Origin: Muricauda sp. SCSIO 65647
GTDB lineage: Bacteria > Bacteroidota > Bacteroidia > Flavobacteriales > Flavobacteriaceae
Length of the DNA: 64,000 bases
Reading direction: 5' to 3'
Assembly (NCBI RefSeq): GCF_021534965.1
Contig: NZ_CP091037.1
Coordinates: forward strand, 1,280,501 to 1,344,500
Position numbers and translations under genes: made by a program. The notes beneath the pieces are model-generated. The model was not told where the DNA came from. It did not search any database and saw nothing but the letters and a program-made list of their open reading frames with translations. Of this stretch, positions 1 through 64,000 are shown one piece after another; positions within the stretch are counted from its first letter, which is position 1, and each line of letters opens with the position of its first letter.

Positions 1-525
1 CTCGAGGGCAAGACCATTGGCATTATCGGTTATGGCAATATGGGCAAGGCCTTTGCACAGAAATTGACGGGTTTTGACGTTGAGGTCATTTGTTATGATA
101 TCATTGGCGGTGTGGGTGATGACAATGCCCGCCAAGTGGGTATTTTAGAGCTCAGACAAAAATCCGATGTCATCAGTTTGCATGTTCCCCAGACCGAATT
201 GACATTGGGCATGGTCAATACCGAATTTATAGAAGCCTTTCACAAACCATTTTGGCTATTGAACACGGCCCGGGGCAAATGCGTGGTGACCAAAGATTTG
301 GCGAAAGCCCTAAAATCTGGAAAAGTACTCGGTGCCGGACTGGATGTGTTGGAATACGAAAAGAAGTCATTTGAAAATTGGTTCACCAAAAAACCAAAAG
401 CACTCAAATACCTGAGAAAGGCCCCCAATGTGCTCATGACCCCACATGTCGCGGGTTGGACGGTCGAGAGCAAAGAAAAACTGGCTCAGACCATAGTCGA
501 TAAAATCAAAGAGCGTTTTTGTTAA
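1..525 (+). CDS. D-2-hydroxyacid dehydrogenase (3' part, cut by window edge)
   Basis: NAD-dependent oxidoreductase of the D-isomer 2-hydroxyacid dehydrogenase family (SerA/lactate dehydrogenase type). The frame is open from base 1, so the Met at base 40 is internal and the N-terminal catalytic half lies outside the window. A Rossmann dinucleotide loop GYGNMG is at bases 28-45. The expected catalytic set is visible: Arg in NTARGK, Glu in LDVLEYE, and His in TPHVAGW (His codon 445-447). The exact substrate cannot be told; a phosphoglycerate dehydrogenase-like enzyme is possible. Confidence 0.85.
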   Translation, partial: LEGKTIGIIGYGNMGKAFAQKLTGFDVEVICYDIIGGVGDDNARQVGILELRQKSDVISLHVPQTELTLGMVNTEFIEAFHKPFWLLNTARGKCVVTKDLAKALKSGKVLGAGLDVLEYEKKSFENWFTKKPKALKYLRKAPNVLMTPHVAGWTVESKEKLAQTIVDKIKERFC

Positions 526-534
526 ATTTATAGG

Positions 535-951
535 GTGAAGAAGACCATCTTTGTCTTTTCGGCCCTTATTGTAGCCCTACTCATCTTATTTCAATTGGGC
601 AAGTATTCATTTATCAGGGGCAATATGGCCGTTGAGCTTATCATTGCCATAATCGCCATAGTATTTCTTTTTTTAGGGTTTTACCTAAACCGTAAAACAG
701 CAGCGCCAAAAGAGATGGCCCCGCAACAAATCGACACCAAAAAAATTAAGGAATTGGGCATTAGCCAACGCGAATATCAAGTCTTGATTGAAATTTCACA
801 CGGCCTCTCGAACAAAGAAATTGGAAAAAAACTTTTCATTTCTGAAAGCACGATCAAAACCCATGTTTCAAATCTTTTTGTGAAATTAAACGCAAAAAGG
901 CGCACCCAGGCCATCCAAAGGGCCAAAGAACTACACATTATAACCCCTTGA
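535..951 (+). CDS. Membrane-anchored LuxR-family regulator
   Basis: 138-residue protein with two hydrophobic segments (about residues 5-22 and 32-52) and a C-terminal LuxR/GerE helix-turn-helix (about 75-135; the recognition region reads SNKEIGKKLFISESTIKTHV). It starts with GTG at 535, nine bases after the preceding stop; no better ATG exists before the first membrane span. The architecture of a short membrane anchor plus DNA-binding domain without a receiver is common in Flavobacteriia, where the signal is unknown. The stop codon lies inside a hairpin (942-960). Confidence 0.8.
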   Translation: MKKTIFVFSALIVALLILFQLGKYSFIRGNMAVELIIAIIAIVFLFLGFYLNRKTAAPKEMAPQQIDTKKIKELGISQREYQVLIEISHGLSNKEIGKKLFISESTIKTHVSNLFVKLNAKRRTQAIQRAKELHIITP

Positions 952-960
952 TCAGGGGTT
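942..960 (+). terminator. Hairpin overlapping the LuxR-gene stop codon
   Basis: Seven-base stem AACCCCT / AGGGGTT around a five-base loop that includes the TGA stop. No T-run follows, so termination is possible but not certain. Confidence 0.4.
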
Positions 961-968
961 TCAGACGA

Positions 969-990
969 AAGTACCGGCTTTTTGGTACTT
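969..990 (+). other. Second small hairpin in the intergenic gap
   Basis: Stem AAGTACC / GGTACTT with an eight-base T-rich loop, placed between the LuxR gene and the DUF4199 gene. With the preceding hairpin it may insulate the two genes or shape the leader of the downstream one. Confidence 0.3.
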
Positions 991-1049
991 TAGTATGAAT
1001 GCTGTCAAGGTTTCTCCAACTAGTTTTGAACCAAACCTTTAAACAAAAA

Positions 1050-1556
1050 ATGAAAAAAACAGTATTACGGTACGGTCTTTACGGTGGAATCACCATTTGC
1101 GTCTTGTTTCTTTTGGCTTGGTTCATGGGAAATGGCCTTAGCTATAGCCTGCAAGAGGTCATAGGCTATATCTCGATGGTAGTATCGCTTAGTTTTGTGT
1201 TCTTCGGGATCAAACACTTTCGAGATAGGGAGAACAATGGTAGGGTTAGTTTTTCCAAAGCCTTGGCCATAGGGGTATTGATCAGCTTGATCACCGCTTT
1301 GGTCTTTGGTGTTCTAGATGTCATTTATGTTGAATATCTAAATCCAGAATTTATGGATGACTATTATGATCGCTCCATAGCACAGCTGCGAACAACCTTG
1401 CCGGCCAACGAGTATGAGGCAAAAGTGGCCGAACTGGAAGCAGAGAAAGAACTATTCATGAATCCCATTTTTAGCTTCTTGATCATGGGAATGACCGTTT
1501 TTGTCATTGGCTTTATCATATCTTTAATTTCATCATTGATTTTGCAACGTAACTAA
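1050..1556 (+). CDS. DUF4199 family membrane protein
   Basis: 168 residues from the ATG at 1050 (MKKTVLRYGLYGG). An upstream in-frame ATG at 999 would add 17 residues that do not look like this family. Four hydrophobic stretches are visible, and the middle acidic segment after the third (EFMDDYYDRSIAQLR) is typical of DUF4199 proteins of Bacteroidota. Function is unknown; it is presumably in the inner membrane. Confidence 0.75.
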   Translation: MKKTVLRYGLYGGITICVLFLLAWFMGNGLSYSLQEVIGYISMVVSLSFVFFGIKHFRDRENNGRVSFSKALAIGVLISLITALVFGVLDVIYVEYLNPEFMDDYYDRSIAQLRTTLPANEYEAKVAELEAEKELFMNPIFSFLIMGMTVFVIGFIISLISSLILQRN

Positions 1557-1563
1557 CAATACC

Positions 1564-2019
1564 ATGACCATAGATGCCCAAACCGTTGAAGAATACATTT
1601 CCAAAGTACCCGACGACCGAAAAGAACCGATAGCCAAGTTACGGGAAACCATAAAAAACAACCTCCCAAGAGGCTTTGAGGAAGGAATAAACTATAAAAT
1701 GATCGGGTTTTACGTGCCCCATTCGGTTTATCCTTCTGGGTACCACTGCGACCCAAAACTACCGCTTCCGTTCATCAACATTGCTTCGCAAAAGAACTAT
1801 GTAGCGTTATACCATGCAGGCATTTATGCCGACAAAAAACTCTTGGATTGGTTCATTGCCGAATATCCCAAACAAGCAAAAACAAAATTGGATATGGGCA
1901 AGAGCTGTATCCGCTTTAAAAAGATGGATGACATTCCCTACGGGCTCATCGCCCAGCTCTCCCAAAAAATAACGGTAGATGATTGGGTAAGCCTATATGA
2001 AAAGAACATTAAAAGATAA
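1564..2019 (+). CDS. DUF1801 (YdhG-like) protein
   Basis: 151-residue soluble protein of the YdhG/DUF1801 fold. Recognisable parts are the start TIDAQTVEEYISKVPDDRKEPI, the glycine/phenylalanine core EGINYKMIGFYV, and the end VDDWVSLYEK. It lies 7 bases after the DUF4199 gene and 2 bases before the next gene, so the three probably share a transcript. The biochemical role of this family is not established. Confidence 0.8.
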   Translation: MTIDAQTVEEYISKVPDDRKEPIAKLRETIKNNLPRGFEEGINYKMIGFYVPHSVYPSGYHCDPKLPLPFINIASQKNYVALYHAGIYADKKLLDWFIAEYPKQAKTKLDMGKSCIRFKKMDDIPYGLIAQLSQKITVDDWVSLYEKNIKR

Positions 2020-2021
2020 AA

Positions 2022-2414
2022 ATGAAAAAAAGAGTGACCGGTCTTGGTGGATTTTTCTTCAAGACCAAAGACCCCGATAAGATCAAAAATTGGTACAAGA
2101 CCCACTTGGGGCTGAACACCGATCAATATGGTTGTAGTTTTTGGTGGAAAGACCAAGAAGGAAACGATTGTATGACCCAATGGGGGCCGTTCAAAGAAGA
2201 TACGACCTATTTCAAGCCCAGTGAAAAGCAGTTCATGATGAACTTCAGGGTCGAAAACCTAAAAGAACTGTTGTCGGTACTTGAAAAGGAAGGGGTGACC
2301 ATAGTGGGTGAAGTCGAAGAATACGATTATGGAAAGTTTGGTTGGATCATGGATCCCGAAGGCAACAAAATAGAGCTTTGGGAGCCTGTTGATAAAGCCT
2401 TTTTGGATCAGTAA
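2022..2414 (+). CDS. VOC family (glyoxalase/bleomycin-resistance fold) protein
   Basis: 130-residue vicinal-oxygen-chelate protein. It begins with the typical GLGGFFFKTKDPDKIKNWY pattern and ends with MDPEGNKIELWEP, whose Glu is the usual last metal ligand of the fold. The substrate is unknown; relatives include lyases, dioxygenases and drug-binding proteins. It starts two bases after the DUF1801 stop. Confidence 0.85.
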   Translation: MKKRVTGLGGFFFKTKDPDKIKNWYKTHLGLNTDQYGCSFWWKDQEGNDCMTQWGPFKEDTTYFKPSEKQFMMNFRVENLKELLSVLEKEGVTIVGEVEEYDYGKFGWIMDPEGNKIELWEPVDKAFLDQ

Positions 2415-2482
2415 GCAACAACACTACTATGCTTAGCCCATTGCCCGTCATTTTGTAATTTAGCCGAACGAAAAATCAAAAG

Positions 2483-3727
2483 ATGACGGCAACGGGAAAA
2501 ATCGAGCTCATGGCACCTGCGGGTAATTTTGAATCGCTCCAAGCAGCTTTGGACAACGGTGCGGATTCTGTCTACTTTGGGGTGGAGCAATTGAACATGA
2601 GGGCGCGTTCCAACATCAATTTTGGCCTGAATGACCTCAAAGAGATCGCAACACGTTGTAAGGCCAGAAGCGTACGTACTTACCTTACCTTGAATACCAT
2701 TATCTACGACCATGACCTATCACTGATCAAGACTATTCTCAAGGCCGCCAAGGCCGCACAGATCACTGCGGTGATCGCAATGGATCAAGCGGTGATTGCC
2801 TATGCGCGCCAGATTGACATGGAGGTGCACATCTCTACCCAGATCAATATCACCAATATAGAAACGGTCAAATTCTATGCGCTATTTGCCGACACCATGG
2901 TTCTGAGCAGGGAATTAAGCCTAAGACAGGTAAAAAAAATAGTGGCCCAAATTGAAAAAGAAGATGTTAGAGGGCCGTCGGGCAATTTGGTCGAGATCGA
3001 AATCTTTGGGCATGGGGCACTTTGTATGGCGGTTTCCGGCAAATGTTATTTGAGCTTACATTCCCATAATTCTTCGGCCAACAGGGGGGCATGCAAACAA
3101 AACTGCCGAAAAAAATATACGGTCATCGACCAAGATACCGGTTTTGAAATCGAACTGGACAATGAATATATGATGTCTCCCAAGGATTTATGTACATTGG
3201 ATTTTTTGGACCAGGTCATTGCCTCGGGAGTAAAAGTGCTCAAAATTGAAGGACGCGGCCGTGCCCCTGAATATGTGGCCAAGGTCATAAAGACATATAG
3301 GGAAGCCATTGACGCACATGCTGCGGGGACCTACGATCAAGCTAAAGTGGCCCACTGGATGGGAGAATTGAAAAAAGTATACAACCGTGAATTTTGGAGC
3401 GGCTACTATCTAGGCCAAAAATTAGGGGAATGGAGTGATGTGGATGGGTCTAAGGCCACACAAAAAAAAGTCTATTTAGGTAAGGGACAACATTATTTTC
3501 CCAAGGCAAAAATCGGTGAGTTCAAAATAGAGGCCTATGATCTAAAGATAGGTGATACCGTATTGATCACAGGGCCAACCACGGGTGCGCAAGAATTTGT
3601 GCTCACCCAAATGCTGGTCAATGATGAAAAAAGGGAAAAGGCAACCAAGAACGATTCGTGTACCATTCCGTTAGACTTTCGCATACGCCCCTCTGACAAA
3701 CTGTACAAAATAGTTAACAACACCTAA
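2483..3727 (+). CDS. Peptidase U32 family protein, likely RNA hydroxylase (TrhP/RlhA type)
   Basis: 414 residues. The N-terminal (beta/alpha) domain starts IELMAPAGNFESLQAALDNG. The U32 signature runs from EIFGHGALC to KCYLS, with four Cys at 181, 188, 204 and 208 in the pattern that binds an Fe-S cluster in characterised U32 proteins. A C-terminal beta domain follows. Relatives YegQ (TrhP) and YdcP (RlhA) make 5-hydroxyuridine in tRNA or 5-hydroxycytidine in 23S rRNA, using prephenate; which one this resembles cannot be settled by eye. The stop overlaps the start of a ferredoxin gene by one base, suggesting translational coupling to an electron donor. Confidence 0.85.
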   Translation: MTATGKIELMAPAGNFESLQAALDNGADSVYFGVEQLNMRARSNINFGLNDLKEIATRCKARSVRTYLTLNTIIYDHDLSLIKTILKAAKAAQITAVIAMDQAVIAYARQIDMEVHISTQINITNIETVKFYALFADTMVLSRELSLRQVKKIVAQIEKEDVRGPSGNLVEIEIFGHGALCMAVSGKCYLSLHSHNSSANRGACKQNCRKKYTVIDQDTGFEIELDNEYMMSPKDLCTLDFLDQVIASGVKVLKIEGRGRAPEYVAKVIKTYREAIDAHAAGTYDQAKVAHWMGELKKVYNREFWSGYYLGQKLGEWSDVDGSKATQKKVYLGKGQHYFPKAKIGEFKIEAYDLKIGDTVLITGPTTGAQEFVLTQMLVNDEKREKATKNDSCTIPLDFRIRPSDKLYKIVNNT

Positions 3728-3957
3728 TGGTAGTGGTCACCTTACAGCGTAAAAAATGTATAGGTTGCAATTACTGTGTAGAATTGGCACCGACGCATTT
3801 TCAAATGGCGCGCAATGATGGCAAGAGTGTCTTACTGCACGCCGTAGAGAAAAAAGGGTTTCATACGCTTAAATCTACTGATGACTCAATATACGATTCC
3901 TGTAAAGAAGCCCAAAAAGCGTGTCCTGTAAAGATCATTAGCACCAAGTTAGTGTAA
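3727..3957 (+). CDS. Single-cluster [4Fe-4S] ferredoxin
   Basis: 76 residues. C11-x2-C14-x2-C17 near the start and C66-P near the end give the four ligands of one [4Fe-4S] cluster; a further Cys lies at 59. The second cluster motif of 2x[4Fe-4S] ferredoxins is absent. Its ATG shares a base with the stop of the U32 gene (TAATG). The tight pairing suggests it reduces or helps build the cluster of the U32 enzyme. Confidence 0.88.
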   Translation: MVVVTLQRKKCIGCNYCVELAPTHFQMARNDGKSVLLHAVEKKGFHTLKSTDDSIYDSCKEAQKACPVKIISTKLV

Positions 3958-4036
3958 GGCAAACTATGTTGTGCACCCTGTTATGTATCAAAAAAATTTG
4001 CTACATTTAAGCTTGTACAACCAACAAATTAAAATT

Positions 4037-4471
4037 ATGTCAGAAGAAAACAAAGATTTGGGCGATAAGGCCGAAGAAGCCTTTGACAAAGCAAAAGAAG
4101 CTGCAGGTGAAGCGGCCGAAGACGCCAAGGAAGCTGCCGGCGATTTTAAAGAGGAAGCCAAAAAAACCGCCAGTGAATTCACCGAGGGCTTGAAAAATGC
4201 TGGTGGGGACAATAAAAAAATACTCGCTGGCATTACGGCCATATTGGTCGGCTGGTTGGGGGTACACAAGTTTATCTTGGGCTACAATAAAGAAGGCTTT
4301 ATACTTCTCGGGCTTAGTCTTATATCGATCATTTTGGCCTGTACGGTCATTTTTGCCTTTCTTATATATATACCCGGACTTATCGGTTTGATAGAAGGTA
4401 TCGTCTACCTGACCAAATCAGATGAGGAGTTTTACAACACATACCAGGTGGGCAAAAAACCTTGGTTCTAA
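4037..4471 (+). CDS. TM2-domain protein with Ala/Lys/Glu helical leader
   Basis: 144 residues from the ATG at 4037; an earlier in-frame ATG (3971) would add a 22-residue tail unlike the family. Residues 5-55 are a highly charged Ala/Lys/Glu/Asp repeat expected to form a long amphipathic helix (YtxH/LEA-like composition). A TM2 domain follows, with two membrane spans and the phrase GWLGVHKFILGYNKEGF between helix and turn. It is followed by a strong terminator. Role unknown; it is presumably an inner-membrane protein with a charged soluble arm. Confidence 0.8.
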   Translation: MSEENKDLGDKAEEAFDKAKEAAGEAAEDAKEAAGDFKEEAKKTASEFTEGLKNAGGDNKKILAGITAILVGWLGVHKFILGYNKEGFILLGLSLISIILACTVIFAFLIYIPGLIGLIEGIVYLTKSDEEFYNTYQVGKKPWF

Positions 4472-4476
4472 AGAAA

Positions 4477-4512
4477 AAAAGGTCAGAAAAAACACGCTGA
4501 CCTTTTATTTTT
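4477..4512 (+). terminator. Rho-independent terminator after the TM2 gene
   Basis: Ten-base perfect stem AAAAGGTCAG / CTGACCTTTT (4477-4486 with 4497-4506), ten-base loop, then a T-rich run. It separates the TM2 gene from the arsenic operon. Confidence 0.85.
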
Positions 4513-4525
4513 AATATTATTATCG

Positions 4526-4541
4526 TAATATTGCAATATTA
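4526..4541. promoter_or_regulatory. Probable ArsR operator (16-bp perfect palindrome)
   Basis: TAATATTGCAATATTA reads the same on both strands and ends nine bases before the arsR start codon. ArsR/SmtB repressors bind AT-rich inverted repeats of this type over their own promoter, so autoregulation by arsenite is the natural reading. Confidence 0.65.
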
Positions 4542-4549
4542 AATTTTAA

Positions 4550-4873
4550 ATGGGAGTCACCAAAACGCATATTTTCTCGTCGGCACAAAACGAAATGGCA
4601 CAAATTGCCAAAGTATTGGCACATCCTGCCCGAATTGCCATATTGCAGTACATCAGCAAACAAGAAGGGTGCATATGTACCGATCTGGTCGATGAAATAG
4701 GTTTGGCGCAGCCCACCATATCACAACACCTTAACGAGATAAAAAAAATAGGACTGCTAAAGGGATCTTTTGAAGGCAAGAACCTTTGTTACTGCATCAA
4801 TGAAGAACGATGGCAAGAACTTCAAAATAGCTTTAATGCGTTCTTTACAAATATCAACCAAAATTGCTGTTGA
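4550..4873 (+). CDS. arsR: ArsR/SmtB family arsenic-responsive repressor
   Basis: 107-residue winged-helix repressor. The recognition helix region LAQPTISQHLNEIKKIGLL is clear. Candidate As(III) ligands are Cys41 and Cys43 (GCICTDL, in the position of the classic ELCVCDL metal site), with Cys80, Cys82 and a C-terminal Cys pair. It is the first gene of a short operon with DUF6428, an ArsN-like acetyltransferase and arsC, with a palindromic operator directly upstream. Confidence 0.9.
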   Translation: MGVTKTHIFSSAQNEMAQIAKVLAHPARIAILQYISKQEGCICTDLVDEIGLAQPTISQHLNEIKKIGLLKGSFEGKNLCYCINEERWQELQNSFNAFFTNINQNCC

Positions 4874-4901
4874 CCGATTTAAAAACATTAAACAACAACA
4901 A

Positions 4902-5390
4902 ATGAAAACAGGTGAATTTCTAGAATTGCTCAAAGCGCACCAAAACAAAGATCTGCGTTTTGAATATCTGCCCAACCAGCTTGTTGGCGCCAACTACCAT
5001 ATCACGGAAGTGAAAAATATTACCATAGAATCTGTCGATTGTGGCGCAAGAACCGATAGCTGGAAGGAAACAGTGGTACAGTTGTGGGAGAGCCCGAAAG
5101 AAAAAGATAACGTTTCATTCATGTCTACTTTAAAGGCATTGGGTATCTTGAACAAGGTAAACCGTATGAAACCAATGGTACTGGATACCGAAATCAAATT
5201 CGAGTATGGCAACGCACACTTTCATACGGCCCAATTGTTCGTTGAAGAGGCCGTTCAAAACGACACTTCGCTTATTTTGAAGTTATCGGTAGAAAAAACG
5301 GATTGTAAGGCAAAGGAAACCTGTGGGGTTACAGAGAAAACAGCTGTTGAAAGCGAAGCATGTTGTGCCCCCGGTGTTGGGTGCTGCTAA
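4902..5390 (+). CDS. DUF6428 family protein of ars operons, Cys-rich tail
   Basis: 162 residues from the ATG at 4902; the longer reading from 4770 runs through arsR in another frame and is rejected. The body (FEYLPNQLVGANYHITEVK, VDCGAR, VQLWE) matches the DUF6428 family that sits next to arsR in many Bacteroidota. The last 30 residues hold six Cys, including two CC pairs, which could bind As(III) or be a redox tail. Its function is not established. Confidence 0.8.
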   Translation: MKTGEFLELLKAHQNKDLRFEYLPNQLVGANYHITEVKNITIESVDCGARTDSWKETVVQLWESPKEKDNVSFMSTLKALGILNKVNRMKPMVLDTEIKFEYGNAHFHTAQLFVEEAVQNDTSLILKLSVEKTDCKAKETCGVTEKTAVESEACCAPGVGCC

Positions 5391-5402
5391 TGGTATTTGA
5401 GT

Positions 5403-5897
5403 ATGACCATACGCAAAATGACCAAAAAAGATTGGCCATCGGTCGCACAAATCTATGCAGAGGGTATCGCCACCGGTCTTGCAACCTTTGAAAGCGAGGT
5501 ACCCGATTATGGAAGCTGGAATGCTTCCCATACCGATAGCTGCCGGTTGATAGCCGAACAAGAAGGCAATGTAGTGGGTTGGGCCGCGCTATCGCCCGTA
5601 TCAAGTCGGTGTGTCTATGGCGGTGTCGGTGAAGTAAGTGTTTATGTAGGGAAAGATAGTAGAGGCCACGGCATTGGCAAATTGTTGTTGCAAGAACTCA
5701 TTATTGGCAGTGAGGCCGAAGGGTATTGGACGTTGCAATCGGGGATTTTCCCTGAAAACGAGGCCAGCATCAAACTGCATGAAAAGTTGGGATTTCGTTT
5801 TTTAGGGAAGCGGGAGCGTATTGGAAAAACGTTAAATGGTATCTGGAAAGACAACCTACTTTTTGAAAGGCGGAGTAAAACGGTGGGTATTGATTAA
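5403..5897 (+). CDS. GNAT N-acetyltransferase, phosphinothricin/arsinothricin (ArsN/PAT) type
   Basis: 164 residues from ATG 5403; a TTG six bases earlier is possible. The pattern is that of PAT enzymes: GIATGLATFE, VVGWAALSPVSSR, acetyl-CoA loop RGHGIG, WTLQSGIFPENEAS, and LHEKLGF. PAT acetylates the amine of phosphinothricin, and the ArsN1 branch found in ars operons detoxifies the arsenic antibiotic arsinothricin. Its place between DUF6428 and arsC, with 12 bases to the preceding stop, favours the ArsN role. Confidence 0.85.
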   Translation: MTIRKMTKKDWPSVAQIYAEGIATGLATFESEVPDYGSWNASHTDSCRLIAEQEGNVVGWAALSPVSSRCVYGGVGEVSVYVGKDSRGHGIGKLLLQELIIGSEAEGYWTLQSGIFPENEASIKLHEKLGFRFLGKRERIGKTLNGIWKDNLLFERRSKTVGID

Positions 5898-5952
5898 AAA
5901 AGTGTATTCCCCGTCAAACAAGAACTTAATAATAACGACTGAAAAAGACGCA

Positions 5953-6378
5953 ATGAAAAATGTATTGGTACTCTGTACCGGAAATTCATGCCGCAGCCAA
6001 ATGGCACACGGTTACCTTGAATACTACCAAAAAGATTTGGCCAATGTCTATAGCGCTGGTATTGAGACCCATGGCCTGAACCCCGGTGCGGTATCTATCA
6101 TGAAGGAAGATGGCATCGACATATCGCACCACACCTCTAACCACGTAGATGAGTACGAGGGCATTGAATGGGATCATATTATTACCGTCTGCGACCATGC
6201 AAAAGAAAATTGTCCCTTTATTCCGGCCAAGAACGCACAACGATTACATCATAATTTTTCAGACCCTTCAAAGGTGAAAGGCACTGAAGATGAGGTACAT
6301 GCTGCCTTTTTGAAAACACGGAATGAAATCAAGGAATTCTGCGAGACTTTCGTAAAGGAAGAGCTGGTAAATGGTTGA
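5953..6378 (+). CDS. arsC: Arsenate reductase, thioredoxin-coupled low-MW phosphatase fold
   Basis: 141 residues from ATG 5953, preceded by a 55-base gap from the acetyltransferase gene. The active-site loop C8-TGNSC-R14 (CX5R) and the second cysteine pair Cys80 and Cys87 (VCDHAKENCP) reproduce the three-cysteine relay of thioredoxin-linked ArsC. The general acid Asp is in NFSDPS. It reduces arsenate to arsenite. No arsB or acr3 arsenite exporter follows; the next gene is convergent and unrelated. Confidence 0.92.
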   Translation: MKNVLVLCTGNSCRSQMAHGYLEYYQKDLANVYSAGIETHGLNPGAVSIMKEDGIDISHHTSNHVDEYEGIEWDHIITVCDHAKENCPFIPAKNAQRLHHNFSDPSKVKGTEDEVHAAFLKTRNEIKEFCETFVKEELVNG

Positions 6379-8208
6379 TTACTCTTCTTCAGAAGAGCTT
6401 GCCACAGAACCCCCTTCGGACATTTTTCGTTCGAGTTCGGCCTGAAACTCTTCCATAACGGGTTTCACCGTACTTTCGGGCAAATCGGCAATTTTGATAT
6501 ACATAAGCCCATCAACCGAATTATTGAACAATGGGTCCTCATTGAACGCGACCACTTTTGCGTTCTGTTTGATATACTTCTTGATCAAGACAGGCAGTCG
6601 AAGACTACCCGGCTCAACCTCTTCTATCAACTTGTCGAACTTGTTAAGGTCGGCCTTTGTCTCATCAAACACAAATTCTTTGTCGGCATCTTTGAGCTTG
6701 ACCTTGAATTCGTTTTTGGGTCGAACGTACTGCGCCACATAGGGATCCCAGTAATGCGATTTCATGAATTCGATCATCAACGACTTTGAGAAATTCGAGA
6801 ATTGGTTACTGATACTTACCCCACCGATCAAATATTTATGTTCGGGAAAACGAAGGGTGGTGTGCACGATTCCCTTCCAGAGCAAAAAGAGCGGCATCGG
6901 TTTTTGCTGGTATTCTTTGATGATATAGGCCCTGCCCATTTCAATCGACTTTTCCATCATCGGAAAAAGCTCTGGCTCAAAACGAAAAAGGTCTTGAAGA
7001 TAGAATCCATCTATTCCATACTTATGAAAAATCTCTGCGCCCAGCCCCATTCTGTAGGCCCCAACAACTTCTTTTTCGTCATCATCCCAAAGAAAAAGGT
7101 GGTGATAAAAAGCATCAAACTTATCAAGGTCGATGGCATTATTGGTGCCCTCACCCACCTCTCGAAAGGTGATTTCACGTTGACGCCCTATCTCCTTTAA
7201 AAGAAAGGGCATATCCTTTTCTTGGGCCAGATACACTTCATAGTTCTTGCTCTGCAATAGCCTAAGGTCTTTCTCACGCAATTTCTCGATTTCACCCTGA
7301 AGCACCTCGGTACGCACGGCAGTGGCCACTTTTTTTGGCGGTTTGGGGATCTTTAGAGTCGTGGGCACCTTATCGATCAAACGTTCTTTTTCAAAAACAT
7401 TGGCCAGCAGATACGTCTTTTTTCTCAACAGCTCAGCAAAGTCTTCAAGCGTCTCTTCCTCTCTTTGGTGCGCTACCGAAATAGGTTGCCCTATACGTAC
7501 ATTGATCGGCCTTCTTCGTTGTGAAGTCAGTTCAGAGGGCAGTTTGGCCGTTCTGAATACATCATTGATCTTGGATAATCGGTAAAACAACCGACTGTTC
7601 TTGGCATGAAAATAAATGGGCACTACAGGTACTTCGGCCTTACGGATCAATTTGATGGCCGCTTCTTCCCACGGTCTATCAACGACCAGTTTACCATCTT
7701 TATAAGTAGATACTTCGCCCGCAGGAAAAATGCCCAACGGATGCCCCTCTCGCAGATGCTTCAATGCCGTTTTGAACCCCATCACACTGCTTTTCGCATC
7801 TTTGTGGTTTTCAAACGGATTCACGGGCATGATATACGGCTTCAGGGGCTCGATGCGGTGCAGCAAAAAATTTGCTATGATCTTATAATCGGTATGCTCT
7901 TGCAATAACAACTTCAACAACAACACGCCGTCAATACCCCCAAGCGGATGATTTGAAATGGTGATGAAGGGTCCTGTTTTGGGCAAGCGTTTATAGTCTT
8001 CTTCGGGTATTTCGAACTGAATTTCGTAATGTTCTAGAATTTCATCGAGAAAGGCAGGTCCATCCAAACCCTTGTGGCGATCATAAAAACGATTGATCGA
8101 TGATATCTTAGTGAGTGCCATCAACACCCATCCCGCAAAAGTGCCCAAAAAGCCGTATTTGTCTAGTTTTATGACCTTTGCAACCTCTTTCGCCGTGACC
8201 AACCCCAT
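6379..8208 (-). CDS. Bifunctional acyltransferase, OlsF-like aminolipid synthase
   Basis: 609 residues. The N-terminal PlsC-type lysophospholipid acyltransferase domain (about 70-280) has motif NHPLGGIDG and the later FPAGEVS motif. The C-terminal GNAT-like N-acyltransferase domain (about 320-540) resembles OlsB. This order is that of OlsF, which in Flavobacterium makes ornithine/glycine-type aminolipids by N-acylation followed by O-acylation. The tail is Ser/Glu-rich. It stands alone, convergent with arsC (adjacent stops). Specificity for glycine or ornithine is not visible. Confidence 0.78.
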   Translation of the reverse strand: MGLVTAKEVAKVIKLDKYGFLGTFAGWVLMALTKISSINRFYDRHKGLDGPAFLDEILEHYEIQFEIPEEDYKRLPKTGPFITISNHPLGGIDGVLLLKLLLQEHTDYKIIANFLLHRIEPLKPYIMPVNPFENHKDAKSSVMGFKTALKHLREGHPLGIFPAGEVSTYKDGKLVVDRPWEEAAIKLIRKAEVPVVPIYFHAKNSRLFYRLSKINDVFRTAKLPSELTSQRRRPINVRIGQPISVAHQREEETLEDFAELLRKKTYLLANVFEKERLIDKVPTTLKIPKPPKKVATAVRTEVLQGEIEKLREKDLRLLQSKNYEVYLAQEKDMPFLLKEIGRQREITFREVGEGTNNAIDLDKFDAFYHHLFLWDDDEKEVVGAYRMGLGAEIFHKYGIDGFYLQDLFRFEPELFPMMEKSIEMGRAYIIKEYQQKPMPLFLLWKGIVHTTLRFPEHKYLIGGVSISNQFSNFSKSLMIEFMKSHYWDPYVAQYVRPKNEFKVKLKDADKEFVFDETKADLNKFDKLIEEVEPGSLRLPVLIKKYIKQNAKVVAFNEDPLFNNSVDGLMYIKIADLPESTVKPVMEEFQAELERKMSEGGSVASSSEEE

Positions 8209-8271
8209 AAATTCATCAGTTAGGTAGGCGTAAATATAGAAAAATACAGCAATCGACCTTATAGAACAACA

Positions 8272-9522
8272 CTACTTCACCACCAGTTGAACCGTTTGCT
8301 TTCCCCTTTGCTCAACCAATACGGTATGCCCGTTCAATAACGTTTCGACTGCCTCTTCATTGAAATGTCGTATGGTATAGAGCGACACATCTTCATGGCA
8401 GACCACTTTGAATTTTTTCTTCAGCTCGTTCAACAAGCTCTCAAGACCTGAAAACTTATTGTCGAGACAGACCGAAAAACTGATGGCCGAATTTTGAATC
8501 AAATCGACTTTCATTCGGTGGTCATGCAATAACTTGAAGATTTCGCTGATGTTATTCTCGACGATAAAAGAAAAATCCAACGAAGAGAGTTTTATCAAAA
8601 CTTGGTCTTTCTTAACGATGAAACAGGGTACTTCGGGCGAAATCTCTACTCCCTTACCCACCACAGTGCCCGATTCCTTTGGCTTTAAAAAAGATTTTAC
8701 GTGCAGGGGAATCTCTTTGCGCTGTAGCGGTTGCAATGTCTTGGGATGGATGACCGAGGCTCCGTAAAAAGCCAATTCTATGGCCTCTCGATATGAAATT
8801 TGGTGCAACAATTGTGTTTCTTCAAAATTGCGTGGGTCGGCATTGAGTACCCCGGGTACATCTTTCCAAATGGTCACTGAAGAAGCATTCAAGCAGTAGG
8901 CCAAGATGGCCGCCGTATAGTCAGAACCCTCACGCCCCAATGTGGTGGTGAAGTTATTATCATCACTGCCCAAAAAACCTTGGGTGATGTTCAGTTTTTT
9001 GGTATCAACATGCTTTTGAACGGCTTCTTGGGTACGTTCCCAATTGACCTGCGCATCGCGATATGAATTATCGGTCTTGATCAGGTTACGTACATCAAGC
9101 CATGTGTTTTTGAGTCCGGTTTCATTTAAGTAAGCACTCACAATGGTTGTCGAGACCAGTTCTCCATAACCCACCACTTGATCGTACACAAAACTGTGCT
9201 TGGGTGATTTGTTCCACATCAAAAAGCCCTTTACCTCTTCAAAGAGCATCTTGACCTGATTAAAAATAGGATGTTTTTCATTCTCAAAAAGGTCGATCAG
9301 CACCTTATGGTGATAGTCATAAACCTCATGAAGTGCACCGTTGATTCCGTTCTTATTCTCAAAATAGGCATCGACCACTTTTTCCATGGCATTGGTAATC
9401 TTGCCCATTGCCGAAATCACGATCAAGGTATCATCATGGCCTACTTCGTTAAGTACATGCACTAAGTTTTTGACTCCCCGTGCATCCTTCACGGAAGCAC
9501 CCCCAAACTTAAATATCCTCAT
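8272..9522 (-). CDS. Monofunctional aspartate kinase
   Basis: 416 residues. The kinase domain starts RIFKFGGASVKDARGV, with the family motifs TTLGREGSDYTA and WKDVPGVLNADPR. Two short ACT domains (about 290-416) follow and probably bind an amino-acid effector. It catalyses the first step of the Lys/Met/Thr pathway. The start codon overlaps the stop of the upstream GNAT gene by four bases (ATGA), so the two are co-translated. Confidence 0.9.
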   Translation of the reverse strand: MRIFKFGGASVKDARGVKNLVHVLNEVGHDDTLIVISAMGKITNAMEKVVDAYFENKNGINGALHEVYDYHHKVLIDLFENEKHPIFNQVKMLFEEVKGFLMWNKSPKHSFVYDQVVGYGELVSTTIVSAYLNETGLKNTWLDVRNLIKTDNSYRDAQVNWERTQEAVQKHVDTKKLNITQGFLGSDDNNFTTTLGREGSDYTAAILAYCLNASSVTIWKDVPGVLNADPRNFEETQLLHQISYREAIELAFYGASVIHPKTLQPLQRKEIPLHVKSFLKPKESGTVVGKGVEISPEVPCFIVKKDQVLIKLSSLDFSFIVENNISEIFKLLHDHRMKVDLIQNSAISFSVCLDNKFSGLESLLNELKKKFKVVCHEDVSLYTIRHFNEEAVETLLNGHTVLVEQRGKQTVQLVVK

Positions 9523-9998
9523 ATATTGTTTAGATAATTTTCTATTCCGTTCTCATCTAGCTGAACCACATCCCAATCGCGCATCACCACCGCCCCATTT
9601 GACTCATAAAACTTGATGGCGGGCTCGTTCCAATCCAGCACTTCCCAACTGATACGTTTAACGCCCAAATCATGGCCGTATTTTACCACAGTGGCCAAAA
9701 GTGTCGAGCCGACCCCCTGCCCCCTGGCCTTTTCGGTAACGATCAGATCTTCAAGATGAACGACCGGACCTTTCCATGTAGAGTATCGCGGATATACCAA
9801 TGCGAGTCCAACAACCTCATCTTGTGATTCAGCAACAAAACAATGAAACCGCTTTTTTTCTCCAAATCCGTCACGTACCAAATCCGTTTCAGTTACTTCA
9901 ACAGCCTCAGGTTCTTTCTCAAAAGTTGCCAATTCTTTTACCAACCGTAACACGGCAGGCATATCTTCTGGTCTGGCATCACGAATCTCAATAGTCAT
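9519..9998 (-). CDS. GNAT family N-acetyltransferase
   Basis: 159 residues with the order of a diamine-acetyltransferase-like GNAT: IRDARPEDMPAVLRLVKELA at the start, acetyl-CoA loop KARGQGVGSTLL, and WNEPAIKFYESNGA near the end. The last is the strand-helix typical of SSAT/RimI-like enzymes. It is the first gene of a two-gene unit with aspartate kinase. The substrate is unknown; a small amine or amino acid is plausible. Confidence 0.82.
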   Translation of the reverse strand: MTIEIRDARPEDMPAVLRLVKELATFEKEPEAVEVTETDLVRDGFGEKKRFHCFVAESQDEVVGLALVYPRYSTWKGPVVHLEDLIVTEKARGQGVGSTLLATVVKYGHDLGVKRISWEVLDWNEPAIKFYESNGAVVMRDWDVVQLDENGIENYLNNI

Positions 9999-10110
9999 TT
10001 GTTACAAATAAAACACGAAGTTATAAATTACAGAAATGATAACCTTTCGAAAACGTTATAGTATCACAAAATAGCCGATATTTGCATCTAAATAAAACAG
10101 CTTGGCCCCA

Positions 10111-11115
10111 ATGCAAAAGAAAAACAAGACACTTGGCGAGTTTATCATTGAAAACCAATCAGAATTTCAATACTCAACAGGTGAACTTTCTAAATTGATC
10201 AATGCCATCAGACTAGCCGCCAAAGTGGTCAATCATGGAGTCAACAAAGCAGGGCTTGTTGATATTCTTGGGCAAGCGGGCGATACCAATGTACAGGGCG
10301 AAGACCAACAAAAACTGGATGTATTGGCCAACGAAAAATTCATCCAGACCTTGAAGAACAGGGAAATTGTGTGTGGTATCGCTTCAGAAGAAGAAGATGA
10401 CTTCATCAGTATAAACAGCCAAGATGAACAGCATCAGAACAAATATGTGGTCTTGATCGATCCATTGGACGGTTCTTCCAATATCGATGTCAATGTATCG
10501 GTAGGTACCATTTTCTCGGTTTATCGAAGAATGACCCCCGTGGGTACCCCTGTCACTCTTGAAGATTTTTTACAACCCGGTAAAAACCAAGTGGCCGCCG
10601 GATATATCATTTATGGTACCTCTACCATGTTGGTCTATACCACGGGCCATGGCGTAAACGGCTTTACGTTGAATCCTGCCATCGGTACTTTTTACCTCTC
10701 ACATCCAAATATGCAGTTTCCTGAGACGGGCAAGATCTATTCGGTGAACGAGGGCAACTACATCCACTTTCCCCAAGGGGTGAAAGACTATATCAAATAT
10801 TGCCAAAAAGAAGAGGGCGATCGCCCCTACACCTCACGATACATCGGTTCATTGGTTTCGGATTTTCACAGAAACATGATCAAAGGGGGCATTTATATGT
10901 ACCCAAAAAGTAGTATGGCCGAGGCGGGAAAGTTGCGCCTACTTTACGAATGTAACCCTATGGCCTTTTTGGCCGAGCAGGCCGACGGAAAAGCCAGTGA
11001 TGGTTTTCAACGTATATTGGACATTCAGCCCAGCGAACTGCACCAACGGGTACCGTTTTTCTGCGGCAGTAAGAAAATGGTCGAAAAGGCCGAGGAGTTT
11101 ATGCAGCAGGCCTAG
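10111..11115 (+). CDS. fbp: Class I fructose-1,6-bisphosphatase
   Basis: 334 residues from ATG 10111; the TTG at 10102 would add three residues without support. The metal and phosphate site [20 protein letters not shown] and the C-terminal [21 protein letters not shown] are diagnostic. It hydrolyses fructose 1,6-bisphosphate to fructose 6-phosphate for gluconeogenesis. A promoter-like GATATTTG lies about 30 bases upstream. It converges with the TerB-like gene with no spacer. Confidence 0.95.
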
Positions 11116-11538
11116 TTATTTTTTCAATAAATATTGGTAATCCTCAAAATCAATTTTACCTGTAAAAATATTGATGGATTTCTCAATGATCTCTTCCGCT
11201 TTTTTCAAAGGAAAGCCCAGCCCAATAGCATATTTTTCGACCATTTTTCGTTCTACATCATCCATTACATTATCTGAAAAAATGATCTGAAAGAAATCGA
11301 ACAAACGCTTGAGTCGTTTTTCACCGCTATGGGGAGTCTCGATTGGGTATTTGTTCTCCTTTTTCATGATTTCTTTGTACTCGGCCTCGGTGATGTTAAG
11401 TTTGAAGGCAAACTTATCTAAAATGGCCTTTTCATGGGGGTTGATCTCCCCATCTACGGCAGCTAGACTGCACAACGTGGCGAAGTGGGCCAACTCTCTG
11501 CGTTTCTCTCCGTGCTCGTACCAATCAGTTACAGGCAT
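11116..11538 (-). CDS. TerB-like protein
   Basis: 140 residues, all helical in appearance. The Asp-rich turns LAAVDGEINPHEKAIL and FSDNVMDDVERKMV match the TerB/tellurite-resistance fold, which carries paired acidic metal-binding loops. No other ter genes are near, so a tellurite role should not be assumed; many lone TerB-like proteins have no known function. Confidence 0.7.
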   Translation of the reverse strand: MPVTDWYEHGEKRRELAHFATLCSLAAVDGEINPHEKAILDKFAFKLNITEAEYKEIMKKENKYPIETPHSGEKRLKRLFDFFQIIFSDNVMDDVERKMVEKYAIGLGFPLKKAEEIIEKSINIFTGKIDFEDYQYLLKK

Positions 11539-11626
11539 ATCTTACTTTTTAGCTGCGCAAATATAATTCTTAAAGCAGAAAGCGCATACACTTATCGACA
11601 AAAGAAATTTGTATTTTGACCCTGCT

Positions 11627-12655
11627 ATGAAAGCTCCCTTGCTTCAATTTACAGATCGTGGTATTTATTGTCAGGAGGCCAATGTCTATCTTGACCCTTG
11701 GAAACCCGTCGATAAGGCCATCATTTCGCACGGTCATGCCGACCATAGCCGCTCGGGCCATAAGCGATACATCACCCATCATCGCAATCTTCCCATTGTA
11801 AAACATCGCTTGGGCAATGTTTCGATCATTGGAAAAGATTGGGGTGAAGCCTTTACCGTCAATGGTGTGAAGTTCAGCCTGCATCCAGCGGGCCATATCA
11901 TCGGTTCATCACAGATCCGGGTCGAACACAAAGGTGAGGTCTGGGTCTTTACCGGCGATTATAAATTGGAGAACGATGGTCTGGCCACCCCTTATGAAAC
12001 CGTGAAATGCCACACTTTTATTACCGAATGTACGTTTGGGCTCCCTGCCTTTTTATGGATGCCCCAAGAACAGGTCATCAGCGATATCAATGAATGGTGG
12101 GCCACCAATAAGGCCAATGGGCAAACCTCGGTACTCTTTGGGTATTCTCTAGGTAAAGCACAGCGTTTGCTAAAGCATCTTGACCCATCCATCGGAAAAA
12201 TCTATACCCATGGGGCCATAGAGAACATGACCGAAGTGCTGCGACCTTTGGCTGATTTTCCAAAAACGGAACTGATTACCCGCGACACCAAGAAAGAAGA
12301 TATCAAGGGCAATATGGTCATCGCCCCGCCCAGTGCCCATGGCAGTAACTGGATCCGAAAAATGGTGCCCTATGTCACCGCCTCGGCCAGCGGTTGGATG
12401 GCCTTTCGAGGAGCCAGACGAAGACGTGCAATAGATAAGGGCTTTGTGCTCAGCGACCATTGCGATTGGTCAGGGTTGCTAGAGGCGATAAAATCAACAG
12501 GGGCCGAGAGGGTCATCTGTACACACGGTTACACCGAAATCTTCTCAAGATATCTTCGAGAGCTGGGCTATGATGCACGCACTGAAGAAACCCAATATGA
12601 GGGTGAATTGGCAGAAACCGGCTCTTCAGAAACCGTGAAAACCCAGGCCGAATGA
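11627..12655 (+). CDS. Ligase-associated DNA exonuclease (MBL/beta-CASP)
   Basis: 342 residues from ATG 11627. The metallo-beta-lactamase zinc motif HGHADH is at residues 35-40, followed by the further ligands typical of the SNM1/Artemis-like beta-CASP group (FTGDYKLE, SDHCDW, CTHGYTEIF). It is the first gene of the four-gene ligase-associated repair cluster and overlaps the ligase start by four bases (ATGA). It probably trims DNA ends before ligation. Confidence 0.88.
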   Translation: MKAPLLQFTDRGIYCQEANVYLDPWKPVDKAIISHGHADHSRSGHKRYITHHRNLPIVKHRLGNVSIIGKDWGEAFTVNGVKFSLHPAGHIIGSSQIRVEHKGEVWVFTGDYKLENDGLATPYETVKCHTFITECTFGLPAFLWMPQEQVISDINEWWATNKANGQTSVLFGYSLGKAQRLLKHLDPSIGKIYTHGAIENMTEVLRPLADFPKTELITRDTKKEDIKGNMVIAPPSAHGSNWIRKMVPYVTASASGWMAFRGARRRRAIDKGFVLSDHCDWSGLLEAIKSTGAERVICTHGYTEIFSRYLRELGYDARTEETQYEGELAETGSSETVKTQAE

Positions 12656-14262
12656 AAGCTTTTGCCCGACTCATCAAAACCTTTGACAGCACCAATAAAA
12701 CCAATATCAAGGTACAGGCCTTGGCTGATTATTTTAAGGCTGCCGATGACAAGGACAAGGTGTGGACCATCGCCATTCTCTCACACCGTCGCCCTCCACG
12801 ACCGGTCAATACGACCCTGCTCCGCGAATGGGCAGCCGAACTGGCAAACATACCCATATGGTTGTTCGAGGAAAGTTACCATATCGTGGGTGACTTGGCC
12901 GAGACCATTGCTTTGGTGGTTCCTGAAAAAGAAAAATCCGCAAACAAATCATTGACCCAGTTTCTGGAAGAGATGTTGGCCCTCAAACAAAAACCAGAAG
13001 AAGAAAAAAAGAAGTACCTCTTCGACAATTGGCAGCGGATGGACTACTATGAGCGTTTTGTTTTCACCAAACTCATCACAGGCGGCTTTCGTATTGGGGT
13101 GAGCCAAAAACTAATGACCCGTGCCCTTTCAAAAGCCACAGAAATTGATGAGGATATTCTCGCCTACAAGCTCATGGGCAACTGGAACCCCCATAGCATT
13201 ACATTTCAAGCCTTGATTCTGGAAGAGAGGGAAAGTGACTTTTTGAGCAAACCCTATCCGTTTTACCTTGCCTATGCCCTCGATGATGACGTCGAAGGCT
13301 TGGGCAATGTAAAAGACTGGTCTGTTGAACACAAATGGGATGGTATTCGCGCGCAGGTCATTATCCGCAATAATGAACTTTTTGTTTGGAGCCGCGGTGA
13401 AGAATTGGTCACCGATAAATATCCCGAATTCGAAAAATTCGTTGGCATCGTTCCCAATGGCACGGTGCTCGATGGGGAGATACTTTCCTATCCCAACGGA
13501 AATATTGGCTCTTTTAATGATTTGCAAACACGCATTGGCAGAAAGACCATCTCCAAATCCCTATTGAAAAAAACACCTGTCGTATTAAAGGCCTATGACC
13601 TGTTGGAGTGGCAAGGAAAAGACATTCGGCAAAAACCCTATTTTCAGCGCAGGGAATTATTGGAAAAACTCCATGGTGAAGTTGTCATTTCAAGCAAATT
13701 TGAAATCTCACTCATGCTTTCTGAACGCATGCGGTTCAACTCTTGGAAAACTATGGTCGAAGAGCGCGAAAAATCCAGGGAAAAAAGAAGCGAAGGCCTT
13801 ATGCTCAAACGCAATGACTCGCCCTATCTCGTAGGCCGCAAAAAGGGCGATTGGTGGAAATGGAAGGTAGATCCCCTCACCATCGATGCCGTGCTCACCT
13901 ATGCCATGCGCGGCCATGGTCGTCGCAGTAATCTCTTTACCGATTATACTTTTGCACTATGGAGCGAAAATGAAAATGGCGAAAGAGAATTGGTCACCTT
14001 TGCCAAGGCCTACTCAGGATTGACCGATGCCGAGTTTCGTGAAGTGGATGCTTGGATCAAAAAGAATACGTTAGAACGGTTCGGACCTGTACGGAGTGTA
14101 ACCCCCCATCATGTATTTGAAATTGCCTTTGAGGGCATTGCCCTTTCAAAAAGACACAAGAGTGGGGTGGCGACAAGATTTCCCCGTATTTTGCGATGGC
14201 GGAAGGACAAAAAGATTGAAGAAGCGAACAGTATCGAAGATATCAAAATGATGATCCCATAG
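12652..14262 (+). CDS. ATP-dependent DNA ligase (repair cluster type)
   Basis: 536 residues. The N-terminal alpha-helical DNA-binding domain (1-200) is followed by an adenylation domain with nucleophile Lys228 in HKWDGIRAQ (KxDGxR), then motifs LDGEI, SEGLMLKR and WWKWKVDPL, and an OB fold. It is distinct from the NAD-dependent replicative LigA, and belongs to the family always found with the MBL exonuclease, Lhr-like helicase and PdeM. It starts on an ATGA overlap with the exonuclease gene. Confidence 0.92.
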   Translation: MKAFARLIKTFDSTNKTNIKVQALADYFKAADDKDKVWTIAILSHRRPPRPVNTTLLREWAAELANIPIWLFEESYHIVGDLAETIALVVPEKEKSANKSLTQFLEEMLALKQKPEEEKKKYLFDNWQRMDYYERFVFTKLITGGFRIGVSQKLMTRALSKATEIDEDILAYKLMGNWNPHSITFQALILEERESDFLSKPYPFYLAYALDDDVEGLGNVKDWSVEHKWDGIRAQVIIRNNELFVWSRGEELVTDKYPEFEKFVGIVPNGTVLDGEILSYPNGNIGSFNDLQTRIGRKTISKSLLKKTPVVLKAYDLLEWQGKDIRQKPYFQRRELLEKLHGEVVISSKFEISLMLSERMRFNSWKTMVEEREKSREKRSEGLMLKRNDSPYLVGRKKGDWWKWKVDPLTIDAVLTYAMRGHGRRSNLFTDYTFALWSENENGERELVTFAKAYSGLTDAEFREVDAWIKKNTLERFGPVRSVTPHHVFEIAFEGIALSKRHKSGVATRFPRILRWRKDKKIEEANSIEDIKMMIP

Positions 14263-14264
14263 CT

Positions 14265-14316
14265 CTCCTCCTTTTCAAAGGAGGAGAATGAATCCCGAAA
14301 GCGGAGCGCTTCGGGA
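14265..14316. repeat. Two back-to-back hairpins between ligase and helicase genes
   Basis: Hairpin one (14265-14286) has stem CTCCTCCTTT / AAAGGAGGAG with a two-base centre. Hairpin two (14293-14316) has stem TCCCGAA(A)GC / GCTTCGGGA with a one-base bulge. They occupy the only gap inside the repair operon. They look like a dispersed intergenic palindrome, and might attenuate or stabilise the mRNA. Confidence 0.5.
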
Positions 14317-14349
14317 GAAAGAGGTGGTTGTTTTCCAATCATTGGTAAA

Positions 14350-16815
14350 ATGCACATGACCAAAAAACAACTTTTTGAAATTGCGGCCATATGGTTTGAA
14401 CGACAAGGCTGGAAACCCTTTGCTTTTCAAAAAGAGACGTGGAAACATTTTTTGAACGGCAAACATGGGCTGCTCAATGCCCCAACGGGCAGTGGCAAGA
14501 CGTATGCACTTTGGTTTCCGATCGTATTGAACTACATCAAAAACCATCCTGACCATGCCACCAAGCACAAAAAGGGACTCAAAGCGGTTTGGATCACACC
14601 GCTACGGGCACTTTCACAAGAGATCAAGCAATCGGCCGAGCGTATCGTCAATGATTTGGAACTGCCCATGACGGTGGGCATCCGTACCGGGGACACTTCA
14701 TCAAAAGAGCGGGCACGACAACGTACTACCATGCCCGATCTGCTCATCACCACCCCCGAAAGCCTACAATTGCTCTTGGCGTCAAAAGACTATCCAAAGA
14801 CATTCAAAAATTGTTCGGCAATAGTGGTCGACGAGTGGCACGAGCTTTTGGGCAGTAAAAGGGGCGTGCAGATGGAATTGGGCCTTTCGCGCTTAAAGAC
14901 CATTTGTAATGACCTCCGCATTTGGGGCATTTCGGCCACCATCGGCAATTTAGAGCAAGCACGGCAAGTGCTCTTGGGGCCCGGAACCGAGGCATACCAA
15001 AACTCCGTTTTGGTCAAGGCACAACTGAACAAAAAAATAACGGTCAAGAGCATCATTCCCATGACCATGGAAACATTTCCATGGCGGGGGCATTTGGGCC
15101 TACATCTTTTGAACGAGGTCGTACCCATCATCAAAAACAGCAGAACCACTTTACTTTTCACCAACACCCGAAGCCAATGTGAGATATGGTTCCAAAAAAT
15201 CTTGGAGAAATATCCTGAGTTTGCTGGCGAGATGGCCATGCACCATGGCAGTATCAACAAAGAGACCCGCCTGTGGGTAGAGCAGGCCATTCGCAATGAA
15301 AGTTTGAAGGCGGTCGTCTGCACTTCCAGTCTGGATCTGGGGGTTGATTTCGCTCCTGTCGAAACCGTTATACAGATCGGCGGACCCAAAGGAGTGGCCC
15401 GTTTTCTGCAACGGGCAGGGCGTAGCGGACATAGACCCGGCAAAGAGAGTGTCATCTATTTTTTGCCGACCCACGCCATTGAATTGATCGAGGCATCGGC
15501 CCTACAGATGGCCGTGAAGAAAAATGCGGTCGAAGATCGATTGCCCTTTTTGAACAGTTTTGATGTGCTCATCCAGTACTTGACCACCTTGGCGGTTTCC
15601 GAAGGGTTTTATCCTGAGGAAATCTATCCTGAAATCAAACAAACGTTCTGCTATCAGGGCATTACCGAAGACCAATGGCAGTGGCTGCTCAACTTTTTGG
15701 TCATGGGCAGCCAAAGCCTGAAAAGCTATGATGAATACAAAAAGGTAGAGGTAGGGGCCGACGGCCTGTTCAAGGTCAATGACCGTGGGGTGGCCATGCG
15801 CCATCGATTTCAAATCGGCACCATCGTGGGCGATGCCAGTCTATCGGTAGTGTATCAAAAAGGAGGCTATATCGGTTCTATCGAAGAGTCTTTTGTATCT
15901 AAACTGAATGCAGGTGATGTCTTTGTCTTTGCAGGTCGTAATCTTGAGTTCATTCGAATTCGTGGAATGAAGGTACAGGTACGCAATTCGAACAAGCGCA
16001 CCAACAAAGTGCCCGCATGGGCAGGCGGCCGCCTTAGTTTTTCTTCACAGATGTCCGCCTTGTTGCGAGAAGAACTGTACAAGGCCTCAAAAAATGAGAA
16101 CCTGAGCAAAGAACTAAAATCCTTAAAACATATTTTTGACAAACAACGAGAGGAAAGCATTGTTCCGAGTCCATCTGAATTTCTTATCGAAACCTTTAAG
16201 TCGCGAGATGGCTACCACCATATTTTTTATCCGTTCGAGGGGCGGGCCGTACATGAAGCGATGAGCAGTCTGCTATCATACCGAATCGGTTTACTGTCAC
16301 CCATCACCTGTTCGCTGGCCTTTAATGACTATGGTTTTGAAATGCTGTCAGACAAGCCAATCGACATACAGGCCGTATTGGACAATGATCTGTTCACCAT
16401 CGATTATATGCTATCCGACCTACAAAAAAGTTTGAACTCGAACGAAATGGCCAGACGTAAATTTCGCGACATTGCCGTTATCAGCGGTATGGTGTTTACG
16501 GGCTATCCTGAAAAAGGAGTAAAAATGAAGCACCTACAGAGCAGTTCACAATTGCTGTTCGATGTCTTTCGCGACTATGAGCCCGACAACCTGCTCTTTC
16601 AACAGGCCTTTACAGAAACCTTTGAGCACCAATTGGAAGAAGGCCGTCTTCGAATCGCCTTGGAACGCATCAACCAACAAAACATCATCTGGAAACAGTG
16701 TGAAAGGCCCACCCCTTTCTCTTTTCCCTTGATTACCGACCGATTGCGCGAGAAACTCTCCAACGAAAAATTGGCCGACCGTATCAAGCGCATGACCAAG
16801 ATATTGATGAAATGA
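14350..16815 (+). CDS. Ligase-associated DEXH-box helicase (Lhr-like)
   Basis: 821-residue superfamily 2 helicase. Walker A is APTGSGKT (44-51), the DEWH box is at 161-164, SAT follows, and the C-terminal RecA motif QRAGRSGHRPG is clear. The long C-terminal region resembles the Lhr winged-helix/beta-barrel part. It is expected to translocate on single-stranded DNA and act with the neighbouring ligase and nucleases in repair. An ATG two codons downstream (14356) is an alternative start. It overlaps pdeM by four bases. Confidence 0.92.
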   Translation: MHMTKKQLFEIAAIWFERQGWKPFAFQKETWKHFLNGKHGLLNAPTGSGKTYALWFPIVLNYIKNHPDHATKHKKGLKAVWITPLRALSQEIKQSAERIVNDLELPMTVGIRTGDTSSKERARQRTTMPDLLITTPESLQLLLASKDYPKTFKNCSAIVVDEWHELLGSKRGVQMELGLSRLKTICNDLRIWGISATIGNLEQARQVLLGPGTEAYQNSVLVKAQLNKKITVKSIIPMTMETFPWRGHLGLHLLNEVVPIIKNSRTTLLFTNTRSQCEIWFQKILEKYPEFAGEMAMHHGSINKETRLWVEQAIRNESLKAVVCTSSLDLGVDFAPVETVIQIGGPKGVARFLQRAGRSGHRPGKESVIYFLPTHAIELIEASALQMAVKKNAVEDRLPFLNSFDVLIQYLTTLAVSEGFYPEEIYPEIKQTFCYQGITEDQWQWLLNFLVMGSQSLKSYDEYKKVEVGADGLFKVNDRGVAMRHRFQIGTIVGDASLSVVYQKGGYIGSIEESFVSKLNAGDVFVFAGRNLEFIRIRGMKVQVRNSNKRTNKVPAWAGGRLSFSSQMSALLREELYKASKNENLSKELKSLKHIFDKQREESIVPSPSEFLIETFKSRDGYHHIFYPFEGRAVHEAMSSLLSYRIGLLSPITCSLAFNDYGFEMLSDKPIDIQAVLDNDLFTIDYMLSDLQKSLNSNEMARRKFRDIAVISGMVFTGYPEKGVKMKHLQSSSQLLFDVFRDYEPDNLLFQQAFTETFEHQLEEGRLRIALERINQQNIIWKQCERPTPFSFPLITDRLREKLSNEKLADRIKRMTKILMK

Positions 16816-17444
16816 ACCAAACCATCAAAATACAGGACCAAGAATTCATTCTCCACCCGTTGGGCGGTGTTTTTTGGACCGAAAGATCCTTGTTGCTGGT
16901 CAGTGACGTACACTTGGGCAAAGTGGGCCATTTTCGAAAATTTGGGGCGGCTGTGCCCAGAAAGGCCGTACACCAGAACTTTTTGTTATTGGATAGGCTT
17001 GTATCGGCATTTCAGCCCTTTCAGGTATGTTTTCTCGGCGATCTGTTCCATTCTTCCTTGAACAAAGAATGGCAGCTTTTTGAAAATTGGGTGGCCAAAA
17101 CCCCTTCAAAAATTGTCTTGGTAGCCGGCAATCACGATATTATCGCCCCAGAGGAATTTGAAGCTTTGGGGATTGAAATCTTTGAAGAATTGATCGTGGA
17201 AAACTTTCTTTTGACCCATCACCCCATCGAGCGCGATACCCTTTTCAATTTCTGCGGGCACATTCACCCAGCGGTGCGATTGAAGGGTTTCGGGAGACAA
17301 AGGCTACGCCTACCCTGTTTCTTTAAGACCCAAAATCAAATGATCCTTCCCGCTTTTGGAGAATTTACGGGCTCACATGCGCTGACCCCAAAAAAAGAAG
17401 ATGAAATTTTTGTCATCGTAGAGAACGAAGTGGTCAAAATCTAG
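16812..17444 (+). CDS. pdeM: Ligase-associated metallophosphoesterase PdeM
   Basis: 210 residues of the calcineurin-like phosphoesterase fold. The metal motifs are SDVHLGK (31-37), LGDLFHS, VAGNHD, THHP and FCGHIHP, in the correct order. It is the last gene of the repair cluster, starting on an ATGA overlap with the helicase. Family members are predicted to be phosphodiesterases or nucleases. Confidence 0.9.
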   Translation: MNQTIKIQDQEFILHPLGGVFWTERSLLLVSDVHLGKVGHFRKFGAAVPRKAVHQNFLLLDRLVSAFQPFQVCFLGDLFHSSLNKEWQLFENWVAKTPSKIVLVAGNHDIIAPEEFEALGIEIFEELIVENFLLTHHPIERDTLFNFCGHIHPAVRLKGFGRQRLRLPCFFKTQNQMILPAFGEFTGSHALTPKKEDEIFVIVENEVVKI

Positions 17445-17447
17445 TTT

Positions 17448-17455
17448 TATATTTG
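17448..17455 (+). promoter_or_regulatory. Bacteroidota -7 promoter element for mfd
   Basis: TATATTTG matches the TAnnTTTG consensus, 17 bases before the chosen TTG start of mfd. No convincing -33 TTTG is seen at the usual distance. Confidence 0.45.
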
Positions 17456-17472
17456 CAGCAAAGTTTTTTGGA

Positions 17473-20400
17473 TTGACCAAATCGTCCATTTTACCTCTTT
17501 TTGAACAGTCTCCACAACTTTGGAAACTGCAGGAGGCCATTGCCCAATCTGAAAAAAACATTTCCGTCAAAGGCCTGGTCGGCTCTTCGCTTTCTTTCAT
17601 GATCGTGCATACTTTCAAAACCGCTGAACGACCTTTCTTGGTACTCTTGAACGATAAAGAAGAAGCGGCATATTACCTCAATGACCTTGAACTGTTGTTG
17701 GGCAACAAAGACGTACTTTTTTACCCAGGTAGTTACCGCAGGCCCTATCAAATTGAAGAGACAGACAATGCCAACGTGCTCTTGCGGGCCGAGGTACTGA
17801 ACCGTATCAATTCAAGAAAAAAACCTGCGGTCATTGTCACCTATCCCGATGCGCTGTTCGAAAAAGTGGTGACCCGAAAAGAGCTTGAGAAAAATACGCT
17901 CAAAATGAGGGTGGGCGATAATCTGTCACTCGATTTCTTGAACGAGACACTCTTCGAATATGAGTTTCAACGCGTCGATTTTGTGACCGAGCCAGGAGAG
18001 TTCTCTGTCAGAGGTGGCATTGTCGATGTTTTCTCTTTCTCGCACGATGAGCCGTATCGTATCGAATTTTTTGGTGATGATGTTGACAGCATCCGCACGT
18101 TTGATGTGGAGACACAGCTATCGACCGATCAAGTAAAGAAAATCGCCATCATCCCCAATGTTGAGAACAAGTTTTTGCAAGAGAGCCGTGAGAGCTTTTT
18201 GAAATACATCAAACCCGACACGGTCATATTTGCCAAAAACCCATCGCTGGCCTATGGGCGCATTGATTCATTCTTCGAGAAGGCCAAGGAAGAATTTTCA
18301 AAGCTGAGCAAAGAAATAAAACACTCACGACCCAGTGAACTTTTTGTGACTTCAGAGCTGTTGAAAAACCAGTTGCAAGATTTCACTGTGGTTGAGTTGA
18401 ATTCAGGTGAAGTAGCACCTATCGACAGGCTCAGCGTGACATTCCATACCCAACCCCAACCCGCTTTCAACAAGAAGTTCGACCTGCTCATTCAAGACCT
18501 CAACGAAAAACACGAAGCGGGCTACACCAATTACATTTTTTGCGCCTCGGAACAGCAGGCCCAGCGCTTTCATGATATTTTTGAGGAGGTTGAACAAGAG
18601 GTGCACTACAAAACGGTGGTGTTTCCCATTTACCAAGGTTTTATTGAACAAGACCTGAAAATTGCCTGCTATTCCGATCACCAAATCTTTGAGCGCTATC
18701 ACAAGTTCCATCTAAAAAATGGCTATGCCAAAAAACAGGCCATCACTCTCAAAGAGCTGAACAAACTCGAAGTTGGTGACTACGTGACCCATATTGACCA
18801 TGGCATCGGTAAGTTCGGTGGACTGCAAAAAATCGAAGTAGAGGGCAAACAACAAGAAGCCATCAAACTCATTTATGGCGACCGTGACATTCTGTATGTG
18901 AGCATTCATTCGCTGCACAAAATCTCAAAGTACAACGGCAAGGACGGGGCCGTGCCCAAAATCTACAAATTGGGATCTGCCGCTTGGAAAAAGCTCAAGC
19001 AAAAAACCAAGAGCCGTGTCAAAAAAATCGCCTTCGATCTGATCAAGGTCTATGCTAAACGGCGTCTGGAAAAAGGGTTCCAATACGGCCCAGACAGTTA
19101 TTTGCAGCACGAACTGGAAGCCTCTTTTTTATATGAAGACACTCCCGATCAGGCAAAATCGACCGAAGACATCAAAAAAGATATGGAGAGCGAACGCCCC
19201 ATGGATCGCCTCATCTGTGGCGATGTGGGCTTTGGCAAGACAGAAGTGGCCATTCGTGCGGCCTTCAAGGCCATTGACAATGGCAAACAAGTGGCCATAT
19301 TGGTGCCCACCACCATTTTGGCCTTTCAGCACAACAAGACCTTCAAAGAACGTTTGGCCGATATGCCCGTGACCATCGATTACCTGAACCGCTTTCGAAC
19401 CGCCAAAGAGAAACGCGACATCTTGGAGCGGCTTGAACAGGGCAAAATCGACATCATCATCGGCACCCACCAACTGGTCAACAAAAATGTACAGTTTAAG
19501 GATTTAGGACTGCTCATCGTAGATGAGGAGCAGAAATTCGGGGTATCCGTAAAGGATAAATTAAAGTCCATAAAAGAAAATGTCGATGTACTGACCCTTA
19601 CGGCCACCCCCATACCCCGAACCTTGCAGTTCAGCCTGATGGCGGCCCGTGACCTATCGGTCATCAATACCCCACCCCCCAACCGCTACCCCATCGAAAG
19701 CCAAGTGATACGTTTCAACGAAGAGACCATTCGCGATGCCATTTCATATGAGATACAGCGTGGCGGTCAGGTGTTCTTCATCCACAACCGAATCGAGAAC
19801 ATCAAAGAGGTGGCCGGTATGGTACAACGCTTGGTGCCCGATGCCAAGATCGGTATCGGCCATGGCCAACTCGAGGGCAAAAAACTCGAACAACTCATGC
19901 TCGGTTTTATGAACGGGACCTTTGATGTGTTGGTCTCGACCTCCATCGTTGAGAATGGTCTCGATGTACCCAATGCCAATACCATTTTTATCAACAATGC
20001 CAATAATTTTGGCCTCAGCGACCTGCACCAGATGCGGGGCCGAGTGGGGCGCAGCAATAAAAAAGCTTTTTGTTATTTCATTACCCCGCCCTATGAGGTG
20101 ATGACCCCCCATGCGAGAAAGCGCATCGAGGCCTTGGCCCAGTTCACCGAACTGGGCAGTGGGTTCAACATTGCCATGAAAGATCTTGAAATTCGTGGGG
20201 CCGGAGATTTGCTGGGTGGTGAACAAAGTGGGTTTATCAACGAAATCGGGTTTGAGACCTATCAAAAGATCTTGAACGAGGCCATAGAAGAATTGAAAGA
20301 AAACGAGTTCAAGGAACTGTACGATGAGGTTGAGGGCGACAAGCCCAAAACCTTTGTGAAAGACCTACAGCTCGATACCGATTTTGAGCTGCTCTTCCCC

Positions 20401-20838
20401 GATGACTATATCAACAACATTACCGAGCGCCTCAGCCTCTATACCGAACTGAACGAGGTAAAAGACGAGGCGGGCCTACAACGGTTTGAGACCAAACTGG
20501 TAGACCGCTTTGGCGAATTGCCCCCACACGCAGTCGATTTGTTGAACTCGGTGCGCATCAAATGGATAGCCACCCACATCGGACTAGAAAAAGTGGTGCT
20601 CAAAAAGAAAAAGTTTATCGGCTACTTTATCGCCGACCAGCAGTCTGACTTTTACCAAAGCGACACCTTTACCCGTGTCTTGCACTATGTTCAAAAACAC
20701 CCGCAAAAGTGTAAACTAAAAGAAAAGCAGACCCGTAACGGACTGCGATTATTGTTGGTTTTTGATGAAATCACAAACGTGGAAAAGGCCTTTCGGGTTT
20801 TGGAGCCACTACATCAACAAAACGGGGTGGTCTCTTAG
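17473..20838 (+). CDS. mfd: Transcription-repair coupling factor Mfd
   Basis: 1121 residues. The UvrB-homology module is N-terminal, with the RNA polymerase-interacting domain around 430-520 (DYVTHIDHGIGKFGGL). The RecG-like motor has Walker A GDVGFGKT (from about 583) and DEEQ (about 683-686). The TRCF C-terminal domain completes it. It removes stalled RNA polymerase and recruits UvrA. The start is TTG at 17473; there is no ATG near, and the N-terminus matches the family there. It lies right after the ligase-associated cluster but has its own promoter element. Confidence 0.95.
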   Translation: MTKSSILPLFEQSPQLWKLQEAIAQSEKNISVKGLVGSSLSFMIVHTFKTAERPFLVLLNDKEEAAYYLNDLELLLGNKDVLFYPGSYRRPYQIEETDNANVLLRAEVLNRINSRKKPAVIVTYPDALFEKVVTRKELEKNTLKMRVGDNLSLDFLNETLFEYEFQRVDFVTEPGEFSVRGGIVDVFSFSHDEPYRIEFFGDDVDSIRTFDVETQLSTDQVKKIAIIPNVENKFLQESRESFLKYIKPDTVIFAKNPSLAYGRIDSFFEKAKEEFSKLSKEIKHSRPSELFVTSELLKNQLQDFTVVELNSGEVAPIDRLSVTFHTQPQPAFNKKFDLLIQDLNEKHEAGYTNYIFCASEQQAQRFHDIFEEVEQEVHYKTVVFPIYQGFIEQDLKIACYSDHQIFERYHKFHLKNGYAKKQAITLKELNKLEVGDYVTHIDHGIGKFGGLQKIEVEGKQQEAIKLIYGDRDILYVSIHSLHKISKYNGKDGAVPKIYKLGSAAWKKLKQKTKSRVKKIAFDLIKVYAKRRLEKGFQYGPDSYLQHELEASFLYEDTPDQAKSTEDIKKDMESERPMDRLICGDVGFGKTEVAIRAAFKAIDNGKQVAILVPTTILAFQHNKTFKERLADMPVTIDYLNRFRTAKEKRDILERLEQGKIDIIIGTHQLVNKNVQFKDLGLLIVDEEQKFGVSVKDKLKSIKENVDVLTLTATPIPRTLQFSLMAARDLSVINTPPPNRYPIESQVIRFNEETIRDAISYEIQRGGQVFFIHNRIENIKEVAGMVQRLVPDAKIGIGHGQLEGKKLEQLMLGFMNGTFDVLVSTSIVENGLDVPNANTIFINNANNFGLSDLHQMRGRVGRSNKKAFCYFITPPYEVMTPHARKRIEALAQFTELGSGFNIAMKDLEIRGAGDLLGGEQSGFINEIGFETYQKILNEAIEELKENEFKELYDEVEGDKPKTFVKDLQLDTDFELLFPDDYINNITERLSLYTELNEVKDEAGLQRFETKLVDRFGELPPHAVDLLNSVRIKWIATHIGLEKVVLKKKKFIGYFIADQQSDFYQSDTFTRVLHYVQKHPQKCKLKEKQTRNGLRLLLVFDEITNVEKAFRVLEPLHQQNGVVS

Positions 20839-21009
20839 CTTCCATTTGCCATTCCGACAAAGTGAAATGTAGTAGGCTTTAAAAAGATTTCTCACACTCA
20901 CTCCGTTCGACTTCGACAAGCTCAGCCTGAAAGGTTCGAAATGACAAAAGCACCTGAATGCCATTTCGATATGACGAGCGAAGCGACGATTGAGAAATCC
21001 CAAAAGTAT

Positions 21010-21157
21010 CTGAACGTCATTTCGATATGAGCAATGCGATTGAGAAATCCAAAAAATGCCGTAGGGAGAAATAGAATAGATTGATTTCTGAATTCAATCC
21101 GAATCGGGAGTTTTTGAACAGTGAGGTCATTTAGATTTCTCACACTCATTTCATTCG
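21010..21157 (+). repeat. 148-bp direct repeat, copy 1
   Basis: Runs from CTGAACGTCATTTCGATATG to CATTTCATTCG. It has AATGCG where copies 2 and 3 have AAAGCG; otherwise it reads the same. Confidence 0.85.
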
Positions 21158-21259
21158 ACTTCGACAAGCTCGGCCTGAAAGGTTCGAAATGACAGTACAA
21201 TCAAAAAATGTCATTTCGATATGAGGAGCGAAGCGACGATTGAGAAATCTCAAAAGTAC

Positions 21260-21407
21260 CTGAACGTCATTTCGATATGAGCAAAGCGATTGAGAAATCC
21301 AAAAAATGCCGTAGGGAGAAATAGAATAGATTGATTTCTGAATTCAATCCGAATCGGGAGTTTTTGAACAGTGAGGTCATTTAGATTTCTCACACTCATT
21401 TCATTCG
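21260..21407 (+). repeat. 148-bp direct repeat, copy 2
   Basis: Reads the same as copy 3 over its length. It starts 250 bases after copy 1 and 168 bases before copy 3. Confidence 0.85.
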
Positions 21408-21427
21408 GTTCGAAATGACAAAAGCAC

Positions 21428-21575
21428 CTGAACGTCATTTCGATATGAGCAAAGCGATTGAGAAATCCAAAAAATGCCGTAGGGAGAAATAGAATAGATT
21501 GATTTCTGAATTCAATCCGAATCGGGAGTTTTTGAACAGTGAGGTCATTTAGATTTCTCACACTCATTTCATTCG
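21428..21575 (+). repeat. 148-bp direct repeat, copy 3
   Basis: Separated from copy 2 by 20 bases that recur after copy 3, so copies 2 and 3 form a true 168-base tandem duplication. Confidence 0.85.
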
Positions 21576-21641
21576 GTTCGAAATGACAAAAGCACCTGAA
21601 TGTCATTTCGAAATGAGGAGTGAAGCGACGATTGAGAAATC

Positions 21642-22796
21642 TCAAAAACCTTTATACACTAACCTCACAAACTCCCCTATCTTTGAGGGTTCTAACCAAC
21701 GCGTAACAATAACCAAACCCTTTTGTTGGTCGATGACGATAAAGTTGCCGCCAAAACCAGCTGCATAAAACACATGTTCGGGCACCCCCTCCCAATGGCG
21801 ATTGCCTTCCTTTTTGTTCAACCACCACATATAACCATAGTTTACATTGGGCGTTGAGGGTGTGGTGGCCAGTTCGATCCACTCTTTGCTCAACAGTTGT
21901 TGCCCTTTCCATTCACCACCATTGAGAAATAGGAGTCCGAAGCGAGCCATGTCCTCGGTATTGATGAATAGGCCAGCGCCTGAATGGCCACCCCCTGTGA
22001 CCGATTGCATTTTGAGTCCGTCGATGGTCGTCCATGCATGGTCGTAACCGTACCACCGCCAAGTGGTGGAGGCACCAACCTTGTCCATCAGCTTTTCTTT
22101 GAGTGCCAAGGGCAAGGGCATGCGCCATACCTGGGTCAGCGAGTAAGCGAGCACATTGACCCGTACATCGTTGTACTCCATCACGGTACCGGGTTCGTTG
22201 AGCTTGCGAAACTTCCAATCATCAAGACCGCCCTCACGAGGGGGGCGGTCGGCCCAATCTTTGAGCCCCCAAAGTTCGCCCGACCAATCAGAGTTCTGCT
22301 GCAAAAGATGTTGCCACGAAATCTTGCCGTTATGGTCGCCGTCGAAAGTACCATCCCAAACATAGTTTGACACCTTATCATCAACATCGACGATCAAACC
22401 GGCATCGACGGCCAGGCCAGCTACCGTTGACAAAAAACTTTTGGTAACGCTAAAGGTCATATCGACACGTTTGGTATCGCCCCATGAGGTCACTAGATAC
22501 CCATCTTTGAGGATCATGCCCGCCGGACCGCCCCGTTTCTTGGTCGGACCGAGAATTTCATGAAAGGGTTCCCGTTGAAAACCCTTCAGTATGGCTTGCC
22601 GAAGGTCACGGGAGCCTGAATATTCATTTTGCAAGGCAAAATCGACCGCTTGTTGCAAAGTGGATTCTTTATAAGCGGCTTTTTCGGTTTTCTTCCAATC
22701 GGCATTTCGCTCGGGAAAATAAATCCCTTGGCCATTTCCCACAAAGACAAAGAGCAAAAGACAACTAAAAAGAATAGTTTTAGTAGTGGTGTTCAT
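21642..22796 (-). CDS. Secreted serine hydrolase (class C beta-lactamase fold)
   Basis: 384 residues with a signal peptide (MNTTTKTILFSCLLLFVFVG). The active-site SVTK tetrad (SxxK) is in MTFSVTKSF, with the Tyr motif in MEYNDV and an HSG triad (GGHSGAG) in place of KTG. This is the pattern of penicillin-binding-protein-like esterases and peptidases rather than true beta-lactamases. It is probably periplasmic. It is divergent from the XRE regulator gene and its stop touches the repeat array. Confidence 0.85.
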   Translation of the reverse strand: MNTTTKTILFSCLLLFVFVGNGQGIYFPERNADWKKTEKAAYKESTLQQAVDFALQNEYSGSRDLRQAILKGFQREPFHEILGPTKKRGGPAGMILKDGYLVTSWGDTKRVDMTFSVTKSFLSTVAGLAVDAGLIVDVDDKVSNYVWDGTFDGDHNGKISWQHLLQQNSDWSGELWGLKDWADRPPREGGLDDWKFRKLNEPGTVMEYNDVRVNVLAYSLTQVWRMPLPLALKEKLMDKVGASTTWRWYGYDHAWTTIDGLKMQSVTGGGHSGAGLFINTEDMARFGLLFLNGGEWKGQQLLSKEWIELATTPSTPNVNYGYMWWLNKKEGNRHWEGVPEHVFYAAGFGGNFIVIDQQKGLVIVTRWLEPSKIGEFVRLVYKGF

Positions 22797-22927
22797 AGTA
22801 CTGACAATTCTTGATAACTTGTGTCAAGATACCAAATGTCGGCAGAATGTCGGGTCAAAATCGTTAAAGTACGTTGCATGGATTCTATATTGACAATAAC
22901 ATTGCCATGAAAACAAAAACGTTTATC

Positions 22928-23734
22928 ATGAAACAACCAGAACTGGGACGTAGAATTATCGAGTTAAGAAAACAGAAAGGACTCACACAAGAAGAATTGG
23001 TAGAGTTGTGCAATATCAATGTACGCACGCTTCAGCGTATTGAAAATGGTGAAGTGACCCCAAGAAGCTACACCATCAAGACCATTTTGTCGGCACTGGA
23101 CGAAGATTACGAATCGATTCTGCTGACCGAACAACAAGAATCGGACTTCATCTTGAACGTATCAAAAAAAGAGGCCAAATCGGTACATACCCTGCTCACC
23201 ATAGCCTTGGTATCGGGCATTCTTTACCTCATATCAAGCTCGCTCGAGGGCGTGGTCGATTATTTCAGGTTCTTTGAAGATGAATTGGTTTTTGGCATGG
23301 TCGGGTCGGTGCTCCTCAAAGTGCTCTCAATGGTCTTCTACGCCACAATGGTCTATGGGTTTCTCATTTCAGGAAAGTTGCTCAAGAACTATTTGATGAA
23401 AATCGCCTCGGTACTTTTACTCATGGCTTGCCTTGTCTTTTATCTTTTTGACATTGTCTCTTTTTTCAACGAATTTCTGGAATTTGAGGTCGTCATACTC
23501 GCTGAGGCCGTCACTTGGGGCACATTTGGCATATTGTTCGGGATTTCGATTCTCAAATCGCACAAAATAATGAGGCCCATGAGTTTTTTCGCCGGGGGAA
23601 TGGAGATTCTTGCCTCTTTCTTTTTATTGACGGTCGTGCTCTCTTTGGTAGGATGGATCTTGATATTGCCCACCATTATTTTGGAAGTCATATTTCTCTA
23701 CAAGGTCAGCAACCTAGTGAAGAAAACCATGTAG
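22928..23734 (+). CDS. XRE-family regulator with C-terminal membrane domain
   Basis: 268 residues from ATG 22928 (MKQPELGRRII); an ATG seven codons upstream (22907) is possible. Residues 1-65 form a Cro/CI helix-turn-helix (TQEELVELCNINVRTLQRIE). The rest has about six hydrophobic segments. Membrane-tethered XRE regulators of this layout are common in Bacteroidota, and the signal is usually unknown. It is divergent from the serine hydrolase, which it might control. Confidence 0.82.
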   Translation: MKQPELGRRIIELRKQKGLTQEELVELCNINVRTLQRIENGEVTPRSYTIKTILSALDEDYESILLTEQQESDFILNVSKKEAKSVHTLLTIALVSGILYLISSSLEGVVDYFRFFEDELVFGMVGSVLLKVLSMVFYATMVYGFLISGKLLKNYLMKIASVLLLMACLVFYLFDIVSFFNEFLEFEVVILAEAVTWGTFGILFGISILKSHKIMRPMSFFAGGMEILASFFLLTVVLSLVGWILILPTIILEVIFLYKVSNLVKKTM

Positions 23735-23752
23735 ATGTTATGGCAGGGCAAA

Positions 23753-24412
23753 TTACAATGTCTTCAAATCCTTGATGGTCTTAAAGGCCACATCGACTTG
23801 ATCGTCATTGACCAAAATGGTGAACTCGTTGGTTGTGGAAATGACCTCGTAAAGTACAATGCCCTCCCAAGCCAACCGTTGAAAGATGAAATAATAGATG
23901 CCGGGCACAGATACGTTTTCAGAGGGCAGTTTGACCGTTACCGATGACAGGTTTTCTACCTTTTGGGTACAACGTTCGTTTTTGAACAATTCTTCGACCG
24001 TTTGGTCAAGACTGTTGCTGACCACAATATTGATCTCGTTGACCCCTCGGGAAGAGGTGTAGAAAATATCCTGGTTCTTGTTTACCTCTTCCAACAGCTT
24101 CGCTTGCTTGGCCAATATGGTTTCTGAAGACAAAAAGGTGTAATCGGTAAGGTTCGACCGTACGGTAATCTCACCAATGTTCTTCAGCACTTTGACTATT
24201 TTATGGGTGGCTCGAAACTCAAGGTCATCTGACAACCGCTTTAGGGCCATGACTATGGCCCCGTTGCGTACCTCTTTACCCAACTCTTCTTCAATTTCGG
24301 GTTTCACAATGCGCGAAAGCGAGGTCAGGTTAATGATGCCTTGCGCCAAGGCGCTCTGTAAAAAAGGCTTCTTCTTGATATAATGCTCAACTACGGCAGA
24401 GATAGTTTTCAT
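23753..24412 (-). CDS. ACT-domain-like protein (often labelled aspartate kinase)
   Basis: 219 residues from ATG 24412; the longer reading starts at a TTG. It has an N-terminal helical DNA-binding-like segment (MKTISAVVEHYIKKKPFLQ to about 90) and two ACT-like beta-alpha repeats (SRGVNEINIVVS; TTNEFTILVNDDQVDVAF). There is no kinase domain, so the frequent database name 'aspartate kinase' would be misleading. It may sense a small ligand. It lies downstream of yraN on the same strand. Confidence 0.65.
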   Translation of the reverse strand: MKTISAVVEHYIKKKPFLQSALAQGIINLTSLSRIVKPEIEEELGKEVRNGAIVMALKRLSDDLEFRATHKIVKVLKNIGEITVRSNLTDYTFLSSETILAKQAKLLEEVNKNQDIFYTSSRGVNEINIVVSNSLDQTVEELFKNERCTQKVENLSSVTVKLPSENVSVPGIYYFIFQRLAWEGIVLYEVISTTNEFTILVNDDQVDVAFKTIKDLKTL

Positions 24413-24465
24413 ATCAAAATCAATTTTGAACAAAAATAACTTATTGTTATAAATAAAACAAATGG

Positions 24466-24825
24466 TTAAAAATGATAGAAGGCGTCCTCTATATGTTCAA
24501 GCTCGTATTCCGTTCCTTTTTTGAGGATAGTGATGATATCAAACCGTACCTCTTCTTCTCGATTGTTTTCGGTCACAAAGGCATCTGCAGTGGCGACGAT
24601 CAGCTTGATTTTTTTTTGGTTCACTGTTTCGGCAATAGTTTCAATGAAATCAGAGCTACGCGATTTGACCTCTACAATGGAAAGAACAGCATCCTTTTTG
24701 GCTACGATATCAAGTTCTCCTTTCAGATACCGATAATTGCGCCGTAGAATTTGGTAGCCGTTCCTGATTAAAAAGTCTACTGCCAATTGCTCTCCCAGCT
24801 TCCCAAATTCATTGTGTTTTCCCAT
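24466..24825 (-). CDS. YraN/UPF0102 family endonuclease-like protein
   Basis: 119 residues from ATG 24825 (MGKHNEFGKLGEQLA); a second ATG two codons upstream is possible. The nuclease-fold core is visible: GELDIVAKKD followed by VEVKSRSSDF, the D-(x)n-ExK pattern of Holliday-junction-resolvase-like nucleases. The family is widespread and its role is unproven. Confidence 0.88.
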   Translation of the reverse strand: MGKHNEFGKLGEQLAVDFLIRNGYQILRRNYRYLKGELDIVAKKDAVLSIVEVKSRSSDFIETIAETVNQKKIKLIVATADAFVTENNREEEVRFDIITILKKGTEYELEHIEDAFYHF

Positions 24826-24994
24826 AAGCATTGAAAAATAGAAAAAAATGCATGCAGTTCATCGAAAAAATTGACAGTTTACCGTCAAAACTGCGTTAAC
24901 ATTGTACATTTAAACCGCAATAAACCCTTAACCACACGTTAAAGCACATAGTTAGCCCCAAAGACTATGAACATATTTAACGCCGAACTTTGCT

Positions 24995-26494
24995 ATGGAA
25001 TTCTTTGTTAATTGCAACACCTCGACCTTAGCGCCGTACACGACACCCTTAGACAATCTTAGGGCCCAACACCTATATCGTAGGTTGGGTTTCAGTGCGT
25101 CGGTGCAGACCATTGACCAAGCGGTTGGCCAAACGGCCGATACGCTGGTAGACCAACTTGTTAATGAAGCGATCAATGCCGCTCCGATTCCACCACCCGC
25201 TTGGGCCAATTGGACAGATGCCAACTATCCGGAAGATGACGATGCCGCAGGTCAGCTTAGAAGACAACAACTAGAAGAGTTCAGAACCACTTATGGCAAC
25301 GCTTTGTTGGACAACAACCTTAGAGACCGTTTGAGTTTCTTCTGGAGCAACCATTTCGTGACCGAACTCGACGTGTACAATTGTAACTCATTTTTATATG
25401 AGTACATAAACTGTCTTCAGCGAAATGCTTTGGGCAACTTCAAGACCTTCGTTTCAGAAATCGGATTGACCAGTGCCATGCTCCGCTATCTCGACGGCGC
25501 TTTCAATAATAGAAACAGTCCGAACGAAAACTATGCCCGAGAGCTTTATGAGCTGTTCACACTTGGCGAGGGCATTGGTTACACCGAAGAAGATATCATC
25601 GAGACATCAAGGGCCCTGACAGGTTATGTCAACAGGGGCGAGGTAGGTTGTACCATGATTACCTTCGACCCTGAACAGTTTGATGCCGATGCCAAGACCA
25701 TTATGGGGCAAACGGGAAATTGGGGCTATGACGATGTCATCGATATTCTCTTTAATGAGCGTGCCGACCAAATCGCTTTCTTTATCTGTAAAAAGCTCTA
25801 TATATACTTTGTGCACCCAGATGCCCTGGCCGCCGAGGCACAACCTATCATCACGGGCTTGGCAAATACATTTGTGGCCAACAATTTTGAACTTGCCCCC
25901 GTTTTGAGGCAACTGTTCAAGAGTCAACACTTTTTTGATGAAACGGCAATCGGTGTCATTATCAAGAGTCCGTTCGATCTGTATCTCAATTTTATCAAAG
26001 AAACAGATTTTGCCTATGATGACGGTACGGTCATCAATGCTGTTGATGCCTGTCGATTGATCGGGCAAGAAATGTTCGATCCCGTCGATGTTGCGGGTTG
26101 GCAACGCGATCGCCAGTGGATCAACACCAATTTCATCATCGGCCGTTGGTTGACCATGGAGGTGTTCTTAGAACGCTTCTTTCAAGCAGACCCTGAACAG
26201 TTCAGGGCCTTGGCCGTAAGTGCGGTCGACCCTGCTGACAGCAACACCAGCAATCCCGAAATCGTTGTTCGGGCCCTAGTAGACAAATTCACGCCAAAAG
26301 GTTTGTTGACAGACCAAGATCTGAGAAATGCGATAGATGCCTTTATCGCTGGCGTGCAAGAAAACTACTATTCTCCAGATTTTATTGATGGCGGACTGAG
26401 TCTATGGATGCTTGGAATCAGTGTAGAGGTTCCGATGCAAGTATATAATCTACTCCGTCATTTGACCAGAGAACCCGAATTTCAATTAAAATAA
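24995..26494 (+). CDS. DUF1800 family protein
   Basis: 499 residues with the DUF1800 landmarks: AQHLYRRLGFSAS at the N-terminus, FFWSNHFVTE, NYARELYELFTLGEGIGYTEEDI in the middle, and PFDLYLNF. No clear signal peptide is seen. It is always paired with a DUF1501 protein, whose gene follows after 10 bases. Both are thought to handle or decorate secreted or surface material; the reaction is unknown. Confidence 0.88.
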   Translation: MEFFVNCNTSTLAPYTTPLDNLRAQHLYRRLGFSASVQTIDQAVGQTADTLVDQLVNEAINAAPIPPPAWANWTDANYPEDDDAAGQLRRQQLEEFRTTYGNALLDNNLRDRLSFFWSNHFVTELDVYNCNSFLYEYINCLQRNALGNFKTFVSEIGLTSAMLRYLDGAFNNRNSPNENYARELYELFTLGEGIGYTEEDIIETSRALTGYVNRGEVGCTMITFDPEQFDADAKTIMGQTGNWGYDDVIDILFNERADQIAFFICKKLYIYFVHPDALAAEAQPIITGLANTFVANNFELAPVLRQLFKSQHFFDETAIGVIIKSPFDLYLNFIKETDFAYDDGTVINAVDACRLIGQEMFDPVDVAGWQRDRQWINTNFIIGRWLTMEVFLERFFQADPEQFRALAVSAVDPADSNTSNPEIVVRALVDKFTPKGLLTDQDLRNAIDAFIAGVQENYYSPDFIDGGLSLWMLGISVEVPMQVYNLLRHLTREPEFQLK

Positions 26495-26504
26495 CCCTAC
26501 TGCT

Positions 26505-28214
26505 ATGTGCGATACACACCACAATCACGATATAGAACCACACAAAGGCCTCGAGCACGAAGGCCACGATCTCGAACACAAGAACTGGAGCCGCCGTTCG
26601 TTTATTCAGGCGTTGGGCATTGCAGGCTCTGGATCTATGATGTTGGGCGGCAACCTACTTTCTGCTTCGGCGCCTTCTCCGTTGATGGCTTCGATTGCCG
26701 ATGCCGAAACCGATAACATCTTGGTATTGATCCGTTTGAACGGTGGCAATGACGGTCTCAGCACGGTCATACCGATTCAACAATATGATACCTATGCCAA
26801 TGCAAGGCCAAATATTTACATACCTGAAAGTAAGATTCTGAAGTTGACCGATGATTTCGGGGTTCCTACCTACATGAATTCATTGGAGCCCTTGTGGGGT
26901 GATGGTCAGTTCAAGGCGGTGCATGGTGTCGGTTATGAGAACCAAAGCCTTTCCCACTTTACGGGATCCGATATCTATGCCAATACCGATTTGACCACTT
27001 CTGGTTTTCAAGGATTGGATACCGGTTGGATGGGGCGACATTTTGAGGATTGCTATCCAGATTATTTGATCAATCCGCCCGATGCCCCGGCCGCCATCCA
27101 AATCGGAAGCATCTCAAACTTGGTCTTTCAAGGTGAAGAGACGAACTACGCTTTCGTCACCAACAATATCGATCAGTTGGAAGAAATTGCCCAAACCGGA
27201 TTCTTCTATGATTTAGACCATAGCCTGTTCGATACCTGTATGTATGGCGATCAGCTGCGTTTCTTGCGCGGTGTGGCCAATACCACCTACGAATATGCCG
27301 GTAAGATACATGAAGCCTATATGCGCGGTCAAAACCAGGTAGAATACCAAGAAAACGGCTTTGCCCGTCAGTTGGCCCTATTGGCCCGCTTGATCAAAGG
27401 CAACTTGGGCACCAAGGTCTATATGATTTCAATGGGCGGTTTCGATACCCACGGCAACCAGCCTTTGGCCCATGAGCGTTTGATGTCAAATCTGTCGATT
27501 GCGGTGAACAACTTCTATGAAGACTTGGGCTTCACCGAACAAGATGGTCAGGTGTTGAGCATGACTTTCTCTGAATTTGGACGTAGGATCTTCGAAAATG
27601 GCTCGAATGGTACAGACCATGGCAAGGCAGCACCCACCCTGTTCTTCGGATCGGGTCTGAACGGTAGTGCCTTTGTGGGCGACCACCCCTCACTTGATGC
27701 CCCGAACGGTCGTGGCAACCTTGAGTACACCATGGACTTTAGAGATCTTTACGCCACCGTTTTGGCCGAATGGCTCTGTGTGCCCATCGCCAAGGTAGAG
27801 CAGCACTTGCTCGACCACCCCTATAATCCGGTGAATCTTGGCTTCAATTGCAGTGGTGTCGAATTTCCTGATATTGCCTACGATAACGACCCACCAACAT
27901 TGCCCGATACGCCGCCTGGTGAAGGCACGGATCCAGACCCTGAATTGGCAAATGAAGTCATTCACAGACCGTATTATCCGACAGAAAGAAATCCACATAT
28001 TTATTTGGAAATGCCTTTCGCTGCCCATGTTGACATTCAATTGTTCAACATCTTGGGCCAGAATGTCGGTACGGTATTCAATGAGATGATGCTCGAAGGC
28101 TCTGCGGAAATCAACATAAGGGAACGCATGCGCGGAAGCCTTTCTACCGGCAAGTATATCTATAGAATACAGGTTGCTGACCAGAAGATGAGCAAATCTG
28201 TCATGATTATGTAA
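26505..28214 (+). CDS. DUF1501 protein with Tat-like leader and T9SS sorting domain
   Basis: 569 residues. The His-rich start (seven His in the first 25) is followed by the twin-arginine motif WSRRSFIQALG (Arg30-Arg31) and a hydrophobic stretch. The DUF1501 domain has sulfatase/alkaline-phosphatase-like landmarks (MGGFDTHGNQ, SEFGRR, TDHGKAAPTLFFG). After a Pro/Asp-rich linker (about 465-485) a C-terminal beta domain (VDIQLFNILGQNVG to KSVMIM) resembles type A T9SS sorting domains. Export by Tat and then T9SS to the surface is inferred. It forms an operon with DUF1800. Confidence 0.85.
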   Translation: MCDTHHNHDIEPHKGLEHEGHDLEHKNWSRRSFIQALGIAGSGSMMLGGNLLSASAPSPLMASIADAETDNILVLIRLNGGNDGLSTVIPIQQYDTYANARPNIYIPESKILKLTDDFGVPTYMNSLEPLWGDGQFKAVHGVGYENQSLSHFTGSDIYANTDLTTSGFQGLDTGWMGRHFEDCYPDYLINPPDAPAAIQIGSISNLVFQGEETNYAFVTNNIDQLEEIAQTGFFYDLDHSLFDTCMYGDQLRFLRGVANTTYEYAGKIHEAYMRGQNQVEYQENGFARQLALLARLIKGNLGTKVYMISMGGFDTHGNQPLAHERLMSNLSIAVNNFYEDLGFTEQDGQVLSMTFSEFGRRIFENGSNGTDHGKAAPTLFFGSGLNGSAFVGDHPSLDAPNGRGNLEYTMDFRDLYATVLAEWLCVPIAKVEQHLLDHPYNPVNLGFNCSGVEFPDIAYDNDPPTLPDTPPGEGTDPDPELANEVIHRPYYPTERNPHIYLEMPFAAHVDIQLFNILGQNVGTVFNEMMLEGSAEINIRERMRGSLSTGKYIYRIQVADQKMSKSVMIM

Positions 28215-28225
28215 GCGTTGCTTAC
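28211..28225 (+). terminator. Small hairpin containing the DUF1501 stop codon
   Basis: Perfect six-base stem GTAAGC / GCTTAC with loop GTT; the TAA stop is in the left arm. No T-run follows, so it may protect the mRNA end rather than terminate. Confidence 0.35.
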
Positions 28226-28236
28226 ATTTCCAGAAT

Positions 28237-28297
28237 CCTCCGGTTGTGCAGCTCCCCACCCCAATTTGGGTTGCATGATTCGGAGGTTTCCTTTTTT
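28237..28297 (+). terminator. Probable terminator after the DUF1800-DUF1501 operon
   Basis: CCTCCG (28237-28242) pairs with CGGAGG (28281-28286), followed by a T-rich tract. The rest of the 301-base gap to metG shows no gene; only a promoter element near its end is recognisable. Confidence 0.5.
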
Positions 28298-28488
28298 GGG
28301 CGACGGTCTTTCCGCCCTTAGGGCATATTTAAAAAGAATACGCACCAAAAATCAATAGCTTGTGGTTCTGGCGAAGCATCGTTTGAGCGGTTTGTAGACA
28401 TAAACCTTGAAAAGAATGCAAGGCCACGGTTCATAAGACCCTGTTTTTTTGGAAGATACCGTTTTTAACATGCTCTTGTCAAAATCAG

Positions 28489-28496
28489 TATTTTTG
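28489..28496 (+). promoter_or_regulatory. -7 promoter element for metG
   Basis: TATTTTTG fits TAnnTTTG, 19 bases before the metG ATG. No clear -33 element. Confidence 0.4.
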
Positions 28497-28515
28497 GGGC
28501 TTAATTTCATACTGA

Positions 28516-30609
28516 ATGGCCCACCAACGTTATACCCTTACCGCCGCGCTGCCCTACACCAATGGCCCCATTCACATCGGCCATTTGGCAGGGGTCTATG
28601 TACCGGCCGACATTTATGCCCGATACCTACGATTGACGGGCAATGACGTGCTTTTTATCTGCGGAAGCGATGAACATGGGGTGGCCATTCCCATGAAGGC
28701 AAAAAAAGAGGGCGTCTCCCCCAAAGAGATCATCGATAAGTACCATGGTATCATCAAAAAATCATTCGAAGATTTCGGCATCTCTTTTGACAATTACTCC
28801 AGAACCTCGGCCCAGGTACATCACAAAACAGCTTCTGACTTTTTCAAGAAACTATATGATCAAGGTGATTTTATCGAAGAAGTCACCGAACAGCTGTACG
28901 ATGAAGAGGCGCAACAGTTTTTGGCCGATCGTTTCGTAACGGGCACCTGTCCGGTCTGTTCTTATCAAGAGGCTTATGGGGATCAGTGTGAGAACTGCGG
29001 ATCGTCATTGAACGCCACCGACCTCATCAATCCGAAATCGACCATAACGGGCGCAGTTCCGACCCTGAAGAAAACAAAGCACTGGTTCTTGCCCTTAGAC
29101 AGGTATGAGGATTTTCTAAAGGAATGGATCATAGAAGGCCACAAACACGATTGGAAACCCAATGTCTATGGCCAATGCAAATCATGGATCGATGATGGGC
29201 TCAAGCCGCGAGCCGTGACCCGAGATCTCGATTGGGGCATTCCCGTTCCCGTGCCAGATGCCCAGGGCAAGGTGCTGTACGTATGGTTCGATGCCCCGAT
29301 CGGTTACATCTCTTCGACCAAAGAATGGGCCGAAAGGGAAGGCAAAGACTGGGAGCCCTATTGGAAAGACAAAGACACCAAACTGCTGCACTTTATCGGT
29401 AAAGACAATATTGTCTTTCACTGCATCATCTTCCCCAGTATGTTGAAGGCCCATGGTGACTTTGTATTGCCCGAAAATGTGCCGGCCAACGAGTTTTTGA
29501 ATTTAGAGGGCAACAAACTTTCGACCTCCAAAAACTGGGCAGTGTGGTTGCATGAGTACCTAGAAGCGTTTCCCGATATGCAAGATGTGCTGCGGTACAC
29601 CTTGACCGCCAATGCCCCCGAGACCAAAGACAATGATTTCACCTGGAAAGATTTTCAAGCCCGAAACAACAACGAACTGGTTGCCATTTTTGGCAATTTC
29701 ATCAACCGGGTAACGGTCTTGACCCATAAATACCACGGTGGTGCGGTGCCAGCACCCAATGGCTTCACCGATGTGGACAATGACACGTTGAAGGCTTTAC
29801 GGGAGTTTCCTGAACGATTAAGCGATTCATTGAACAGGTACCGTTTTCGAGAGGCCAGTCAAGAACTGATGAACCTGGCCCGCTTGGGCAATAAATACCT
29901 CGCCGACGAAGAACCTTGGAAACTCATCAAAACCGATGAAGAACGGGTAAAGACCGTCATGTATGTCGCGCTACAAATCGCTACAGGCCTGGCGGTGCTT
30001 AGCGAACCCTTTTTGCCGTTCACCTCACAAAAGCTCAATACCATACTCAATATCAAATCAGGCACCTCGTCTGCGCTCGGCACAGGCCCTGTCAAGACCT
30101 CTTGGAACGAGATTTCCACAAAAGAAACCTTGCTCCCGCCTGGTCACCAGATCAACAAAAGCGAACTGCTCTTCAGAAAAATCGAGGACAAAGAAATCGA
30201 GGCCCAACTCGCCAAGTTGGAGGCCACTAAAAAAATAAATGCCGCAACTGGGCAAAAAAATGAGATTATGCCACAAAAAGATACGATTGCCTATGATGAC
30301 TTTGCCAAGCTCGATATGCGGGTAGGCACCATCGTCGAGGCCGAAAAGATGCCCAAGGCCGACAAACTGTTGGTCTTGAAAGTAGATACGGGGCTTGATA
30401 CCCGAACCATTGTCTCAGGCATTGCTGAAAGCTTCAAACCCGAAGATATAGTGGGCAGGCAAGTGACCGTTCTGGTCAATCTCGCCCCCCGAAAATTGCG
30501 TGGCGTTGAGAGCCAGGGCATGATTTTGATGGCCGAAAGCGAGGACGGCAAGTTGGTATTTGTGAATCCTGATGAAAAAAAGATTTCAAACGGTAGCTGT
30601 ATCAATTAA
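28516..30609 (+). CDS. metG: Methionyl-tRNA synthetase
   Basis: 697 residues. HIGH is at 20-23, the KMSKS loop appears as KLSTS (334-338), and a zinc knuckle (CPVC...CENCG) lies in the connective domain. The C-terminal ~110 residues form the EMAP/Trbp111-like tRNA-binding OB domain ([18 protein letters not shown]). This is the long bacterial class with the fused tRNA-binding module. An RDD gene follows after four bases. Confidence 0.96.
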
Positions 30610-30613
30610 ATAG

Positions 30614-31147
30614 ATGGACTTCAGAATAAATAGGATACTATCGATGATTATCGATCATATTACAATGATTATTGTGATGTTTCCCATCGCCATTCTTGTT
30701 TTTTTTCTCCTCATTTTCCTTGTCAAGGATACGATTGAAATCATTTTCTTGGATATTCATGGCTATGCACTACTCTTTTCTATCTATGTAATTTATTTTT
30801 TAAAGGATAATTGGAAAGGGAAAAGCCTTGGAAAAAGAATAATAGGTCTACAAGTTGTTGATCGGAAAACCGATGAAACCGCCAGCTCGTTTCAGTGCTT
30901 TTTTAGAAACCTCTTTATTGTTCTATGGCCTTTAGAGGTTATCGTTACGCTCTTTAGTCCTAAAAGAAGAATAGGTGATTTATTTGCGAACACAAAAATT
31001 GTGGAAGCGGAAAAAGAATCTCCAAAAAGCTTATTGGGCGACATCAAAAACACCAAAGTAAACGTAATGCAGGTTTTTTTGATCACACTGGTCACCGTAC
31101 CTTTTTGCTATCTTTTAGCGTATATAATGGTTTCCATTAATTCTTAG
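30614..31147 (+). CDS. RDD family membrane protein
   Basis: 177 residues with the defining N-terminal R-x-x-x-x-x-D layout (NRILSMIIDHITMI), GKSLGKRIIGLQVVD, and the later helix FFRNLFIVLWPLEV. About four membrane spans. Function of RDD proteins is poorly known (ion or small-solute transport has been suggested for some). Its last 11 bases overlap the 3' end of the opposing sua5 gene. Confidence 0.82.
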   Translation: MDFRINRILSMIIDHITMIIVMFPIAILVFFLLIFLVKDTIEIIFLDIHGYALLFSIYVIYFLKDNWKGKSLGKRIIGLQVVDRKTDETASSFQCFFRNLFIVLWPLEVIVTLFSPKRRIGDLFANTKIVEAEKESPKSLLGDIKNTKVNVMQVFLITLVTVPFCYLLAYIMVSINS

Positions 31148-32090
31148 CCCGCTCTAACCGATCGTTGATGGTGATGCCCAGACCTTCTTCAGGCAATCGC
31201 TCGGCAATGATCATATCTAAACCAGCCGTGTCTAATTCATGTAGGGCATCGAACAGTTTTTGGGCAGCTTCCTCTAGATCTCTGGTCTTTGAAAGTGCTT
31301 TGACAATGGTTGCCCCTGGGTACGCATCCTTATAAAAGGATAGTACCCCTACTTTTTGGTTATCGATTTTCGACAACGCTTTTTCCACATCATTGGTCAG
31401 CACCAATGTTGTTCTGGGTGAATAGTGCTTGAACAGCATTCCCGGAGCTTCGGGTGCTTTCTCGTTCTCTAAACGTAATTTGACAGGCCCTACACATTGT
31501 TCAATGGCCTCTATGGTGATGCCCCCCTTTCTATAGACAACAGGTGTTTCGCCTTCAAACCCCACAATGGTCGATTCGAGGCCCACCGTACAGGGGCCAC
31601 CATCTAAAACGGTCACGGCATCGCCAAAATAATCGGCCACATGTTGTGCCGAGGTGGGACTGACGCGTGTAAACGGATTGGCGCTCGGGGCCGCCAACGG
31701 AAAATTCAATCCCTTCAGTAATCGTAATGTCAGTTCATGGTTCGGCATACGAATGCCCACGGTTTCTTTGCCCGCCGTGATCAAATCGCTTACCGAGTCT
31801 TGTTTGGGCAATATCAAGGTGAGTGGGCCAGGCCAAAATTGCTCGGCCAGCTTTACCGCATTTCTGGGAAGTTCTTTGGTCAGGGAAGTCATTTGGTCGA
31901 TACCATGCACGTGCACGATCAACGGATTGAAGCGCGGCCGGCCCTTGATCTCAAAAATTTTCTTCACTGCAGATTCGCTATATATATTGGCCGCAAGGCC
32001 ATAGACCGTTTCAGTGGGTATGGCCACTGGCTGATCTTGTCGCAATAGCTCTCGGCAACGCTCCAAATCTGTGGTAATCACATTTTTCAT
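31137..32090 (-). CDS. sua5: L-threonylcarbamoyladenylate synthase (Sua5 type)
   Basis: 317 residues from ATG 32090. The YrdC domain (1-200) has AIPTETVYGLAAN, the KGRPRFNPLIVH site and PSANPFTRVSP. The extra C-terminal Sua5 domain (about 220-317) follows a linker with APGMLFKHYSPRT. It makes threonylcarbamoyl-AMP for the t6A base at position 37 of ANN-decoding tRNAs. It converges on the RDD gene with an 11-base overlap. Confidence 0.92.
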   Translation of the reverse strand: MKNVITTDLERCRELLRQDQPVAIPTETVYGLAANIYSESAVKKIFEIKGRPRFNPLIVHVHGIDQMTSLTKELPRNAVKLAEQFWPGPLTLILPKQDSVSDLITAGKETVGIRMPNHELTLRLLKGLNFPLAAPSANPFTRVSPTSAQHVADYFGDAVTVLDGGPCTVGLESTIVGFEGETPVVYRKGGITIEAIEQCVGPVKLRLENEKAPEAPGMLFKHYSPRTTLVLTNDVEKALSKIDNQKVGVLSFYKDAYPGATIVKALSKTRDLEEAAQKLFDALHELDTAGLDMIIAERLPEEGLGITINDRLERAKN

Positions 32091-32184
32091 CGGCAGCAAA
32101 GGTATGACAGCTTACCCAATGGGCAAGAATGCCTAATCGCCCATTTCATTGGAAAGCCCCATATTTGAAAAAAATTGCGATAGA

Positions 32185-33087
32185 TTGCTGAAGATTGCCC
32201 ATCACCCCATTTATTGCCACCCATTGCCCGAGAAACATCGATTTCCGATGATAAAATATGAGTTGTTGCCCGAACAACTGCTTCATGAGGGCACTTGTAT
32301 CGGCGATAATTTCTATCGCCCAACATTACCGGATGATGACGATATTCTTGCAGCACACGATAGTGGGTACTACCAAAATCTGGTCAATTTAGCTCTCAAG
32401 CCCAGTGAGGTGCGAAAAATCGGTTTTCCGCTTTCTGATGCATTGGTACAGCGTGAGCGCATTATCGCTGATGGCACCATCAGAGGAAGTACGTTTGCCC
32501 TACGGCATGGTATCGCCATGAATATTGCTGGGGGCACGCACCATGCCTACAGCAATCGGGGCGAGGCCTTTTGTATGCTCAATGATCAGGCCATCGGGGC
32601 CAGGTATTTGCTGCGAACAGGCTTGGCCAAGAAAATATTGATCGTTGATCTAGATGTTCACCAAGGCAACGGCACCGCTGAGATTTTTCAGGATGATTCT
32701 GCCGTGTTTACTTTTTCAATGCATGGTCGGGGCAATTATCCCTTTAAAAAAGAATCGTCCGACCTGGACATACCCTTGGAAAAAGGCACTGATGACAAAA
32801 CCTATCTTTCCATTCTAAAAGAAACGCTTCCTAAATTGATCGATCGTACAGCACCTGATTTTATCTTCTATCTCTGTGGCGTCGATGTATTGGCCACTGA
32901 TAAATTGGGCACTTTGGGCATGAGTCTTGAAGGTTGTGCGGCCCGGGACCAATTTGTTTTGAAAATCTGCAAAATGAACGGAATCCCCGTTCAGTGCAGC
33001 ATGGGCGGTGGTTATTCACAAGACATCAGAACCATTGTCGAAGCCCATGCCAACACGTTCAGGTCGGCACAGGAAATTTATTTTTAG
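32185..33087 (+). CDS. Histone deacetylase family protein
   Basis: 300 residues if translation starts at TTG 32185 (M-LKIAHHPIYCHPLPEKHRF), which is where family members begin. A TTG at 32149 would add 12 residues and lies too close to a promoter-like CATATTTG. The zinc-enzyme motifs are visible: NIAGGTHHAYSNRGEAFCMLND and DLDVHQGNGTAEIF, with the metal Asp in the latter. Bacterial members deacetylate acetyl-lysine, acetylpolyamines or other amides; the substrate is unknown. Confidence 0.85.
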   Translation: MLKIAHHPIYCHPLPEKHRFPMIKYELLPEQLLHEGTCIGDNFYRPTLPDDDDILAAHDSGYYQNLVNLALKPSEVRKIGFPLSDALVQRERIIADGTIRGSTFALRHGIAMNIAGGTHHAYSNRGEAFCMLNDQAIGARYLLRTGLAKKILIVDLDVHQGNGTAEIFQDDSAVFTFSMHGRGNYPFKKESSDLDIPLEKGTDDKTYLSILKETLPKLIDRTAPDFIFYLCGVDVLATDKLGTLGMSLEGCAARDQFVLKICKMNGIPVQCSMGGGYSQDIRTIVEAHANTFRSAQEIYF

Positions 33088-33116
33088 CTTTACAGTTTCG
33101 TAACATACCATCCCTG

Positions 33117-33956
33117 ATGAAAATTGTTTATCTGGCACTTTTTACATTGCTTTCGACAGCTATTTGCGCCCAAGGGCCTGAAAGCACAAAACAGAAGACC
33201 CTGTGGAACGATTTCACCTATGACATCGGCAATGTTTTTGGCGGTATGGGGCACTCGTACAGCAGGCCCTTTCACTGGAAAGGGAACGATTGGGCAAATT
33301 TTGGGTATCTCTCTGGGGGTACCCTTCTACTGGCCGCCATCGATGATGAATTTGACACTTGGGCAGACGGCTTTCGCGATGATGTGCCTGGTTTTATTAC
33401 CGAGTACGGACACAAATACGGCAACCCGAACAACAATTATATGCTTACGGGAGGTGTCTATCTGGTCGGCCTGTTCACCAAAAATGAGAAACTCAGGCGA
33501 ACCGGGGTATTATTGATTTCGTCGGCTACCGCAGGGGGACTTTTACAACAGGTCAGCAAACGAATCATCGGCCGGGCCAGACCCAGAAGTGGAGATTCTT
33601 CGAGCACCTTTGATCCCCTACATCTTGACAGGATCTTCAATTACGACTCCTTTCCCTCGGGGCATGCCATGTTGGCCTTCAGCAACGCCTATGTCATCGC
33701 CAAGCAATTTAAGAATCCGTGGATAAAGGCCGGATTGTACACTATTGGCTCGATTCCCGGTTTTGTAAGGGTCATCGACCGTTTTCACTGGATCTCTGAT
33801 GTGGCCTTTAGCACGGTCTTGAGTATTTTCATCGTGGAGTCCATCGACCGGTACCTTGACAAAAAATACAGTGAAAAATACAATGCCGACACAAAAAAGC
33901 TGAGCTGGAACCTCACTTTTGGTCCAAATACCATGGGGTTTGTCGTTCAATTTTGA
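33117..33956 (+). CDS. PAP2 family phosphatase
   Basis: 279 residues from ATG 33117 with a signal peptide (MKIVYLALFTLLSTAICAQ). The PAP2 triad is complete: KRIIGRARPR, PSGHAM, and RVIDRFHWISD. Relatives dephosphorylate lipid phosphates such as undecaprenyl pyrophosphate or phosphatidic acid. The leader and few spans suggest a periplasm-facing or outer-membrane enzyme. It follows the deacetylase gene after 29 bases. Confidence 0.88.
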   Translation: MKIVYLALFTLLSTAICAQGPESTKQKTLWNDFTYDIGNVFGGMGHSYSRPFHWKGNDWANFGYLSGGTLLLAAIDDEFDTWADGFRDDVPGFITEYGHKYGNPNNNYMLTGGVYLVGLFTKNEKLRRTGVLLISSATAGGLLQQVSKRIIGRARPRSGDSSSTFDPLHLDRIFNYDSFPSGHAMLAFSNAYVIAKQFKNPWIKAGLYTIGSIPGFVRVIDRFHWISDVAFSTVLSIFIVESIDRYLDKKYSEKYNADTKKLSWNLTFGPNTMGFVVQF

Positions 33957-34025
33957 ATTATCACAAATAAAGCTGAATTACCATATTCCCTTTTTGTAAT
34001 TTTAGGGCATAAATATCAAAGCACC

Positions 34026-34547
34026 ATGTTATCCAAAAAAGTCGAAAAAGCACTTAATAATCAAATTCGAATAGAAGCCGAATCATCTCAAGTCTATTTA
34101 TCCATGGCCTCATGGGCCGAGGTAAAGGGTCTGGAAGGCGTGGCCGGATTCATGTACGGCCATTCAGATGAAGAGCGTATGCACATGCTCAAACTGGTCA
34201 AATACGTGAACGAACGGGGCGGTCATGCCATTATATCGGATTTAAAAGCTCCGGAAATCGATTTTGGCACTTTTCAAAAGATGTTTCAAAAACTCTATGA
34301 CCATGAAATATTCGTTTCTCAGAGCATCAATGAACTTGTGCACATCACTCTAGAGGAAAAAGATTATGCCACGCACAACTTTTTACAGTGGTATGTCGCC
34401 GAGCAATTGGAAGAAGAGGCTTTGGCCCGAACGGTTTTAGATAAGATCAACCTCATCGGAAACGACAAGGGCGGTCTTTACCTCTTTGACCGTGATATAC
34501 AGCAACTTACCGTTGAAAGTGCCGCCTCTGACACGCTTGGTGAATAA
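34026..34547 (+). CDS. Non-heme ferritin (FtnA type)
   Basis: 173 residues. The ferroxidase ligands Glu17, Glu50 and His53 (IEAESSQVYLSM; GHSDEERMH) and the second-helix-pair site VAEQLEEEAL are present. No haem-binding Met of bacterioferritin is obvious. It forms a 24-subunit iron store. The short Cys-rich gene downstream is on the same strand. Confidence 0.93.
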   Translation: MLSKKVEKALNNQIRIEAESSQVYLSMASWAEVKGLEGVAGFMYGHSDEERMHMLKLVKYVNERGGHAIISDLKAPEIDFGTFQKMFQKLYDHEIFVSQSINELVHITLEEKDYATHNFLQWYVAEQLEEEALARTVLDKINLIGNDKGGLYLFDRDIQQLTVESAASDTLGE

Positions 34548-34615
34548 TTGTTGACAACTACTTTATTTAGATTAATTTAAAATAACTATCTTTACCCATA
34601 GCAAGCATTGGTTGC

Positions 34616-34789
34616 ATGGGCAAAATAAAGAAAGGAAAGAAAAAAGGGCTCAAGAAAAAGAAGAAAGCACTTCTTAAAGAGTTGGTGCCCGGCAATTGCA
34701 AGACCAGCTGCTGCAAGAAATATAAAAAGGGTGAGCAAAAACGCTGCAAACGCTGCCCCTGCTTTGATTTATTGAAAAAAGTGGCCTAA
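34616..34789 (+). CDS. Small basic Cys-rich protein (57 aa)
   Basis: ATG 34616 to TAA 34789. The first 20 residues are almost all Lys/Gly/Leu. Then six Cys follow in the pattern C-x3-C-C-x10-C-x2-C-x-C, ending CPCFDLLKKVA. The Cys spacing suggests a zinc or Fe-S knuckle attached to a nucleic-acid-binding basic tail. A weak promoter-like TATCTTTA lies at 34587-34594. I do not know a named family. It sits 68 bases after ferritin and may or may not be co-expressed. Confidence 0.6.
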   Translation: MGKIKKGKKKGLKKKKKALLKELVPGNCKTSCCKKYKKGEQKRCKRCPCFDLLKKVA

Positions 34790-34808
34790 TCGATCACCTT
34801 TGGTCGAA

Positions 34809-35213
34809 TCAATTCTTTTTAAGGGATTTTTTGCCTGTTGTGGAAAAAGCCATTTCATCTTCCACTTCGCCATTGATCATGTAAAAAGAAGCCTTGCGGA
34901 AAAATTGGTCCCCATGCTGGCACTCAGACCCGCAAAAACGCAGATACTCACGGTAGGCATTGCCCTTGCTGTTCAAATAGATCTGATATGCCCGTGGATT
35001 TGTTTTCGATAAACGCTGCTCAAAAGCTTCTTGGTCGTTCCAGAAGTCAAGCTCATCTTCTATAGACATGGCAGGAAGTGATTGTTCGTAATGGGCATCT
35101 GCCTTTGCCAAAGCTGAATAAAAACTTTCATCTATGGCACGGTCATCCACTTGTGCCCATAGCCCGGCCGGAAGACACAGCAGAACGGCGATTTGGATGA
35201 CAATGCGTTTCAT
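34809..35213 (-). CDS. Secreted hypothetical protein
   Basis: 134 residues from ATG 35213, with a signal peptide (MKRIVIQIAVLLCLPAGLWA). The mature part is acidic and helical, with one Cys pair (FCGSECQHG), possibly a disulfide. The ending is basic (KKSLKKN). No family recognised; the helical repeat of short charged segments recalls small periplasmic proteins. Confidence 0.6.
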   Translation of the reverse strand: MKRIVIQIAVLLCLPAGLWAQVDDRAIDESFYSALAKADAHYEQSLPAMSIEDELDFWNDQEAFEQRLSKTNPRAYQIYLNSKGNAYREYLRFCGSECQHGDQFFRKASFYMINGEVEDEMAFSTTGKKSLKKN

Positions 35214-35294
35214 AATCAAGCTTTGTTCATTAGACGACCAATAGGGTTTTTAGTTGCAATCATTTACCTTAAGTTATTGTTAAATTGCTGGTCT

Positions 35295-35325
35295 AAAAAA
35301 GAAAAGGGGCAAAATGCCCACTTTT
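35295..35325 (-). terminator. Terminator after ssb (minus strand)
   Basis: On the minus strand, stem AAAAG(T)GGGCA / TGCCCCTTTT with a three-base loop is followed by a run of six T. It lies 20 bases past the ssb stop. Confidence 0.7.
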
Positions 35326-35344
35326 ATCGTTGTGCGCGAAAAAC

Positions 35345-35677
35345 TTACTTGCCCAATAGCAGCAATTCATTGCAGCGTACCTCGGTGATATACCGTTTTT
35401 CACCGTCTTTGTTCTCATAAGAGCGATGGGTCAGTTTACCCTCTAGGGCCACTTGCTTGCCCTTGGTCAGGTAATTTTCAACGATCTCTGCCGTTTTGCC
35501 CCAGGCCACGATATTGTGCCATTGGGTCTCCTCTACCTTTTCGCCTTTGGCGTTTTTATAATATTCACTGGTGGCGATGGAAAACTTGGCGAGCTTGCTG
35601 CCGTTTTCCAAGGTTACGATTTCTGGGTCTTGCCCTAAGTTACCAATCAACTGTACTTTGTTTTTAAGTGCGTTCAT
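35345..35677 (-). CDS. ssb: Single-stranded DNA-binding protein, short form
   Basis: 110 residues, a complete OB fold (VQLIGNLGQDPEIV, WHNIVAWGKTAEIVENYL, VALEGKLTHRSYEN). It ends just after the last strand (NELLLLGK), so the flexible linker and acidic DDDIPF-like tip that recruits partner proteins in standard SSB are missing. It is probably a second SSB used in stress or competence rather than the replicative one, which would lie elsewhere. Confidence 0.88.
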   Translation of the reverse strand: MNALKNKVQLIGNLGQDPEIVTLENGSKLAKFSIATSEYYKNAKGEKVEETQWHNIVAWGKTAEIVENYLTKGKQVALEGKLTHRSYENKDGEKRYITEVRCNELLLLGK

Positions 35678-35849
35678 CTTTCTGATTTTTATGGTTAAAC
35701 AGTCAATGCCATCGAATGTCCCTCATCCGACAGGGCAAACATAGAACCAGTAAAAAGAAAGATTCGGTCAGGAATTATTTATTTTCGTTTGTAAACGTTT
35801 GTAGTCGTTTGAAAATGATTAAATCATTGATCTTCAAGATAGCAGTAAT

Positions 35850-36290
35850 CTAAAACTTCTTCAGTTCGCCCGACTTCAACAGCCGTTTTGCGGTTCTCCA
35901 GAAATATTCAGAGGTAGGGTTGGGCTCCATGGCCTCGTCAGGTGATTCAAAATAAGAGGCCACCAATAGCTTTAAGAACTGCAGGGTGTCATTATCGCCC
36001 AAAAAATCTTCGTAGGCCATACTCCAGTCTTCAAACTCACGGGTATCGATCTTGCCATATGAAACCAATTCTACGGTATGGTGTCGATTATCTGACTTTA
36101 TGCGATCGAACAGTTCAAGCACCTTGATTTGATTTCCCTCGAGATATTGTAAAAACTCTCCCTTATAGTAGATCAGACAGCCCGTAATATCGTTCTTGGC
36201 ATTAAAATCACGTGCCTTTTCAAGCATTTCCGCTATTTCGATTTTTCGAAATGCCAGACTCGCAATCGATTTGTAGACCAAACAGAACAT
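35850..36290 (-). CDS. BLUF-domain blue-light photoreceptor
   Basis: 146 residues from the ATG at 36290; the upstream in-frame extension lacks family likeness. The flavin-binding BLUF core is complete: Tyr in CLVYKSIAS, Asn in FNAKNDITG, Gln in FLQYLEG, and Trp in FEDWSM. No output domain is fused, so it must act through a partner. Light sensing is plausible for a sunlit surface habitat. No partner gene is evident next to it. Confidence 0.88.
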   Translation of the reverse strand: MFCLVYKSIASLAFRKIEIAEMLEKARDFNAKNDITGCLIYYKGEFLQYLEGNQIKVLELFDRIKSDNRHHTVELVSYGKIDTREFEDWSMAYEDFLGDNDTLQFLKLLVASYFESPDEAMEPNPTSEYFWRTAKRLLKSGELKKF

Positions 36291-36456
36291 ATATGGGCAT
36301 TTTGACAAAAAAAGCTTAGAACCCTGTACTCTCTTAAAGATATGACATATTTGAATACAGTGGTCATAATGTTCATACCGAAGCAACAAAAATGTCATTG
36401 CACACCTTAGCTTCCTAACGAAAATGCTTATTTTTAGGCCTATTGAATTTGTGGTA

Positions 36457-36750
36457 ATGCCGTATCAACTTATAGACAACATTGAAAAAAAACGGTATGA
36501 ATTTCGCGTAGACGAACATACCCCCATAATCGAATACATCAAGACCAAAGACAAGATTTACCTTACCCATACCGAGGTGCCCAAAGGGTTGGAGGGAAAA
36601 GGCATTGGAAAGGAGCTGGTACGGCAAGCACTCGAAGACATCAAGGCCAAAGGGTTGACCCTTGTACCACTTTGTCCGTTCGTGGCCCTTTTCATTAAAA
36701 GGAACCCCGAGTACAAGGCCTTGGTGCTAAAGGGCATCAATATTGCATGA
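36457..36750 (+). CDS. Small GNAT-like protein (YjdJ type)
   Basis: 97 residues from ATG 36457. It has the minimal GNAT layout of the YjdJ/NATD1 family: EYIKTKDKIYLTHTEVP, acetyl-CoA loop LEGKGIGKELV, and a final VPLCPFVALFIKRNPEY. E. coli yjdJ sits beside yjdI; here too the next gene encodes a YjdI-like Fe-S domain, starting one base after this stop. Confidence 0.82.
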   Translation: MPYQLIDNIEKKRYEFRVDEHTPIIEYIKTKDKIYLTHTEVPKGLEGKGIGKELVRQALEDIKAKGLTLVPLCPFVALFIKRNPEYKALVLKGINIA

Positions 36751-36751
36751 T

Positions 36752-37174
36752 ATGGAAAGAGAAATCGTAAAAGAATACAGTAAAGGTGATTTCACGGTCA
36801 TCTGGAAACCCAAAAAATGCATCCATTCAGAAATCTGCTGGCGTACGCTTCCCGAAGTCTATGACCCAAAGGGAAAACCATGGATCAACCCAGAGAACGC
36901 CTCCGTTGAGGCATTGAAATCACAGATTGAAAAATGTCCTTCAGGGGCACTCACCTACTCGATAAAAGGAGAAACCGTTATGGAAGAACAAAAAGAGACC
37001 GAATGCACGGTCATTGAAAATGGGCCACTTCTGGTCAGCGGCATGTTAAAGGTGACCTTGGCCAATGGCACCATCGAAACCAAGAAAAGATCTACCGCTT
37101 TTTGCCGTTGTGGTGCATCGAACAACAAACCCTATTGCGACGGCACGCACAACAAAACCGGATTTAAAGGATAG
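36752..37174 (+). CDS. Fe-S protein: YjdI-type [4Fe-4S] domain fused to CDGSH domain
   Basis: 140 residues from ATG 36752. Residues 1-70 resemble YjdI (KKCIHSEICWRTLPEVYD and KCPSGALTY carry the cluster Cys). Residues 85-140 hold a CDGSH zinc-finger-like [2Fe-2S] site CRCGASNNKPYCDGTH (three Cys and one His). The combination is common in Bacteroidota; redox or cluster-transfer roles are proposed. Co-transcribed with the YjdJ-like gene. Confidence 0.87.
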   Translation: MEREIVKEYSKGDFTVIWKPKKCIHSEICWRTLPEVYDPKGKPWINPENASVEALKSQIEKCPSGALTYSIKGETVMEEQKETECTVIENGPLLVSGMLKVTLANGTIETKKRSTAFCRCGASNNKPYCDGTHNKTGFKG

Positions 37175-37178
37175 CTAA

Positions 37179-37592
37179 GTGGAAAAGCACCGAAACCTTT
37201 CCGATATCGAGTTTTCAGCGCGCTTCGCCAATGCGACCTTGAGACCAGAACTCTTCACCCATGAGGCGCACCTGCGATTGGCATGGCTTTATATCAAAAA
37301 TCATGGTTTAAAAACCGCTATTGATCTGGTCTGCACACAAATAAAACACTTTGCCGAATCAAACGGGGCCTTTGATAAGTTCAATAAGACATTGACCGTG
37401 GCCGCCATACGGGCCGTCTATCATTTTATGCTGAAGTCTGAATCAAGTACCTTTCATGGTTTCATCAACGAATTTCCGAGGCTGAAACACAATTTCAAAG
37501 CGTTGATGGCCGCGCACTACGGATTTGACATCTACCGTTCCCCAAAAGCAAAAAAAGAATATCTAGCACCTGACCTATTGCCCTTTGATTAA
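37179..37592 (+). CDS. Conserved hypothetical protein
   Basis: 137 residues starting at GTG 37179, four bases after the CDGSH gene, so probably the third gene of that unit. It is helical, with the conserved-looking FTHEAHLRLAWLYIKNHG and ESNGAFDKFNKTLT. The paired His and acidic residues could bind a metal. No family name can be given. Confidence 0.65.
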   Translation: MEKHRNLSDIEFSARFANATLRPELFTHEAHLRLAWLYIKNHGLKTAIDLVCTQIKHFAESNGAFDKFNKTLTVAAIRAVYHFMLKSESSTFHGFINEFPRLKHNFKALMAAHYGFDIYRSPKAKKEYLAPDLLPFD

Positions 37593-37616
37593 TGTTTTGG
37601 GCCTTATGGGCTTTGT

Positions 37617-38738
37617 TCAGGTTTCGAGGGCATTCAAAAATTCTTCGACAGCGCGATAAAGATTCTCACCGGCCATGGCCATGGCCACATTCAAATCGGC
37701 AATACCCTTACTTACTTCAGAAACATGGGTCAAGCCCATTTTTTTTGCTTCATTTTCTGAAAGGGCAACGGCACCACAGAACGCTGCCACCGGAATATGC
37801 TGCTTTTGTGCCGATGCAATGACACCTCCTATGGTTTTCCCTGAAAGGGTTTGATCGTCCAACTTACCTTCTCCGGTAATGATCCAATCGGCATCTTTGA
37901 TCTTGGCTTCGAAAGCTGCCATTTCTTTGACCAAATCGATCCCTGACAAGAGTTCAGCATTTAAAAAGGCTACGGCCCCTCCACCAAGTCCACCGGCAGC
38001 ACCGGCACCGGGAATCTTCTGTAGATCGATCCCCATTTGTGAACGCACTATCGATGCAAAATGACGCAAACCGTCATCGAGTTCCTCAATTTCACTGGCC
38101 GAAGCCCCTTTCTGTTTGGCATACACCTTGGCAGCGCCATTTTCTCCATAGAAAGGATTATCGACATCACAGGCCACTTTCACCGAGATGCCCGAAAGTG
38201 ATTTTTTGGGAGGGACTATGGCCACCACCTTGGCGAGGTTTTTTCCGATAGGGCTGAGGACTTTCCCGTCTTTGTCAAGAAAAGTATACCCTAAGGCTTG
38301 GGCCATGCCCATACCGCCATCATTGGTGGCACTGCCGCCTATCCCTAAAAAAATATGCTTTGCCCCTTTTTGAATGGCATCGGCAACTAGTTCACCAGTA
38401 CCCAGCGTGGTCGTGAGCATACAATTCAACTCATGGGCCCCTAATAGTCGGTGACCTGATGCCTCAGCCATTTCGATAAAGGCCGTTTCTTTTTTACCTG
38501 AAAACAAGTAGTTGCACTCCATTGGCCGAAACAAGGGGTCGCTCACCGTACAACCGACAATCTCACCGCCTAGATACTGTTCGGCGACCTGAATGGTACC
38601 ATCACCGCCATCGGCAAGGGGTACCTTTACAATTTCTGAACGGGGAAACCTTTCAGATACCGCTTTCTCGACAATGGTGCAAAATTCGGCCCCTGTCAAT
38701 GAGCCTTTGAACTTATCGGGAGCGATGACAAACTTCAT
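37617..38738 (-). CDS. Glycerate kinase (type II, GarK/GlxK family)
   Basis: 373 residues from ATG 38738 (MKFVIAPDKFKGSL). Family motifs: DKFKGSLTG, PLADGGDGT, GIGGSATNDGGMGMAQALG, and GAGAAGGLGGG. It phosphorylates D-glycerate to 2- or 3-phosphoglycerate. The longer reading starts at an upstream codon without family support. Confidence 0.93.
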   Translation of the reverse strand: MKFVIAPDKFKGSLTGAEFCTIVEKAVSERFPRSEIVKVPLADGGDGTIQVAEQYLGGEIVGCTVSDPLFRPMECNYLFSGKKETAFIEMAEASGHRLLGAHELNCMLTTTLGTGELVADAIQKGAKHIFLGIGGSATNDGGMGMAQALGYTFLDKDGKVLSPIGKNLAKVVAIVPPKKSLSGISVKVACDVDNPFYGENGAAKVYAKQKGASASEIEELDDGLRHFASIVRSQMGIDLQKIPGAGAAGGLGGGAVAFLNAELLSGIDLVKEMAAFEAKIKDADWIITGEGKLDDQTLSGKTIGGVIASAQKQHIPVAAFCGAVALSENEAKKMGLTHVSEVSKGIADLNVAMAMAGENLYRAVEEFLNALET

Positions 38739-38798
38739 AACTAAAAGCAGCTGTTGTACCACGATAAAATACGGTTCTCATGGCTAAAAACAAAACCG

Positions 38799-38806
38799 TA
38801 TTTTTG
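38799..38806 (+). promoter_or_regulatory. -7 promoter element before the SIMPL gene
   Basis: TATTTTTG matches TAnnTTTG, 15 bases before the ATG. Confidence 0.4.
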
Positions 38807-38821
38807 CTTTAAAACCTTACC

Positions 38822-39520
38822 ATGAAAAATGTCTTTTTACTTCTTACACTGTTTGTTTTAGCCCCAACTGTTTTTTCACAGTCAAAAAATTTCTTGGATG
38901 TTCCCTATTTAGAGACCTCTGCAAGGGTCGATACCTTGGTGGCTCCCGATAAAATCTATCTGAGCATTACCATACAGGAAAAGGATTCGAAAGGAAGAAA
39001 ATCTGTTGAAGAACAAGAGAACAAAATGGCCAAGAGCTTGACCGATCTGGGAATCGATGTAGACAAGCAATTGACCATTAAAAACTTGGCAAGCAATTAT
39101 AAAAAGTACTTTTTAAGAAGTAAGGAGGTGCTTAAAAGCAAGCAATATTCCCTTTTGGTACATGATGGGTTAACCGCGGGAAAGGTCATGGCCGCCCTGG
39201 AAGATCTGGGCATAGCCAACACCTACCTTGAAAAGACCGAATATTCAAAAATGGATGAATTGGAGCTGGAACTCAAATCAAGGGCCGTCAAAAAGGCCAA
39301 GAAAAAAGCGGATGCCCTTACGGAGCCTTTGGGCCAAACCGTGGGCGTGGCCATACATATCGCCGACCATTCGCAGCCCTATTACCCCAGGTACAATCAG
39401 CCAAGAATGGAGATGGCAATGGCTAAAATGGATATGGCCGAACCTGAGCCTTTGGACATCGGTTTTGAAATGATCCGGGTAGAGGCCACCATAAATGTCA
39501 AGTTTGCCTTGTCTAATTAA
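38822..39520 (+). CDS. SIMPL (DUF541) domain protein, secreted
   Basis: 232 residues with a signal peptide (MKNVFLLLTLFVLAPTVFS). The SIMPL/BP26 body has VDTLVAPDKIYLSITIQEKD at the start, GIDVDKQLTIKNL, and a long helix rich in Lys/Ala (KSRAVKKAKKKADAL). Relatives include the Brucella BP26 periplasmic protein. Role unknown; probably periplasmic or outer-membrane associated. Confidence 0.82.
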   Translation: MKNVFLLLTLFVLAPTVFSQSKNFLDVPYLETSARVDTLVAPDKIYLSITIQEKDSKGRKSVEEQENKMAKSLTDLGIDVDKQLTIKNLASNYKKYFLRSKEVLKSKQYSLLVHDGLTAGKVMAALEDLGIANTYLEKTEYSKMDELELELKSRAVKKAKKKADALTEPLGQTVGVAIHIADHSQPYYPRYNQPRMEMAMAKMDMAEPEPLDIGFEMIRVEATINVKFALSN

Positions 39521-39557
39521 TGCCCTGTCATCCGTCTTCATACCAAAAGACATCATT

Positions 39558-40049
39558 ATGAAAATTTTACCGTTTATTTTGTTATTGGGCCTTTCTTTCG
39601 GGCAAGCTCAAAACACCATACAATTGGCAGCGGGGCAGACTTCCCCCAAAGCCACTTTGAATCAGGTTTCTTGGCTAGTTGGCCATTGGCAGGGAGAGGC
39701 ATTCGGCGGTATCGCTGAAGAAATTTGGAGTCCTCCCCTAGGTGAATCCATGATGTTCGTATTTCGATTGGTCAACGACGGCAAGGTTTCCTTTTATGAA
39801 AGCGGTCACATCAAACAGGTCGGGCCGACCCTTTTGATGCAATTGAAACACTTTCATGGAGATTTAAGAGGTTGGGAAGAAAAGGACGAAACCGTTGATT
39901 TCAAATTGGTAAAACTGGAAAAAAACAAAGTGTTCTTTGAAGGCCTCACCATTGAAAAGGTGACGGAAGATCGGGTCAAGTTTTATGTGCTCATTGAAGA
40001 TGGCGATAAAATGGAAGAAATCGTTTTTAACTATGCCAGAGTGAGATAA
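39558..40049 (+). CDS. DUF6265-like secreted protein
   Basis: 163 residues from ATG 39558, signal peptide MKILPFILLLGLSFGQAQ. The mature part reads LVGHWQGEAFGGIAEEIWSPP then LGESMMFVFRLV, a lipocalin-like beta-barrel pattern found in DUF6265 proteins. Ligand unknown. It follows the SIMPL gene by 37 bases on the same strand. Confidence 0.72.
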   Translation: MKILPFILLLGLSFGQAQNTIQLAAGQTSPKATLNQVSWLVGHWQGEAFGGIAEEIWSPPLGESMMFVFRLVNDGKVSFYESGHIKQVGPTLLMQLKHFHGDLRGWEEKDETVDFKLVKLEKNKVFFEGLTIEKVTEDRVKFYVLIEDGDKMEEIVFNYARVR

Positions 40050-40143
40050 GACAGGGGTGATCTTAGACTTCCATTTCAAAGTGTATGCTGCAATCTAAAA
40101 GCATCCTTTTGATTTCGGGTGCATCTCTACATAAACCGTGGGC

Positions 40144-40575
40144 ATGAAAAATCATTATGCGTCCTTAATCCTGTCACTTGCACTTACTTTGGTTTCGTGT
40201 AATTCAGATGACAATTCGCCAACTTCAGATATTTGTGATTTTCTGGGCATTGTCAGCAACAGTCAATTCAATAACACGAATACTGACAACTATGTGATTC
40301 AAAGTGTTGATCTACAGGGAGATTGTTTGCAGATTGAAATAGCCAGCGGTGGTTGTGACGGGGATTCATGGAAGGTCAGGCTCATAGGAGCAGCCAATGT
40401 GGACGATTCCCTGCCGCCCATGCGCAGTATCATTCTAAGACTTGACAATCAAGAGTTGTGCGAGGCTTTTATCACGAAAACGTATTCTTTTGAACTGACA
40501 CCTTTTCGAGATAGTGGCGACTCCATCCTACTTCGACTCGAAGGTTGGGAAGATCCCATTCTATATTCGTTCTAA
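40144..40575 (+). CDS. Hypothetical lipoprotein
   Basis: 143 residues from ATG 40144; a GTG two codons earlier is possible. The lipobox LTLVSC with an acidic CNSDDNS after the Cys suggests a lipoprotein. The mature part is beta-rich with four further Cys (ICDF, GDCLQ, GGCDGD, ELCEAF). No family recognised. Confidence 0.65.
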   Translation: MKNHYASLILSLALTLVSCNSDDNSPTSDICDFLGIVSNSQFNNTNTDNYVIQSVDLQGDCLQIEIASGGCDGDSWKVRLIGAANVDDSLPPMRSIILRLDNQELCEAFITKTYSFELTPFRDSGDSILLRLEGWEDPILYSF

Positions 40576-40582
40576 GCGGTGC

Positions 40583-41164
40583 TCAGTCCAGTACCGAGAG
40601 TCCAGAATTGACCACCTTCTGTAGCTTGTCGGGGTTAGAATCCACTTTGGCCAACACCCGAATGCCATTGTAAAGGGCAAAGAGCATTAAGCCTACTTCT
40701 TGGGCATTTTTTGATGGGGAAAGTTCCCCAGTGTTGATTCCTTTTTGCACATAACCGATAAAGAGGTTTTCAACGGTCTCCTTGTTATCGAGAAGTGTCT
40801 GGAGCATCTTTTTATTTCCAGGAATCAGCTCTGTAGTGGTGTTCACCACAAAACAACCCTTACGGTTCTCATCGTTCACCGTTTCCTCAATGGCTTTGTC
40901 AAAGAGTTTTTTAAAGCCCATTTTGACCGATGGTTCGCCATCAAATAGCTGATGCAACCAGCCCCCCACGGCCTTTCGATAATGGGCAAAGGCCTTGTCG
41001 AACAGTTCTTCCTTTCCGCCAAAGGTATCGTACAGGCTAGCGCGGTTAATGCCCAAATGCAATACCAAATCTTGCATTGAAGTGGCGTGGAACCCTTTTT
41101 GCCAAAAGAGTTCCATCGCCTTGTTCAATATTTCTTCTTCACAAAATTGTTTGGGTCGTGGCAT
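40583..41164 (-). CDS. TetR family transcriptional regulator
   Basis: 193 residues. The N-terminal helix-turn-helix reads FWQKGFHATSMQDLVLHLGI with NRASLYDTFGGKEELF; the C-terminal domain resembles the YcdC/AcrR-like ligand-binding fold. It lies 29 bases downstream of the SDR gene on the same strand, so the two probably share one promoter. Two matching palindromes before the SDR gene are the likely operators. Confidence 0.88.
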   Translation of the reverse strand: MPRPKQFCEEEILNKAMELFWQKGFHATSMQDLVLHLGINRASLYDTFGGKEELFDKAFAHYRKAVGGWLHQLFDGEPSVKMGFKKLFDKAIEETVNDENRKGCFVVNTTTELIPGNKKMLQTLLDNKETVENLFIGYVQKGINTGELSPSKNAQEVGLMLFALYNGIRVLAKVDSNPDKLQKVVNSGLSVLD

Positions 41165-41193
41165 AATCTATCGTACCAAATGTATCCAAAAAA

Positions 41194-41943
41194 CTACACT
41201 TGGGCGAAACCGCCATCAACGGGAATTTCAGCTCCCGTGATATAGCTACTGTCCGATGCGGCCAAAAACAATGCCGTAGTCGCCACCTCATCAGCGTTCC
41301 CAAATCGGCCCAGGCTCACCAACGAAGGAAAATTTGAGGCCATGGCATCAATATTCTCTTGGGGCACATTGTGCTTTCCATAGATCGGGGTATCAATCGG
41401 GCCAGGGGCAATGGCATTCACACGAATGCCCTTGGGGCCAAACTCTGCGGCCAAGGTTCGGGTCAATGAGCGCAACGCGGCTTTACTGGACGCATAGGCC
41501 GACATTCCTGCAAAACCTTTGATGTTCACCACAGAAGTGTTGAAAATAATGCTTGCCCCTTCGTTGAAGTGCTCGTTGGCCGCTTTGACCGTAAATAATG
41601 GGCCTCGTACATTAATGTCATATACCTCGTCAAAAATGGCTTCAGTCAACCCGTCAATGGTTTCCAAGCGAAAGATTCCAGCGTTCAGGAAGAGTACATC
41701 GATCTTGCCAAAGGCATCGACCGTAGTTTTTACCAGTTGCTCACTATCTGATACACTGGCGGCTTCTGCCTTTACCAAGAGATAATCCCCTGAAAGTTCA
41801 GGGGTAAGGGCGTCTAATTTTTCTTGGCTCCTACCGGTCAAAACGACTTTGGCCCCCTCTTGCAAAAAGAGCTTTGCCGTTTGTAGGCCCATGCCACTGG
41901 TGGCTCCGGTTATAATGGCCACTTTGTTTTCCAACTTTTTCAT
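41194..41943 (-). CDS. Short-chain dehydrogenase/reductase
   Basis: 249 residues, a classical SDR: cofactor loop TGATSGMG (11-18), NAG, catalytic Ser in NTSVVN, and YxxxK as YASSK. The end GAEIPVDGGFAQV is typical. The Arg residue in TGRSQEK suggests NADP preference. It is transcribed first, with the TetR gene behind it. The substrate is unknown, likely an electrophile sensed by TetR. Confidence 0.9.
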   Translation of the reverse strand: MKKLENKVAIITGATSGMGLQTAKLFLQEGAKVVLTGRSQEKLDALTPELSGDYLLVKAEAASVSDSEQLVKTTVDAFGKIDVLFLNAGIFRLETIDGLTEAIFDEVYDINVRGPLFTVKAANEHFNEGASIIFNTSVVNIKGFAGMSAYASSKAALRSLTRTLAAEFGPKGIRVNAIAPGPIDTPIYGKHNVPQENIDAMASNFPSLVSLGRFGNADEVATTALFLAASDSSYITGAEIPVDGGFAQV

Positions 41944-41974
41944 TTGATATACATATTTGGTTTAAATTTTTATT

Positions 41975-41992
41975 TTGGAACAATCATTCCAA
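41975..41992. promoter_or_regulatory. TetR operator 1
   Basis: TTGGAACAATCATTCCAA: arms TTGGAA / TTCCAA around six bases, 32 bases before the SDR start codon (reading leftward). Confidence 0.6.
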
Positions 41993-42008
41993 TACAAACA
42001 TATTCATT

Positions 42009-42026
42009 TTAGAACGTTTGTTCCAA
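42009..42026. promoter_or_regulatory. TetR operator 2
   Basis: The bottom strand reads TTGGAACAAACGTTCTAA, a near copy of operator 1, with centres 34 bases apart (about three helical turns). Confidence 0.58.
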
Positions 42027-42101
42027 AACAAAATTCAACTTTAACAATATTTTAAAATTTTAGCGGCTGTTTCGTATCTTCCTCACTCAAAAATCCAACC
42101 T

Positions 42102-45100
42102 ATGAAAACGCTACGATTGTTTCTGATCCTACTACTTGCCCTTCCCTTCTTTACCACTGCGCAACGAAGAAAAAAGAAGGAGACGAGCCCCGCCATTGTA
42201 TTGAACGATTCTTTGTATTCTGGACTCAAATGGCGAAATATCGGTCCGTTTCGGGGTGGGCGCAGCGTGGCCTCCACCGGGGTCGTTGGCCAGCCCATGA
42301 CCTATTACATGGGCACAACAGGCGGCGGTGTATGGAAAACCGTGGATGACGGCATTACTTGGAAAAATATTTCGGATGGCAAATTGAATACCGGAACGGT
42401 CGGTGCCATTGCGGTAGCAGAGAGCAATCCCAATCTTGTAGTGGTCGGTATGGGCGAACACGCCGCACGTGGTGTGATGACCTCTATGGGCGATGGGATC
42501 TACAAATCGACCGATGCAGGAAAAACATGGAAGCATATCGGTTTGGACGAAACCAGGCACATTTCTGATGTGATCGTCCATCCTACCGATCCAGATATTT
42601 TATTTGTAGCTGCCCAAGGGGCACAATATGGCCCTTCGCAACAGCGTGGCATTTATCGTTCAAAGAATGGGGGTGAAACCTGGGAACGCGTACTTTTTGT
42701 GGATTCAACCACAGGGGCTTCTTCCCTATCCATGGATATGAACAACCCCCTGATCCTTTATGCGGCAATGTGGCAGCACAGACGCTACTCCTGGACCATG
42801 GAATCGGGCGGGCCGTCTTCCGGCATCTACAAATCTACCGATGGGGGAAGCACATGGAAGCAGTTGAAAAAAGGACTTCCCAAAACATTCGGCAAAGCGG
42901 GCATTTCAGTATCACGGGCCAATTCAGAGCTGGTCTATGCCGTAATCGAGGCCGAAGGTGAAAAAGGCGGGGTGTACAAAAGTGTTGATGCGGGAAAAAC
43001 GTGGAAACAGGTCAACAAAAATCGCATCAATATTGCCCGTTCATGGTACTATATGGAGATTTTTGCCGACCCCCAAGATGAAAATGTGGTCTATGTCTTG
43101 AACGCCCCAGTGACGAAATCCATCGATGGCGGTAAGACCTTTACCCCTCTGCCCACACCACATGGCGATAACCACCATTTATGGATCGACCCATATAACA
43201 ATTCAAGAATGATCAACTCGAACGACGGGGGTGCCAATGTTTCAAACAACGGTGGAAAAAGTTGGAGCACCCAACAAAATCAAGCCACTTCCCAATTTTA
43301 TCGGGTCATTACCGATAATTTGGTTCCCTATAATGTGTATGGAGGCCAGCAAGACAATTCGGCCATTGCCATTGCCAGCAGAACCAATGATGCCGGAATT
43401 GACTGGAAAGATTGGTATTCAGTGGCCGGTTGCGAGAGTGCGTATTTGGCCTTTGACCCCGATAACCCAGAAGTGGTCTATGGCGGTTGTTACCAAGGGA
43501 TCATTGAAAAATGGATCAAAGCGTCACGCGAGGGCAAACCCATTAAGGCCTATCCTGAATTGGGTTTGGGCAAGGTGCCCAAGAACTTTAAATTTCGCTA
43601 CAACTGGAATGCACCCATTATCAGCTCTCCCCATGACCGAAACACCATTTACCATGCGGGCAATGTGGTGTTCAAAACCACTGACGGAGGCCATAGTTGG
43701 CAAGCCATAAGCCCTGATCTGACCCGAAATGAAATCGAAAAACAAGGGCCAGGTGGTGGTCCCTATACCAACGAGGCCGCGGGTGGCGAAAACTACAATA
43801 CACTAATGTATTTAGTCGAATCACCCCATGAAAAAGGTGTGCTGTATGCGGGCAGTGATGATGGGCTGGTGCACATTACCAAAGACGGTGGTGCCAATTG
43901 GGAAAACATTACCCCGCCCAACCTTGCCGAAGGTATTATCAATAGCATTGAGGTCTCGCCCCATGACCCCGCCACCGCCTATATCGCCGTGATGCGCTAT
44001 AAGTTCTTGGATTTGAAACCCTACGTGTTCAAGACCACCGACTATGGCAAAACATGGACGAAGATCACCAACGGCATTACCGACAAGCATACTTTTGTGC
44101 GTGTGGTTCGTGAAGACAAAAAGAAAAAGGGATTGTTATACGCCGGTACCGAAACCGGACTCTATATTTCTTTGGACGATGGACAGAACTGGCAAAAGTT
44201 TCAGTTGAACCTGCCCGTGGTTCCCATCAACGATTTGATCATTCAAGACAATGATCTGGTAATAGCCACGGCCGGTCGATCGTTCTGGATCTTGGACGAT
44301 GTAGGTGCCATACAGAACAGTTTCGATACAGCGGTGCAGCTAAAAATTGTGCAACCGAAACCAAGTTATCGCATTTTTGGTGGCAGTCCAGACAAACCTA
44401 TTCCCGGTCTGGGGCAGAATCCGAAATCAGGGGTCACAATTGATTATTACCTTCCCAATAAACTGGACTCCATACCCTTGAAATTGGAGGTATTGCAAAA
44501 CGGAAAAGTCATCAGAAGTTACACCAATCAAAAACCAAACGATTTTAAGTCTTGGCCCGGCGGCCCCCCAAAACCACAAGTACTTCCCTCAAAGAAAGGA
44601 TACAATCGCTTTACTTGGGATTTTAGAAAAGAGGCCATCCCTACCATTGACAAAGTATTTGTGTTCGGGAATTATGCAGGTTCAAGGGTAGCTCCAGGCA
44701 CTTATACCTTACGATTGAGTTTAGAGGGAGAAATCGTTGAAACCACCGCACAAGTGTTGGCAAACCCGAAAATAGAAGCCTCTCCGGCAGATTATACCGA
44801 GCAGCAGTCCGTACTGAACCAGATTGAAGCTACCCTAAAGACCATGCATACCGCCGTCAACCAAATGCGTTCGGCCAAGGGTCAATTAACCTCTTATAAA
44901 AACCTATTGAAAGACCGCGAAGATGTCAAAGAATTACTGGTCAAAGGAGATAGTTTGATGAAGCGGATCACCACATGGGAAGAACACCTTATTCAACCCA
45001 AACAGAAAACCTTTCAAGATGTGATCAACTTTCACAACCAACTCAATGCCGACTTCATGCATTTAAAGGGCTTTGTAGATGTCGCCGAACCCAAGGTGAC

Positions 45101-45251
45101 CCAAGGGGTAAAAGAGCGTTTAAAGGATTTATTGCAGGCGTGGCAAACGTATGAAAATGAAAAGAACGCCATTGTACAAACCGAAATGGCTGCTTATAAC
45201 CAGCTGTACAAATCGTTGAACCTGCCGGCCCTAATTATGGACAACAACTGA
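42102..45251 (+). CDS. Secreted sortilin-like (VPS10/BNR repeat) beta-propeller protein
   Basis: 1049 residues with signal peptide MKTLRLFLILLLALPFFTTA. Many Asp-box/BNR repeats of the S-x-D-x-G-x-T-W type occur: STDAGKTWKHI, STDGGSTWKQL, SVDAGKTWKQV, SLDDGQNW, and others. They form one or two beta-propellers (residues 40-750), followed by a helical C-terminal part (about 890-1045). Such proteins are often labelled glycosyl hydrolase, but no sialidase active site is apparent. Probably exported or periplasmic. Confidence 0.85.
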   Translation: MKTLRLFLILLLALPFFTTAQRRKKKETSPAIVLNDSLYSGLKWRNIGPFRGGRSVASTGVVGQPMTYYMGTTGGGVWKTVDDGITWKNISDGKLNTGTVGAIAVAESNPNLVVVGMGEHAARGVMTSMGDGIYKSTDAGKTWKHIGLDETRHISDVIVHPTDPDILFVAAQGAQYGPSQQRGIYRSKNGGETWERVLFVDSTTGASSLSMDMNNPLILYAAMWQHRRYSWTMESGGPSSGIYKSTDGGSTWKQLKKGLPKTFGKAGISVSRANSELVYAVIEAEGEKGGVYKSVDAGKTWKQVNKNRINIARSWYYMEIFADPQDENVVYVLNAPVTKSIDGGKTFTPLPTPHGDNHHLWIDPYNNSRMINSNDGGANVSNNGGKSWSTQQNQATSQFYRVITDNLVPYNVYGGQQDNSAIAIASRTNDAGIDWKDWYSVAGCESAYLAFDPDNPEVVYGGCYQGIIEKWIKASREGKPIKAYPELGLGKVPKNFKFRYNWNAPIISSPHDRNTIYHAGNVVFKTTDGGHSWQAISPDLTRNEIEKQGPGGGPYTNEAAGGENYNTLMYLVESPHEKGVLYAGSDDGLVHITKDGGANWENITPPNLAEGIINSIEVSPHDPATAYIAVMRYKFLDLKPYVFKTTDYGKTWTKITNGITDKHTFVRVVREDKKKKGLLYAGTETGLYISLDDGQNWQKFQLNLPVVPINDLIIQDNDLVIATAGRSFWILDDVGAIQNSFDTAVQLKIVQPKPSYRIFGGSPDKPIPGLGQNPKSGVTIDYYLPNKLDSIPLKLEVLQNGKVIRSYTNQKPNDFKSWPGGPPKPQVLPSKKGYNRFTWDFRKEAIPTIDKVFVFGNYAGSRVAPGTYTLRLSLEGEIVETTAQVLANPKIEASPADYTEQQSVLNQIEATLKTMHTAVNQMRSAKGQLTSYKNLLKDREDVKELLVKGDSLMKRITTWEEHLIQPKQKTFQDVINFHNQLNADFMHLKGFVDVAEPKVTQGVKERLKDLLQAWQTYENEKNAIVQTEMAAYNQLYKSLNLPALIMDNN

Positions 45252-45820
45252 TGAGGGTTTTTGTTGCGGACAAAAAGTACGTCAAGGAAGATTTTAGAAC
45301 CCAGCGTCTTGCCAAGGGAGATTATGAAAATTGCCACTTTGAAGACTGCCTGTTTCAAGAAGGGTTTTTAGACAATCAGAATTTTGTGGAATGTCGTTTC
45401 GTGAACTGTGATCTGACCAATGTCAACATTGCCAATACCCAATTCAACGATGTGGTTTTCGAAGCGTGCAAATTGATGGGGATACATTTTGAGACTTGTG
45501 ACCCTTTACTTTTGACACTTCAATTCAAAAAGTGTAATCTTTCATTGGCTTCATTCTATGAAATGGACATGCCCAATACGCGTTTTGAAAACTGCAAGTT
45601 GCATCAGGTAGATTTTACCATGACCAAACTTATGGCGTGTCTATTTCCAGAATGCGATATGAAAGGTGCCCTATTTGAAGGCGCTGATCTTGGTCGGGCC
45701 GATTTTACTTCTGCGGTCAATTTCAACATAGACCCGACAAAAAACAACATTAAAAAGGCGATCTTCAGTCAAAGTGGCCTTATCGGTTTGTTGAAAAAGT
45801 ACGATATTGCCGTTGAATAA
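45251..45820 (+). CDS. Pentapeptide repeat protein (Qnr-like shape)
   Basis: 189 residues, nearly all five-residue repeats with Phe/Leu at the centre: FEDCLFQEGFLDNQNF, FVNCDLTNVNIANTQF, ALFEGADLGRADF. The quadrilateral helix resembles DNA in size and charge, and Qnr/MfpA proteins use this to protect gyrase; whether this one does is not known. Several Cys replace the usual small residue. The ATG overlaps the previous stop by one base (TGATG). Confidence 0.85.
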   Translation: MRVFVADKKYVKEDFRTQRLAKGDYENCHFEDCLFQEGFLDNQNFVECRFVNCDLTNVNIANTQFNDVVFEACKLMGIHFETCDPLLLTLQFKKCNLSLASFYEMDMPNTRFENCKLHQVDFTMTKLMACLFPECDMKGALFEGADLGRADFTSAVNFNIDPTKNNIKKAIFSQSGLIGLLKKYDIAVE

Positions 45821-45826
45821 GGGGTG

Positions 45827-46180
45827 ATGGAAATAAGAAGGTGTTTAGAGTGCGGAACCGAAATTCGGGGGCGGATAGACAAAAAATTCTGTTCTGACCA
45901 CTGCCGTAATGCATATAACAACAAACTGAACAAAGACAGCAAAAACCTGGTGCGCAACATCAACAACCGCCTTCGTAAGAATTATCGCATATTGAACAGT
46001 TTTGAGCTCAAGGATGGAAAGACCCGTACCACCAAGACCAGATTGATGGACAAAGGGTTTGACTTTGAGTATGTCACCAACCTATATACCACCAAAAAGG
46101 GAAGTATATATTACTTTGTTTATGACCTAGGGTATCTGCCGTTGGACAATGATTATTATATGATCGTGAAAAGGGAATAA
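45827..46180 (+). CDS. Zinc-ribbon protein (DUF2116-like)
   Basis: 117 residues from ATG 45827; a GTG one codon earlier is possible. The N-terminal knuckle C-x2-C ... C-x3-C (RRCLECGTEI, KKFCSDHCRNAYNN) resembles a treble-clef zinc finger. The rest is a basic helical and beta part (TRLMDKGFDFEYVTNLYTTK) that could bind nucleic acid. It follows the pentapeptide gene closely and is closed by a strong terminator. Confidence 0.78.
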   Translation: MEIRRCLECGTEIRGRIDKKFCSDHCRNAYNNKLNKDSKNLVRNINNRLRKNYRILNSFELKDGKTRTTKTRLMDKGFDFEYVTNLYTTKKGSIYYFVYDLGYLPLDNDYYMIVKRE

Positions 46181-46181
46181 A

Positions 46182-46212
46182 AAACCGCTTCATATTTTCA
46201 TAGAAGCGGTTT
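46182..46212. terminator. Bidirectional terminator
   Basis: Ten-base stem AAACCGCTTC / GAAGCGGTTT with an eleven-base loop, placed between the convergent zinc-ribbon and CBS genes and flanked by A- and T-rich sides. Confidence 0.8.
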
Positions 46213-46236
46213 CTCATCAAATCTCTTTTAGGTCTG

Positions 46237-46707
46237 CTATTTCCAGTTTGCGCCGCTGAGTTTCAGTGCGGCAATCACCACATCTTTACGGCTGATCTGA
46301 CCTACCAACAAATCATCTTTCATGACCGGAAGCCTTCTTCGGTTGTGTCTGTCAAAAACTCCGGCAGCATCAAAGATGCTCATATCGTGTGGTATGGTCT
46401 CAACGTTCTTGGTCATGTAGCGTTCCACGCTCTTGTCAAGAATGGGTTGATTGAAATAGCGACTCTCAGAAATTTGCTTCATGCAGTCGGCCTCTGAAAT
46501 GATGCCGACCAGAAAACCATTGTCATCCATCACAGGGCCACCAGAGATATGGTGCTTTGCAAAAGCTTCCATTACCTCTAGTATGGACTGATCTGGTGAG
46601 AAGGTCACCAATTTTCTCGTCATATAGTCCTCAACCAAAATAGGAGCATCATATCCTTTTTTGGGATCGACTTTTGCTCTAGCGCCTTGAAAACTCTTGA
46701 TACCCAT
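46237..46707 (-). CDS. CBS-domain pair protein
   Basis: 156 residues. Two CBS motifs: VEDYMTRKLVTFSPDQSILEVM and ERYMTKNVETIPHDMSIFDAAG, each closed by a GIIS/GQIS strand. Tandem CBS domains bind adenine nucleotides. No enzyme or channel is fused, so it is a stand-alone sensor or regulator. Confidence 0.87.
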   Translation of the reverse strand: MGIKSFQGARAKVDPKKGYDAPILVEDYMTRKLVTFSPDQSILEVMEAFAKHHISGGPVMDDNGFLVGIISEADCMKQISESRYFNQPILDKSVERYMTKNVETIPHDMSIFDAAGVFDRHNRRRLPVMKDDLLVGQISRKDVVIAALKLSGANWK

Positions 46708-46826
46708 GTTAATTTGGTTTAAGGGTGATTAATAAAGTTAGTGAATTTTAGCGAAATATTTAAATTTTTCCGTCCAAATATGCAAACCCTTTATATTTTT
46801 ATATTCTCAATGCCAACTATTGCCAA

Positions 46827-49109
46827 ATGAAGTTTTCTAGAACCTTAAGCCTATTATTGCTTGTCTTGGCTGTTTTTTGGAGCTACAGATCCCTAATGCC
46901 AAATGATCGGGGAACATCGACGGTCACAGAAAACAGTTTTTCAGTGAATCGGGCATTGGAGCATGTGAAGAACATTTCAAAGAATCCTCATGCGGTGGGC
47001 TTTCCCGCGCATGAAACGGTGAGGCAATATATTCTTGCAGAATTAAAGAAAATGGGGCTCGAAACGTTCACCCAAGAAGGCTATACGGCTGGCGATTGGG
47101 GCAATTTGAGCAAAGCGACCAATATACTGGCCCGGATCAAAGGGTCAGAAAACGGAAAAGCCCTATTGCTGCTAACGCACTACGATAGTAGTCCGCACTC
47201 ATCATTGGGCGCCAGTGATGCGGGCAGTGGGGTAGCCACCATTCTCGAAGGGGCAAGGGCGTTCATCAATACGGGCAAAACACCCAAGAACGATATCATT
47301 ATCCTCATATCTGATGCGGAAGAATTGGGCCTTAATGGTGCCGATCTCTTTGTCCACCGGCATCCTTGGGCCAAAGATGTCGGACTGGTATTGAATTTTG
47401 AGGCCCGGGGCAGTGGCGGCCCCAGTTATATGCTTATTGAGACCAATCGGGGCAATGGTAGGTTGATCAAAGAGTTCGTTGCCGCAAATCCGAAGTACCC
47501 TGTGGCCAACTCACTTGCCTACAGTATCTATAAAATGCTTCCGAACGATACCGATTTGACCGTTTTTAGGGAGGATGCCGATATTGAAGGCTTTAACTTC
47601 GCATTTATCGACGACCATTATGACTATCATACCGTTTTGGACAGCTATGAGCGGTTAGATAGAACCTCGTTGGCCCATCAAGGCAGTTACCTAATGCCCC
47701 TGTTGGCACATTTTAGTGATGCCGATCTGGGCAATTTAAAAAGTCTTGATGACCATATCTATTTCAATGTTCCTTTTTTCGGACTGGTAACTTACCCGTT
47801 TGAATGGATTTGGCCCATGTTGGCCTTGGCCATATTATCGTTTATAGCGCTCTTGATATGGGGGTTCAAAAAGGGAACGCTCGACCTCAAGTCACTGGCA
47901 ATCGGATTTGTGCCCTTGCTCATTGCACTGCTCTTCAATGGCTTGGTGGCACATTTTGGTTGGCCTGCCCTAAAATGGTGGTATCCTGGATTTCAAGACA
48001 TGTTGCACGGATTCACCTACAATGGCCATACCTATATTTTTGTCTATGTCTTTTTGGCCTTGGCCATTTGTTTTTTGGCCTATCACAAGGCACGTAAAAT
48101 AAGTACTGCCAATCTTTTGGTGGCTCCTATACTCGTATGGCTCATCATTTGTACCTTGGCCAGTGTCTATCTAAAGGGCGCCAGCTTTTTTGTAGTTCCG
48201 GTGTTTGGTCTTTTGGCCGGGTTATGGGTGCACATCAACCAAAAACGGCCCAACCCCTTTTTATTGGTCTTTTTGGCATTGCCCGCTATTTTCATCTTTG
48301 CCCCGTTTGTGAAGATGTTTCCCGTGGGTCTGGGATTAAAAATGATCGCCGCAAGCAGCCTTTTTGTGACGTTGATTTTTGCCCTCTCATTACCTTTTCT
48401 TGCTGAGCTGAAGAACAAAATGCGTTATGGACTTCTCTTTTTGCTGCTCTTTGCGGTCTTTTCGATTGCAGCCCACATCAACTCTGGATTTTCCGAAGAG
48501 AATCCAAAACCGAGCAGTTTGCTGTATGTGTATGACATTGACCAAGAAAGTGCCAAATGGGCCACTTATGACAAACAGCTGATCGAGTGGAATGCCCAGT
48601 TTTTGGGAGATGGCAAACAGCAGGTTCAAAAAGATCAGGCCAAGACCCTCGCCAGCAAGTATAGCACAGGGTTTACCTATACCGCCCCTGCGCCCGTCAA
48701 ATCATTGCCCAATGCCGACATTGAAATAACCAAAGACACCGTTATTGCCGACCAACGACAAATAGAAGTATGTTTTATCCCTAAACGCCAAGTGAACCGT
48801 TTAGATGTCTTCACCAATGAAATTTCCATAAAACAGGCCAAGGTCAATAACATTGAGCTGTCAGAGCACTATCTGAAAAACAGACGAAACGGCAAATTCG
48901 TCACACATTTCATTTCGAACAACGATTACACAGAAATCGAATTGGCCATACCCAAAGATTCAATACTTGAACTGGTCTTCTATGAAGCCTCAAATGACTT
49001 GTTGGACAACCCACAGTTCACGGTACCTGTTAGACCAGAAAGCAGTATTCCCATGCCCTTTGTACTCAATGATGCCATCATGACCATCAAAACCCTGAGG
49101 TTTGAATAA
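46827..49109 (+). CDS. M28 family metallopeptidase with C-terminal membrane domain
   Basis: 760 residues. One N-terminal span, then a periplasmic M28 aminopeptidase domain with THYDSSPH (His118), Asp131 in ASDAGSG, and the Glu pair ISDAEELG (165-166). Then about eight membrane spans (330-560), and a C-terminal periplasmic domain. The layout resembles ER aminopeptidase ERMP1/Fxna-type proteins. Probably trims peptides in the periplasm. Confidence 0.86.
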   Translation: MKFSRTLSLLLLVLAVFWSYRSLMPNDRGTSTVTENSFSVNRALEHVKNISKNPHAVGFPAHETVRQYILAELKKMGLETFTQEGYTAGDWGNLSKATNILARIKGSENGKALLLLTHYDSSPHSSLGASDAGSGVATILEGARAFINTGKTPKNDIIILISDAEELGLNGADLFVHRHPWAKDVGLVLNFEARGSGGPSYMLIETNRGNGRLIKEFVAANPKYPVANSLAYSIYKMLPNDTDLTVFREDADIEGFNFAFIDDHYDYHTVLDSYERLDRTSLAHQGSYLMPLLAHFSDADLGNLKSLDDHIYFNVPFFGLVTYPFEWIWPMLALAILSFIALLIWGFKKGTLDLKSLAIGFVPLLIALLFNGLVAHFGWPALKWWYPGFQDMLHGFTYNGHTYIFVYVFLALAICFLAYHKARKISTANLLVAPILVWLIICTLASVYLKGASFFVVPVFGLLAGLWVHINQKRPNPFLLVFLALPAIFIFAPFVKMFPVGLGLKMIAASSLFVTLIFALSLPFLAELKNKMRYGLLFLLLFAVFSIAAHINSGFSEENPKPSSLLYVYDIDQESAKWATYDKQLIEWNAQFLGDGKQQVQKDQAKTLASKYSTGFTYTAPAPVKSLPNADIEITKDTVIADQRQIEVCFIPKRQVNRLDVFTNEISIKQAKVNNIELSEHYLKNRRNGKFVTHFISNNDYTEIELAIPKDSILELVFYEASNDLLDNPQFTVPVRPESSIPMPFVLNDAIMTIKTLRFE

Positions 49110-49911
49110 ATCTTTGGGTATTTTGGGCTGTGGATGGTTGGGTCTGCCTTTGGCAAAGCATCTAAAGGCCAAAGGATATTCGGTAAGGGGCACAACAACC
49201 TCACAGCAAAAAGTTGAAAAGCTTAACAGATCAGGCATCGATTCGTTTTTGGTGATGCTTCACGAAGACGGGGTTCAAGGTCAAATCGAGGCCTTTTTAT
49301 CCGATATGGACATTTTGATCGTTAACGTGCCCCCAAAGCTTAGATCTAGTTCTAGCGGAAATTATGTTGACAAAATGAAGCACCTGGTCAAAAAGATAGG
49401 GGCATTTGGCATCAAGCACGTTCTTTTTGTTAGCAGCACATCGGTCTATGGCAATGTTACCGGTGAAATCACAGAAGATACCCTACCAAGACCCATAACC
49501 GAATCGGGCAGGCAGTTGTTGGATGTTGAATCATTTTTGATGACAAAAAAGACCTTTACGACCACTATTATTCGCTTTGGCGGACTCATAGGGCCAAATA
49601 GGCATCCTGTCAATTTCCTTTCTGGAAAGGTAGATTTAAAAAATGGGGGAGAATTGATCAATCTCATTCACCTCGACGATTGCATCTACATGATTAGCAG
49701 CATCATTGAAAAAGAATATTGGAATGAAGTGTTCAACGGAGTCTATCCATACCACCCAAATAAAGCGGATTACTACCATGATGAAGCTAAAAAGAAAGGA
49801 TTACAACCACCATTGTACCGGGAAAAACCCTTGAAAAATTCGAAAAAGACAATAATTAACAAGAATTTTCTTAATAAAGGATTGCGTTTATACACCCCTA
49901 TTGCTTCTTGA
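49102..49911 (+). CDS. NAD-dependent epimerase/SDR-like protein
   Basis: 269 residues, starting at TTG 49102 and overlapping the peptidase stop by eight bases; the start LGILGCGWLGLPLAKHL matches relatives at this position. The Rossmann loop GCGWLG is intact, and FVSSTSVYG carries the Ser/Tyr region. No clear YxxxK, so catalysis is doubtful; it resembles the YeeZ-like extended SDR group. Substrate unknown. Confidence 0.78.
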   Translation: MNKSLGILGCGWLGLPLAKHLKAKGYSVRGTTTSQQKVEKLNRSGIDSFLVMLHEDGVQGQIEAFLSDMDILIVNVPPKLRSSSSGNYVDKMKHLVKKIGAFGIKHVLFVSSTSVYGNVTGEITEDTLPRPITESGRQLLDVESFLMTKKTFTTTIIRFGGLIGPNRHPVNFLSGKVDLKNGGELINLIHLDDCIYMISSIIEKEYWNEVFNGVYPYHPNKADYYHDEAKKKGLQPPLYREKPLKNSKKTIINKNFLNKGLRLYTPIAS

Positions 49912-50029
49912 TTCACCACACAAAAAACATCATTTACAACAATTAAGGTTTTTTTATGTTAATTATATCATTGAATTTCAGCAAGTTATGAATTAAGTGC
50001 TTACCTTTAAACTACTATTTATAAAAGGT

Positions 50030-50410
50030 ATGGCCATGGAAACTTCAAGATTGACTACGAGAATCTTGATGGAAACGGAAAAATTGATCATGCAGAGTTG
50101 TGCTTCGGATACCTTCGACAAGAAGTCAACCGATTTGCACAAACTTATCATCAAGAAGCACTACAATGCTGCTGATGTTGCCATTGATTATGTTCGGCAC
50201 CGCATCAATATGGATGTCATTATCAGCGAGGAAGACTACGACCCCAAAACGGTCAATCTTGCCCTTGCCACCGTGCCAGTGAACATTTTTTTCAAAAATC
50301 TATGTGACTTTTTGAAATCTTGCCTTGAAAAAGATGTCAAGAGCTTGGCATTCTATTCAAGAATATTGATGCAGTATACCAACAAGAATATGGCATTGCA
50401 TGCCTTTTGA
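50030..50410 (+). CDS. Hypothetical protein
   Basis: 126 residues from ATG 50030, which is preceded by AAAAGG; ATG 50036 is the alternative. All-helical, with a conserved-looking SASDTFDKKSTDLHKL-type segment and a Cys in LCDFLKSC. No domain recognised. It stands alone between a long AT-rich leader and a strong terminator. Confidence 0.6.
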   Translation: MAMETSRLTTRILMETEKLIMQSCASDTFDKKSTDLHKLIIKKHYNAADVAIDYVRHRINMDVIISEEDYDPKTVNLALATVPVNIFFKNLCDFLKSCLEKDVKSLAFYSRILMQYTNKNMALHAF

Positions 50411-50431
50411 ATTAACTTAAAAATTGTATGA

Positions 50432-50457
50432 AAAAGATGCGCTAGGCATCTTTTTTT
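50432..50457 (+). terminator. Rho-independent terminator
   Basis: Stem AAAAGATGC / GCATCTTTT with loop GCTAG and a seven-T run. Confidence 0.88.
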
Positions 50458-50504
50458 GTTTTAAGGTTTAGCATTTTGTTTGGAATCCGTAGAAGAAAAA
50501 TATG

Positions 50505-50512
50505 TAGTTTTG
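50505..50512 (+). promoter_or_regulatory. Promoter of the TPR gene
   Basis: TAGTTTTG matches TAnnTTTG, with TTTG (50479-50482) 22 bases upstream as a possible -33 box; 21 bases before the ATG. Confidence 0.5.
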
Positions 50513-50533
50513 CCGCACTAAATCGAGATTCTT

Positions 50534-51232
50534 ATGAAGAGATTTGCATTTACCACTATACTGATCTTCACTGGTTTTTGGGGTTGGTCACAAACCAACG
50601 AAGCCCTAAAAGTACATTACGAAAACTTTTACAATGAAATGCGGCTTCAAGGTGATGTCAATGGCATCATAAATGCTTTGACCCATTTGAACGTTATTGC
50701 ACCCTCACAACAACGAAAAGATACGCTGGCCTATGTATATATGAACAACAATCAGCACATGCAGGCCCTAAACACGATAGGAATCGACAAAAATGAAAAT
50801 GATTCCGATTTGGCGGTACAGGTAAAAGCGGTATCATTGAAAGCCTTAAACCAACCCAAAAGGGCTTTGGAGCAATTTGAGATCTTACATAAGCGCAACC
50901 AAAACCCCTATTTAGCCTATGAATTGGCAGACTTGAAAATACAAACTGGTGACAATCAGGGAGCTGCTGCCAATATTGAATATGGCATCGCCAATTCAAA
51001 AGATGATATGAAATACGCTTTTTTTGAACGCCAACAACCCTATGAGGTACCTTTAAAAGCGGCTTTTTACCACCTTCAAGGTCTCATGCAGTACAATATT
51101 GATAAAGACGATATTGACAAAGCCATTGCCTCAATAGATGAAGCTCTTAAGCTAGACCCCAACTTTAATTTGGCCAGCCTGAGCAAACAAGCCCTGCAAT
51201 CACGTAAGTCACCTGCTGAAACTGAAGAATAG
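50534..51232 (+). CDS. Secreted TPR-like protein
   Basis: 232 residues with signal peptide MKRFAFTTILIFTGFWGWSQ. The mature part has tetratricopeptide-like helix pairs (DTLAYVYMNNNQHMQALNTI, YLAYELADLKIQTGDNQGAA, KAIASIDEALKLDPNFNLA). Probably a periplasmic scaffold for protein contacts; partner unknown. Confidence 0.78.
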   Translation: MKRFAFTTILIFTGFWGWSQTNEALKVHYENFYNEMRLQGDVNGIINALTHLNVIAPSQQRKDTLAYVYMNNNQHMQALNTIGIDKNENDSDLAVQVKAVSLKALNQPKRALEQFEILHKRNQNPYLAYELADLKIQTGDNQGAAANIEYGIANSKDDMKYAFFERQQPYEVPLKAAFYHLQGLMQYNIDKDDIDKAIASIDEALKLDPNFNLASLSKQALQSRKSPAETEE

Positions 51233-51314
51233 GCAACTTGTTTGCTTCTTGATCGTCAAGTACCTGCCAAGGTCTTCCGCTCAATGGTCAGATCAGGTCG
51301 TGGAATAACCAAAC

Positions 51315-51815
51315 CTACCCTTCGTCTAGAATCAATTTTGAATCGAGCGGATTATTGACCAATATATTGAACTGGTTTCTATAGGCATTGTACGCCTTGA
51401 ACATTTCTATAATGGATTCGGTGGCATCACGTCTTTCCAACGCTTGGGCACGTGCTTTCAGCAAAAACGTCCGCACGACTTTTTGGCGGCTTTTAACTTG
51501 TGCCCTGTTGAAGGTTTCTGGATACTCTGAAGCTGCCAATAGTTTTTCCTTTTCCAATAAATCGTCCAATGCCAAAATCAGGTCTTCATTATTTCTTGCC
51601 CGATAGAGAATATCAAAGCTTCTTGAAAAATTGCCAAATGCCTCCCATTGATCCAAAATGGCACTGGCTTTTGTATTGATTTCAATACGGGAGGGCATTC
51701 TTTGATGATTGAAAGTGCCCGAATCGGTCTGTTGCGCACTGGTCAAATCGCGCTTATCGTCCTTACAGGCCATAAGCGCCAAAAAAAGCAGTAAAATCAC
51801 CCTAAATTTAAGCAT
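51315..51815 (-). CDS. Hypothetical lipoprotein
   Basis: 166 residues from ATG 51815. The leader MLKFRVILLLFLALMAC ends in a lipobox, followed by an acidic/basic CKDDKRD. The rest is helical. No family recognised; it is divergent from the threonine dehydrogenase gene, so the 53 bases between must hold both promoters. Confidence 0.65.
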   Translation of the reverse strand: MLKFRVILLLFLALMACKDDKRDLTSAQQTDSGTFNHQRMPSRIEINTKASAILDQWEAFGNFSRSFDILYRARNNEDLILALDDLLEKEKLLAASEYPETFNRAQVKSRQKVVRTFLLKARAQALERRDATESIIEMFKAYNAYRNQFNILVNNPLDSKLILDEG

Positions 51816-51868
51816 AGGCGAATGTACAAATTTTAATAAAGGCATATCTTTATGCCCAACTGTTTCAT

Positions 51869-52810
51869 ATGGAAAAATCAATTCTCATTTTAGGTGCGTG
51901 CGGACAAATCGGTACCGAACTTACCCTTGAGCTACGAAGTAGATATGGAAATGAATGTGTAATCGCCAGTGATATTCGCCAAGGCGATGCCCAATTGATG
52001 GATTCGGGGCCTTTTGAACTGCTTGACGCAACCAATTATGAGGCCATTGAAGATGTGGTCATGCACTATGAAATAGAGGAAGTGTATCTCATGGCGGCCA
52101 TGTTGAGTGCGACGGCAGAAAAATTTCCGATGCGGGCATGGAACCTCAATATGGGTTCGCTTTTCAATGTACTGAATTTAGGAAAAGAGCGAAAAATCGA
52201 TAAGATATTCTGGCCTTCGAGCATAGCTGTTTTCGGTTCCAATAGCCCAAAAGAAAAAACTCCACAAAACACATTGATGGAACCCGCCACGGTATATGGC
52301 ATCAGTAAACAGGCAGGCGAAAATTGGTGTGTATATTATTTCAAGAAATTTGGGGTCGATGTCAGAAGTGTACGCTACCCTGGTCTTATCAGTTGGAAAA
52401 CCCTACCGGGAGGAGGCACGACCGACTATGCCGTAGAAATCTATCGAAAAGCTGCAGAACAGGGCAAGTATACCTGTTTTCTCAAAGAAGGCACCAAACT
52501 GCCCATGATGTACATGGATGATGCCATAAGGGCCACATTGCAACTTATGGATGCCGATGGTGATAAATTGACCATCCGCTCTTCCTATAATTTGGGCGCA
52601 ATGAGTTTTGCCCCAGAAGAGATCGCTGAAAGCATCAAAAAGCATATTTCAGATTTTCAAATAACCTATCAGCCTGATTTCAGGCAAGAAATTGCTGATT
52701 CATGGCCCAGTAGCATTGATGATTCAAATGCCCGAAAAGATTGGAACTGGAATCCAGAATTCGATTTGGAAAAAACGACAGCTGAAATGCTGGAAAATCT
52801 GAGAAAGTAG
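51869..52810 (+). CDS. tdh: L-threonine 3-dehydrogenase, SDR (epimerase) type
   Basis: 313 residues. Rossmann loop LGACGQIG (8-15); DATNYEAIEDV; the Ser/Thr segment WPSSIAVFG; YGISKQAGE with Tyr/Lys of YxxxK; and PGLISWKTLPGGGTTDYA. The last is the hallmark of the SDR threonine dehydrogenases of Thermoplasma and animals. It oxidises threonine to 2-amino-3-ketobutyrate, which Kbl cleaves to glycine and acetyl-CoA; no kbl is in the window. Confidence 0.88.
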   Translation: MEKSILILGACGQIGTELTLELRSRYGNECVIASDIRQGDAQLMDSGPFELLDATNYEAIEDVVMHYEIEEVYLMAAMLSATAEKFPMRAWNLNMGSLFNVLNLGKERKIDKIFWPSSIAVFGSNSPKEKTPQNTLMEPATVYGISKQAGENWCVYYFKKFGVDVRSVRYPGLISWKTLPGGGTTDYAVEIYRKAAEQGKYTCFLKEGTKLPMMYMDDAIRATLQLMDADGDKLTIRSSYNLGAMSFAPEEIAESIKKHISDFQITYQPDFRQEIADSWPSSIDDSNARKDWNWNPEFDLEKTTAEMLENLRK

Positions 52811-52818
52811 TTGTACGA

Positions 52819-53127
52819 TTACTCTTCTTCATCTTTTGGCGGCATCATATCGGGGTCAACGACAGCCTTCGGGTCATCATCTTCAAAATCAATGTAATCA
52901 TCCTCATCGTAATTGGCCATTGTTCTTTCGAGCTTTGAACTGATCTTTACCAGATATTTTGTGTCATCGGTGAGTACCTCAACACACTCAACACGTTCAC
53001 CCGCCGCATTTCTAAAGCTGATAATATCGTTGTCTCCATAGCCATCAGGGTACTCTTCGACCAGTAACTTCAGAACCTCTGGAGTCAGCTTTTTAAAATC
53101 GACAATGATTCTCTTGAGATTGTTCAT
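52819..53127 (-). CDS. Conserved acidic hypothetical protein
   Basis: 102 residues. The ordered half reads FKKLTPEVLKLLVEEYPDGYG and ISFRNAAGERVECVEV; the second half is very acidic (DEDDYIDFEDDDP, then EEE). This resembles a widely conserved small Bacteroidota protein of unknown role, perhaps a nucleic-acid or ribosome mimic. Confidence 0.7.
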   Translation of the reverse strand: MNNLKRIIVDFKKLTPEVLKLLVEEYPDGYGDNDIISFRNAAGERVECVEVLTDDTKYLVKISSKLERTMANYDEDDYIDFEDDDPKAVVDPDMMPPKDEEE

Positions 53128-53194
53128 TCAAATGCCAAATATTGATACTTAAAAATAGAACAAATTTCGAATCAATGCACGTGTCAAAATATTT

Positions 53195-53623
53195 TCATTG
53201 ATTTCTTATATCAGACTTGCCACCGGTTTTTTCAAGTAATCGAATGTGCCGTATTTCAACCTGTTTATCAATAGGTTTAAGCATATCATAGATATTCAGG
53301 GCCACCAAACTGGCACCATGCACGGCCTCGACCTCTACCCCTGTTTTGTAAAAGGTCTTCACCGTGACCTTGATGATGATCTCCAGATCTTCAATGGCAT
53401 ATTCAACAGAAGCGAATTCAATCGGCAACGGATGGCAATCGGGCAACAATTCCGCTGTTTTCTTGATTCCCAAAAACCCAGCGGCCCTGCTCATTTCAAA
53501 CACGTCGCCTTTGGGCACTTTTTTGTTTTCAATGGCTTTAACGGTTTCCACTGAACCAACTGTTACGATCGCCTGTGCAATAGCAGTTCTATGGGTATTT
53601 TGCTTATGTGTAATATCTACCAT
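53195..53623 (-). CDS. moaC: Cyclic pyranopterin monophosphate synthase MoaC
   Basis: 142 residues. KGDVFEMSRAAGFLGIKKTAELLPDCHPLPI and TGVEVEAVHGASLVALNIYDM carry the family's conserved His, Lys and Glu. It converts the MoaA product to cPMP, the second step of molybdenum cofactor synthesis. It follows moaE by three bases; moaA, moaD and the rest are not in the window. Confidence 0.92.
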   Translation of the reverse strand: MVDITHKQNTHRTAIAQAIVTVGSVETVKAIENKKVPKGDVFEMSRAAGFLGIKKTAELLPDCHPLPIEFASVEYAIEDLEIIIKVTVKTFYKTGVEVEAVHGASLVALNIYDMLKPIDKQVEIRHIRLLEKTGGKSDIRNQ

Positions 53624-53626
53624 TTT

Positions 53627-54067
53627 CTAGGTGTTCACTTTCCATTGATAACTGTCATCTTCGAAAAGCTCCTTACCGAAAACCGGCACATGGGTTTTGA
53701 TTTCCTCAACTATATGGTGCAGGGCCTCAAAAACTTCTTTTCTGTGGGGTGACGAAACAAACACAAACAAACAGATTTCGCCAACGGCAACCTTGCCCAA
53801 ACTGTGGTAAATATGCATACAGGTCAAATCGAATTTTTCAAATGCCGCCTCTCTGATCTCATGAAATTTTTGGTTGGCCATACTTTCGTACGCTGTGTAT
53901 TCGATGGCCGAAACGATTCTCCGATCAATTTCGTCGGCACGCACCTGTCCCAAAAAAATATCATGGGCACCTATCTGGGTCTTTGACTGGTGCTTGGCAA
54001 TGGAGTTGGCAATAAAATCAGGGCCTATTGCTCCATCAACAAACACGTTTTTGATTTTCTTTTTCAT
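53627..54067 (-). CDS. moaE: Molybdopterin synthase catalytic subunit MoaE
   Basis: 146 residues. HDIFLGQVRADE, IEYTAYESMANQ, HSLGKVAVGEICLFVFVSSPHR and PVFGKELFED give the known MoaE order, with active-site Lys and Arg. It inserts dithiolene sulfurs carried by MoaD. First gene of a moaE-moaC pair. Confidence 0.93.
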   Translation of the reverse strand: MKKKIKNVFVDGAIGPDFIANSIAKHQSKTQIGAHDIFLGQVRADEIDRRIVSAIEYTAYESMANQKFHEIREAAFEKFDLTCMHIYHSLGKVAVGEICLFVFVSSPHRKEVFEALHHIVEEIKTHVPVFGKELFEDDSYQWKVNT

Positions 54068-54136
54068 TTAGGGAAAGTTTTCAACTAAGGTAATGAACTA
54101 TTGTAAAACCTAATTTTTCAATGCGCCAAAAAACAC

Positions 54137-54144
54137 TATTTTTG
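54137..54144 (+). promoter_or_regulatory. -7 promoter element driving the tRNA-Arg locus
   Basis: TATTTTTG matches TAnnTTTG and ends 13 bases before the outermost tRNA half. It is the only good promoter match before the nested array, so the whole array is probably one transcript. Confidence 0.5.
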
Positions 54145-54241
54145 CCGTCCACAGGTTGGCCCCGTAGTTAAAGGGATAGAACGGAAGCCTGCCTGCGTAC
54201 CGTAAAACAAAGGCCTCATAGTTCAAGGGATAGAATAGAAG

Positions 54242-54351
54242 CCTGCCTGCGTGCCGTAAAACAAAGGCCTCATAGTTCAAGGGATAGAATAGAAGTTTCC
54301 TAAACTTTAGATCCAGGTTCGAGTCCTGGTGAGGCCACTCCGGCAGGCAGG
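54242..54351 (+). mobile_element. Inner inserted 110-bp unit carrying an intact tRNA-Arg
   Basis: Left end CCTGCCTGC plus leader to 54265, complete tRNA-Arg with its CT tail, and right end CCGGCAGGCAGG (54340-54351). Compared with the outer unit it differs at one base in the leader (54253 G versus 54199 A) and one in the right end (54340 C versus 54396 T). No protein is encoded, so any transposase must act in trans. Insertion without target duplication next to a fixed GAAG recalls single-strand (IS200/IS605- or RAYT-type) mobilisation; this is inference. Confidence 0.6.
54266..54337 (+). tRNA. tRNA-Arg (anticodon CCT)
   Basis: 72 bases. Acceptor GGCCTCA / TGAGGCC; D stem GTTC / GAAT; anticodon stem GAAGT / ACTTT with loop TTCCTAA (anticodon CCT, reads AGG); T stem CCAGG / CCTGG with loop TTCGAGT; discriminator A. 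CCA is not encoded. It is the only intact tRNA in the window. Confidence 0.93.
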
Positions 54352-54685
54352 TTTCCTAAACTTTAGATCCAGGTTCGAGTCCTGGTGAGGCCACTTCGGC
54401 AGGCAGGTTTCCTAAACTTTAAATGCAAGTGATTCTTGCCGGGGCCACTCTCTTAGCTACAGCCTTTTCCCTTCCATTTTTGATCATATGTCTTTCATGC
54501 AAATTGGGCGCTTCTTGGCAAATGCCATTGGGTTGCCAACAATGTTGTTTTTTACAACTCCCCCTTTTTGACTTTGATAGGTAAACGAACCCTAGAAAGT
54601 TCTCCATAATGCCAACCCCTATAATTCCACACTAAAAATTATGTCTTGATTTATAGGGCGAGTCTTATACGGTATATGGCAACGC

Positions 54686-54693
54686 TACATTTG
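54686..54693 (+). promoter_or_regulatory. -7 promoter element of the efflux operon
   Basis: TACATTTG matches TAnnTTTG, 49 bases before the TolC-family start. The preceding 54450-54685 shows no gene or RNA I can recognise. Confidence 0.4.
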
Positions 54694-54741
54694 TTTCGCA
54701 AAATGGGTGACAGCCCTGTTCACCACCAAACAACGAAACAA

Positions 54742-56055
54742 ATGAAGTGTCAATTTCGCTCTTTACTCTTTTGGGTCTTTGGTATCGCCATATCGATGCA
54801 CACCCCATCGTATTGCCAAGAACTGGACTTGCAATCTTATATCGAATTGGTAAAAAAAGACAATATCGATTTGAAACAAAGTGCAAAACAGGTGCTCATA
54901 GCAAGGGAAGAAACCAAGATTGCCAAATCAGCACTACTGCCAGACGTAAATGTCAATGGGTTTTATCAACGTGACTTCAATAGAAATTTTCTCTTTATCA
55001 ACGATTTTGATGGAAGTACGACACGGTTAAGAACCAACTTCAACAACAGTGTAAGTGCCAATGCCGCGCTGAACCAGACCCTTTTCGATCCCGCCATTTT
55101 TTCTGCTGCGAAAATTGCGAAGCTTGCTGAGGAAATCAGCGGGCTACATGACGAACACCTTCACAATGAGCTTATTGTACAGGCTTCCTCTTTGTATTGG
55201 CAGGCCATTTTTACCAAAGCAAGTGTCACCGTACTTGTTGAGAATTCGACCTTGGCAGAAGAGCAATTGGCCCAAATCAAGAAGCTGCACGGCAAGGGCA
55301 CGGTAAGTGATTTACAGGTACAACAAGCCGAGGTCTTCTATAAAAAAACACTCCCCCCGCTTAAAAATGCCAAAAATCAATTTGGAAAATTGATGAACGA
55401 CCTTAAAGTATTGGCCAACATACCCCTTACCGAACGTATTGTTCTCACCGATGATCTCGAAACCACGGACCTCAACAATGTCATCTATACCGATGAGGCA
55501 GATCTAGAGGGGCAGCCGAAGCTCAAAACCTTAAAAAAAGAGGTCGAGATCGCCGATAGGCAAATCAACCTCAATAAGAAATTTTGGTACCCCAAATTGA
55601 ATCTGACCGCAGCATATAATTATGATGCCCTGGCCAATGATTTCAAATTCAGTGACAATGAAAACAAATTGTTCCTTGTGCAGCTGGGGGTCAGTGTACC
55701 CATTTTCTCAGGGGGTAGCAACAGGGCCAAAATTGCCAAGGCTTCCATTGAAAGGGAAACGGCAGAACTCGACCTTGTCAAAACGAAACAACATTTGCTC
55801 AATCAACTTCGAGCGGCCGAAAACAATTATAACAGTGCCATGGCCAATATTGAAACATATAGGCAGACCATATTGTTGAATGAGAGCGAACTGGAAATTT
55901 TCAAAAAGCAACTAAGCCTAGGTGTCGTCACCACCGTCGAATTCAAGGAAAGTCGATTGCGGCTCACGCAATCCAGATTAGAGCTGTTAAACTCATACCT
56001 GGATTTACATATAGCACACCTTCAAATTTTAAGGATCACGGGCCAAATAAACTAA
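54742..56055 (+). CDS. TolC family outer membrane efflux channel
   Basis: 437 residues from ATG 54742; the longer in-frame reading starts with a leader unlike a signal peptide. A signal peptide (MKCQFRSLLFWVFGIAISMH) is followed by two helix-strand repeats typical of TolC, with long coiled helices (VQQAEVFYKKTLPPLKNAKN; FKESRLRLTQSRLELLNSYL). First gene of a tripartite pump operon. Confidence 0.88.
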   Translation: MKCQFRSLLFWVFGIAISMHTPSYCQELDLQSYIELVKKDNIDLKQSAKQVLIAREETKIAKSALLPDVNVNGFYQRDFNRNFLFINDFDGSTTRLRTNFNNSVSANAALNQTLFDPAIFSAAKIAKLAEEISGLHDEHLHNELIVQASSLYWQAIFTKASVTVLVENSTLAEEQLAQIKKLHGKGTVSDLQVQQAEVFYKKTLPPLKNAKNQFGKLMNDLKVLANIPLTERIVLTDDLETTDLNNVIYTDEADLEGQPKLKTLKKEVEIADRQINLNKKFWYPKLNLTAAYNYDALANDFKFSDNENKLFLVQLGVSVPIFSGGSNRAKIAKASIERETAELDLVKTKQHLLNQLRAAENNYNSAMANIETYRQTILLNESELEIFKKQLSLGVVTTVEFKESRLRLTQSRLELLNSYLDLHIAHLQILRITGQIN

Positions 56056-56085
56056 ATGCCATCCCAAAAAATAAAGTATCAAAAA

Positions 56086-57099
56086 ATGAAGACAATAAAG
56101 CGTTTATCGATGTTAGCCATTTCGTGTTCCCTGTTTGTGGGCTGCTATTGGCCTGAAACCTCACAAGAAACCACTAGGGAAGAACCGATCAAGGTAAAGG
56201 CAATCACCCTAAAAAAGGAGCCATACAATGAAACAAAGGTCTATCATGGAGAACTGCAATTTTCCAAATCGGCGAGCTTTGTCGCACAACAGCCCGGAAT
56301 AGTGACCAAGCTCAATGCCAGACCCGGTCAAAAAGTGCGACGGGGTGAGGTTGTTGCGGTATACCCACCATTAAACCACCAATTACAGATCGATCAGGCA
56401 AGGATAGAGCAGAACAAGATAGCCCAAGATTATACACGGCAACAAGAATTGTTTAAGGCTGGTGCCGTTTCAAAGGTATCTGTTGATACCTATAAAACCC
56501 AATTGGATGTTCTGGTCAAAACGACCCAGCAACTGCAAAATATGAACACCATTAGGGCACCTTTTTCAGGAATCATTACACAAGTGCCGGTCAAAATCGG
56601 TGAGGAAGTGGGCATGGGACAAGCCCTGTTCAGCATGGCGGAAACAGCTACCGTAGAGGTAAATTTTTACGTAACGCCACATGACATTGCCCATATCGCA
56701 ATAGGGACAACAACCTATTTGACCCTCTCCCACAAAAAGATTGAAGGAAAAATCACAAAGACATCGATTCAAATGGATTCGAAACGAAAGGCATTTCTGG
56801 TTACCGCCTCATTTAAGAACGAAGGGGTATCCTTTACGGGCACCCACGTTGAAATTGAATTGGAAACCGGACCATCACTTTCGGGTATTTGGATTCCCGT
56901 GGAATCGTTAAAACAAATCGGAAACAGGCATTATGTATTCATTATCAAAGATGACAAGGCTATCGAAACCGACGTGAAAATAGGACAGCGAAACGAGACT
57001 TCCGTACAGATCACCGAAGGGCTGGAAGTAGGGCAGCGTTTGATCACCGCCGGTTCAGAAAAAGTGGAAAGAAATAGTCAGGTTTTAACCATTCAGTAA
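56086..57099 (+). CDS. RND efflux membrane-fusion (HlyD/AcrA) lipoprotein
   Basis: 337 residues from ATG 56086 (a start at 56056, right after the TolC stop, is possible). Lipobox SLFVGC suggests an inner-membrane lipid anchor. Order: beta-barrel, lipoyl half (QQPGIVTKLNARPGQKVRRGE), short hairpin, second lipoyl half (IRAPFSGIITQVPVKIGEEV), beta-barrel and membrane-proximal domain. It links the RND pump to the TolC channel. Confidence 0.9.
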   Translation: MKTIKRLSMLAISCSLFVGCYWPETSQETTREEPIKVKAITLKKEPYNETKVYHGELQFSKSASFVAQQPGIVTKLNARPGQKVRRGEVVAVYPPLNHQLQIDQARIEQNKIAQDYTRQQELFKAGAVSKVSVDTYKTQLDVLVKTTQQLQNMNTIRAPFSGIITQVPVKIGEEVGMGQALFSMAETATVEVNFYVTPHDIAHIAIGTTTYLTLSHKKIEGKITKTSIQMDSKRKAFLVTASFKNEGVSFTGTHVEIELETGPSLSGIWIPVESLKQIGNRHYVFIIKDDKAIETDVKIGQRNETSVQITEGLEVGQRLITAGSEKVERNSQVLTIQ

Positions 57100-57110
57100 A
57101 TAGAATAGTT

Positions 57111-60100
57111 ATGAAAGTCACCAATTTCGCAGTCTCTAGGCCGGTAACCACATCAATGGTCTTTTTGGCGCTGTTGCTGTTCGGATTTATGTCGTATGTA
57201 AAACTACCGGTAAACCTGATGCCCGAGGTAAATCTTCCGGCCATGGTAATCGTTACGGACTATCCTGGAGCAACTCCCGGTGAAGTGGAGACCGAGATCA
57301 CCAATCTACTTGAAAAAGAAGTGGCCACCATCAATGGGTTAAAACTCATGCAGTCTTACTCCATGCCCAATATGTCCATGATCATCGTTCAGTTTGAATT
57401 GGACAAAAACCAAGATAAGGCCATGGCCGAACTGCGCAACAAGATAGATCTGGTGGTTTCCTTTTTGCCCAAAGAGGCCAAATTGCCATTCGTTCGCAAA
57501 CGATCCAAGCCCCTATTGGCCCCTTTTAGTATGAACAGTGGTTCTGTGGTCGATCTGATCATTACCGGAAATGTCGATGCCAACAAACTCTACCAGCTAT
57601 CGAGACGGGAAATCAAGGACAAAATTTCGCGTATCGACGGGGTGACCAAAATTGAGTTCAACGGTGGAAAATTACGTGAAATTCATGTAGAGGTCGATAA
57701 GAACGGTCTATATGGTTTGGGCATGAACATTACAGCGGTCGCCACTCAATTAAAAGACAACAATGTAGATATGTCAGGAGGCGACATTGTAAGGGAAGAC
57801 CGTGAATCTATCATAAAGACCGGGAGCAAATACAACTCTGTACAATCCGTCAAAAGCACCTACATCGCCACCCCTTATGGGGAAAAGAAGCTGACCGATT
57901 TTGCTGCGGTAAAAGACACCTTCCAACTCGCAAAAAAAGATGCTTTCTTTTACGATGGTATTGAAAAAAAGGAACTTAACAATATTGTGGGCATAAGCGT
58001 GCAGAAAAGCAGCACCGCAAATGCAGTGTCCATAGCCAAGGCGGTAAAGGAACTGGTCCCTGAAATTCAAAAAAACTTGCCTGAAGGGGTTACCCTGAGC
58101 TTGCCATTTGACTCTTCAGAATATATCGAAAGCTCGGTGAACGATGCCATGATGAACGTTATTCTCGGCATTATCGTCACGGGTCTGATCTTGTTTCTCT
58201 TTGTGAACAATATCAAGGCCACGGTAATCGTGAGCATCTCCATTCCCGTATCGCTCATTATCAATTTTTTGGCCATGAGGCTCTTTGATGGATCACTCAA
58301 TATGCTGTCGTTGATGAGCTTTGCCGTAGCCATTGGCGCCTTGGTTTCCAACTCTATAGTGGTTTTGGAGAACATTCTTCGTCTCAAAAAAGAGGGTTTG
58401 CCCATAAAAGAGGCCTGCGTCACCGGTACCCAAGAAGTGTTTACGGCAGTATTGGCCTCGACAGGCACAAACTTGGTGGTGTTCTTGCCCATTGCATCCA
58501 TGAACTCGATAGTCGGTGCATTTTTTAGGGAATACGCCCTGACCATTTCATTCGCGACCATTTTTTCACTTCTGGTCTCCATTACCTTAACCCCGATGCT
58601 CGCCTCGATTCTATTGAAGAACGATCCAAAACCCTCTAAATTCTCCAATTGGATCATCAAATCATTTGACAGGCTACAAGAACTCTATGAAAAGTCATTG
58701 CGAAGGTTGATGTCAAGAAAACGCAACCCTATCATCTTGTTTGCCGTGATGTTCTTCTTCTTTATCATGAGCATGGGGTTGTTGGGGGAAATCGGATTTG
58801 AGTTCGAGCCAGAATCAGACAACGGCGATTTGTTTGTAGAGCTTGAAATGCAACCGGGCACCTCAATCGAGAAGAACAGGGAATTGACCAAATTGGTCGA
58901 ACAAAAGATCGCCACATATCCTGAAGTAAAGGCGGTATTGAGTATGTTGGGCAGTAAAAACTCCTTTACCACGGGCTCTAATTATACCAACATCTCACTG
59001 AAGCTCAACAAAAGTGTGGAACGCGAGCTGTCGAATGGCCAAATTGGCCAGAAACTACTAAATGACCTCAAAGAGATTCCTGAAATAAAACCTGTGGTGG
59101 CGACCACAAGTTCTGAAGAAAGTGGTGATCTGGGGTTCTCCTTAAAATCCAATGATGCCGCACAACTGTCCCGAGCAAATGATCAGGTCATGGACCTGTT
59201 GAAAGATGTGGAAGGTCTAATTTCATTTGAATCAAGTCTGCGAAATGGCCCACCCTTGCTTCAATTCAAGCCCAAGAAGCGTTTGTTGGCCGAATTGGGC
59301 ATCTCGGTCAATGAACTGGCATTGGTCATTCGAAGTGCCATTACAGGTATCAAGGCGACGGTGATGAGTGAAAATGATGTGGAGTACAACATCAACATCA
59401 AGGTTCCCGTTTCCCAGGCCAACTCTGTCGAGGATATCAAGCAGCTCCCCCTTCACACCGCGACGGGCATGTTTACCGTGGGGCAGTTGGCCGAGGTGTC
59501 TTATGAAACCGCCCCTGCCCAAATACTCCATAAAGAAAAGTCAAAAACGGCAGAGTTCAGCGCTACATTGGCCCCCGGTTACATATTGGGAGATGTCAGG
59601 TCAACCATCGATTCAAAGCTTAACGAAATAAATCTGCCCTCTGGCGTAGATTTCCAATGGAGCGGCAACGTGGAGGAATTGGACAATACGGTGGCCGATA
59701 TGACGATCACTTTTATATTGGCGCTGGTATTGATGTACATGTTGTTGGCCTCGCTCATGGAAAGTTTATGGCAGCCATTGGTCATTTTCACTACTGTTCC
59801 CATGGCGTTGATAGGGGTATTTGTGATCATGTATTTTGCCGGCACTACTATGAACATCATGTCTTTAATGGCCATCATTACCCTATTGGGCCTCGTGGTC
59901 AATGACGATATTTTGATCCACGACTATACTGAACAGTTGATGCACAAGAAAAAAATGGATATTCATAGTGCGACCATTCTTTCAGGAAAGACCAAAATGA
60001 AGGCCGTTATCATGACCACGGTCGCCATTATATTCGGTATGCTGCCCAATGCCATCGGTCTTGGGGATGCAGGAGCGGAATACAGAATACCCATGGCCAT

Positions 60101-60221
60101 AGTCACCATTGGCGGAATGATCACCTCTACGGTGCTCACGCTGTATTTGATTCCCTCCCTGTTCTATGTCATTAGAAGTAGAAGGCAAAAAAAAGCAGAT
60201 CATGAAACCCTCAAAAATTGA
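57111..60221 (+). CDS. RND-family multidrug/solute efflux permease
   Basis: 1036 residues. The AcrB/MdtBC layout: N-terminal span followed by porter domains (NLMPEVNLPAMVIVTDYPGA), twelve spans in two sets, and a second porter half (MFFFFIMSMGLLGEIGFEFEPESDNGD). A region near residue 400 (MLSLMSFAVAIGALVSNSIVVLENI) holds the span-4 site, here with Ala-Leu-Val-Ser-Asn in place of the usual GLVVDDA, so one of the proton-relay Asp residues may be missing. The second half has VVNDDILIHDY. Confidence 0.92.
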   Translation: MKVTNFAVSRPVTTSMVFLALLLFGFMSYVKLPVNLMPEVNLPAMVIVTDYPGATPGEVETEITNLLEKEVATINGLKLMQSYSMPNMSMIIVQFELDKNQDKAMAELRNKIDLVVSFLPKEAKLPFVRKRSKPLLAPFSMNSGSVVDLIITGNVDANKLYQLSRREIKDKISRIDGVTKIEFNGGKLREIHVEVDKNGLYGLGMNITAVATQLKDNNVDMSGGDIVREDRESIIKTGSKYNSVQSVKSTYIATPYGEKKLTDFAAVKDTFQLAKKDAFFYDGIEKKELNNIVGISVQKSSTANAVSIAKAVKELVPEIQKNLPEGVTLSLPFDSSEYIESSVNDAMMNVILGIIVTGLILFLFVNNIKATVIVSISIPVSLIINFLAMRLFDGSLNMLSLMSFAVAIGALVSNSIVVLENILRLKKEGLPIKEACVTGTQEVFTAVLASTGTNLVVFLPIASMNSIVGAFFREYALTISFATIFSLLVSITLTPMLASILLKNDPKPSKFSNWIIKSFDRLQELYEKSLRRLMSRKRNPIILFAVMFFFFIMSMGLLGEIGFEFEPESDNGDLFVELEMQPGTSIEKNRELTKLVEQKIATYPEVKAVLSMLGSKNSFTTGSNYTNISLKLNKSVERELSNGQIGQKLLNDLKEIPEIKPVVATTSSEESGDLGFSLKSNDAAQLSRANDQVMDLLKDVEGLISFESSLRNGPPLLQFKPKKRLLAELGISVNELALVIRSAITGIKATVMSENDVEYNINIKVPVSQANSVEDIKQLPLHTATGMFTVGQLAEVSYETAPAQILHKEKSKTAEFSATLAPGYILGDVRSTIDSKLNEINLPSGVDFQWSGNVEELDNTVADMTITFILALVLMYMLLASLMESLWQPLVIFTTVPMALIGVFVIMYFAGTTMNIMSLMAIITLLGLVVNDDILIHDYTEQLMHKKKMDIHSATILSGKTKMKAVIMTTVAIIFGMLPNAIGLGDAGAEYRIPMAIVTIGGMITSTVLTLYLIPSLFYVIRSRRQKKADHETLKN

Positions 60222-60444
60222 AATCGTAAAGTTCTCGGCCGTAATGATCGTTTTTTTGATAGGAATGGTCATTATGATCATCCATAAAGTGCAAAATACA
60301 TGGATTTGGATCGGGTACATTAGCGTTTGGTGGTGGGCAGAAGTGAAAATAGCGAAGAACTTTCATCTAAAACTGTGGGTCTGGGTACTTATTTTGGCAC
60401 TGATTCTGGCCATTGATGCCCTTGTGATTTTGTACTTCGTGTAA
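60202..60444 (+). CDS. Small membrane protein attached to the RND operon
   Basis: 80 residues from ATG 60202, overlapping the RND gene by 20 bases in another frame. Two or three hydrophobic helices; Trp-rich GYISVWWWAEVKIAKNFHLKLWVWV. No family is recognised. The overlap suggests co-translation; small helices of this sort (AcrZ in E. coli) can modulate RND pumps, but nothing here proves it. Confidence 0.6.
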   Translation: MKPSKIEIVKFSAVMIVFLIGMVIMIIHKVQNTWIWIGYISVWWWAEVKIAKNFHLKLWVWVLILALILAIDALVILYFV

Positions 60445-60561
60445 TGATGGCAAGAGTGATCTATGTAAATCATCAAGGGAGCACTAGCGTCATCAAATCC
60501 ATTTTTTATGCGCTATTCGTGCGGCTTAAGCAGTACGTAGCACAAAATCAATTCTATACAG

Positions 60562-60586
60562 AACGGGGTCAATGCCCCGTTTTTTT
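60562..60586 (+). terminator. Terminator of the efflux operon
   Basis: Stem AACGGGG / CCCCGTT, loop TCAATG, then seven T. Confidence 0.88.
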
Positions 60587-60600
60587 ATGGCATTAAATGC

Positions 60601-60608
60601 TACATTTG
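60601..60608 (+). promoter_or_regulatory. -7 element immediately before the AraC-like gene
   Basis: TACATTTG matches TAnnTTTG and ends only four bases before the ATG at 60613, so either the message is nearly leaderless or the true start is further in. Confidence 0.4.
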
Positions 60609-60612
60609 CCCT

Positions 60613-61725
60613 ATGGATGCTTTAAACATAGCCCCCTTATTAAGTCTCACCGTAGGGGTGTTTTTGTTTATTTTCATTTTATTCCGAAAATCGGGTCTGG
60701 GCAGGGATAAAAGGCTTCGCTATGTTTTGGCGGCACTGGTCTTTTATTTTGCATTTGTATCGTTTGACTACTACACTACCCTGAGCGAGCGTGGGAGCAA
60801 TTGGTACTTTGGAATATCCTATATGTTCCATCATCTGGTAGGGTTTCTGTTCTATTACTTTATTGCCCTATTGATAAAATTGCCGGTAGCCTTTAAAAAA
60901 TGGGTGTTCATCGTGAGCGGCATTACCCTGCTGAGATGGTTGTTCTTTTATCCCCTATTTGAATATGAAAATATAGATGAGTTCTTTACATTACTACAGA
61001 CCTCAGAGTATGCCGAGTGGTTGTTCTTAGAATACCTCTTGGTCACCTTACTCAATATTTTCTTCTTCTTCTTGGCATTCTATCGGTTTAGAAAGGCGCC
61101 GATGGCATTGGTGCTTACCAAAGATGAAAAGCTCAAGTACAAATGGGCCAAATTGATACTGATCGCACTTGTTATTTTACAACTGGGCATGTTCATCAAC
61201 CTTTTGGTAAACGGATATACCATGGACACCTATCAAATCTCCATGAAATTTGAATCGCTGTTGATCGCTATTTTCTTTTTCATTTTTGCCTATTCCATCA
61301 TGCATTTTCCGGTATTTGCCTTTTCGGGCGACTTTGAAGATCTACCCGAAGAGACCAAAAAGAAATATGCAAAGTCTTCGTTGAAAGATTCGTCTGAACT
61401 CTTTGATCAAATAGGCGCCTTGGTAAGGGAAGAACAATTGTATCTGGATTTCGACTTGAAATTGAATACGTTATCTGAAAAGTTGGGAAGCTCCATCCAT
61501 CATGTTTCGCAGGCAATCAATCAAAACTCGGGCATGAGTTTTCCTGATTTTATCAACGGTTTTCGAATTGAGGAAGCAAAAAAGCGACTGCTCATGCCAA
61601 AACCGGACACGATTTTTGCCATATCGCTCGATGTGGGGTTCAATAGTAAAGCGGCATTTTATACCGCCTTTAAAAAAGTGACCTCCCAAACCCCAACAGA
61701 ATTTAAAAAGGCCTTCAAAAGTTAG
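60613..61725 (+). CDS. AraC-type regulator with N-terminal membrane domain
   Basis: 370 residues. Seven hydrophobic helices fill residues 5-240, and an AraC/XylS double helix-turn-helix fills 265-370 (LNTLSEKLGSSIHHVSQAIN; FAISLDVGFNSKAAFYTAFKKVT). This is a membrane-bound transcription factor; the ligand is unknown. It may control the adjacent efflux operon, but no operator is visible. Confidence 0.86.
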   Translation: MDALNIAPLLSLTVGVFLFIFILFRKSGLGRDKRLRYVLAALVFYFAFVSFDYYTTLSERGSNWYFGISYMFHHLVGFLFYYFIALLIKLPVAFKKWVFIVSGITLLRWLFFYPLFEYENIDEFFTLLQTSEYAEWLFLEYLLVTLLNIFFFFLAFYRFRKAPMALVLTKDEKLKYKWAKLILIALVILQLGMFINLLVNGYTMDTYQISMKFESLLIAIFFFIFAYSIMHFPVFAFSGDFEDLPEETKKKYAKSSLKDSSELFDQIGALVREEQLYLDFDLKLNTLSEKLGSSIHHVSQAINQNSGMSFPDFINGFRIEEAKKRLLMPKPDTIFAISLDVGFNSKAAFYTAFKKVTSQTPTEFKKAFKS

Positions 61726-61752
61726 CTCCAACAAAAATCACATCTATCGCAA

Positions 61753-61784
61753 AAGTGCCTTGCCTATGGTTTAAGGCATTTTTT
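61753..61784 (+). terminator. Terminator after the AraC-like gene
   Basis: Nine-base stem AAGTGCCTT / AAGGCATTT with one G-T pair, eleven-base loop, T run. Confidence 0.75.
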
Positions 61785-61863
61785 ATGTTCAGTATTATAG
61801 GGAGCGGCATTCTTGCAAATCGCGCAGGCTACTTTTGACCACAATTCACTAAAAGATAATAGT

Positions 61864-62265
61864 ATGAAAGCTTTAAAAATAATGACTGCCTTGACGGTGG
61901 TATTGATGTCAATCACGAATTTGACCGCCCAAAACAATCCTTTGGCCGGAAAGTGGGAAGCGGAGTATGAAGAGAACAATGAGAAATCGTATGTAACCTA
62001 TGAGTTCAGAAAAGAAAATGGAAAACTCACTTGTTATACCACCTACATCAAAGACGATAAAGGTCATGGTGAAAAACATGAATCATTGGCCATAAAAGAC
62101 GTAACATTTGAAGGGGGAAAAGGCACGGGAACGTTCATATTTGCCCACGAGGGGAAAAACTATGAGGTCAGGGCCAAGCTTAAATTAAGCGATGGCAATA
62201 CCTTGACCATAAGCTATTCGGCCTGGGGCTATTCAGATAGCGAAACTTGGAAACGGTTAAAATAG
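61864..62265 (+). CDS. Secreted hypothetical protein
   Basis: 133 residues from ATG 61864 with signal peptide MKALKIMTALTVVLMSITNLTA. The mature beta-rich part begins NPLAGKWEAEYEE and ends SETWKRLK, a lipocalin-like layout resembling DUF2147-type proteins, but the match is loose. Six bases before the ABC membrane gene, so co-transcribed. Confidence 0.6.
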   Translation: MKALKIMTALTVVLMSITNLTAQNNPLAGKWEAEYEENNEKSYVTYEFRKENGKLTCYTTYIKDDKGHGEKHESLAIKDVTFEGGKGTGTFIFAHEGKNYEVRAKLKLSDGNTLTISYSAWGYSDSETWKRLK

Positions 62266-62271
62266 TTTTCA

Positions 62272-63177
62272 ATGCTAAACGGACGGCAAATAGTCGACAA
62301 AGATAGAATCTGGAAAGGTATCAAAAAACGGCTCGATTCTGAAAGGGTGACCATACGGTCAGTGCTCTTGGAGTTCAAGTGGAAGCTTATCTTCATATTC
62401 TTTTTGATCTTGATAGAATCGGCTATCGAGCTGCTGATTCCTTTGTTCATTGGCTTTGCGATAGACAATGCCCTTGACGGAAGTTATACGGGTGCCATTC
62501 AGCTTGGTGTATTGGGTACGCTCATCATTCTGATCGGTGGGGGGCGCCGATTTTTCGATTCAAGAATCTATGCCAAGATATATCGAAGGCTGGGCAATGC
62601 AACGCTCTTGAGAATTGAAGAAAATCAGTCGTCGATCAAAACCGCAAGGTTGGGGATGATCAATGAGATTATCGAGTTTTTGGAAAATTCCCTTCCGGCG
62701 TTGATCTCCACTATTATTGGAATGGCAGGGGTGGTCATCATCATTGCGAGTCTTAATCTCAATGTATTTCTTGCAGGCCTTGTTGCCACATTTTTGGTCT
62801 TTCTCATTTATTTTTTGACCAGAAAAAGAACTACACATTTCAATAGCGTCTACAACAACGAGTTTGAAAAGCAAGTAGATATTATCACGACAAACGATGA
62901 TACACTGTTGGCATCTCATCTAAAAAACATGATGAAATGGAATATTAAGCTATCTGACCTGGAAGTATTCAATTTTTCAATGTCATGGCTTGTCTTAATC
63001 GGGTTTTTGGTACTCTCCATAATTTTCTCGGCAAGCCTGGGCAATATGACATATGGAGCTTTGTTTTCGCTGATCATCTATGTTTTTCAATACATAGAAA
63101 GCGTAATCGCCTTACCAGCGTTTTACCAAAATTGGTTACGACTGAAAGAAATAAAGGAGCGGTTAGAAAAGCTGTGA
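62272..63177 (+). CDS. ABC transporter six-span domain without ATPase
   Basis: 301 residues with the exporter-type ABC membrane domain (span one ESAIELLIPLFIGFAIDNAL; coupling helix RRLGNATLLRIEENQ), ending right after span six. The Walker A, signature and Walker B of an ATP-binding domain are absent. Related orphan six-span proteins exist, and may act as dimers or pair with a separate ATPase; neither partner is in this window. Confidence 0.78.
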   Translation: MLNGRQIVDKDRIWKGIKKRLDSERVTIRSVLLEFKWKLIFIFFLILIESAIELLIPLFIGFAIDNALDGSYTGAIQLGVLGTLIILIGGGRRFFDSRIYAKIYRRLGNATLLRIEENQSSIKTARLGMINEIIEFLENSLPALISTIIGMAGVVIIIASLNLNVFLAGLVATFLVFLIYFLTRKRTTHFNSVYNNEFEKQVDIITTNDDTLLASHLKNMMKWNIKLSDLEVFNFSMSWLVLIGFLVLSIIFSASLGNMTYGALFSLIIYVFQYIESVIALPAFYQNWLRLKEIKERLEKL

Positions 63178-63206
63178 GCATTCGAAGTGCATACCAAGCG
63201 TTGTCG

Positions 63207-63228
63207 AAGTGATCCTTGCCAGGGCCAC
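63207..63228 (+). repeat. tRNA-3'-end-like 22-bp fragment
   Basis: AAGTGATCCTTGCCAGGGCC plus AC, 20 of 22 bases identical to 54427-54448, the 3' end of the outer split tRNA. No anticodon arm is present upstream, so it is a fragment, not a gene. Confidence 0.5.
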
Positions 63229-63238
63229 GGGACGATTC

Positions 63239-63640
63239 TCAACGAGCGGCCTTTGGCGAGAAAATTTTATTGAGACTGCTTTTGGTCAGAGGTTTGTCAA
63301 AATATCCTGAAATCAGTGAATGTTGTTTTGCAATTGCCCTATCTTTTGAATTTACAAATGCAGACAGTACATAAATCTCAGGTTTTTTACGATCGCCGGT
63401 CAGCAGCTCGAGGTTCTCGATAAATGCCCATCCGTTCATATCGCCCATGACCAAATCTAGAAGAATGATATCAGGCAATTCTTCCTTTTCATCCAACAGA
63501 TTGGCACAGACCCTTAATCCCTCTTCAGCACTCCCGCAAGCCACAATATTGAACTCCTTGTCGTACTGCTCAATACAATAACGGGTCGCAAATTGCGATA
63601 CCAGATCATCGTCTATGATAAAAATCGTAGTCTGTTTCAA
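63239..63640 (-). CDS. Single-domain response regulator (CheY-like)
   Basis: 133 residues. Acidic pocket IIDDD, phospho-Asp in IILLDLVM, Thr/Ser switch in VLSAF, and Lys in FDKPL. No output domain, so it acts through protein contact; no kinase is nearby. Confidence 0.9.
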   Translation of the reverse strand: MKQTTIFIIDDDLVSQFATRYCIEQYDKEFNIVACGSAEEGLRVCANLLDEKEELPDIILLDLVMGDMNGWAFIENLELLTGDRKKPEIYVLSAFVNSKDRAIAKQHSLISGYFDKPLTKSSLNKIFSPKAAR

Positions 63641-63793
63641 ATACTAGAGTTTGGATGGAATGTATCATTCCACTTACAAAACTAACATCTTTCTAAAGAC
63701 CTGTGAATCAAATTCGTTGTTTGTAAAGAATAAACCGCTCAATTGGGATAAACACGGCCAAAGGTGAAATTCTCTAGATATACCGCACAAAAA

Positions 63794-64000
63794 TCAATGT
63801 GGTAAGCCCTTTTTCAAGTAACCGTAGGCAAAAGCCCCGAGCAATGCCCCAAAGATAACGATCAAAATTGGCCAATACCCTGCACCGGCCAATACGTACA
63901 TCGGCCCCGGACATGCGCCGGCCAAAGCCCACCCTAGGCCAAAGAGGGTGCCACCAACTGCGTAACGAACAACCCCTTTCTCTTTGGGCATTATGATAAT
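63794..64000 (-). CDS. YeeE/YedE family membrane protein (cut by window edge)
   Basis: Reading leftward from the window end. The frame is open upstream of the Met at 63991, so this Met is probably internal and the first half lies outside. GGTLFGLGWALAGACPGPMYVLAGAGYWP carries the Cys-containing channel motif of YeeE/YedE thiosulfate- and sulfur-compound transporters. Two-part YeeE systems have a partner gene, which would lie beyond the edge. Confidence 0.82.
   Translation of the reverse strand: MIIMPKEKGVVRYAVGGTLFGLGWALAGACPGPMYVLAGAGYWPILIVIFGALLGAFAYGYLKKGLPH

Follow-up and report, generated by a model that had tools for sequence, protein, structure and literature searches.

The window analyzed here, a 64,000-nucleotide stretch from the genome of Muricauda sp. 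SCSIO 65647 (G000; other genomes and loci are given by G and L numbers), carries at positions 54158-54449 an intact tRNA-Arg(CCT) gene that lies within a second copy of the same gene, which in turn lies within a third. Every split falls at GAAG^TTTC in the anticodon arm, and the order is native 5′ half, leader, 5′ half, leader, whole tRNA, right end, 3′ half, right end, native 3′ half (Table 1), just as a preliminary description of this DNA had laid out the sequence and its nesting. The locus sits within one 3.81-Mb contig, beside moaE. The moaE/moaC genes adjoin tRNA-Arg(CCT) also in G001, G002, G003, L050, L053 and L056, with the tRNA oriented towards moaE in L056 and L050 and away from it in the other moaE-adjacent loci. 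Downstream of the nest, at 54646-60221, are a gene for an outer-membrane efflux protein (Pfam OEP) and then, by reading, membrane-fusion and RND-type pump genes.

Table 1. Features in and around the nested tRNA-Arg(CCT) locus, in window positions
Feature	Position	Strand	Basis
moaE	53627..54067	-	Pfam MoaE 2e-28; synteny
Promoter-like TATTTTTG, 5′ of outer tRNA	54137..54144	+	Sequence reading
Dead 5′ half of native (outer) tRNA-Arg(CCT), GGCCCCG acceptor	54158..54187	+	Repeats; uninterrupted native copy in G002
Cassette 1 left end and leader (CCTGCCTGC-GTACC-...)	54188..54211	+	Sequence, repeats
5′ half of cassette 1's own tRNA, split by cassette 2	54212..54241	+	Sequence, repeats, excision join
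Cassette 2 left end and leader (CCTGCCTGC-GTGCC-...)	54242..54265	+	Sequence, repeats, cassette comparison
Intact tRNA-Arg(CCT) of cassette 2, GGCCTCA acceptor	54266..54338	+	ARAGORN; Rfam RF00005, 65.3 bits
Cassette 2 right end (TCCGGCAGGCAGG)	54339..54351	+	Sequence, repeats, cassette comparison
3′ half of cassette 1's tRNA	54352..54394	+	Sequence, repeats, excision join
Cassette 1 right end (TTCGGCAGGCAGG)	54395..54407	+	Sequence, repeats
Dead 3′ half of native (outer) tRNA-Arg(CCT), T arm damaged	54408..54448	+	Sequence, excision join

ARAGORN calls a single tRNA in the locus, the innermost tRNA-Arg(CCT), and Rfam RF00005 agrees (54266-54337). Of the features described earlier, the repeats of 54 and 56 nt, the 9-nt inverted ends and the single-base difference in each arm of the two 110-bp units (leader GTACC or GTGCC, right end TTCGG or TCCGG) were all confirmed. 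The end sequence CCTGCCTGC occurs four times in the window, always within the nest, a count reached in none of 100 shuffles. Excision of the inner unit, or of both units, had been expected to restore a clean tRNA. When 54242-54351 is removed in silico, the tRNA-Arg(CCT) at the junction is indeed accepted by ARAGORN; removal of 54188-54407 leaves an outer gene that matches the native gene of G002 at 90% with two gap positions and draws no ARAGORN call. The outermost tRNA-Arg(CCT) is recognisable yet already decaying. Within G000, the anticodon-loop pattern TTYCTAAACTYTA is confined to the three places of the nest and BLAST with the 220-bp nest hits one place, so that neither search detects a further tRNA-Arg(CCT) in this genome. 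An assembly artefact or mis-resolved repeat in G000 is highly improbable: the contig is single, the nest has one BLAST place, the two units differ at two bases, and single-cassette versions were assembled independently in G001 and in named genomes.

How the innermost tRNA might be expressed is suggested by the upstream sequence. We take TATTTTTG to be promoter-like from its likeness to the Bacteroidota motif TAnnTTTG. By eye, the motif also precedes the broken tRNA in G001, L053, L056, L059 and G393 and the empty site of G002, and is absent in G138 (L045) and G003. Since no promoter-like motif was seen by eye in the cassette leader and TATTTTTG stands before the outer tRNA, the carried tRNA probably uses the promoter of the gene that was broken; TATTTTTG may drive the whole nest.

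Across genomes, the cassette measures 107-110 bp and consists of CCTGCCTGC, a short leader, a 73-nt tRNA and CTNCGGCAGGCAGG, with changes in L056, L053 and G001. Leader, tRNA and right end are its entire content, without an integrase or protein gene; like a MITE, it is non-coding and has terminal inverted repeats. These ends, CCTGCCTGC and GCAGGCAGG, match short palindromes of the same genomes, and stand-alone genomic palindromes such as CCTGCCTGCATGCCAAAAGGTATGTAAACCGGCAGG carry cassette-type ends. In G000, CCTGCC palindromes account for nine match rows at seven places outside the nest, a dispersed palindrome shared with the cassette in the manner of REPs. A longer palindrome with an inner hairpin, CCTGCCTGCAT(G/A)CC...GGTATGTAAACCGGCAGG, is found at L022:1501-1536 and L028:1501-1535 in G000. 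To judge by sequence, the cassette ends look like this long palindrome with the tRNA replacing its middle. The RNA of the nest is predicted to fold as a cloverleaf within a cloverleaf, nested and stable (-116.7 kcal/mol, z -5.9), and the 13 pairs of the terminal stem, which include the target's GAAG/TTTC, are kept in 98.9% of cells, versus 30-52% when slid. Covariation in this stem lies within shuffles (134/500). End pairing was rejected as proof of an RNA function, as the tRNA repeats could explain the fold and covariation is within the shuffled range.

We looked for the same arrangement elsewhere by scanning a collection of 84,980 species for the 3′ half preceded by non-A and G. Among the 33 stretches found, 20 belong to Hymenobacter/Adhaeribacter and read by eye as uninterrupted tRNAs. 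The other 13 comprise five complete cassettes, two broken copies (L036, L050), one tRNA read as uninterrupted (L064) and five chance-like matches. The complete cassettes are those of L045 (G138), L049 (G001), L053 (Flagellimonas allohymeniacidonis), L056 (Flagellimonas sp. S3867) and L059 (Gramella sp. AN32). Single cassettes with like ends occupy the same site in two Flagellimonas, one Gramella and two further genera. With G000 and G393, seven genomes have both cassette ends, and all share one anatomy and one breakpoint, GAAG^TTTC (GAAA^TTTC in G393). An unconditional cassette pattern, which overlooks forms with altered ends such as L056 and G239, matched in 4 of 397 family genomes (G000, G138, G393 and G295); the match in G295 reads as a palindrome pair, and the three true cassettes are all in tRNA-Arg(CCT). 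An extra TTYCTAAACTYTA match on C7 of G393 (L142) was considered as a tRNA and discarded on reading.

These relatives present stages of the process at one locus. In G002, of the same genus, the native tRNA-Arg(CCT), with a GGCCCCG acceptor, is uninterrupted; one cassette is present in G001, likewise of that genus, and a nested pair in G000. In G003, a leader-like remnant precedes a tRNA of the inner type (GGCCTCA), without outer halves. Two loci look half-decayed: G239 retains a right end plus a dead 3′ half, and G227 a worn leader along with a dead 5′ half. A hairpin-bearing dead 5′ copy is present in G153. Dead tRNA-Arg 5′ copies with hairpins or palindromes also lie just 5′ of the intact gene in L006 (G010), L126 (G153) and L200 (G092), and displacement of tRNA-Arg seems recurrent. 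When the cassette of G138 is excised, the restored tRNA aligns to that of G002 at 98.6% over 73 nt, gap-free, which leaves no target-site duplication of the MITE kind. With the cassette taken out, the outer tRNA is called by ARAGORN in L045 and L053 and goes uncalled in G000 (outermost copy), L049, L056, L100 and L059; splicing would therefore rescue nothing in most bearers. A group I intron core needs more than 110 bp.

The preliminary description had proposed an element whose ends and target are both fixed and which carries a copy of its own target tRNA, makes no target duplication and renews the target on insertion. Empty and single-insert states in relatives, and like ends elsewhere, bear this out. 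Of the tests it had set that could have overturned it, two come out in its favor: cassette ends recur around tRNAs, and the relatives' intermediates share the breakpoint. As with a homing element, there is a cognate site (all three true unconditional matches lie at it) and there are empty, single and double alleles. The site is not destroyed, as it would be in homing immunity: the carried tRNA retains GAAGTTTC or AAAGTTTC and is itself interrupted in the window. As with a genomic island, the target is regenerated and displaced sequence is left behind, here both halves, with a whole tRNA supplied.

Could duplication in place account for the nest? The acceptor stems of the carried and the resident tRNA differ, and the first insertion was therefore no tandem duplication of the resident gene, a simple route that we ruled out for this level. 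The second level alone might in principle have arisen through unequal crossing-over between outer and inner tRNA halves, in two separate events of 54 and 56 bp, since on either side of the break these halves have some 20 nt in common. However, this would take two events with an identical breakpoint in place of a single insertion, the middle halves are identical to the inner tRNA along all of their 30 and 43 nt, and the first level, with its differing acceptor stems, stays unexplained. We regard this account of the second level as unlikely.

The cassettes fall into two types by acceptor sequence, GGCCTCA (G000, G001, L053, L056) and GCCCTAT (G138, G393, Gramella), and members of the latter are more alike than the rpoB genes of their hosts. 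The cassettes of G138 and G393 are identical at 108 of 110 positions versus 81.0% for rpoB, and those of G138 and Gramella at 104 of 110 versus 74.6%. On an rpoB tree, for which SH-aLRT is the only support, 3 of 16 inner branches are open and sites were labeled empty by reading of the loci, bearers are interspersed with genomes that have no broken halves. A moaC/moaE/epimerase tree was set aside in its favor for poor resolution (1 of 10 inner branches starred, outgroup split). The 18.5, 19 and 8 kb around the G138, G393 and Gramella loci have no neighbors in common at E 1e-15. Vertical descent of all cassettes is not favored, given the interspersion on the rpoB tree, the differing contexts and a cassette identity above that of rpoB. 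G393 and L053 do have downstream matches in common, a collagen-like protein (30%), an AraC-type regulator (97%) and a cupin-like protein (76%); with these three shared, their contexts may not be fully independent. The AraC-type regulator (L053:5529-6086, L105:1431-1988) is 97% identical across two genera, 3′ of cassette-bearing tRNA loci.

A native source for the GCCCTAT type was sought among the 397 genomes, six of which have such a tRNA. Two of these are the cassettes of G138 and G393, and the other four (G059, G092, G184, G302) are without full cassette ends; the nearest, G092 and G302, still differ by eye at 4 of 73 positions, and we did not adopt them as the source. A phage or plasmid carrier was likewise rejected: viral contigs gave 0 matches for GGCAGG plus the 3′ half and for both carried-tRNA 5′ ends, and BLAST against plasmids (4 records) and phages (best 20 of 67 records) gave partial matches with none covering 80% of the query. 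Sequence comparison gives the anatomy, the site, the stages, the near-identity across genera and the decay. On this comparison the nest is real, and mobility and site specificity of the unit, which to all appearance replaces its target, are well supported.

One clue to how the unit spreads comes from Pedobacter. At L036, the broken copy from the scan, a GIY-YIG frame separates a broken tRNA-Arg(CCT) from an intact one, with the break in the T arm and not in the anticodon arm; this was the one place where GIY-YIG was seen beside tRNA-Arg(CCT), and it led us to search for PF01541 (GIY-YIG). Searches of ten genomes gave 34 loci with short ORFs, a set that leaves aside long-ORF proteins (24 of them reused as a control), matches without locus sequence, and L182 and L192 (no tRNA), and that scores L092, near tmRNA, as a miss. 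At 12 of the 34 (10 clusters, the pairs L072/L083 and L175/L183 each being one), the short GIY-YIG gene lies within 400 bp of an intact tRNA, a situation seen at none of 24 long GIY-YIG loci and none of 19 rpoB loci; the other 22 short GIY-YIG loci have no tRNA within 400 bp. All 12 have pieces of the same tRNA on the other side of the GIY-YIG gene (at L193 weak by BLAST, clear by eye). The tRNAs affected, per cluster, are Leu(CAA), Leu(TAA), Leu(GAG), Met, Arg(TCG) twice, Ser twice, Asn and Ala. A palindrome or hairpin is inserted in the dead copy at 11 of the 12 by eye, L189 being the exception.

Two of these loci illustrate the pattern. In G000 itself, the tRNA-Leu(CAA) gene at C1:1263.6-1264.3 kb (L096:1975-2750) is preceded by two tandem units, each a dead 5′ half and a short GIY-YIG gene, and each dead half is interrupted twice, at the same places, by palindromes such as CCTGCCTGCCGGTAGGCAGG. 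At L082:1384-1996 in G138, a dead 5′ half, a palindrome, an intact tRNA-Arg(TCG), a terminator-like hairpin, a GIY-YIG gene, a palindrome and a dead 3′ half follow one another. The split here is TCAGA^TTTCGG with differing CCTGCC palindromes at both breaks, a nested layout like that of the window with the nuclease included; L082 has a whole palindrome per break, whereas the cassette has half a palindrome per end. In the examined loci of the two-ended cassettes, six of seven have no GIY-YIG frame, and G393, the seventh, has its nearest match some 57 kb off. GIY-YIG genes do exist in cassette bearers, none of them tied to the tRNA-Arg(CCT) site, and a short one is present in the empty-site genome G002 as well. 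GIY-YIG is also the class of SegB, to which we return below. As a separate observation, L002, L045, L100, L200 and L201 have tRNA 3′-end fragments repeated downstream with a spacer of about 50-110 bp (ACGAAGTA or ACGAAGTGAGCG ... GTGA), which looks like a further element linked to the 3′ ends of tRNAs.

The preliminary description had instead looked to an IS200/IS605 or RAYT transposase acting in trans. A search of G000 and nine further genomes with the Y1_Tnp profile PF01797 gave no match in G000 or in six of the nine (G002, G003, G138, G239 and the genomes of L053 and L056), one match below the cut-off and with a stop in G001, one partial match just above it in G393, and three clear matches in Gramella alone. 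Four of the seven two-ended bearers (G000, G138, L053, L056) thus have no Y1 match, and we rejected RAYT or IS200/IS605 as the mover. Of the earlier interpretation as a whole, the target-carrying element with fixed ends and a fixed site stands, and its proposed mover is not supported. The differing acceptor stems, the decay of the outer copies and the small GIY-YIG genes among broken tRNAs of these organisms had escaped it.

A broader form of this idea is the main rival to our own: a MITE- or REP-like element with a captured tRNA, moved by a candidate transposase acting on the palindrome-like CCTGCCTGC ends, for which insertion next to TT would reflect the preference of the enzyme. The ends are those of stand-alone genomic palindromes, and the cassette site GAAG^TTTC is a purine^TT point, as are the places of several palindromes in dead tRNAs (TCAGA^TTTCGG twice in L082, GGG^TTCA twice in L175, GGAA^TTGG in L173, GCAAG^TTCG in L053). 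Other palindromes do not follow this rule, namely those at both points in the tRNA-Leu copies, at GGATA^GAATAG in G393, and in L022, L025 and L028. The palindromes, moreover, are dispersed, whereas the cassettes lie in tRNA-Arg(CCT) only (3 of 3 true matches), and clear Y1_Tnp is confined to Gramella as set out above. We consider transposition rather unlikely, though it deserves to be kept in view.

On balance, we lean towards a nuclease-less, target-carrying, site-specific tRNA cassette that spreads by homing-like break repair, with a nuclease supplied in trans. For this model we infer the transcription, the processing, the nuclease and the route of repair. An empty tRNA-Arg(CCT) gene would be cut through both strands in its anticodon arm by a small GIY-YIG nuclease; this enzyme is placed in trans by analogy with the tRNA loci described above, because in the loci examined six of the seven cassettes show no GIY-YIG frame and that of G393 has its nearest match about 57 kb away. 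Repair would copy an allele that bears a cassette, the conserved tRNA halves serving as homology arms, so that the cassette enters at GAAG^TTTC of the host gene without target duplication. Insertion would kill the host tRNA-Arg(CCT) and supply a replacement, probably read from the promoter of the host tRNA. As the carried tRNA keeps the target site, the process should be repeatable inside the cassette, and a second copy inserting into the first would give the nest. The displaced halves would then decay and leave the carried tRNA as the only tRNA-Arg(CCT) detected in the cell.

It is also conceivable that no dedicated enzyme is involved, and that the cassette is an ordinary allele spread by natural recombination alone, with the tRNA halves as arms and selection or drift behind it. 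Such an origin agrees with the tRNA homology on either side of a fresh cassette (about 30 and 43 nt), with the exact insertion seen in G138, and with the restriction of the true unconditional matches to tRNA-Arg(CCT). By itself, however, recombination explains neither the ends that match palindromes, nor near-identical cassettes across genera, nor the second nested copy, and we think it quite improbable.

Set beside known elements, the homing-like cassette has likenesses to several and coincides with none that we compared. Insertion of a classical homing element abolishes its cut site; unlike these, insertion of the cassette leaves the site renewed. MITEs are small, non-coding, have inverted ends and are moved in trans, and the cassette differs from them in making no target duplication, in having one fixed target and in carrying a copy of the target gene as cargo. 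MITEs are treated in PMC10969869. Integrase islands, as described in the Islander paper (PMC4383910), split tRNA genes and restore them, a regenerated gene and a displaced fragment marking their ends. They share with the cassette the site-specific entry into a tRNA gene, its splitting and its restoration. In the islands, integration is the work of a tyrosine integrase, and the gene is rebuilt from the island's end sequences. The cassette, unlike these islands, is 110 bp long and gene-less, carries a whole tRNA and leaves a displaced half on each side.

Closest in logic are mitochondrial endonuclease elements that enter a gene and bring a foreign replacement of the displaced part, which the GIY-YIG/tRNA loci found here resemble as well. 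PMC3630166 describes fungal endonuclease ORFs with replacement gene ends in Allomyces atp6 and in Glomus atp6, atp9, cox2 and nad3, for which horizontal transfer is argued. Those elements, as described there, lie in organelle protein genes, replace only the 3′ end and have the nuclease in cis, whereas the cassette carries the whole target gene without a nuclease. REP/RAYT systems have short dispersed palindromes, which the cassette ends match locally; the excerpts of the REP paper that we drew on (PMC3733652) mention inserts in genes for a tRNA-modifying enzyme and a tRNA synthetase, not in tRNA genes. The cassette departs from them in that Y1 transposases go undetected in four of the seven two-ended bearers. 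SegB of phage T6, in the part of PMC13096335 consulted, is a free-standing homing endonuclease tied to phage tRNA genes, and in this it is like the nucleases here; its setting there is a phage genome and segmental amplification, rather than tRNA genes broken and replaced. Among the open-access full-text matches listed, no title dealt with the nesting of a tRNA cassette in a tRNA or with the breakage of chromosomal tRNA genes by GIY-YIG genes; we likewise found no REP that carries a whole tRNA and is nested in its own copy and no description of a Bacteroidota economy of GIY-YIG nucleases and palindromes that replaces tRNA genes.

In Muricauda sp. SCSIO 65647, then, a 110-bp cassette has broken the only tRNA-Arg(CCT) detected and put a differing copy in its place. 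Empty, single, nested, decaying and resolved stages are visible, and like cassettes occur in several genera. We suggest, with the case for and against evenly poised, that such a target-replacing tRNA cassette represents a new class of selfish element, one that has no enzyme, becomes essential by killing the resident copy, can nest repeatedly and rides on a GIY-YIG/palindrome economy of the Bacteroidota that swaps tRNA genes for foreign ones. This system offers a means of asking by what steps a gene-less element becomes indispensable and how genera come to exchange tRNA genes. The natural target of the small GIY-YIG nucleases seen here may be tRNA genes. tRNA genes are usually regarded as vertically inherited core genes; if our reading is true, those of these Bacteroidota lineages would have been repeatedly exchanged for foreign ones.
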